Source: a virus. From it: 20,175 bases of DNA. The stretch spans positions 1 through 20,175 of the IMG/VR virus record IMGVR_UViG_3300020205_000831. The stretch is one strand, 5' to 3'. Made by a program: the position numbers and the translations under genes. The notes beneath the pieces were generated by a model. That model had not been told where the DNA came from and did not search any database. It saw only the letters and a list, made by a program, of their open reading frames with translations. Below, in pieces: positions 1 through 20,175 of this stretch. Within the stretch, counting starts at the first letter, position 1. Each line of letters starts with the position of its first letter.

Positions 1-72
1 CCCAACTGTGCTTATTTTGTAAAAGAAATTAGTCGCCAAAGCGAAATTATACAATTAGATAAAATTTTATAA
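1..72 (+). CDS. 3' end of an unidentified gene cut by the left edge
   Basis: The frame starting at base 1 is open for 23 codons and ends in TAA at 70-72. The peptide ends in ISRQSEIIQLDKIL. It stops nine bases before the next gene, which has its own ribosome site (AAGGAAT), so it is probably the upstream member of the same operon. In T4 the clamp and clamp-loader large subunit genes precede gp62, but 23 residues are too few to claim either. The coding call rests on the open frame and on the position of the stop. Confidence 0.55.
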   Translation, partial: PNCAYFVKEISRQSEIIQLDKIL

Positions 73-81
73 GGAATAATT

Positions 82-741
82 ATGGCATTAAAACTCGCAT
101 ATTTTCAACCTGTTATTTTAGCAATAGATAATGTTCCGCCAGTTGAATTTAGTCAAATTTTTAATTTAACAGAGACGTTACATTCTCATAAAGAATTAAA
201 TGATGCTGACAATCCATTAATTAGTATTCGTGGAGGCCAGCAAATTCAAGTGTATCCTAATAAGTTAGAACTTGATGTTACGTGGCTAGTTAAATATTTA
301 GAAACACTGTGCCAAGGTTACATGGAAGTAGTTACTCAACAATCAGGTACTGATGATTTAAAATTGTGTAAACCAGTAGTAACAAGTATTTGGACTATTC
401 GCCAGACAGAGGGCGATTATCAAGAGATGCATAGTCATCCAGGTGGATCAATTAGTGGAAACATCTATCTTAGTGCTCCAGAACTACCTGATGGATGTGA
501 ACCGTCAGACAGCCAATTATTGTTTAGGCTTCCACAAACTCGAGATGTAAATAAGTTTGTTATGACCGACACTTGGAAGTATACCCCAACTCCGGGTACA
601 GTTATTGTATTCCCAAGTTACTTGCCACATACTGTTTATCCGTGGAAAGGAACTGGTTCTAGAACAGTATTAGCATTTGATGCTAGGCTATTGCCAAAAG
701 AAGAAGTAGTTCAGGAAATACTAAAAAATGGGCAATCTTAA
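82..741 (+). CDS. 2-oxoglutarate/Fe(II)-dependent oxygenase, phage type
   Basis: A 219-residue protein with the double-stranded beta-helix signature of the phage 2OG-Fe(II) oxygenase family (2OG-FeII_Oxy_5 type). MHSHPGG supplies His117 and His119. A PGTVIVFPSYLPH block gives the distal iron ligand His183. Arg194 in SRTVLAFD is placed to bind the 2-oxoglutarate carboxylate. The second metal position is His rather than the classical Asp, as also in the oxygenase at 8140. The substrate cannot be told from sequence; known relatives hydroxylate proteins, nucleobases or small molecules. The start follows AAGGAATAATT. The 3' end overlaps the next gene by 14 bases, which suggests translational coupling. 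Family confidence is good; function is open. Confidence 0.8.
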   Translation: MALKLAYFQPVILAIDNVPPVEFSQIFNLTETLHSHKELNDADNPLISIRGGQQIQVYPNKLELDVTWLVKYLETLCQGYMEVVTQQSGTDDLKLCKPVVTSIWTIRQTEGDYQEMHSHPGGSISGNIYLSAPELPDGCEPSDSQLLFRLPQTRDVNKFVMTDTWKYTPTPGTVIVFPSYLPHTVYPWKGTGSRTVLAFDARLLPKEEVVQEILKNGQS

Positions 742-997
742 ACCCGGCGTAACCTACATTTATGAGCGTGATAAAGGAACTGTTTACGCCCGTGAGCGTG
801 GGTCGGACCCAAGTACTAGAGTAGAAGTTGGTTGGGAATACGACCCACGGACCAGTGACGGTAGACCGTTACACGATCATTTAATGGATGACAAACTGTG
901 GGGCGAAATTCGGCGAGAAGCACGTACCAATGCGACTTTACAAAAAGCCCTGGATCGTGCTATAATGATATACAAATTATCCAAGGACAAAGTATGA
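728..997 (+). CDS. conserved-type small phage protein, function unknown
   Basis: 89 residues, charged and soluble, rich in Arg and Asp, with no membrane segment. The N-terminal half has a beta-like pattern (GVTYIYERDKGTVYARERG) and the C-terminal half looks helical (ATLQKALDRAIMIYKLSK). It starts 14 bases inside the oxygenase gene, and its TGA overlaps the ATG of the gp62-like gene (ATGA at 994-997). It therefore lies in a compact operon feeding into replication genes. I do not recognise a domain. Coding status is supported by the overlaps on both sides and by the lack of a competing frame. Confidence 0.75.
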   Translation: MGNLKPGVTYIYERDKGTVYARERGSDPSTRVEVGWEYDPRTSDGRPLHDHLMDDKLWGEIRREARTNATLQKALDRAIMIYKLSKDKV

Positions 998-1473
998 GCG
1001 AAAAGATTGAACTAAAAGAAAAGCTAGCGGCAGTTGATCAGAATGTCCGTGAGTTATGGGACGCAATGGATGGCGATCAACAAAAGTCTCTCAAACAAGA
1101 ATTCTTTATTCTCAATCGGTATATTAGTAATGTCCAAAGTTCTAAACGTGAAGTACAAGAACATTTTGTATTAACTGTTAATGAATATTTTAACAAGCAT
1201 TGGAATACTTTACAAAAACATCCTAAACTATTATGGATGCTACTATGTATGTGTAGTTACAATGGAGAAACTGTGTTTTTCCATCAATGGTTAGGCAATA
1301 AAAAGAAAACAGGCACAGGCAGCAAACGATTAAAGTTTCTAACAGAGTTATATCCTAATCGTAAAATGGATGAACTTGAACTAATGGCGGAAATGACGTC
1401 CGACAAAGAAATTAAAGAACTTGCCAAGAAATACGGCATAGATGACGCAACTATTGCTAAAAAATTAAAATGA
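994..1473 (+). CDS. probable sliding-clamp loader small subunit (gp62-like)
   Basis: The start is ATG at 994, overlapping the previous stop as ATGA; an upstream extension in this frame would lie wholly inside the preceding gene. The 159-residue helical protein carries EFFILNRYIS near residue 33, an aromatic segment around HWNTLQKHPKLLWML, and a lysine-rich stretch (WLGNKKK) before FLTELYPNRK. This pattern resembles my recollection of gp62 subunits of marine T4-like phages, where a conserved NR(Y/G)xS motif lies N-terminal and a basic segment follows. In T4, gp62 with gp44 loads the gp45 clamp on primed DNA. The flanking polymerase-like gene fits. gp44 is not in the window. The assignment is by resemblance only; a remote structural comparison would settle it. 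Confidence 0.5.
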   Translation: MSEKIELKEKLAAVDQNVRELWDAMDGDQQKSLKQEFFILNRYISNVQSSKREVQEHFVLTVNEYFNKHWNTLQKHPKLLWMLLCMCSYNGETVFFHQWLGNKKKTGTGSKRLKFLTELYPNRKMDELELMAEMTSDKEIKELAKKYGIDDATIAKKLK

Positions 1474-2168
1474 TGAAGTTTGTTGAAAATACCAAACCTT
1501 ACATTTGTCAATACTGTAGTAGTGGGTTTACTAAAGAAAAGACACTGGCTGTTCATGTATGTGAACAGAAGCGTAGGGCATTAGCACGAACAGAAAAACA
1601 TGTTGTGCTGGGATATGATACTTACAATAGATTTTATAGAAAAACACAAAACAGCAAACATGATAAAACGTACGATGAATTTGCGAGAAGCCCTTACTAC
1701 AACGCTTTCGTTAAGTTTGGTAGCTTTGTTAGTAACGTTAACCCATTATACCCTGACAGGTTTATGGATTACGTGGTTACTAGTAATGTTAAACTAGATC
1801 ATTGGTGTCGAGATGAATTATATGATCAATACGTTATTGATCTTATTAAAAAAGAAACAGTAGAAACTGCGTTAGAACGTAGCATAAGCCATATGATGGC
1901 CTGGGGCGAATCTAACAACGCAGTGTGGAATCATTACTTCCACTATGTTAGTTTAAGTCGCGCCTGTTATGACATTAAAGATGGAAAAATAAGTCCTTGG
2001 CTAGTATTAAATTCTAGCTCAGGCAAAGAAATGTTAAAGAAATTTAACGACGAACAATTAAATGCTATTAATGTTATTATGGATGTACCTTTTTGGTTAA
2101 ACAAATTTAAAAGACTAGCATCCGATACTGATTTAGTTAAACAGGTTGTTAAGGAGTCAAATATATAA
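1470..2168 (+). CDS. C2HC zinc-finger protein of unknown function next to replication genes
   Basis: 232 residues. The N-terminus holds one zinc-finger-like motif, Cys13-x2-Cys16-x12-His29-x-Cys31, with the hydrophobic pattern of a C2H2 finger (YICQYC, GFTKEKTLAVH) but Cys as last ligand. The remaining ~195 residues are mostly helical with many aromatics and end in a block around SPWLVLNSSSGKEM and FNDEQLNAI. I know of no function for that block. The gene overlaps the gp62-like stop (ATGATG; ATG at 1470 or 1473), and its TAA overlaps the ATG of the mini-DnaE gene by one base (TAATG), with AAGGAG 12 bases upstream of that ATG. In T4 the place after gp62 belongs to regA, but no RegA features are visible. 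A nucleic-acid-binding partner of the polymerase-like protein is a reasonable guess. Confidence 0.7.
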   Translation: MMKFVENTKPYICQYCSSGFTKEKTLAVHVCEQKRRALARTEKHVVLGYDTYNRFYRKTQNSKHDKTYDEFARSPYYNAFVKFGSFVSNVNPLYPDRFMDYVVTSNVKLDHWCRDELYDQYVIDLIKKETVETALERSISHMMAWGESNNAVWNHYFHYVSLSRACYDIKDGKISPWLVLNSSSGKEMLKKFNDEQLNAINVIMDVPFWLNKFKRLASDTDLVKQVVKESNI

Positions 2169-2734
2169 TGCCAGATATTGATATCGACTTTGCTGATCGT
2201 ACAAAAGCCTTAGAAGTTTTTAAACATGTTACGGCTACTATTAACGACAATGGCACTTTTAAAAAGCACAATACCGGGGTGTATTGTACTTCTGTGCCGT
2301 ACAATCCGATTACAGGACTAAGTACTATTGATTACAAAGAAGCAGAAGATCGCGGGTATTTTAAGATAGACTTCCTTAACGTAAATGTTTACGATGGCGT
2401 TAAGGACAGACAGCATTTACTAACATTAATGAGGACTGAACCACTATGGGATTTACTCTTGGAAGACGACTTCGTGAACAATTTGTTCCACGTGAATGGG
2501 CATGGTTCTATTCTAAGACAGATGGCGCCAAACACTATAGAGCAGTTGGCAGCGATACTAGCAATGATTCGACCAGCGAAACGTTATCTGATTGGGAAAG
2601 ATTGGACGACCGTGATGACAGAGATTTGGACCAAACCAGAAAACGATGAGTATTACTTCAAGAAGGCACATGCTATTGCCTATGCTCACGTTATTGTAAT
2701 TCAAATGAATTTAATTTGTGAACAACTAATATGA
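2168..2734 (+). CDS. miniature DNA polymerase III alpha (DnaE, family C) core-like protein
   Basis: 188 residues that follow the order of the bacterial DnaE palm and nearby regions with large deletions. It opens with PDIDIDF (residues 2-8), the counterpart of the PDFDVDF catalytic motif (Asp401 and Asp403 in E. coli), giving Asp3 and Asp5. KKHNTGV (32-38) matches the KHAGGV region. YFKIDFL (64-70) matches VKFDFLGL, giving Asp68 for Asp555. FHVNGHGSILRQMAP and AAILAMIRPA match FQLESRGM and ALVALFRPG. FKKAHAIAYA (164-173) matches the FNKSHSAAYA block. The PHP domain, most of the fingers, the tandem HhH and the OB and tau-binding parts are absent, against about 1,160 residues in E. coli. Whether it polymerises is unknown. 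It sits where T4 places gp43, after gp62 and one more gene. Homology is clear by motif order; activity is inference. Confidence 0.8.
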   Translation: MPDIDIDFADRTKALEVFKHVTATINDNGTFKKHNTGVYCTSVPYNPITGLSTIDYKEAEDRGYFKIDFLNVNVYDGVKDRQHLLTLMRTEPLWDLLLEDDFVNNLFHVNGHGSILRQMAPNTIEQLAAILAMIRPAKRYLIGKDWTTVMTEIWTKPENDEYYFKKAHAIAYAHVIVIQMNLICEQLI

Positions 2735-3465
2735 AAAAATTAGGAATTTTTGGCGATAGCTATGCTGAAATAAAAGGCCCAGGATTTCCCGGGTATGCTA
2801 CTGGGTGGTCGTATAAATTGCACAAAGAGTACAACGGTGAGTGCAGTGTTCATGCCGGCGCCGGCTCTAGCCAAGAATATAATTTTAGACAATTTTTAGA
2901 ACATCACGAAAAGTATGAAAAAATTATTTTTGTAGTAACTAATCTTCATAGAGTATCTATCCCAGTTCGTGCTATCCATAAAAAAACAGGCAACTCTGTA
3001 GAAGTAACTCATTTTCCTAATATCCATCGAACTGAGTGGGCAATGAAAAATTTTAATCTTGAAAATAATTTAGGTAAAATAATATTAGATTATCTAGTAT
3101 ACATTTCATATCCATCAGAGCAATATAAAAAAGATGCCCACTTAGCATCTGTTAGTTATATACGAAATATTAGACCAGACGCAATAATTGTACCAGCGTT
3201 CCACGATTGTGGGTTTGATTCAGAATATAATTGGGTGTTATCAGACATCGACAGTAATGAAACAAAACTGTGGTATCTAAGTCGAGGAGCAGAACCATGG
3301 GACGATCCCAGGAGCAATCACTTTTCACCTAAAACTAACGATTGGGTACTTGAACACATGAAAGGACGATTGCGAGGAGAATTTATAGACTGGAATCCAG
3401 CATTAACTCCGGCATATCAAACTAAAGCAGAATTTGATAAATCGTTATCTCGTTTTACGAACTAG
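2731..3465 (+). CDS. SGNH/GDSL-like hydrolase
   Basis: 244 residues. The N-terminus reads LGIFGDSYAE, a block I motif with the nucleophile candidate Ser10 right after the first beta strand. GAGSS at 43-47 can be block II glycine, and Asn71 after strand VVT the block III position. WDDPRSNHFSP near the C-terminus supplies the Asp-x-x-His type pair (His197 with Asp191/Asp192). This is the layout of the SGNH superfamily of esterases and acyl- or carbohydrate-active hydrolases. No signal peptide is visible. The start overlaps the previous stop (ATGA). The last 21 bases overlap the convergent gene on the other strand. Such proteins in phages may modify glycans or virion proteins; the substrate is not determinable here. 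Confidence 0.75.
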   Translation: MKKLGIFGDSYAEIKGPGFPGYATGWSYKLHKEYNGECSVHAGAGSSQEYNFRQFLEHHEKYEKIIFVVTNLHRVSIPVRAIHKKTGNSVEVTHFPNIHRTEWAMKNFNLENNLGKIILDYLVYISYPSEQYKKDAHLASVSYIRNIRPDAIIVPAFHDCGFDSEYNWVLSDIDSNETKLWYLSRGAEPWDDPRSNHFSPKTNDWVLEHMKGRLRGEFIDWNPALTPAYQTKAEFDKSLSRFTN

Positions 3466-3819
3466 TTGAACTGATTTTCGCTTAACTCGTTTGAGAGTTA
3501 AATTCATTAAATTTACAACTGGTCCTAACAACACCCTAACATCTTTACTATTAAATGTTTTAACAGCATAATGAAATGGGTAAATTTGTTCTCTACAAAA
3601 GATGTTAATAGGAAATTGTCTGTTTGATTCCCACCACCAAACTTCACCAATTTCTAAAAAGAGTGTTTTTTCTTCGGGTGTTTTAATGGCGTTAAGATCG
3701 TAGAAACTAGTAACAAACTGATCTTGATTAATAATAATGCCCACGTATTCTTCTGTGCCGTAGTTAATGACACTAATAAAGGGTAGGTTTTGTTCTATGT
3801 TGTCTCTTAGTTTTGCCAT
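3445..3819 (-). CDS. conserved marine-phage protein, function unknown
   Basis: 124 residues on the minus strand inside a plus-strand region. The N-terminal part is beta-rich (ISVINYGTEEYVGIIINQDQFVTSFYD), followed by an acidic helix and an aromatic GEVWWWESNRQFPINIF block. The C-terminus is strongly basic (LKRVKRKSVQLVRKTR). I recall similar proteins in T4-like cyanophages and pelagiphages, always without function; that memory was not checked. The 3' end overlaps the SGNH gene by 21 bases. Its start codon is 25 bases from the divergent virion-protein gene, so the short gap must hold both control regions. The lone reversed orientation suggests separate control or insertion as a unit. Confidence 0.7.
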   Translation of the reverse strand: MAKLRDNIEQNLPFISVINYGTEEYVGIIINQDQFVTSFYDLNAIKTPEEKTLFLEIGEVWWWESNRQFPINIFCREQIYPFHYAVKTFNSKDVRVLLGPVVNLMNLTLKRVKRKSVQLVRKTR

Positions 3820-3824
3820 AAATA
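3817..3824 (+). promoter_or_regulatory. candidate T4-type late promoter
   Basis: CATAAATA differs from the T4 late consensus TATAAATA at the first base only. It lies 20 bases before the ATG of the probable virion gene at 3845, the right distance for a late promoter, and overlaps the start codon of the divergent gene. No sigma70 -35 box fits. This is a single short match in AT-rich DNA, so support is moderate to weak. Confidence 0.35.
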
Positions 3825-3844
3825 GTATATAAAGGTCCTGCGAG

Positions 3845-4660
3845 ATGCAAAAAATATCAAGTTATTTATATCCAAATAGAGTACAGCTATTAGCCGATCT
3901 GGCAGGATTCACTACGGAGTATACAAACGTGTATCAGAGAACAGTAAAAATATATCAAGGCGTAGATAACGTCATAGAGTTCGACATTAAAAATGCCGAC
4001 CAGAAACGCATTGAGCTATTAACTAGCCCTGTGATTACACAACTTGAAATGAATGTTATGGATGCGTCGGGTAATGAGTTACCAAATAGTCCATATACAA
4101 TTACACCACATGCTACGCTTAAAGGTATTGCTACAGTAGTAATCCCATTCGATGATTTGAATGAGTTAGATCAGCAGTTTTTACATTATAGTGTGACTGG
4201 ATTAAAAGACGGCAATACAATTCCTTTATACGCTGATAGTAGATTTGGGGTAGTTGGCACAATTGAAGTAATCGGGAACGCAATGCCAATATTCCGTGAT
4301 CCCAAGGTGTATGATACATTTACTGGGGAAATTGATTTAAACGGCAATGTTATAAATCACTTTAGTGTAATGCCTACAAAATTTTACGAAGCCGTTGCTA
4401 CTACAGAATTAACATTTACTGTAAATATGACTGGATTTATTGGCAGTGTTTGGATTGAAGGAACTAAGAACAACACAATCAGTGTTAACTCATTCCTTAA
4501 GGCATCTAAATTAGTAGAATTTACTTATGACGCAAACAATTTAGGCACTGTGTTCGAAGTAACATTACCTGTTGGGGACTTCGCATATTTTCGAGTAAGT
4601 TTTCAAGGCGACGACCCACTAACTCCAACCGGAACTGTTGACAAAGTAACTGTAGAGTAG
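3845..4660 (+). CDS. probable virion structural protein (tail or baseplate associated)
   Basis: 271 residues, beta-rich, low in Cys, with no membrane segment. The first 60 residues (SSYLYPNRV, VYQRTVKIYQGVDNVIEFDIKNADQK) resemble N-termini of structural proteins in marine T4-like myoviruses and the attachment domain of baseplate upper proteins. The middle alternates strands and turns. The C-terminus (FAYFRVSFQGDDP, TGTVDKVTVE) looks like a small beta-sandwich that ends many phage tail proteins. A late-promoter-like CATAAATA lies upstream, which fits virion genes. It stands between replication genes with no other structural gene in the window. The last 23 bases hold the -35 box of the primase promoter. 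Structural role is inference from fold pattern and recollection. Confidence 0.6.
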   Translation: MQKISSYLYPNRVQLLADLAGFTTEYTNVYQRTVKIYQGVDNVIEFDIKNADQKRIELLTSPVITQLEMNVMDASGNELPNSPYTITPHATLKGIATVVIPFDDLNELDQQFLHYSVTGLKDGNTIPLYADSRFGVVGTIEVIGNAMPIFRDPKVYDTFTGEIDLNGNVINHFSVMPTKFYEAVATTELTFTVNMTGFIGSVWIEGTKNNTISVNSFLKASKLVEFTYDANNLGTVFEVTLPVGDFAYFRVSFQGDDPLTPTGTVDKVTVE

Positions 4661-4666
4661 TATAAT
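4638..4666 (+). promoter_or_regulatory. sigma70 promoter of the primase gene
   Basis: TTGACA at 4638-4643 and TATAAT at 4661-4666 are perfect consensus boxes separated by exactly 17 bases. The -35 lies inside the 3' end of the virion-protein gene. The primase ATG begins at 4672, about where transcription should start, so this transcript would be leaderless or nearly so. Confidence 0.75.
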
Positions 4667-4671
4667 AAGCT

Positions 4672-5640
4672 ATGAGCCTCATAGCTGACACTCTCCTAGC
4701 ACACTTACCTACAAAACGAAAACATACCCCAAGTGGATGGATCAGTTTTAATGCGCCCTGCTGTGACGACAAACGGCAACGTGGCGGGTTCATTATTAAC
4801 GGCGGCGATGCGGTAAGTTATCATTGTTTTAATTGCCAATTTAAATGTAGTTGGCAACCTGGTAGGACAATCAGCCAAAAAATGAACAAGTTCATGCGAT
4901 TACTCAACATGAGTGACGACATGATTAGTCAACTAAGACTTGAAGCACTACGTCTTAATGATAATTCAAATACGCAAATACAAAGCGTCATACCTAAGTT
5001 TGATGTCCGGGCATTACCAGAAGATACTGTACCTATTTCAAGTGTAGCCAACATCCCTGATAAGTTATTTCCAGTTCTAGAGTACTTGGCACAGCGTAAT
5101 TTATATCTCGAAGATTATCCGTTTTACTGGACTCCAAAGATTGGGTTTAGCAATAGAGTCATTATGCCTTTTCTATACAAAGGTGAGATTGTAGGATGGA
5201 CTGCTCGTGCTATTAATGATGCTAAACCTAAATATCTAAGCGAACAACAACCCGGATATGTGTTTAATTTAGACAGGCAAACAGACGATAGAGAATTCGT
5301 AATTGTTTGTGAAGGTCCGTTTGATGCGATAAGTATTGATGCGTGTGCGTTACTTGGCGCTGAAATTAAAGACAGCCAAAACTGGTTGCTAAAACAACTA
5401 GGTAGAGAAATTGTATTGGTACCAGACAGAGATATTGCTGGAGCAGTAACAGTTGAGCAAGCATTAGAATTTGGATGGTCAGTAAGCATGCCTGATTGGC
5501 CGGACGGTATAAAAGACGTTAATGATGCGGTAGTTAAGTTAGGTAGACTTGCTACACTATGGTTAATAGTTGAAGCAAAGGAATCAAACAGTCTTAAGAT
5601 TCAGCTTAGGGCAAAGAAATGGTTTAAGGATATAACATGA
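4672..5640 (+). CDS. 61: DNA primase (T4 gp61 / DnaG-like)
   Basis: 322 residues. An N-terminal zinc-binding region uses Cys30-Cys31 and Cys52-x2-Cys55 (NAPCC and YHCFNCQF), as in phage primases. The TOPRIM catalytic fold follows: VCEGPFDA with Glu214 and Asp218, VPDRD with Asp252 and Asp254, and KDVNDA at 281-286. Primases of this type make short RNA primers for lagging-strand synthesis and act with the gp41 helicase, whose gene is two genes downstream (6713). T4 gp61 is about 340 residues, so length fits. The ATG lies five bases after a perfect -10 box and has no ribosome site in front, so initiation may be leaderless. The stop overlaps the next start (ATGA). Confidence 0.9.
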   Translation: MSLIADTLLAHLPTKRKHTPSGWISFNAPCCDDKRQRGGFIINGGDAVSYHCFNCQFKCSWQPGRTISQKMNKFMRLLNMSDDMISQLRLEALRLNDNSNTQIQSVIPKFDVRALPEDTVPISSVANIPDKLFPVLEYLAQRNLYLEDYPFYWTPKIGFSNRVIMPFLYKGEIVGWTARAINDAKPKYLSEQQPGYVFNLDRQTDDREFVIVCEGPFDAISIDACALLGAEIKDSQNWLLKQLGREIVLVPDRDIAGAVTVEQALEFGWSVSMPDWPDGIKDVNDAVVKLGRLATLWLIVEAKESNSLKIQLRAKKWFKDIT

Positions 5641-5750
5641 ACGAAATTCTTAATTTTTTACGTAATCCATGGAGATGGTATAAAGCACGTAAAGAGTTCA
5701 AACGCAGAATTGCTGAACTCCGAAAGCGCGACCCATTTATTTACAAATGA
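5637..5750 (+). CDS. 37-residue basic protein between primase and carbamoyltransferase
   Basis: ATG at 5637 overlaps the primase stop (ATGA) and the TGA at 5748-5750 overlaps the next ATG (ATGA at 5747). Exact overlaps at both ends strongly support translation. The product (MNEILNFLRNPWRWYKARKE, then a basic stretch ending RKRDPFIYK) is an amphipathic, Arg/Lys-rich helix after a short hydrophobic start. I recall similar tiny proteins in T4-like marine phages, without function. It may bind membrane, nucleic acid or a larger phage protein; nothing here decides. Confidence 0.75.
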   Translation: MNEILNFLRNPWRWYKARKEFKRRIAELRKRDPFIYK

Positions 5751-6694
5751 TACACTGGGGTATAAACGCACTCAATCACGGCAGCAGTCTTGCTGTATTT
5801 AAAGACGGTAAATTATTAAGTTTACAGTCTAGTACAGAAGACGAGCTTCCGAGAACTTTTATTCGCAAAGAACTAGACAACGGCGCACCGCAAAGAATAT
5901 TTTGGTATGAACGTCCGTGGATTAAAAAAGCAAGACAAGTCTATGCCGGACAATACACTACAGCATTAGACTTGTCAGTATTACCAAAGAAAAAACTAAA
6001 AGATTGGAGTTTACATTATGCGCCAGTTACATACACTCCACACCATGCTAGTCACGCGGCGGCGGGTTATTATACCAGCCCTTTTAATCACTGTGCTGTT
6101 GTCGTCCTTGATGCTATCGGTGAGTTTGAATGTGCTACAATTTGGAATTGCGTTCATGGCGAAATGAAGAAAGTGTGGAGCAGAAGTTATCCACATAGTT
6201 TAGGATTATTCTATTCAGCATTTACTAAACTAGTAGGGCTTGAGCCAATCAAACAAGAATTTTTGTTACAGCAAATGAGCGATCAGGGCGATCCCATGCG
6301 GTACTATTATGATGTATTAACATATATGGATACCTTAGTCAACGCTGGTAAAAATATGCATAGAGGTATTCAAGATTGGCCACACTCAATTAATAATCTC
6401 AGTGATCAATGCGACATTGCCGCGGCCGTACAGACAGTGTTCACTGAGCAGGTATACGGCGTAATGAAAAAGGCTAAAGAATTAACCAATGCTGACTGTT
6501 TGGTTTATATGGGCGGCTGTGCCATGAATAGTAAAACAAACAAAACGGTTGTAGAGCCCATGTGGAAACACATTTGGTCCTTGCCAAATCCCGGAGATCC
6601 GACTAGTAGCATTGGCGCAGTATTATATCATACACAACAGCGTGAATGGAATTACAAGTGGGATCCTGTCAAACACATTGAAATAAAAGTATAA
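5747..6694 (+). CDS. carbamoyltransferase, NodU/CmcH N-terminal domain type
   Basis: 315 residues with the ASKHA-type N-terminal domain of the NodU/CmcH/TobZ carbamoyltransferases. It opens WGINALNHGSSLAVFKDGK, the first strand-turn-strand. HHASHAAAGYYTSPF (99-113) is the metal and nucleotide motif. VVVLDAIGE (118-126) is the second phosphate-binding motif. MGGCAMNSKTN and PGDPTSSIGAVLY form the C-terminal part of that domain. Full-length enzymes have about 550-600 residues with a separate YrdC-like domain; that half is missing here. Full enzymes transfer a carbamoyl group from carbamoyl phosphate via carbamoyl-AMP; this short form may use a partner or another substrate. Similar genes are frequent in marine T4-like phages, perhaps for modification of nucleotides or glycans. 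It lies between primase and helicase in the same operon direction. Confidence 0.85.
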   Translation: MIHWGINALNHGSSLAVFKDGKLLSLQSSTEDELPRTFIRKELDNGAPQRIFWYERPWIKKARQVYAGQYTTALDLSVLPKKKLKDWSLHYAPVTYTPHHASHAAAGYYTSPFNHCAVVVLDAIGEFECATIWNCVHGEMKKVWSRSYPHSLGLFYSAFTKLVGLEPIKQEFLLQQMSDQGDPMRYYYDVLTYMDTLVNAGKNMHRGIQDWPHSINNLSDQCDIAAAVQTVFTEQVYGVMKKAKELTNADCLVYMGGCAMNSKTNKTVVEPMWKHIWSLPNPGDPTSSIGAVLYHTQQREWNYKWDPVKHIEIKV

Positions 6695-6706
6695 AGAGCG
6701 TATAAT
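6678..6706 (+). promoter_or_regulatory. sigma70 promoter of the gp41 helicase gene
   Basis: TTGAAA at 6678-6683 and TATAAT at 6701-6706 with a 17-base spacer. The -35 is inside the carbamoyltransferase 3' end. The helicase ATG is at 6713, seven bases after the -10, the usual distance to the transcription start. As for primase, this predicts a leaderless mRNA. Confidence 0.65.
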
Positions 6707-6712
6707 AAAAAA

Positions 6713-8143
6713 ATGAAACAAAACACAGACTACGGATATGACATCCAGAAACTATACTTAGAAATGATGCTGGCAGATGCCGCAACATTTGTGCGTTGCC
6801 AAAGCATTTTTGACAGCACCTTATTTGATCGTAAGCTACAGACCAGCGCAGAATTCCTACATGAGTATGTAGAAGAACATAACGTAATGCCCACGATTGA
6901 GATCGTTAATGCGGCAACAAACTCAGATTTTAAACATACACCTGATCTTAGAGATGAACACTTTGATTGGTTGCTAAACGACTTTGAAACATTCATCCGT
7001 CATAAAGGACTTGAGAAAGCTATTCTTGAAAGTGCGGATCTATTAGAAAAGGGCGAGTACGGTCCAGTAGAGGACATGATTAAGAAGGCTGTACAAGTGG
7101 GCCTACAAAAGGACATGGGTACTGATTACTTCCATGATCCGCGAGCACGCCTGTTAAAGATCAAAGACAAGAACGGACAAGTAAGTACAGGTTGGGATAA
7201 CCTAGATAAGATCCTGTTTGGCGGATTTAACCGCGGAGAGCTTAATATATTCGCAGGTGGCTCGGGCGCAGGTAAATCACTCTTTTTAGCCAACTTAGGG
7301 TGTAACTGGGCACTGCAAGGCCTTAATGTGGTCTATTTGACTTTAGAGCTCTCAGAGGAGCTAGTTTCCATGCGTGTAGACTCCATGCTGACTGGTATTC
7401 CCACTCGAGAAGTGTTCAAAAACCTAGATGACGTGGAAATGAAGGTTAAGATGATCGGGAAGAAAAGCGGTCAATTCCAAGTCAAATACATGCCAAGTGG
7501 CAAGACCAGCAATGACATTCGCAGTTACCTAAAAGAGTATGAAATCAAGATGGGCCGTAAAGTAGACGTACTGCTGGTAGACTATCTGGACTTGTTAATG
7601 CCAATATCCAAGAAGATTAGTCCCGCAGACTTGTTTATTAAAGACAAGTATGTATCAGAAGAATTGCGTAACCTAGCAGTTGAAAAGAACTGTGTGTTTG
7701 TTACTGCGGCACAGTTGAACCGTGGTGCCGTTGAAGAAGTTGAGTTTGATCACAGTCACATTAGTGGTGGTTTGAGTAAGATCCAAACTGCTGATAACGT
7801 GTTTGGTATCTTTACTAGCCGTGCTATGCGTGAGCGTGGTCGCTATCAAATACAGCTGATGAAAACTCGTAGTAGTAGTGGTGTGGGCATGAAGATTGAT
7901 CTGGAGTTTAACATTGACAGTCTGCGTATTAGCAGTCTAGCAGAAGAAGATAGTTATGGCAACCATAACAGTCAAAGCGCGGGCAGTTCATTACTAAACT
8001 CAATCAAACAGCGACAAACAGTTAATCCAGACACAGGTGAAATTGATCCCACTACCCTTGCTCCAATTCCAAAGATTAAAGCACAAGTAGAAAGTTCAAA
8101 ACTACGTGAGCTACTAAACAATCTACCAGGAGATGAAGAATGA
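6713..8143 (+). CDS. 41: replicative DNA helicase (T4 gp41 / DnaB family)
   Basis: 476 residues, close to the 475 of T4 gp41. An N-terminal helical domain (1-130) is followed by the RecA-like motor. Walker A is GGSGAGKS (182-189) after FNRGELNIFA. Walker B is VLLVDYLDLL (about 286-295). VFVTAAQLNR is the H3-like strand and glutamine, and MKTRSSSGVGMKIDLEF the C-terminal arginine-containing segment. gp41 forms a hexamer that unwinds DNA 5' to 3' ahead of the fork and recruits the primase encoded nearby. The Ser/Gln-rich tail before the last 40 residues is probably a flexible linker. Start at 6713 chosen because it is the first ATG after the stop of the upstream gene and follows a good -10 box. 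The TGA overlaps the next ATG (ATGA). Confidence 0.95.
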   Translation: MKQNTDYGYDIQKLYLEMMLADAATFVRCQSIFDSTLFDRKLQTSAEFLHEYVEEHNVMPTIEIVNAATNSDFKHTPDLRDEHFDWLLNDFETFIRHKGLEKAILESADLLEKGEYGPVEDMIKKAVQVGLQKDMGTDYFHDPRARLLKIKDKNGQVSTGWDNLDKILFGGFNRGELNIFAGGSGAGKSLFLANLGCNWALQGLNVVYLTLELSEELVSMRVDSMLTGIPTREVFKNLDDVEMKVKMIGKKSGQFQVKYMPSGKTSNDIRSYLKEYEIKMGRKVDVLLVDYLDLLMPISKKISPADLFIKDKYVSEELRNLAVEKNCVFVTAAQLNRGAVEEVEFDHSHISGGLSKIQTADNVFGIFTSRAMRERGRYQIQLMKTRSSSGVGMKIDLEFNIDSLRISSLAEEDSYGNHNSQSAGSSLLNSIKQRQTVNPDTGEIDPTTLAPIPKIKAQVESSKLRELLNNLPGDEE

Positions 8144-8769
8144 GTTCAATGAAAGAAATACTTCTATTCCCCACACTAGTACACGAATACGATTTTGATT
8201 GGGATGAAGATTTTGAAGCCCTTGAAAAAGTAGTAGCAGAAGCTAAATTAATTCCGCACAGACTAGTGCCCGAAAGTAGTTACTTTACTAATAATCCTGA
8301 AATACTTAACCATCCAACTTTAGAAAACCTTAAGAACAGATTTCAAAAGTGTGTGGATGTTTGGACAGAAACTGCGGGTTGCGAGCCAGCAATTATCACT
8401 AACTCGTGGGTGAATCGACTGGGTAAAGGTAGTCGTGTGGAACGACACCGTCACGAACTGTCAGTGGTCAGTGCGGCATTTTATCTACATGCCGATGAAG
8501 GTTCAGTTGGCTTGACTTTAGAAAGTCCGCTTGAAGGAGTTAAGATGTTTGAACACACAGTCAAGCTAAACTTCTTTAATCAAAATTCAGCAACATTCCC
8601 TTGCCGAACTGGGCAGTTAATTCTATTTCCATCTTGGGTTGCGCACTCAACTGCTATCAATGAAAGTGACAGTCGTATCACAGTTAGTTTTAATACCACC
8701 TATGTTAATTGGCAAGACCCCGCGTACTATAATAATCCAGATAGAAAATTTCCTCAAGACAATATCTAA
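8140..8769 (+). CDS. 2-oxoglutarate/Fe(II)-dependent oxygenase, phage type (second copy)
   Basis: 209 residues of the same broad family as the gene at 82, but only distantly similar. The N-terminus LLFPTLVHEYDF is the common opening of this family. Metal ligands are probably His103 and His105 in ERHRHE, with the distal His169 in LILFPSWVAH. Arg179 in SDSRITVSFN is the likely 2-oxoglutarate ligand. AAFYLHADEGSVGLTLESP is the central strand pair. The start overlaps the helicase stop (ATGA) and GGAGATGAAGA supplies a ribosome site; ATG at 8149 is a possible alternative start. Position after the helicase suggests co-expression with DNA replication genes, so nucleic acid or protein hydroxylation is possible, but no substrate can be named. 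Confidence 0.82.
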   Translation: MSSMKEILLFPTLVHEYDFDWDEDFEALEKVVAEAKLIPHRLVPESSYFTNNPEILNHPTLENLKNRFQKCVDVWTETAGCEPAIITNSWVNRLGKGSRVERHRHELSVVSAAFYLHADEGSVGLTLESPLEGVKMFEHTVKLNFFNQNSATFPCRTGQLILFPSWVAHSTAINESDSRITVSFNTTYVNWQDPAYYNNPDRKFPQDNI

Positions 8770-8799
8770 GCATTTTTTAATCTAAATGATAAGTACGTA

Positions 8800-8805
8800 T
8801 ATAAT
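8800..8805 (+). promoter_or_regulatory. possible -10 element before the GNAT-like gene
   Basis: TATAAT at 8800-8805 lies 17 bases before the ATG at 8823. Seventeen bases further upstream the sequence is TTAATC, a poor -35 box. It may be a middle or activator-dependent promoter, or chance in AT-rich DNA. Confidence 0.3.
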
Positions 8806-8822
8806 ACACCCTAGAAAGACCC

Positions 8823-9272
8823 ATGGAACTTTACCACCTACGCTCACAGACCGATCCCTTAACACGGGTCATCAAGGATGACCCCGTAAGACCTCACATA
8901 CCTCTTGAACAGCGCATTAATGATTGTGCTGAAATTTTAATACTCAAAGCCGGAGAAGAAGTACTAGCAGCCACATGTATGCAGTGGCTCAGTGACATAC
9001 CTGAAAATGAACAAGATCTTATCGGTATGGGCAAAGATAAAAACGTAGCAGTATTCTACACCATTTGGTCATACAGTCCGGGAGCGGGCGCAACTCTACT
9101 TAGACAGGCCGCAGAATGGTTATTAAAAGACTATCCAACTATTAAGAGTATTGTAACTCTAAGTCCCCAAACAGAAATGGCCCGTAGATTTCACATGAAG
9201 AACGGCGCCACGGTACACAAGACCAACGAAACTTCAGTTAACTACAAGTACTACGATCGACCTGTAGAATAA
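8823..9272 (+). CDS. GNAT-fold protein resembling the malonyl-CoA decarboxylase C-terminal domain
   Basis: 149 residues. Residues 75-149 track the catalytic end of malonyl-CoA decarboxylase (MCD), a GNAT-fold enzyme. VAVFYTIWSYSPGAG matches the VFYSIS..GL.G segment, the helix before YPTIKSIVTLSP matches FP.LKTF.TLSP, and MARRFHMKNGATVHKTN matches ARFHL.NGA.LHRIN, ending VNYKYYD like the VNYLYD of MCD. Ser114 (TLSP) and His124 (FHMKNGA) sit where I place the MCD catalytic Ser and His. The roughly 90 residues that separate them in MCD are missing. The N-terminal 60 residues are unlike MCD. It could act on a CoA thioester or be an ordinary acyltransferase. I recall related unannotated proteins in marine phages. 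Homology is motif-based; the reaction is unproven. Confidence 0.6.
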   Translation: MELYHLRSQTDPLTRVIKDDPVRPHIPLEQRINDCAEILILKAGEEVLAATCMQWLSDIPENEQDLIGMGKDKNVAVFYTIWSYSPGAGATLLRQAAEWLLKDYPTIKSIVTLSPQTEMARRFHMKNGATVHKTNETSVNYKYYDRPVE

Positions 9273-9302
9273 TAAAAATACCCGTAACGTGTAAATAATA
9301 TT

Positions 9303-9560
9303 ATGCGTTCAGGTATTTTCTATTTGCCAGAATTACACTCTTTTGAACACCTAGCCGTGGTTCCATGGCCTTGGACCACAGTCAATCAACGAGACTGGAT
9401 AGACAGTTTATTCACCCTTGAAGATTGGCTTAATAGTAGAGTCGGACCCCATTATTCAGCATGGGCCTACAGTACATATCCTAATCTTGAATATACACAG
9501 GCCTGTGTAGCATTCAAAGAAAGCCGTTATAAAACCCTATTTTTATTAACTTGGTCTTAG
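9303..9560 (+). CDS. small aromatic-rich protein, function unknown
   Basis: 85 residues with many Trp, Tyr and Pro (VVPWPWTTVNQRDWIDSLF, VGPHYSAWAYSTYP) and a short hydrophobic C-terminus (YKTLFLLTWS). No signal peptide or clear membrane helix. It follows the GNAT-like gene by 30 bases with only a weak ribosome site, and GTAAATAAT upstream could be a promoter fragment. It ends tail to tail with the minus-strand oxygenase; the two stop codons share 9557-9560. I know no family. The gene is supported by its length, the absence of an alternative frame, and the precise abutment with its neighbour. Confidence 0.6.
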   Translation: MRSGIFYLPELHSFEHLAVVPWPWTTVNQRDWIDSLFTLEDWLNSRVGPHYSAWAYSTYPNLEYTQACVAFKESRYKTLFLLTWS

Positions 9561-10255
9561 AACTCGATCCACGCATTAATTAGATATTTCTCCCCGCTAA
9601 TAGGCGGATTACCTCTGTGCGTGTGCGTATAGTTACCCGGATAGATCAACAGCGTACCCGCCTTAGACTTTTCACGACGTGGATAGTACAAGAACTCAGT
9701 TTCCCCACCTTCTTCCACATCATTCAAAAATAGCTGTACATTCATAACACGACTGGTATTTGAACGCCCAACTTGTTCCCAATGCCACACGTGGAATCCA
9801 CCACCCACTTCAGTCTTCTGAATCTTAATTTCGTAAATGCCCTGTTCAGCTTCTTCTGTGGCCAGCGCACTATACTTGGCTGTGTAAATTTGATAACAGG
9901 CCCAAACAATGGCAAGAAAGTAGTCCTGTATTCCGGGAACGCCCACAATGCCAATATTATTAACGCCTTGTTGCGGAGCACCACGTTGAGTCGCACCCGC
10001 TGAAACTGCCCGTGTTGTGTTAAAAGCAATAGTATCTTTTAAATGAGCAGGAACACCTTCTACAGTTTGACGACTGCGACCAAATCCCAGTTCATCCATA
10101 CGATTAAAGTATTTGATCACATGGGCACAATACTCGGGATCAAACGCATTTTCAAACTTGCCCACAAAGTCTTTAAAGTCCACGGTCATAGCGGGATTTA
10201 AAGGCGATTCCATTTGTTGTAATCTAGCATTTGCTGCCATACGTGTATTGTTCAT
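9557..10255 (-). CDS. prolyl-4-hydroxylase-like 2-oxoglutarate/Fe(II) oxygenase
   Basis: 232 residues of the P4H/PKHD type, different from the two other oxygenases in the window. FHVWHWEQ contains the metal pair His158-x-Glu160. LFLNDVEEGGETEFLYYP is the typical LNDVxxGGET block. AGTLLIYPGNYTHTHRGNP gives the distal His213, and GEKYLINAWIEF gives Lys223, the 2-oxoglutarate ligand of this subgroup. Members hydroxylate prolines, EF-Tu or other protein residues, and phage members are common in marine metagenomes. The N-terminus (1-30) is Ala/Asn/Met-rich and may begin later. A TTGACC box with a weak -10 (TATATT) lies just upstream, and the start follows AAGGAATCACT. First gene of the long minus-strand region as read from the left. 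Confidence 0.85.
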   Translation of the reverse strand: MNNTRMAANARLQQMESPLNPAMTVDFKDFVGKFENAFDPEYCAHVIKYFNRMDELGFGRSRQTVEGVPAHLKDTIAFNTTRAVSAGATQRGAPQQGVNNIGIVGVPGIQDYFLAIVWACYQIYTAKYSALATEEAEQGIYEIKIQKTEVGGGFHVWHWEQVGRSNTSRVMNVQLFLNDVEEGGETEFLYYPRREKSKAGTLLIYPGNYTHTHRGNPPISGEKYLINAWIEF

Positions 10256-10315
10256 AGTGATTCCTTAATATACACATACTTATCGTGCGGTCAACACACG
10301 TTCAGCAATTAGTGG

Positions 10316-10525
10316 TTATAGACCCGTTGATAAATCCTTAGTGTCATCCACATATGGGCAACAATCACTAAAGCGTAGTACAAATTCTGTGAGCACACTA
10401 GTTTCTTCTTCTATCCAAAATCGTGTGCGATTTAGATGTACTTCACAAGCAAGTTTATGATCTATGATAAACTTAAAAACCTCTCCTGCACGTGGATCTA
10501 GGGTGAGTATGTAGTATTGTCTCAT
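10316..10525 (-). CDS. small protein, function unknown
   Basis: The frame is open to 10531, but the codon there is TTG; I take ATG at 10525, giving 69 residues (RQYYILTLDPRAGEVFKFI...). Beta-alpha pattern, two adjacent Cys, acidic C-terminus, no membrane segment. A TATAAT-like box ends only a few bases from the start, with a poor -35 (TTGCCG, 18-base spacer). Two short hairpins with TTC-type loops (10546-10556 and 10572-10586) lie between it and the small membrane protein upstream. No family recognised. Confidence 0.5.
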   Translation of the reverse strand: MRQYYILTLDPRAGEVFKFIIDHKLACEVHLNRTRFWIEEETSVLTEFVLRFSDCCPYVDDTKDLSTGL

Positions 10526-10545
10526 GGTCAATTATATATCCAAAT

Positions 10546-10586
10546 CGCGAAGCGCGGCAAAATTTACAACTAGCTACGAAGTAGCT
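10546..10586 (-). other. two small hairpins in the gap before gene 10316-10525
   Basis: AGCTAC/GTAGCT at 10572-10586 (6-bp stem, 3-base loop) and CGCG/CGCG at 10546-10556 (4-bp stem). On the minus strand their loops read TTC, UUCG-like turns. No U-tract follows, so they are weak terminator candidates; they may separate the small-membrane-protein transcript from the next gene. Confidence 0.4.
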
Positions 10587-10608
10587 GCAAAGCGGTCGCA
10601 AGCAGATT

Positions 10609-10722
10609 TTACGCCCAACAGAAATAGGCCAACAAGCCAATAACTACCAGCGCAATGATCATTCTAAGGCTGGTGCGATGCATATCTTCGACAGCCTGTA
10701 GTTCAGTTTGATATTCAATCAT
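10609..10722 (-). CDS. 37-residue single-span membrane protein
   Basis: ATG at 10722 to TAA at 10609-10611. The peptide starts with a polar, acidic stretch (MIEYQTELQAVEDMHRTS) and ends with one hydrophobic helix (MIIALVVIGLLAYFCWA) that would span the inner membrane, N-terminus probably in the cytoplasm. It begins 23 bases after the stop of the 128-residue gene and shares its strand, so they are likely co-transcribed. Tiny membrane proteins are common among phage lysis, exclusion and host-interaction factors; no assignment is possible. No strong ribosome site precedes it. Confidence 0.55.
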   Translation of the reverse strand: MIEYQTELQAVEDMHRTSLRMIIALVVIGLLAYFCWA

Positions 10723-10745
10723 ATGCTATTACAAGCATTACAGTA

Positions 10746-11132
10746 TTACTTAAGGTATTGCGTTACGTATGGCAAAAACTTGTTGTTTAACCAATCAGTA
10801 ACTTGGGGGCTGGCATCTAATTTAGCACTGGTAGCGTTAGGTATGGGTTTCACTGTACGTATAAAATCCAATACTTTTTGTAGCTTATCTGGATCTGCTG
10901 AACGCAGGGAGTTTCTTATGAGTTGCTCAGCTTCTTGGGTGCGCCCTTGTAATGCTAGTAAACCAGCTCTTTTAATGGGTGCTTCAGCAAATCCCTGTTG
11001 AAGTCCTTGAAAGAAAGTAGCAGTATCTTTTGCCGTTTGATTAACAGAACCTGTTTTAGGTATGTTTTTAGCACCGATTTGAGCACCTTTGATTAGCGCA
11101 CTGTTTTCGTTAGTAATGTCTGACATTCTCAT
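10746..11132 (-). CDS. helical protein of unknown function, possibly virion-associated
   Basis: 128 residues (or 126 from ATG at 11126). Ala/Gln-rich helices with a low-complexity N-terminus (GAQIGAKNIPKTGSVNQTAKDTATFFQGLQQG) and a central helix-turn-helix repeat pattern (LLALQGRTQEAEQLIRNSL) recalling TPR-like packing. Basic and soluble. On the minus strand, AATAAATA (11160-11167) upstream resembles the T4 late promoter, which would fit a virion or assembly role. Translation initiation lacks a strong ribosome site. No family recognised. Confidence 0.6.
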   Translation of the reverse strand: MRMSDITNENSALIKGAQIGAKNIPKTGSVNQTAKDTATFFQGLQQGFAEAPIKRAGLLALQGRTQEAEQLIRNSLRSADPDKLQKVLDFIRTVKPIPNATSAKLDASPQVTDWLNNKFLPYVTQYLK

Positions 11133-11474
11133 AAAAGTTATATTTCCGTGTTATGATAATATTTATTTCGAAATGGGTTCTGTACTGTGAAAAAATCCTG
11201 CGCAAAAAAAATTAGGGAAGTACTTATACAATGGGTAGGGGTGATTTAGAGGACCATCGCTACGCTGAATGGGTCCTGCGCTCTGCGCTGAGATTCGCGT
11301 AAAAAAATAAGGAGAAGTACTTACAGATTCAGCCTGGTGATTTAGCACCTATAAACCATGAAAATTTGCTTGCGCTGTTGTAAATTAACAACAAAGAATA
11401 ATATGTATAGCCTGACCCCCACCACTCACCACCGACCTCTGATTGCCACCGATGACCGTTCTGAAAACCTAACC
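11133..11474. other. intergenic region with a three-part imperfect repeat
   Basis: No convincing gene. Two copies of an imperfect unit are spaced about 97 bases apart: an A-tract, then AAGTACTTA (11218-11226 and 11315-11323), then GGTGATTTAG (11240-11249 and 11336-11345), with the two motifs 21-22 bases apart in both copies. A third partial copy upstream shares TGGGTTCTG (11174-11182) with TGGGTCCTG (11270-11278), followed by an A-tract. On the plus strand each unit also carries a tiny open frame ending soon after (11153-11215, 20 codons; 11231-11302, 23 codons). At 11379-11396 there is a 6-bp hairpin (TGTTGT/ACAACA). 11411-11450 is very C-rich on the plus strand (G-rich on the minus). Function unknown. 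Confidence 0.5.
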
Positions 11475-11523
11475 AAAAAAAATCCTGACACAACCGGGAG
11501 CGAATCGGATTTATGTGTCAGGA
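11475..11523 (-). terminator. strong Rho-independent terminator downstream of the AAA+ ATPase gene
   Basis: A perfect 10-bp stem, TCCTGACACA (11483-11492) with TGTGTCAGGA (11514-11523), has a 21-base loop. Read on the minus strand it is followed directly by eight T (11475-11482), the classical terminator layout. The loop contains GATTCGCTCCCG on the minus strand, repeated exactly in the next hairpin. Confidence 0.75.
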
Positions 11524-11560
11524 CCACAACACCAAGGAACCTTACGGTTGACCTCAGCTC

Positions 11561-11594
11561 GGACAGTGTTCGGGAGCGAATCTACTGGCTGTCC
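11561..11594 (-). other. hairpin sharing its loop sequence with the terminator
   Basis: GGACAG (11561-11566) pairs perfectly with CTGTCC (11589-11594). The 22-base loop contains the same 12 bases, CGGGAGCGAATC on the plus strand (11571-11582), as the terminator loop (11495-11506). The stems are unrelated. There is no U-tract. Located in the 3' untranslated region of the AAA+ ATPase transcript. Confidence 0.5.
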
Positions 11595-11600
11595 TATACT

Positions 11601-11634
11601 CTAGGGCTATAGTTATAGTTACAAGCGGCCCTAG
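11601..11634 (-). other. third hairpin after the AAA+ ATPase gene
   Basis: CTAGGGC (11601-11607) pairs perfectly with GCCCTAG (11628-11634) around a 20-base loop rich in TATAGTT repeats. It starts 30 bases after the stop codon of the ATPase gene and has the same 20-22-base loop size as the two other hairpins in this stretch. Confidence 0.45.
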
Positions 11635-11663
11635 CGTAACTACTGCTCTGTACTGCCCTACCC

Positions 11664-12548
11664 TTATGCGTTGCGCATACAGGTAACACGGGCCATAGCT
11701 TGCCACTTGTCCGGAAAGGACACACGCAGGTCTGCTATCTTCAATACCATACGCAAGCTCAGCTCACGCAACTGCTTCTTGTTAGTGTCAATGAAGTCGA
11801 TAACGCCCTGCTTGTCAGCATCCTCTAGCTCATACTTGTCCAGCATGCCGTCGCCTACGATCTGTTTGATACGCAACATCTTCTCGTGCTCTGTATCAAT
11901 CGTTAGATCCAGGTAGTGGCAGCGTGACTCCAGTGCTTCCAAGTGATCACGTAGCTTCTTGCTCTTTACGTTGTCGAACTTGATGTTGGTGATAAAGATA
12001 GCGCCACCTTTAAACTCGAATGAGTTGGGCACACCTTCACGTGCCAACATGTGGCTATCCGTGTTCCAATGGATCATACGCTTGGCACTGGTGTCCAACG
12101 CAGCCTTAAGGATGTTCAAGCTCAAGTCGTCTAACAGTACTGAGTCACAGTCATCAAACACTAGAATGTTCTTAGCGTCTTTGTAGGCAAACAGCTTGGC
12201 ATACAGGCCCAGCGCACTCATAGCACCCTTGACCACTTCGTACTTCTTCAGCTTCTCGTCTTGTGCCACATTGGCCAGTAGATCGTGCTTGCTCAACACA
12301 GTCTCAACGCCGTGACTCTTGCCTACACCAGGCGGTCCACTTACAATCATAGCACGTACCTTGCCAGCCTTAACAGCTTTGGTCATGTCGTCCAGAATGC
12401 TGAATCGATCACGCAGGCGCTCCATGATCTGTTCGTCTGACTCCGTAATGACCTTTTGGACTGGCTCTTGCGCAAGGCTAAGTACTTCACCTTTGCTGGG
12501 TTTGGCTAACATATCCATTGTCACTACACGCTTTGCTTTTGCTACCAT
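11664..12548 (-). CDS. AAA+ ATPase
   Basis: 294 residues. Walker A is GPPGVGKS (71-78) after MIVS. Walker B is NILVFDDCD (127-135). IFITN at 184-188 is the sensor 1 strand, and ALESRC with Arg209 can be the arginine finger. A small helical lid (about 215-290) follows. The first 40 residues are basic and probably flexible. This is a single-domain AAA+ protein, not gp44, whose clamp-loader features are absent. Similar stand-alone ATPases are common in large phages without assigned roles; remodelling of DNA or protein complexes is the general expectation. No von Willebrand or other MoxR partner is in the window. It has its own consensus early promoter and the ribosome site AGGAGCGACA before ATG, and is followed by three hairpins including a strong terminator. 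Confidence 0.85.
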   Translation of the reverse strand: MVAKAKRVVTMDMLAKPSKGEVLSLAQEPVQKVITESDEQIMERLRDRFSILDDMTKAVKAGKVRAMIVSGPPGVGKSHGVETVLSKHDLLANVAQDEKLKKYEVVKGAMSALGLYAKLFAYKDAKNILVFDDCDSVLLDDLSLNILKAALDTSAKRMIHWNTDSHMLAREGVPNSFEFKGGAIFITNIKFDNVKSKKLRDHLEALESRCHYLDLTIDTEHEKMLRIKQIVGDGMLDKYELEDADKQGVIDFIDTNKKQLRELSLRMVLKIADLRVSFPDKWQAMARVTCMRNA

Positions 12549-12574
12549 TGTCGCTCCTAGTTGTTTAAGTATTA

Positions 12575-12603
12575 ATTATACTAGACTACTGTGTTATAGT
12601 CAA
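12575..12603 (-). promoter_or_regulatory. sigma70 early promoter of the AAA+ ATPase gene
   Basis: On the minus strand TTGACT (12598-12603), 17 bases, TATAAT (12575-12580). An inverted repeat GACTA/TAGTC (12584-12588, 12597-12601) overlaps the -35 and spacer. The leader ends in AGGAGCGACA before ATG. Confidence 0.8.
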
Positions 12604-12619
12604 CATGTTTTGGCTATCG

Positions 12620-12784
12620 TTATCTCACTTCGTACACGCTGATCACTCGGCAGTTCTGACCGTATTGTGCCTCTACCAGCGCCTTGGCCGTTTGTGGCAT
12701 GAACGCTGTGACCTGTGTGGTCACATACTGTAGATCACTAGTGCCACCTTCGATGCTGAATGTTACTTCGTATAGTGTGTTCAT
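12620..12784 (-). CDS. 54-residue protein, function unknown
   Basis: ATG at 12784, one base after the stop of the 108-residue gene, to TAA at 12620-12622. The peptide begins MNTLYEVTFSIEGGTSDLQY and ends with a beta strand (CRVISVYEVR), a compact beta-alpha-beta pattern of about 54 residues. No separate promoter and only a weak ribosome site, so translation is probably coupled to the upstream gene. The ATPase promoter follows 17 bases after the stop. I do not recognise the family. Confidence 0.65.
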   Translation of the reverse strand: MNTLYEVTFSIEGGTSDLQYVTTQVTAFMPQTAKALVEAQYGQNCRVISVYEVR

Positions 12785-12785
12785 A

Positions 12786-13112
12786 TTAATCCAACCTTGA
12801 GCAACCGTAGGCTTTAAGGCCCAGTGCTTGTAAGTAAGTGGCCATAGCGTCAGCGCCAGCGGCTTTGATGTCCACGTTCTGGACTGGGAGATTGCCTGGA
12901 TTCCACAAGCTCAAGCATTTGGGCTTGTAGTCCTTCTTAAATCCAGCGGCGATCAGCTGTTTGGCCTGAGCGGAGTTAGTACGATCCACGTAGACGTCTA
13001 CCCAAGCAAATCCACATGCGAACGCATCCTTGCGCCCCATCTGCTCATACATGGCAATTGATGCCTGCTCAGCGAGGATCTTGCCCTGCTGTACTTGTTC
13101 TGCTGTAATCAT
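12786..13112 (-). CDS. small soluble protein, function unknown
   Basis: 108 residues, alpha/beta, with four Cys and a conserved-looking centre (FACGFAWVDVYVDRTNSAQAKQLIAAGFKKDY). The N-terminus is a helix rich in Ala and Gln. No membrane segment or recognised catalytic motif. It has its own promoter (13142-13170) and the ribosome site AGGAGCGAACTAA before ATG. It is followed at one base by the 54-residue gene, forming a two-gene unit. Codon pattern and leader match the rest of the early cluster. Function not assignable. Confidence 0.75.
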   Translation of the reverse strand: MITAEQVQQGKILAEQASIAMYEQMGRKDAFACGFAWVDVYVDRTNSAQAKQLIAAGFKKDYKPKCLSLWNPGNLPVQNVDIKAAGADAMATYLQALGLKAYGCSRLD

Positions 13113-13141
13113 TTAGTTCGCTCCTAAGTGTTTAAGTAGTT

Positions 13142-13170
13142 ATTGTACTACTGAATCGCAGGGTTGTCAA
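13142..13170 (-). promoter_or_regulatory. sigma70 early promoter of gene 12786-13112
   Basis: TTGACA (13165-13170), 17-base spacer, TACAAT (13142-13147) on the minus strand. The -35 and spacer lie inside the 3' end of the 46-residue membrane-protein gene, whose stop codon is next to the -10. Confidence 0.8.
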
Positions 13171-13288
13171 CTGACTTACGCTTAGAGTACTCTATGATGC
13201 CTTCTTCCACAAACAAACTTGCGCTGAGTACTGCGAGGAACGCCCAAAGAGGCCATGTAAAATAAAACGCTTCAAGTAAGTCATTCAT
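13148..13288 (-). CDS. 46-residue membrane protein
   Basis: ATG at 13288 overlaps the TAA of the upstream gene by one base (TAATG). The stop is TAG at 13148-13150, directly beside the next -10 box. The product starts MNDLLEAFYFTWPLWAFLAV, continues hydrophobic to LSASLF, then becomes charged (EEGIIEYSKRKS). One transmembrane helix at about residues 8-27 with a cytoplasmic, basic C-terminus is likely. Its 3' end doubles as promoter DNA for the following gene. Function unknown; a membrane effect on the host early in infection is possible but not shown. Confidence 0.65.
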   Translation of the reverse strand: MNDLLEAFYFTWPLWAFLAVLSASLFVEEGIIEYSKRKSVDNPAIQ

Positions 13289-13494
13289 TATTTAACTCCC
13301 AGTTCGTTGAGTGTTTCCGCTACTTCAATTGCGTCTGCTAGTGTGTTCAGCACTACCATCAGTGCTGTTACGCCCGCAGGATCATTCTTCAAAATGCTCA
13401 TTGCGTAGGCCATGGCCTCGTCAAGCGTATCGCGTTTGGCAAAGAGATTACAACGAATCTTCTTTGTAAGTTCTGCTGTTGTCAATGCTTGCAT
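13288..13494 (-). CDS. small helical protein, function unknown
   Basis: 68 residues, almost all helix (MQALTTAELTKKIRCNLFAK, then DEAMAYAMSIL and ALMVVLNTLADAIEVAETL), a likely two- or three-helix bundle. Start supported by the ribosome site AGGAGCGACAC and by a consensus promoter 31 bases upstream. Its stop overlaps the start of the membrane-protein gene. No family recognised. Confidence 0.7.
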   Translation of the reverse strand: MQALTTAELTKKIRCNLFAKRDTLDEAMAYAMSILKNDPAGVTALMVVLNTLADAIEVAETLNELGVK

Positions 13495-13524
13495 GTGTCG
13501 CTCCTAGTGTGTCAGTGTGTAACT

Positions 13525-13553
13525 ATTATAACAGGGGATTGTTCCCCTGTCAA
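13525..13553 (-). promoter_or_regulatory. sigma70 early promoter with palindromic spacer
   Basis: TTGACA (13548-13553), 17 bases, TATAAT (13525-13530). ACAGGGG (13531-13537) and CCCCTGT (13544-13550) form a perfect 7-bp inverted repeat with a 6-base loop that fills the spacer and reaches into the -35. It begins five bases after the stop of the upstream gene, so it may be both terminator hairpin and operator. Drives gene 13288-13494. Confidence 0.8.
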
Positions 13554-13557
13554 CCAA

Positions 13558-13944
13558 TTAGTCTATCCAGCTCTCTACCATCAGCACAGGCTTCTTCAGC
13601 ACTCGTTTTACAAAGTCCTCGGGCTCGTCATCTGCACGCACTAGCACAAAGCCCATACTCTCTACCAAGTCTGTCTCGCACACTTGTAAGTCCAGACCTG
13701 CGGCCTCAAATGCTATGTTCATCTTAGTAAGGGCATACTTAACGCCTGCGTCGAAAGCCGCGTACTCTGAGTCTGCTGGGTCCTCAAAGTCGAACTCTTT
13801 CTCCATAATGTTCACGTACTCTTGTCCGTCTGCTACGATGAACTTGCCGATCTTCTTCCAGTTGCTCTGCTTCTCACTGTCAAAGTGGTCACAGGCTTCG
13901 TTCATGTCAAATGAGGCAAAGCGGTCATAATTGATATTAGCCAT
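13558..13944 (-). CDS. acidic protein, function unknown
   Basis: 128 residues, acidic, with many aromatic and Asp/Glu residues (EACDHFDSEKQSNWKKIGKF, EKEFDFEDPADSEYAAFDAG). The C-terminal half is alpha/beta (LVRADDEPEDFVKRVL). No membrane segment. Start set by the ribosome site AAGGAGCGAACCAA and a consensus promoter. The strong acidity recalls DNA-mimic phage proteins, but the charge is not extreme and no family is recognised. Confidence 0.7.
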   Translation of the reverse strand: MANINYDRFASFDMNEACDHFDSEKQSNWKKIGKFIVADGQEYVNIMEKEFDFEDPADSEYAAFDAGVKYALTKMNIAFEAAGLDLQVCETDLVESMGFVLVRADDEPEDFVKRVLKKPVLMVESWID

Positions 13945-13972
13945 TTGGTTCGCTCCTTGTTGCTATGTTTCT

Positions 13973-14001
13973 ATTATACAACTACTTTGGCTAGTTGTCA
14001 A
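13973..14001 (-). promoter_or_regulatory. sigma70 early promoter of gene 13558-13944
   Basis: TTGACA (13996-14001), 17 bases, TATAAT (13973-13978). CAACTA (13979-13984) and TAGTTG (13992-13997) form a perfect 6-bp inverted repeat around a 7-base loop filling the spacer. The same arrangement recurs at 17244. Confidence 0.8.
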
Positions 14002-14086
14002 CCTGGGCTAGCTTAGGCAGAGTCTCTAAACTCTCTTCGTATCCTTTAGTTACAACCCTTTTTGCATCTCTGCTGGGTTCTTACAT
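13991..14086 (-). pseudogene. small ORF whose second codon is TAA (broken or recoded)
   Basis: ATG at 14086 stands behind AAGGTGATCCTCAA, which aligns with the cluster's usual leader, and behind its own promoter (14119-14147). The next codon is TAA, but the frame then stays open for 29 codons to TAG at 13991-13993. The peptide (EPSRDAKRVVTKGYEESLET, then LPKLAQVDN) looks like real protein. The 3' end carries the -35 of the next promoter, as other genes here do. No other in-frame start exists. An overlapping GTG frame gives 15 residues. A point mutation, base-call error, or recoding could explain it. Confidence 0.45.
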
Positions 14087-14118
14087 TTGAGGATCACCTT
14101 GCTTGTTATTATGTGTTA

Positions 14119-14147
14119 ATTATAGCACCGATCAATAACCCAGTCAA
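14119..14147 (-). promoter_or_regulatory. sigma70 early promoter before the start-stop ORF
   Basis: TTGACT (14142-14147), 17 bases, TATAAT (14119-14124). ATAACCC (14135-14141) and GGGTTAT (14153-14159) form a 7-bp stem with the -35 box in its 11-base loop. The right arm overlaps the stop codon of the upstream gene. No intact long ORF follows for about 170 bases. Confidence 0.75.
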
Positions 14148-14155
14148 CCGAAGGG

Positions 14156-14407
14156 TTATACCAAAGCCGCTGTCTTAGGATAGCGAGTTTCGGCCTCGCT
14201 AGCCCCACAGCAATCAAACTTGACCTGCCCGTACTCTCCCAGGACTTCGACCACGATATCATCGTAGGCGGCCCACTCGATACACTCTCGACGAGCCACT
14301 TGATAGTTGTTGGTCTCAACCAGGATCTGGCGACCGCGATCATCAACCTTGGCCTCTTCATTGCTGGAATGATCAGTGACCACACGGTACTTAAATGGAT
14401 ATCTCAT
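14156..14407 (-). CDS. small protein, function unknown
   Basis: The start is ATG at 14407, overlapping the TGA of the upstream gene (ATGA); the frame is open further upstream to 14455 but only across that gene. 83 residues beginning MRYPFKYRVVTDHSSNEEAK. It is beta-alpha with a DDIVVEVLGEYGQVKFDCCGA stretch. No membrane part and no recognised family. Translation is coupled to the 128-residue gene; no separate promoter is seen. Confidence 0.7.
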   Translation of the reverse strand: MRYPFKYRVVTDHSSNEEAKVDDRGRQILVETNNYQVARRECIEWAAYDDIVVEVLGEYGQVKFDCCGASEAETRYPKTAALV

Positions 14408-14790
14408 ACTGCTTCCTTCACAAAATAACGATACGGAAGTCCCAGGAGGTAGCACAGGTACTCGTCGTCACCATCACTACTTTCTGCCTCGTGGATCCAT
14501 CGCATGGCCATCTCACGATCCTTCGCGCCGGACATCAAGAGATCCAACATACGGATCTCAAAGTCGTGTGCTGCCTTAGCTTCAGCTGCCACACGAAGCT
14601 TGTTCTCTTCGTCAATCACACGGGCCAGCTGCACGAACTCAGCTTCGAAGGTAGCCTCGTCCCAGGCTGATGTATCGATGCCACGTGGGCGAACGCCGTA
14701 GGCATCCTTGTACATGTCCCAGTAGGTGCAAGCATACTGCTCCAGGACTGTCATCTCTTCCCAGGGCTGCATGTAGTTGGTAGTAGTCAT
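14404..14790 (-). CDS. helical protein, function unknown
   Basis: 128 residues, mainly helix, acidic, with an aromatic N-terminus (NYMQPWEEMTVLEQYACTYWDMYKDAYG) and a long central helix (ARVIDEENKLRVAAEAKAAH). The C-terminus YLCYLLGLPYRYF is hydrophobic but short. The start follows AGGAGCGAAACTT and a consensus promoter. First gene of a two-gene unit with 14156-14407. No family recognised. Confidence 0.7.
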   Translation of the reverse strand: MTTTNYMQPWEEMTVLEQYACTYWDMYKDAYGVRPRGIDTSAWDEATFEAEFVQLARVIDEENKLRVAAEAKAAHDFEIRMLDLLMSGAKDREMAMRWIHEAESSDGDDEYLCYLLGLPYRYFVKEAV

Positions 14791-14824
14791 AAGTTTCGCT
14801 CCTTAGTTGCTAGTGTATGTGTAT

Positions 14825-14853
14825 ATTATAGCAAGTTTGGACTAATCAGTCAA
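14825..14853 (-). promoter_or_regulatory. sigma70 early promoter of gene 14404-14790
   Basis: TTGACT (14848-14853), 17 bases, TATAAT (14825-14830). A short inverted repeat, GACT/AGTC, surrounds the -35 side. The stretch 14798-14839 is an exact 42-base copy of 16251-16292. Confidence 0.8.
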
Positions 14854-14857
14854 CCAA

Positions 14858-15163
14858 TCAGCTTATGCCCATGAGGTCTTTGTGCATCCGGCTGATAAAA
14901 GGTTTGACCACTCGTTTCTCACGTGCGGGCTTCTTCTGTGTAAGAGCAGGAGAAGAATCAACTAGATCCTTAACACGAGCAACAACCACTAACTCACTGG
15001 GCTCGTACCATGCAACCCTCTGCTTAGAGCCTGCGGGAAGTACTAGACTCACACTGCCGGAACTCGCCACACTGTTGACCACGCACAAGGTTCCGTGTTG
15101 TGTGCGGACGATGTCTAAGGGAGCTAGTCTCAACCGCTTGCCTTCAGGGGATATCTTCTTCAT
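14858..15163 (-). CDS. basic protein with a small beta-barrel-like start, function unknown
   Basis: 101 residues. The first 65 alternate strands (LDIVRTQHGTLCVVNSVASSGSVSLVLPAG, VAWYEPSELVVVARV), suggesting a small SH3- or KOW-like barrel. The C-terminus is lysine- and arginine-rich (KKPAREKRVVKPFISRMHKD) and could bind nucleic acid or ribosomes. ATG overlaps the stop of the upstream 31-residue membrane-protein ORF (ATGA); the ribosome site is AGGAGCAAAAG. Promoter 15227-15255 can serve it. No family recognised; the barrel idea is inference. Confidence 0.7.
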   Translation of the reverse strand: MKKISPEGKRLRLAPLDIVRTQHGTLCVVNSVASSGSVSLVLPAGSKQRVAWYEPSELVVVARVKDLVDSSPALTQKKPAREKRVVKPFISRMHKDLMGIS

Positions 15164-15255
15164 CTTTTGCTCCTACGTTTGATTAGGACTAAACAAGTTA
15201 TCATTGCCACTAGGCTGATGGTATTCATTATAGCACCAAACAGTTCTATTGTCAT
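15160..15255 (-). CDS. 31-residue membrane miniprotein
   Basis: ATG at 15255 to TGA at 15160-15162, overlapping the next ATG. The peptide is a hydrophobic helix followed by a basic end (MTIELFGAIMNTISLVAMIT, then CLVLIKRRSKR), a textbook single span with positive-inside C-terminus. A second ATG at 15228 would give 22 residues. The start coincides with the -35-like box of a promoter, so the ORF might instead be leader sequence. Support is the hydrophobicity pattern and the overlap with its neighbour. Confidence 0.5.
   Translation of the reverse strand: MTIELFGAIMNTISLVAMITCLVLIKRRSKR
15227..15255 (-). promoter_or_regulatory. probable sigma70 promoter inside the miniprotein gene
   Basis: ATGACA (15250-15255), one mismatch to TTGACA, 17-base spacer, perfect TATAAT (15227-15232). 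It would give the basic-protein gene a leader of about 57 bases. Confidence 0.5.
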
Positions 15256-15259
15256 AGCG

Positions 15260-15409
15260 TTATACTCCGCGTTGTAAACGGCCCATTAGCAGGGCTGTGT
15301 ATAGTTTAGCTTTAACTTCGTCACGTACTGCCTGTGCAGCCGCTGTTTGTGGAAGTGTAAACTGTGCTACTCGTCTACGCTGTGCTAACAACACTTTAAC
15401 TGTACGCAT
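15260..15409 (-). CDS. 49-residue basic protein
   Basis: ATG at 15409 after CGGAGAAGAT, TAA at 15260-15262. The peptide starts MRTVKVLLAQRRRVAQFTLP and continues as an Ala-rich helix (QTAAAQAVRDEVKAKLYTAL) with a basic tail. A consensus promoter lies 30 bases upstream and shares an exact 30-base leader with the next gene to the right. It is followed four bases later by the membrane miniprotein. No family recognised. The promoter-leader arrangement makes it likely real. Confidence 0.65.
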   Translation of the reverse strand: MRTVKVLLAQRRRVAQFTLPQTAAAQAVRDEVKAKLYTALLMGRLQRGV

Positions 15410-15438
15410 ATCTTCTCCGTTTGCTTTACTGTACTACT

Positions 15439-15467
15439 ATTGTACTAGTTTTGGGCTAGGCTGTCAA
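15439..15467 (-). promoter_or_regulatory. sigma70 early promoter of the 49-residue gene
   Basis: TTGACA (15462-15467), 17 bases, TACAAT (15439-15444). It begins directly after the TAG of the upstream gene. Leader and -10 (15415-15444) are an exact copy of 15774-15803. Confidence 0.8.
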
Positions 15468-15767
15468 CTACTTAAACAACAAGCACAGCTGACCCAAGTT
15501 AGCCTGGTGTTGCGCAAATGCCGCAAGTTCCAGCGGCTGTACTGCGCGGGTGTAACCCTGGTAGTAGTGGTTGTGACATTGACCTTTGGTGTCCACAGTG
15601 GTCCACGCAGGATCACTTAGAGTTTTGAACATCCAAGTACCGTCAGTGGCTGGGCCAATCACTAGGTAAGTTGGCCCTACGTCCAGGCCTTTTTTGCTGG
15701 TGCCCACCACAACCTTTTGGCGAGTTTTAACTAGATGTAGCGTAGTATGTTCTTTAGTAATTAGCAT
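15468..15767 (-). CDS. small beta-rich protein, function unknown
   Basis: 99 residues. Beta-rich N-terminus (TTLHLVKTRQKVVVGTSKKG, YLVIGPATDGTWMF), then a helix at the C-terminus rich in Ala, Gln and Leu (LELAAFAQHQANLGQLCLLF). Basic overall; no membrane span. Start set by CGGAGCGAACC and its own promoter at 15798. TAG is followed immediately by the -35 of the next promoter. No family recognised. Confidence 0.7.
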   Translation of the reverse strand: MLITKEHTTLHLVKTRQKVVVGTSKKGLDVGPTYLVIGPATDGTWMFKTLSDPAWTTVDTKGQCHNHYYQGYTRAVQPLELAAFAQHQANLGQLCLLFK

Positions 15768-15797
15768 GGTTCGCTCCGTTTGCTTTACTGTACTACT

Positions 15798-15826
15798 ATT
15801 GTAAGCTCAATCTATCTGTACGTCAA
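15798..15826 (-). promoter_or_regulatory. sigma70 early promoter of gene 15468-15767
   Basis: TTGACG (15821-15826), 17 bases, TACAAT (15798-15803). The -35 and spacer overlap the last codons of the 65-residue gene upstream. Confidence 0.7.
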
Positions 15827-16004
15827 CCAATCGACCTGCTCTGAAGATATAATATTCATTGATAGGACATGAGCTGGATCCACTGCTGACCCACACGCAA
15901 TCATTCCCTGGTTGGACTGTGGCCCAGGTCTTGCCTTGTTCTTTAAGGCGATCAAGGACCACAATCAATTCGAACTCGTTGATGCCCGGCCTAACTTCAA
16001 TCAT
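15807..16004 (-). CDS. 65-residue protein, function unknown
   Basis: Starts at ATG 16004, overlapping the end of the upstream gene by eight bases. Pattern beta-alpha-beta-beta: MIEVRPGINEFELIVVLDRL, KTWATVQPGNDCVWVSSG, EYYIFRAGRLVDVQI. Two Cys. The stop codon lies within the promoter of the next gene. Coupled to the 82-residue gene; no own promoter. No family recognised. Confidence 0.65.
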   Translation of the reverse strand: MIEVRPGINEFELIVVLDRLKEQGKTWATVQPGNDCVWVSSGSSSCPINEYYIFRAGRLVDVQID

Positions 16005-16245
16005 ACGACTTCTTGTCTCCGAACTGCTCGTTGTGCTCGTAGCCTGCGTAGTAGGCTTTCATCTCAGCAAGTGACATGTCGTGTCCTTCAACGCGAGGTG
16101 CGCGACCTGTACCGTTGGGGTACTTGTGGGGACTTGGAAAGCGACCGTAATAGCTGTCAGCTGACCCGCGATCGAAAGGGCTACCATGTGACGCATCGTA
16201 TATCATGCCCTGGAATTCTTGTGTGCGATTTGTGTCTACAATCAT
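15997..16245 (-). CDS. 82-residue Gly/Tyr/His-rich protein, function unknown
   Basis: Low-complexity, polar protein with many Gly, Tyr, Ser and His (YDASHGSPFDRGSADSYYGR, FPSPHKYPNGTGR) and one helical segment (SLAEMKAYYAGYEHNEQF). It is probably largely disordered outside that helix. The start follows AGGAGCAACAA and a consensus promoter. A DxGSADSYYGRxxxPHxYP pattern of this sort is one I associate loosely with small T4-like phage proteins of unknown role. Downstream, the 65-residue gene overlaps it by eight bases. Confidence 0.65.
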   Translation of the reverse strand: MIVDTNRTQEFQGMIYDASHGSPFDRGSADSYYGRFPSPHKYPNGTGRAPRVEGHDMSLAEMKAYYAGYEHNEQFGDKKSYD

Positions 16246-16277
16246 TTGTTGCTCCTTAGTTGCTAGTGTATGTGTAT

Positions 16278-16306
16278 ATTATAGCAAGTTTGAGCAGGTC
16301 TGTCAA
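16278..16306 (-). promoter_or_regulatory. sigma70 early promoter of gene 15997-16245
   Basis: TTGACA (16301-16306), 17 bases, TATAAT (16278-16283). It lies directly after the hairpin that follows the tRNA pair. Its -10 and leader (16251-16292) are identical over 42 bases to those at 14798-14839. Confidence 0.85.
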
Positions 16307-16315
16307 ATGGTATTG

Positions 16316-16333
16316 TGTTGTATTTTTACAACA
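16316..16333 (-). other. hairpin between the tRNAs and the next promoter
   Basis: TGTTGTA/TACAACA, a perfect 7-bp stem with a 4-base loop, two bases past the tRNA-Arg 3' end and nine bases before the -35. The core GTTGTATTTTTACAAC is repeated exactly at 19014-19029, again between a gene end and a promoter. No U-tract follows on the minus strand, so it may act as an RNA processing signal or weak terminator. Confidence 0.55.
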
Positions 16334-16334
16334 A

Positions 16335-16409
16335 TGGTCCGGCGTCCAGGAATCGAACCTGGATTAATAGCTTAGAAGGCTACTGTTCTATCCGTTGAAC
16401 TAACGCCAG
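16335..16409 (-). tRNA. tRNA-Arg(UCU)
   Basis: 75 bases including encoded CCA (16335-16337). Acceptor CTGGCGT/ACGCCGG (one G-T pair), discriminator A. D arm GTTC/GAAC, anticodon stem GTAGC/GCTAT, loop CTTCTAA with anticodon TCT. T arm CCAGG/CCTGG with loop TTCGATT. All arms fold. It reads AGA and AGG, frequent codons in the AT-rich plus-strand genes. Separated from the second tRNA by four bases, so probably processed from one transcript. Confidence 0.92.
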
Positions 16410-16413
16410 GAAT

Positions 16414-16489
16414 TGGTGGGCCCACCTGGATTCGAACCAGGGACCAAAGGATTATGAGTCCTCTGCTCTCACCGCTGAGCTATAGGCCC
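16414..16489 (-). tRNA. tRNA with anticodon CAU, probably tRNA-Ile2
   Basis: 76 bases including encoded CCA (16414-16416). Acceptor GGGCCTA/TGGGCCC, D arm AGCTC-type, anticodon stem GAGGA/TCCTT with loop CTCATAA, T arm CTGG/CCAG with loop TTCGAAT. Anticodon CAT can be Met or Ile2, in which C34 becomes lysidine and AUA is read. The anticodon arm and variable region (ACTCATAATC, TTGGTC) resemble E. coli ileX more than elongator Met. T4 also encodes Ile2. Pairing with tRNA-Arg(UCU) suggests help with AUA and AGA codons. Confidence 0.88.
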
Positions 16490-16495
16490 TACTGA

Positions 16496-16687
16496 CTATT
16501 TAATTCGTTCTATCTCTAACAGGTCGCCGTGTGGATCCTCTTCGAAGATCACGCACTCGACGATGCCTTCCTCACTAAGGCTAGCGATGGCTAGTTCCCT
16601 GGCTTCTTTCAAACTGTGTGTTGTGTCGACTAAATCCTCGAATCCATCTTCATCGATTGTCCACACTTCATATAGTTCCCAATTCAT
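16496..16687 (-). CDS. 63-residue acidic protein, function unknown
   Basis: Acidic alpha/beta miniprotein (MNWELYEVWTIDEDGFEDLV, then SLKEARELAIASL and IVECVIFEEDPHGDLLEIE). No membrane span. Ends six bases before the tRNA pair and starts after a nested-hairpin intergenic RNA, with AGAGAAAG as weak ribosome site. No promoter between it and the upstream gene, so it is probably read from the promoter at 17244. Its transcript would continue into the tRNAs. Confidence 0.65.
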   Translation of the reverse strand: MNWELYEVWTIDEDGFEDLVDTTHSLKEARELAIASLSEEGIVECVIFEEDPHGDLLEIERIK

Positions 16688-16787
16688 CTTTCTCTTTCAG
16701 GTTAGAAAGCCCGAGGAAGATCTTCTAGCACGTTGTAATCCTTATAGGGAACAACAAAGCAATATTGATCTAAGCTCGGGCTTTTGA
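16688..16787 (-). ncRNA. nested-hairpin intergenic RNA
   Basis: This 100-base gap holds an ordered fold. Outer stem: AAAGCCCGAG (16706-16715) with CTCGGGCTTT (16775-16784), 10 perfect pairs. Middle: AGATC (16718-16722) with GATCT (16767-16771). Inner: GTTGT (16732-16736) with ACAAC (16751-16755), and a tip CCT/AGG (16740-16742, 16746-16748). It lies between the stop of the basic-tail protein and the start of the 63-residue gene. There is no U-tract on the minus strand (four T on the plus), so it is not a clear terminator for the genes here. Could be a processing site, a regulatory leader or a stable small RNA. Confidence 0.45.
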
Positions 16788-17189
16788 TTAGAATGATGTG
16801 TTTTCGTCTTCGAGAGCAACAGCTGCAGCTTCTTTCAAAGCAGCCGCTTCACGTGATGCCTTGGTAGACTTCACGGGAGCCTTCGTTGAAGTCTTAGCTG
16901 TGGTCTTCGCCTTAGGAGTCGAAACCTTAGCTGGGGTCTTCGGAGCCTTCTCATCCAGGTACTCAGCGATGGCTGATTGAGCAGCTGCATCAGCAAACTC
17001 GGCCATTGATTGAAGCTGACGAACAGCCTCGTACTTGGAAACTGCTGTAGCTAGCTCAGCCAAGCGGATGTCTTCGTGACCGTGTTTCGCAAGTACTTTG
17101 ATACGCATGATATCAGTTGCGAAGCGGACCTTATACTCGCCATTGAGTTTTGATACACCAACGATGTTAAATGTTTTATCTGTAGCCAT
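16788..17189 (-). CDS. protein with histone-H1-like Ala/Lys/Pro tail
   Basis: 133 residues in two parts. Residues 1-80 form a folded domain (TFNIVGVSKLNGEYKVRFAT, MRIKVLAKHGHEDIRLAEL) with beta then helix. Residues 80-120 are low-complexity Lys, Ala, Thr, Pro (EKAPKTPAKVSTPKAKTTAK and KAPVKSTKAS), like histone H1 or bacterial H1-like tails, followed by an acidic end. It may bind DNA or RNA early in infection. Promoter 17244-17272 and ribosome site GAGGTAACAAA. The fold of the first part is not one I can name. Confidence 0.7.
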   Translation of the reverse strand: MATDKTFNIVGVSKLNGEYKVRFATDIMRIKVLAKHGHEDIRLAELATAVSKYEAVRQLQSMAEFADAAAQSAIAEYLDEKAPKTPAKVSTPKAKTTAKTSTKAPVKSTKASREAAALKEAAAVALEDENTSF

Positions 17190-17243
17190 TTTGTTACCTC
17201 TTTCTGTGTGTGATTAAAATTATGAACGCCTTGTCCATTTCTT

Positions 17244-17272
17244 ATTGTACAACTATTTTGGTTAGTTGTCAA
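17244..17272 (-). promoter_or_regulatory. sigma70 early promoter of the H1-like-tail gene
   Basis: TTGACA (17267-17272), 17 bases, TACAAT (17244-17249). CAACTA/TAGTTG (17250-17255, 17263-17268) fill the spacer as a 6-bp inverted repeat. The -35 and part of the spacer encode the last residues and stop of the upstream gene. Confidence 0.8.
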
Positions 17273-17525
17273 CCAATTTCTGCCTCTTTTGGCGAACCAA
17301 AGGAGCAGGAATCTTTGATGATTTGAACTCTTTGGTTACATAATAGGTAATCAAACTTCGTTGGATCATCGTAACCAAATCGCCGTGATCTTCTGGCACC
17401 ACGAACCTAACCGGGCACTCACCCCAACTCGCTGTCAAGACGAACTGATGATAGTACCTTCTGTGATCCTTGTTAGCAGGATCGAAGATTACATACGGTC
17501 TACCGAATAGCTCAAGTCTGCTCAT
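17262..17525 (-). CDS. conserved-type phage protein, function unknown
   Basis: 87 residues beginning MSRLELFGRPYVIFDPANKD, with a WGECPVRFVVPEDHGDLVTM core and a basic C-terminus. I recall very similar short proteins in T4-like cyanophages (SRLELFG, NKDHRR, CPVRF, GDLVTMIQR), with no known role; not verified. It starts inside the 3' end of the 45-residue gene (14-base overlap). Its stop overlaps a promoter hairpin. Confidence 0.75.
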   Translation of the reverse strand: MSRLELFGRPYVIFDPANKDHRRYYHQFVLTASWGECPVRFVVPEDHGDLVTMIQRSLITYYVTKEFKSSKIPAPLVRQKRQKLVDN

Positions 17526-17649
17526 TCATAGTCACCCATTGTTGAATCACTGCCTCAAGTGGTTTGAAATCATAGGATGGCTGTGAGGGGCGCACCCGTT
17601 CTCGTTCCTTAGTATCGTATGCCGTATTAAGTTCACGATTGGTTTTCAT
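17512..17649 (-). CDS. 45-residue protein, function unknown
   Basis: ATG at 17649 overlaps the TGA of the Api92-like gene (ATGA), and the ORF ends at TGA 17512-17514 inside the next gene. The peptide begins MKTNRELNTAYDTKERERVR and ends EAVIQQWVTMNEQT. Polar, Arg/Glu-rich. Tight overlaps on both sides support translation in a three-gene run with its neighbours. I recall similar short proteins from T4-like phages, function unknown. Confidence 0.65.
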   Translation of the reverse strand: MKTNRELNTAYDTKERERVRPSQPSYDFKPLEAVIQQWVTMNEQT

Positions 17650-18266
17650 TTTTCTTGTTCCTGTTCGTTAGTTGCACTCAACCCGCCATCAAGATCGATG
17701 TCGAGGTTTTCCTCTTCGTATTCAGCAATGCACTCACTGATACCAAACATCTCATCTAGCTCAGAAGGAAGTTCTTCTGCTACTGACTCCGATGTCATAC
17801 CGCCGATGTCGTAATAGTCATCGCCGTCTTCGCTGTAGATACCAGCAAAAGCCATACCCGGTTCATAGTAATACAACCGGACGCTAAATCCCAAGTCCAT
17901 GAACTTGTCCATGGCCGCTACAGGAGGGGCCCAAGCACTGTCGAAACTCATGGTGATCTTGTTAGGGCTGTCTTGCTGTGGTTCACCGTAGTCGTCACCA
18001 CCTACATCCCACTTGGTGCCCCATTCGTTGACGCAGTAGTCATACCAGTTGCCATAGCCGTGTGTGGCAATGTTACGGGCTGTGTCCTCCTCGAGCTTCT
18101 TCTGCTCGTCGGGGTCGCCCACGCATCCTGCCACGATATGAAGATCCTGGGGCACTGGAATGAACTCATTGAGGAACTTTCCGTCTTTGAACGCGGCTTT
18201 CGCCCTAACGATCATTGCTGGATCATCGTGCTGTAGTTCGAGAGTGTTGTTGCACCAATTAGGCAT
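17646..18266 (-). CDS. Api92-like / YubB ferredoxin-fold protein
   Basis: 206 residues. The opening MPNWCNNTLELQHDDP is the hallmark of the Api92-like (DUF1281) family found on phages and plasmids. A central NWYDYCVNEWGTKWDV motif followed by SFDSAWAPP and YYYEPGMAFAGIY matches the same family's C-terminal ferredoxin-like domain. The last 45 residues are very acidic (SELDEMFGISECIAEYEEEN). Function in the family is unknown. Ribosome site AAGGAGCCCTT overlaps the stop codon of the upstream 87-residue gene, and the 3' end overlaps the 45-residue gene. Confidence 0.85.
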   Translation of the reverse strand: MPNWCNNTLELQHDDPAMIVRAKAAFKDGKFLNEFIPVPQDLHIVAGCVGDPDEQKKLEEDTARNIATHGYGNWYDYCVNEWGTKWDVGGDDYGEPQQDSPNKITMSFDSAWAPPVAAMDKFMDLGFSVRLYYYEPGMAFAGIYSEDGDDYYDIGGMTSESVAEELPSELDEMFGISECIAEYEEENLDIDLDGGLSATNEQEQEK

Positions 18267-18275
18267 AAGGGCTCC

Positions 18276-18539
18276 TTAGTTGTATTCGTAAAAGGTTACT
18301 GAGGGATCAATGCTGACTAACTCTTGTGCAGCTCGTGTAAGCATCTTATACCGGGCTTGGACAGCGGGGCCACGAAGCTCGCCATCGCATGTGAGGTTCT
18401 CTGGGCTAAGGTCGGCATCAATGCTGTTAGCGATAGTCTGGCGATCCTTAGCGTTGAGCAGGCTAAGTGTCTTAGTACCAAACATCTTTCCCCAACTGTT
18501 CTTCTGATCCACATACTTCTCTAGTGTGCTAATGTTCAT
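18276..18539 (-). CDS. 87-residue protein, function unknown
   Basis: Helical, mildly basic (TLEKYVDQKNSWGKMFGTKT, AKDRQTIANSIDADL, ARYKMLTRAAQELV). No membrane segment. Ribosome site AGGAGCAGAG and its own promoter at 18567-18595. Its TAA lies within the ribosome site of the Api92-like gene, so the two are translationally linked. No family recognised. Confidence 0.7.
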   Translation of the reverse strand: MNISTLEKYVDQKNSWGKMFGTKTLSLLNAKDRQTIANSIDADLSPENLTCDGELRGPAVQARYKMLTRAAQELVSIDPSVTFYEYN

Positions 18540-18566
18540 CTCTGCTCCTTGTGTCTGTATGTAAGT

Positions 18567-18595
18567 ATTATATTACCGTTTGGCTATTGTGTCAA
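18567..18595 (-). promoter_or_regulatory. sigma70 early promoter of gene 18276-18539
   Basis: TTGACA (18590-18595), 17 bases, TATAAT (18567-18572). The -35 and spacer encode the last seven residues and the stop of the upstream gene. Confidence 0.85.
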
Positions 18596-18824
18596 GCAGG
18601 CTTGCGGCTTCGTTGTATTTTGACAACGTCTCCAACTCACACTCAATACGGAGTTCTTCGGCCTTAACCTTAAGCTCGAGGCTGAAGGCGGCTAAGAGTT
18701 CTTGGGCATAAGCGAGGTCATCAGCATCTGCTTGAGCGTGCCAATCTTTAAGGCAAGCATCATTAGAGTTGAGCAGGAAGTTGAGGTTGTCTCTATCCCA
18801 GTTGTTAGTGATTAGGCCTTTCAT
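18573..18824 (-). CDS. 83-residue helical protein, function unknown
   Basis: Leu/Ala/Glu-rich helices (DDLAYAQELLAAFSLELKVK, AEELRIECELETLSKYNEAA) suggest a coiled coil or helical hairpin. N-terminus MKGLITNNWDRDNLNFLLNS. ATG overlaps the stop of the GTG-started gene (ATGA). Its last codons are promoter DNA for the next gene. A hairpin (GTTGT/ACAAC) lies within the coding region near 18612-18627. No family recognised. Confidence 0.7.
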   Translation of the reverse strand: MKGLITNNWDRDNLNFLLNSNDACLKDWHAQADADDLAYAQELLAAFSLELKVKAEELRIECELETLSKYNEAASLLDTIAKR

Positions 18825-18961
18825 GCTTCTCTCCCTTTGTGCTTAGGTTGACGTTTATACTTGACTTTACTCTCCACACGCTTCTGCTTGAAGGGTGTGT
18901 TAGGGCAGAAGAGAACAATGTGTGCTCTAGTCTGCTTTGGAACTTTAATAACAATCTTCAC
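18821..18961 (-). CDS. 46-residue Lys-rich protein with GTG start
   Basis: GTG at 18961, seven bases after AAGGAG, to TGA at 18821-18823, which overlaps the next ATG. The peptide starts VKIVIKVPKQTRAHIVLFCP and becomes very basic (KQKRVESKVKYKRQPKHKGR). An ATG overlaps the GTG by two bases but is followed at once by TGA, so GTG must be used. A consensus promoter precedes it. Basic tail suggests nucleic-acid binding. No family recognised with certainty. Confidence 0.65.
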   Translation of the reverse strand: MKIVIKVPKQTRAHIVLFCPNTPFKQKRVESKVKYKRQPKHKGREA

Positions 18962-18984
18962 ATCGCTCTCCTTAGTATGTGTAT

Positions 18985-19013
18985 ATTATAGCAAGGAGAG
19001 CCCAAACAGTCAA
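18985..19013 (-). promoter_or_regulatory. sigma70 early promoter of the GTG-started gene
   Basis: TTGACT (19008-19013), 17 bases, TATAAT (18985-18990). The leader after the -10 (TATGTGTATATTATAGCAAG on the plus strand) matches those of the 14825 and 16278 promoters. Confidence 0.8.
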
Positions 19014-19029
19014 GTTGTATTTTTACAAC
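19014..19029 (-). other. hairpin between the HTH gene and the next promoter
   Basis: GTTGTATTTTTACAAC, 6-bp stem with 4-base loop, one base after the stop of the HTH gene and directly against the -35 of the following promoter. Second exact copy of the hairpin core at 16317-16332. Confidence 0.55.
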
Positions 19030-19030
19030 A

Positions 19031-19237
19031 TCAGCTGTTGGCGGTAGAGAACGGACTCAGTTCATCCTCAAAGGGATAGCCGTCCGGGAACTCCAATGTA
19101 GAAGATGATGCGTATTGATTGTACCACGCCGTGACCAGCGATAGCGGGATGTTGAGCTCTTTGGCAATATCCTTTTCGGACACCCCTTCGCAGGCCAACA
19201 TTTCGATTTGATAATCAAGTTCTGACATTACACTCAT
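19031..19237 (-). CDS. helix-turn-helix protein, probable regulator
   Basis: ATG at 19237 (or 19228) chosen because GAGGAAGC lies before it and longer versions run into the upstream gene. 68 residues. Residues 10-40 (IEMLACEGVSEKDIAKELNI, then PLSLVTAWYNQY) form a helix-turn-helix of the homeodomain-like/sigma-region-4 kind: helix, turn after EGVS, and a recognition helix. The acidic tail (EFPDGYPFEDELSPF) could contact RNA polymerase or another protein. Starts one base after the stop of the 153-residue gene. A DNA-binding regulator is a reasonable inference. Confidence 0.65.
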   Translation of the reverse strand: MSVMSELDYQIEMLACEGVSEKDIAKELNIPLSLVTAWYNQYASSSTLEFPDGYPFEDELSPFSTANS

Positions 19238-19238
19238 T

Positions 19239-19700
19239 TTATGCTTCCTCTTTCTCTGTACAAAATTCAGTAAACTCAGCCAAGTTACCATCGAAGATCC
19301 TCTCGTTGGTATCGCTGGTAGTAAGGCCAAAGAAGTTACACCCGCGGTTTGTAATGCCTACACGCAAAGCGTTATCCGGACCGCGGTAAATGTGGTACTC
19401 GTAGTCCTGACCGCAGTCTATTGCCGAGGTAGGATACAAATAGAACTGGCCAGCCCCTACTTTAAAGTTAGAGACCAACTGTGCTGCCAAACAGCCCATA
19501 CCGTTGGCAATCTTACGTGGAGTCTCGTCGTCCGTTACTGGGATGCCGCTGACCATTTCAAATGGAGCAAGGAACTCAGCAAGTTCAGCACCGTGGCCTG
19601 TGGGGTAGCCGTCGTATTGACGATACATATTGATAATGGCCTTAGGCTTACGACGGCCGTACTTCTCGTCGTATACAAATGTAAGTGATCGTGTTCCCAT
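19239..19700 (-). CDS. conserved phage protein of the MGTRSLTFVYD type, function unknown
   Basis: 153 residues. Begins MGTRSLTFVYDEKYG and contains INMYRQYDGYPTGHGAELAE, a signature I know from many phage and some plasmid proteins that are annotated only as hypothetical. The middle (GMGCLAAQLVSNFKVGAGQF) and the end (YEYHIYRGPDNALRVGI) are alpha/beta. No catalytic motif recognised. Own promoter at 19730 and ribosome site AGGAGCTGAA. Followed directly by the HTH gene. Confidence 0.8.
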   Translation of the reverse strand: MGTRSLTFVYDEKYGRRKPKAIINMYRQYDGYPTGHGAELAEFLAPFEMVSGIPVTDDETPRKIANGMGCLAAQLVSNFKVGAGQFYLYPTSAIDCGQDYEYHIYRGPDNALRVGITNRGCNFFGLTTSDTNERIFDGNLAEFTEFCTEKEEA

Positions 19701-19729
19701 TTCAGCTCCTAGTGTGTCAGTGTGTAGTA

Positions 19730-19758
19730 ATTATAACGTGTAAAGCTCAGAGTGTCAA
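19730..19758 (-). promoter_or_regulatory. sigma70 early promoter of gene 19239-19700
   Basis: TTGACA (19753-19758), 17 bases, TATAAT (19730-19735), both perfect. The 22-base leader 19705-19726 is identical to 13500-13521. Confidence 0.85.
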
Positions 19759-19759
19759 C

Positions 19760-19999
19760 CTAGTAGTCGGCGGCAACCGTACCTGTTGTAGGGTTATAGT
19801 TAAGAAACACTTTAGCTTCTAACAAGCCAAAGTCCTCATCCTCGTACTCAACTTTATAGCAGAACTGCCCGCTGTTAGTCATGCCCAGAAATTTAGCTGT
19901 TGTGAAGGAGTCCCCTTTGTATCCTGCGAGGTGGATTGCGCGAGTAAGCGCAGGGGCTGTAAACGAAGTTAGTGTGTTTAGTTGTTCAGCTAAAATCAT
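19760..19999 (-). CDS. 79-residue protein, function unknown
   Basis: Alpha then beta: MILAEQLNTLTSFTAPALTR, AIHLAGYKGDSFTTAKFLG, then strands (QFCYKVEYEDEDFGLLEAKV). Soluble, slightly acidic. Start set by AAGGAGCGAACT. It begins 17 bases after the stop of the gene at the right edge, with no promoter between, so the two are probably in one operon. No family recognised. Confidence 0.65.
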   Translation of the reverse strand: MILAEQLNTLTSFTAPALTRAIHLAGYKGDSFTTAKFLGMTNSGQFCYKVEYEDEDFGLLEAKVFLNYNPTTGTVAADY

Positions 20000-20016
20000 A
20001 GTTCGCTCCTTAGTTG

Positions 20017-20175
20017 TTAAGCTGTGCAGTATTTGCGTCTCTCAACGCCGCCGTGCTCGCTGTAGTACATGCCGTTGCTACGCAAGTAGTAGCCCTGCTT
20101 ATACCAGTTTTTTAGTTGCAAAGTGTTTTGTCTGTTTGTTTTAATTTTTGCGTTGTTATACGCTATTGCCTCTTC
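20017..20175 (-). CDS. 3' part of a gene running off the right edge
   Basis: Open from the window edge for 52 codons to TAA at 20017-20019. The peptide (EEAIAYNNAKIKTNRQNTLQ, LKNWYKQGYYLRSNGMYYSE, HGGVERRKYCTA) is basic and polar, without an in-frame ATG in the first 36 residues, so its start is beyond the window. No family recognised. Confidence 0.6.
   Translation of the reverse strand, partial: EEAIAYNNAKIKTNRQNTLQLKNWYKQGYYLRSNGMYYSEHGGVERRKYCTA

Follow-up and report, generated by a model that had tools for sequence, protein, structure and literature searches.

What is the role of two hairpins that carry the same loop on different stems and lie behind an AAA+ ATPase gene? The window that raises this question is an entire virus record of 20,175 bases, and its predicted proteins include a DnaB-type helicase, a primase, and a carbamoyltransferase. 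There was no near relative among the phage isolates compared with it, and a genome search for the host turned up no relative. The hairpins probably belong to an RNA switch by which the phage would shut down its own early genes.

Hairpins behind the AAA+ ATPase gene

The original prediction described two hairpins, with stems of 10 bp and 6 bp, that share a 12-base loop motif, one of the two being a terminator, and we found all of these features (Table 1). The window has just two exact copies of the motif, CGGGAGCGAATC, at 11495-11506 and 11571-11582. Allowing up to two mismatches gives four matches versus 0.55 expected, a number reached in none of 100 shuffles. On the minus strand the order is the AAA+ ATPase gene (hereafter AAA gene), about 70 nt, the 5' hairpin with its 6-bp outer stem, the 3' hairpin with its 10-bp outer stem, and a run of eight U (A8 on the plus strand, 11475-11482). 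The 3' hairpin, with a minus-strand fold of -18.5 kcal/mol, has the G+C-rich stem followed by a U-run that characterizes Rho-independent terminators, as does its counterpart in relatives. Within it, an inner 3-bp CCG/CGG stem encloses the loop AUUCGCUCC (11497-11505), and a G-C pair closes this loop in each hairpin. As a single sequence the 5' hairpin is unremarkable (z about -0.3); the evidence that backs it is comparative.

Table 1. Positions of the AAA gene, the hairpin RNA and its predicted targets in the window
Feature	Position	Strand	Remarks
AAA+ ATPase gene (phrog_1250, T4 nrdC.10 homologue)	11664..12548	-	The 3'UTR belongs to this gene, which is also a predicted target
RNA / 3'UTR, probable extent	11475..11663	-	From AAA stop codon to end of U-run; transcript predicted
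5' hairpin	11561..11594	-	6-bp outer stem 11561-11566/11589-11594; same loop AUUCGCUCC at 11573-11581
3' hairpin, Rho-independent terminator	11475..11523	-	10-bp stem 11483-11492/11514-11523; U8 at 11475-11482
Predicted target GGAGCGA, RBS of AAA gene	12551..12557	-	Loop duplex -13.1 kcal/mol
Predicted target GGAGCGA(A), RBS of gene 12786-13112	13118..13124	-	-13.9 kcal/mol
Predicted target GGAGCGA, RBS of gene 13288-13494	13498..13504	-	-13.1 kcal/mol
Predicted target GGAGCGA(A), RBS of gene 13558-13944	13950..13956	-	-14.3 kcal/mol
Predicted target GGAGCGA(A), RBS of gene 14404-14790	14796..14802	-	-14.1 kcal/mol
Predicted target GGAGCGA(A), RBS of gene 15468-15767	15771..15777	-	-14.4 kcal/mol
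Predicted target GGAGCGA(A), RBS of gene 19760-19999	20003..20009	-	-13.9 kcal/mol

The homology of the AAA protein to T4 nrdC.10 follows the annotation of KVP40. Homologues are present in 1,234 phage records, none with more than 60% identity. The family, AAA+ ATPases with no assigned function, has been retained in more than 1,200 phage records, mostly T4-related.

Close relatives of the AAA gene in IMG/VR are followed by a pair of GGGAGCGAATC loops on differing stems. A scan for paired loops matched at least 120 stretches, part of them repeat-rich genes that were left out by demanding a G-C closing pair. In at least 91 fetched loci, some of which share a contig, GATTCGCTCCC is present on one strand at least twice. 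Each RNA has two to four loop copies, the last of them in the terminator loop. In several relatives (locus L005 and similar ones) a third hairpin that lacks the motif (AAAAACCC...GGGTTTTT) stands between two motif hairpins. PA5oct and KVP40 have the AAA gene, but the space behind it is too short for such a 3'UTR hairpin, and the annotated lncRNA near the AAA gene of PA5oct has no obvious repeated anti-RBS loop.

The original prediction read a conserved loop on free stems as a recognition element and proposed a covariation search in relatives, which bore it out: across dozens of contigs the loop GAUUCGCUCCC and its closing pair are invariant, and the variable stems show strong compensatory changes. 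When 26 5' hairpins were aligned without gaps, 98.3% of the cells paired, and all seven outer-stem pairs (7/7) had changes on both sides. Compensatory cells number 59 versus 16.4 by shuffling, and the covariation score is 0.741 versus 0.197, with none of 500 shuffles reaching the real score; the signal is lost when the partner is slid by one to three columns. When 3' regions were folded, the loop sequence fell in a predicted hairpin loop in 116 of 171 cases, versus 15% of positions generally.

We also considered a plus-strand transcript, whose loop would mimic a ribosome-binding site (RBS). The stems contain nine G-U pairs and no A-C pairs when read on the AAA strand, which is also the strand with the U-run, and we therefore take the AAA strand to be the selected RNA and reject the plus-strand reading. 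In relatives the distance between the first loop and the stop codon of the AAA gene is -1 to 92 nt, and the first hairpin often overlaps that codon. No dedicated promoter was seen by eye, and no conserved promoter is apparent upstream, so that an origin from the 3'UTR is favoured.

Complementarity to ribosome-binding sites in the window

The loop had been predicted to pair with the RBS of early genes over at most 6 nt (CGCTCC with GGAGCG). The complementarity stands, and the length was underestimated: UUCGCUCC of the loop is complementary over 8 nt to GGAGCGAA, the RBS of genes in the same cluster. The heptamer GGAGCGA occurs nine times in the window versus 1.0 expected. On the plus strand it is found as the two loop copies, and on the minus strand as seven copies, each just upstream of an ATG; it is thus the Shine-Dalgarno sequence of seven minus-strand genes and of no plus-strand gene in the window. 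Several further minus-strand genes have GGAGCA or a similar Shine-Dalgarno sequence. Many early genes match incompletely, with GGAGCA or GGAGCAG and only 5-6 pairs to the loop.

At the seven exact sites the loop matches 7-8 nt, with predicted duplex energies of -13.1 to -14.4 kcal/mol, and the same leaders pair with the 16S tail at -5.8 to -8.3 kcal/mol. Control pairings with the loop gave -1.0 to -8.4 kcal/mol for plus-strand leaders and an average of -5.2 for shuffled leaders. Complementary sites are enriched in RBS windows on the same strand. A chance origin of the loop copies and their matches is ruled out by the shuffles, the excess of GGAGCGA, and recurrence in relatives.

Many minus-strand genes have a TATAAT-like hexamer 20-30 nt before the RBS (upstream regions within 12548-16245), so that each of them may be transcribed from a promoter of its own, with a very short leader. 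Such sites, the short leaders, and the lack of structural genes in the coded cluster suggest that its genes are early.

Two similar non-coding stretches just past the terminator (11210-11360), 'GGGAAGTACTTATACAAT...GGGGTGATTTAGAGGACC' and 'GGAGAAGTACTTACAGATTC...TGGTGATTTAGCACC', form an imperfect direct repeat.

Joint variation of loop and ribosome-binding site

To follow loop and RBS between lineages we assembled a set of 214 distinct AAA loci. When hexamers recurring in the hairpin loops behind the AAA gene were sought without bias, essentially two families emerged, TTCGCTCC and (T)GCCCTC; loci of the first are called type A, and those of the second type D, with a looser set D?. Type A loci, which have UUCGCUCC loops, include 272 RBS windows with GGAGCGAA and one with GAGGGCA. 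In a related clade with GCCCUC loops at the same place, GAGGGCA is found in 97 (type D) and 66 (D?) RBS windows, and GGAGCGAA in none. Control windows further upstream contain far fewer coded sequences, and both codes are missing from sister clades that lack such loops. Type D loops also fall in predicted hairpin loops (32 of 51, versus 11%).

The letters of type A RBSs are, by position, GGAG-C(73%)-G(54%), versus C(54%)-G(15%) in a no-loop clade. Given that C after GGAG is also favoured (54%) in clades without an RNA near the AAA gene, only the following bases discriminate. Type D RBSs read GAGG-G(71%)-C(69%), and the same letters reach 21% and 11% on the opposite strand. Scored at 176 loci for the loop and for two or more coded RBSs, type A yielded 80 loci with both, 80 with neither, 14 with the loop only, and 2 with the RBSs only; the corresponding numbers for type D (176 loci) are 30, 142, 2, and 2. 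The AAA tree implies only about four loop changes for type A and three for type D, and with some three to four independent changes a tree-based sign test has no power and independent-pair tests cannot reach significance. On this tree the RBS nearly always tracks the loop or is neutral, as in nearly all informative pairings.

Two exceptions, L403 (loops GUCGCUCC) and L188, have RBSs that match the loop poorly. L403 was considered as a further co-variant (type B) and not counted, its RBSs being mostly GGAGCA. Another candidate (type C, L023, with UUGCUCC loops and GGAGCAA sites) fits but is weak evidence, being a single contig whose GGAGCAA sequence is found in loop-free contigs too. Four further loci (L255, L256, L260, and L211) have an AAA gene without adjacent loops and nevertheless share a GGAGCA-type RBS extension; they may have an unlinked partner RNA.

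Coded RBSs are also concentrated in the genome. A contig of 185 kb has 16 GGAGCGA RBSs, of which 15 are located at 20-40 kb in a stretch that ends at the RNA near 40 kb; its gene for the major head protein has AAGGAGAA and no GGAGCGA. Type D contigs of 155-268 kb have their GAGGGCA start sites grouped within 7-10 kb of sequence next to the RNA. Two of these contigs have 11 of 12 and 12 of 16 sites there, and several have 9-13 clustered sites; in the no-loop sister clade there are two such sites in approximately 348 kb (five contigs). Overall, coded RBSs of large contigs are gathered in about 10 kb next to the RNA, and each cluster has about 10 separate genes with GGAGCGAA or GAGGGCA. The RNA is located within this cluster or at its end, on the same strand, and the AAA gene that carries it is itself a predicted target.

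That last point admits a reading in cis only, by which the AAA 3'UTR would fold onto its own RBS, autoregulating the AAA gene or circularizing its message, and the other RBS matches would be a by-product of a shared style. The RBS of the AAA gene is indeed GGAGCG in 69 of 73 scorable type A loci, and the position of the first loop, often at the AAA stop codon, would suit this reading. A distinct clade of 17 rows argues against it: other genes follow the AAA gene, and the same loop A hairpin lies behind one of them, approximately 800 nt past the AAA stop, yet the RBS is again GGAGCGAA. Regulation in cis also has no need of a code on about 10 genes per cluster, which in the window each lie near their own TATAAT-like site, and we regard it as unlikely.

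Could the loop instead be a site for a phage or host protein, such as a terminator or antiterminator factor or one of RNA decay or stability, with no relation to RBSs? Many protein-bound hairpins likewise have an invariant loop and closing G-C pair on variable stems. Such a site predicts neither that many RBS extensions, in two sequence versions, equal the loop's reverse complement, nor that loop and code are absent together from sister clades, and we consider it very unlikely. Any GGAG Shine-Dalgarno sequence can pair with CUCC, and the RNA might on that basis target host messages for host shut-off, the match to phage RBSs having other reasons. The added CGAA or GCA letters fit the early RBSs of the phage rather than a general host Shine-Dalgarno sequence, and they change together with the loop, making host targeting extremely improbable. 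The original prediction that the loop pairs with early leaders thus gains from the joint change of loop and RBS between type A and type D, and the sequence comparisons strongly support a pairing partnership.

A predicted switch and its known counterparts

Our proposal starts from a conserved, structured element on the sense strand, the complementarity of its loops to RBSs, the co-variation of the two, and the clustering of coded RBSs beside the RNA. From these we infer the transcription, stability, and processing of the RNA, its action in trans, and the direction and timing of its effect. The hairpin pair would form the 3' end of the transcript of the nrdC.10-like AAA-ATPase gene, and a stable, trans-acting RNA would probably be processed from this 3'UTR. 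The 9-nt loop AUUCGCUCC of each hairpin would form a duplex of up to 8 nt with GGAGCGAA, which early genes of the cluster have as an extended Shine-Dalgarno sequence. Because this pairing would cover the Shine-Dalgarno sequence, 30S ribosomes would be kept off. Translation of the early regulon, including AAA, would fall as the RNA builds up, a delayed negative feedback whose outcome would be an RNA counterpart of early shut-off by T4 RegA/RegB. On the present evidence it is likely that translation of an early regulon, the RNA's own AAA gene included, is repressed by a phage RNA that stems from a 3'UTR and has several anti-RBS loops.

RNAs that block a single RBS are already known in phages. 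A regulon-wide anti-RBS RNA, with an early gene cluster sharing one extended RBS that co-evolves with the RNA loops, is to our knowledge undescribed; we found no description of the hairpin RNA in literature coverage that excluded most subscription journals and all bioRxiv preprints. Some bacterial small RNAs derive from 3'UTRs, and these, together with the anti-Shine-Dalgarno 'cuckoo' RNAs of alphaproteobacteria, consist of the 3' end of an mRNA including the terminator and have loops complementary to the Shine-Dalgarno sequence. The term 'cuckoo RNA' occurs in PMC10746234. Both kinds differ in being chromosomal and in complementing the Shine-Dalgarno sequence generally, whereas the hairpin RNA fits a lineage-specific extended RBS.

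In mechanism the hairpin RNA is nearest to the c4 RNA of phage P1 and LhrC of Listeria, and in role to RegA/RegB of T4. The c4 RNA of phages P1 and P7 has loops complementary to an RBS and blocks translation (PMC12197685). Like the hairpin RNA, it is phage-encoded with RBS-complementary loops, but its target is the region around the RBS of the ant message and its role is in phage immunity, whereas the hairpin RNA presents one loop sequence two to four times and matches the RBSs of an early cluster. LhrC of Listeria monocytogenes has repeated UCCC sites, one of them in the terminator loop (PMC4132741). The hairpin RNA is similar in having several UCCC sites, including the terminator loop, with GCUCCC in both loops. 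In contrast, LhrC is bacterial and stress-induced, its sites are CUCCC(...)UUUU rather than GAUUCGCUCCC, and it has no known whole-regulon RBS code that co-varies with the loop.

Sequence does not fix the direction of the effect, and pairing could in principle protect, stabilize, or titrate early mRNAs (a sponge or an activator) rather than repress their translation. We think this quite unlikely: the predicted pairing covers the Shine-Dalgarno core itself, and c4 RNA and LhrC, which pair at that core, repress (PMC12197685, PMC4132741). In T4, the messages of early genes are silenced by RegA/RegB at their translation start or Shine-Dalgarno sequence, RegB cleaving early transcripts within the latter (PMC3014915). 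Both systems would achieve early shut-off at the translation start, by proteins in T4 and by an RNA here. RegA/RegB models gave no match on 13 relatives, on which the control models were silent too.

If confirmed, the hairpin RNA would enable large T4-related phages to shut off early genes by means of an RNA, a task for which T4 uses the proteins RegA and RegB, and would account for RBS letters of phages that the ribosome does not need. It would also mean that nature offers a set of anti-RBS regulators that are distinct from each other, and it would make early genes of uncultured phages recognizable by sequence alone; the element is carried by the window phage and by many relatives that are known solely through metagenomes. 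More speculatively, each lineage of large T4-related phages may have a private RNA 'address code', written throughout the RBSs of its early regulon and, reversed, in the loops of one RNA, as an off-switch at the early-to-late transition that works without RegA/RegB-type proteins. As lineages have different codes, the early genes of a superinfecting phage could then be silenced by a resident phage with the same code and not by one with another. We offer this extension as a doubtful, though possible, one.

A search of Rfam with window positions 10500-13200 (E up to 5) gave no match, including to C4 antisense RNA and LhrC, and six relatives gave only tRNAs and one glutamine aptamer; the hairpin RNA matches no Rfam family. 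The glutamine riboswitch aptamer is at 4698-4747 of a type D contig (L214) and is perhaps a hint to the host.

Other genes of the window were noted. There are two tRNA genes, Arg (TCT) and Met (CAT), at 16335-16489 on the minus strand, and the region of the Met tRNA gene has 91% identity to a stretch of Pseudomonas phage phi3 annotated as integrase/recombinase. A 2OG-Fe(II) oxygenase is encoded at 9557-10255 (minus strand). The carbamoyltransferase is Nol-like and looks truncated (5747-6694, plus strand); the 185-kb relative encodes a full-length carbamoyltransferase.
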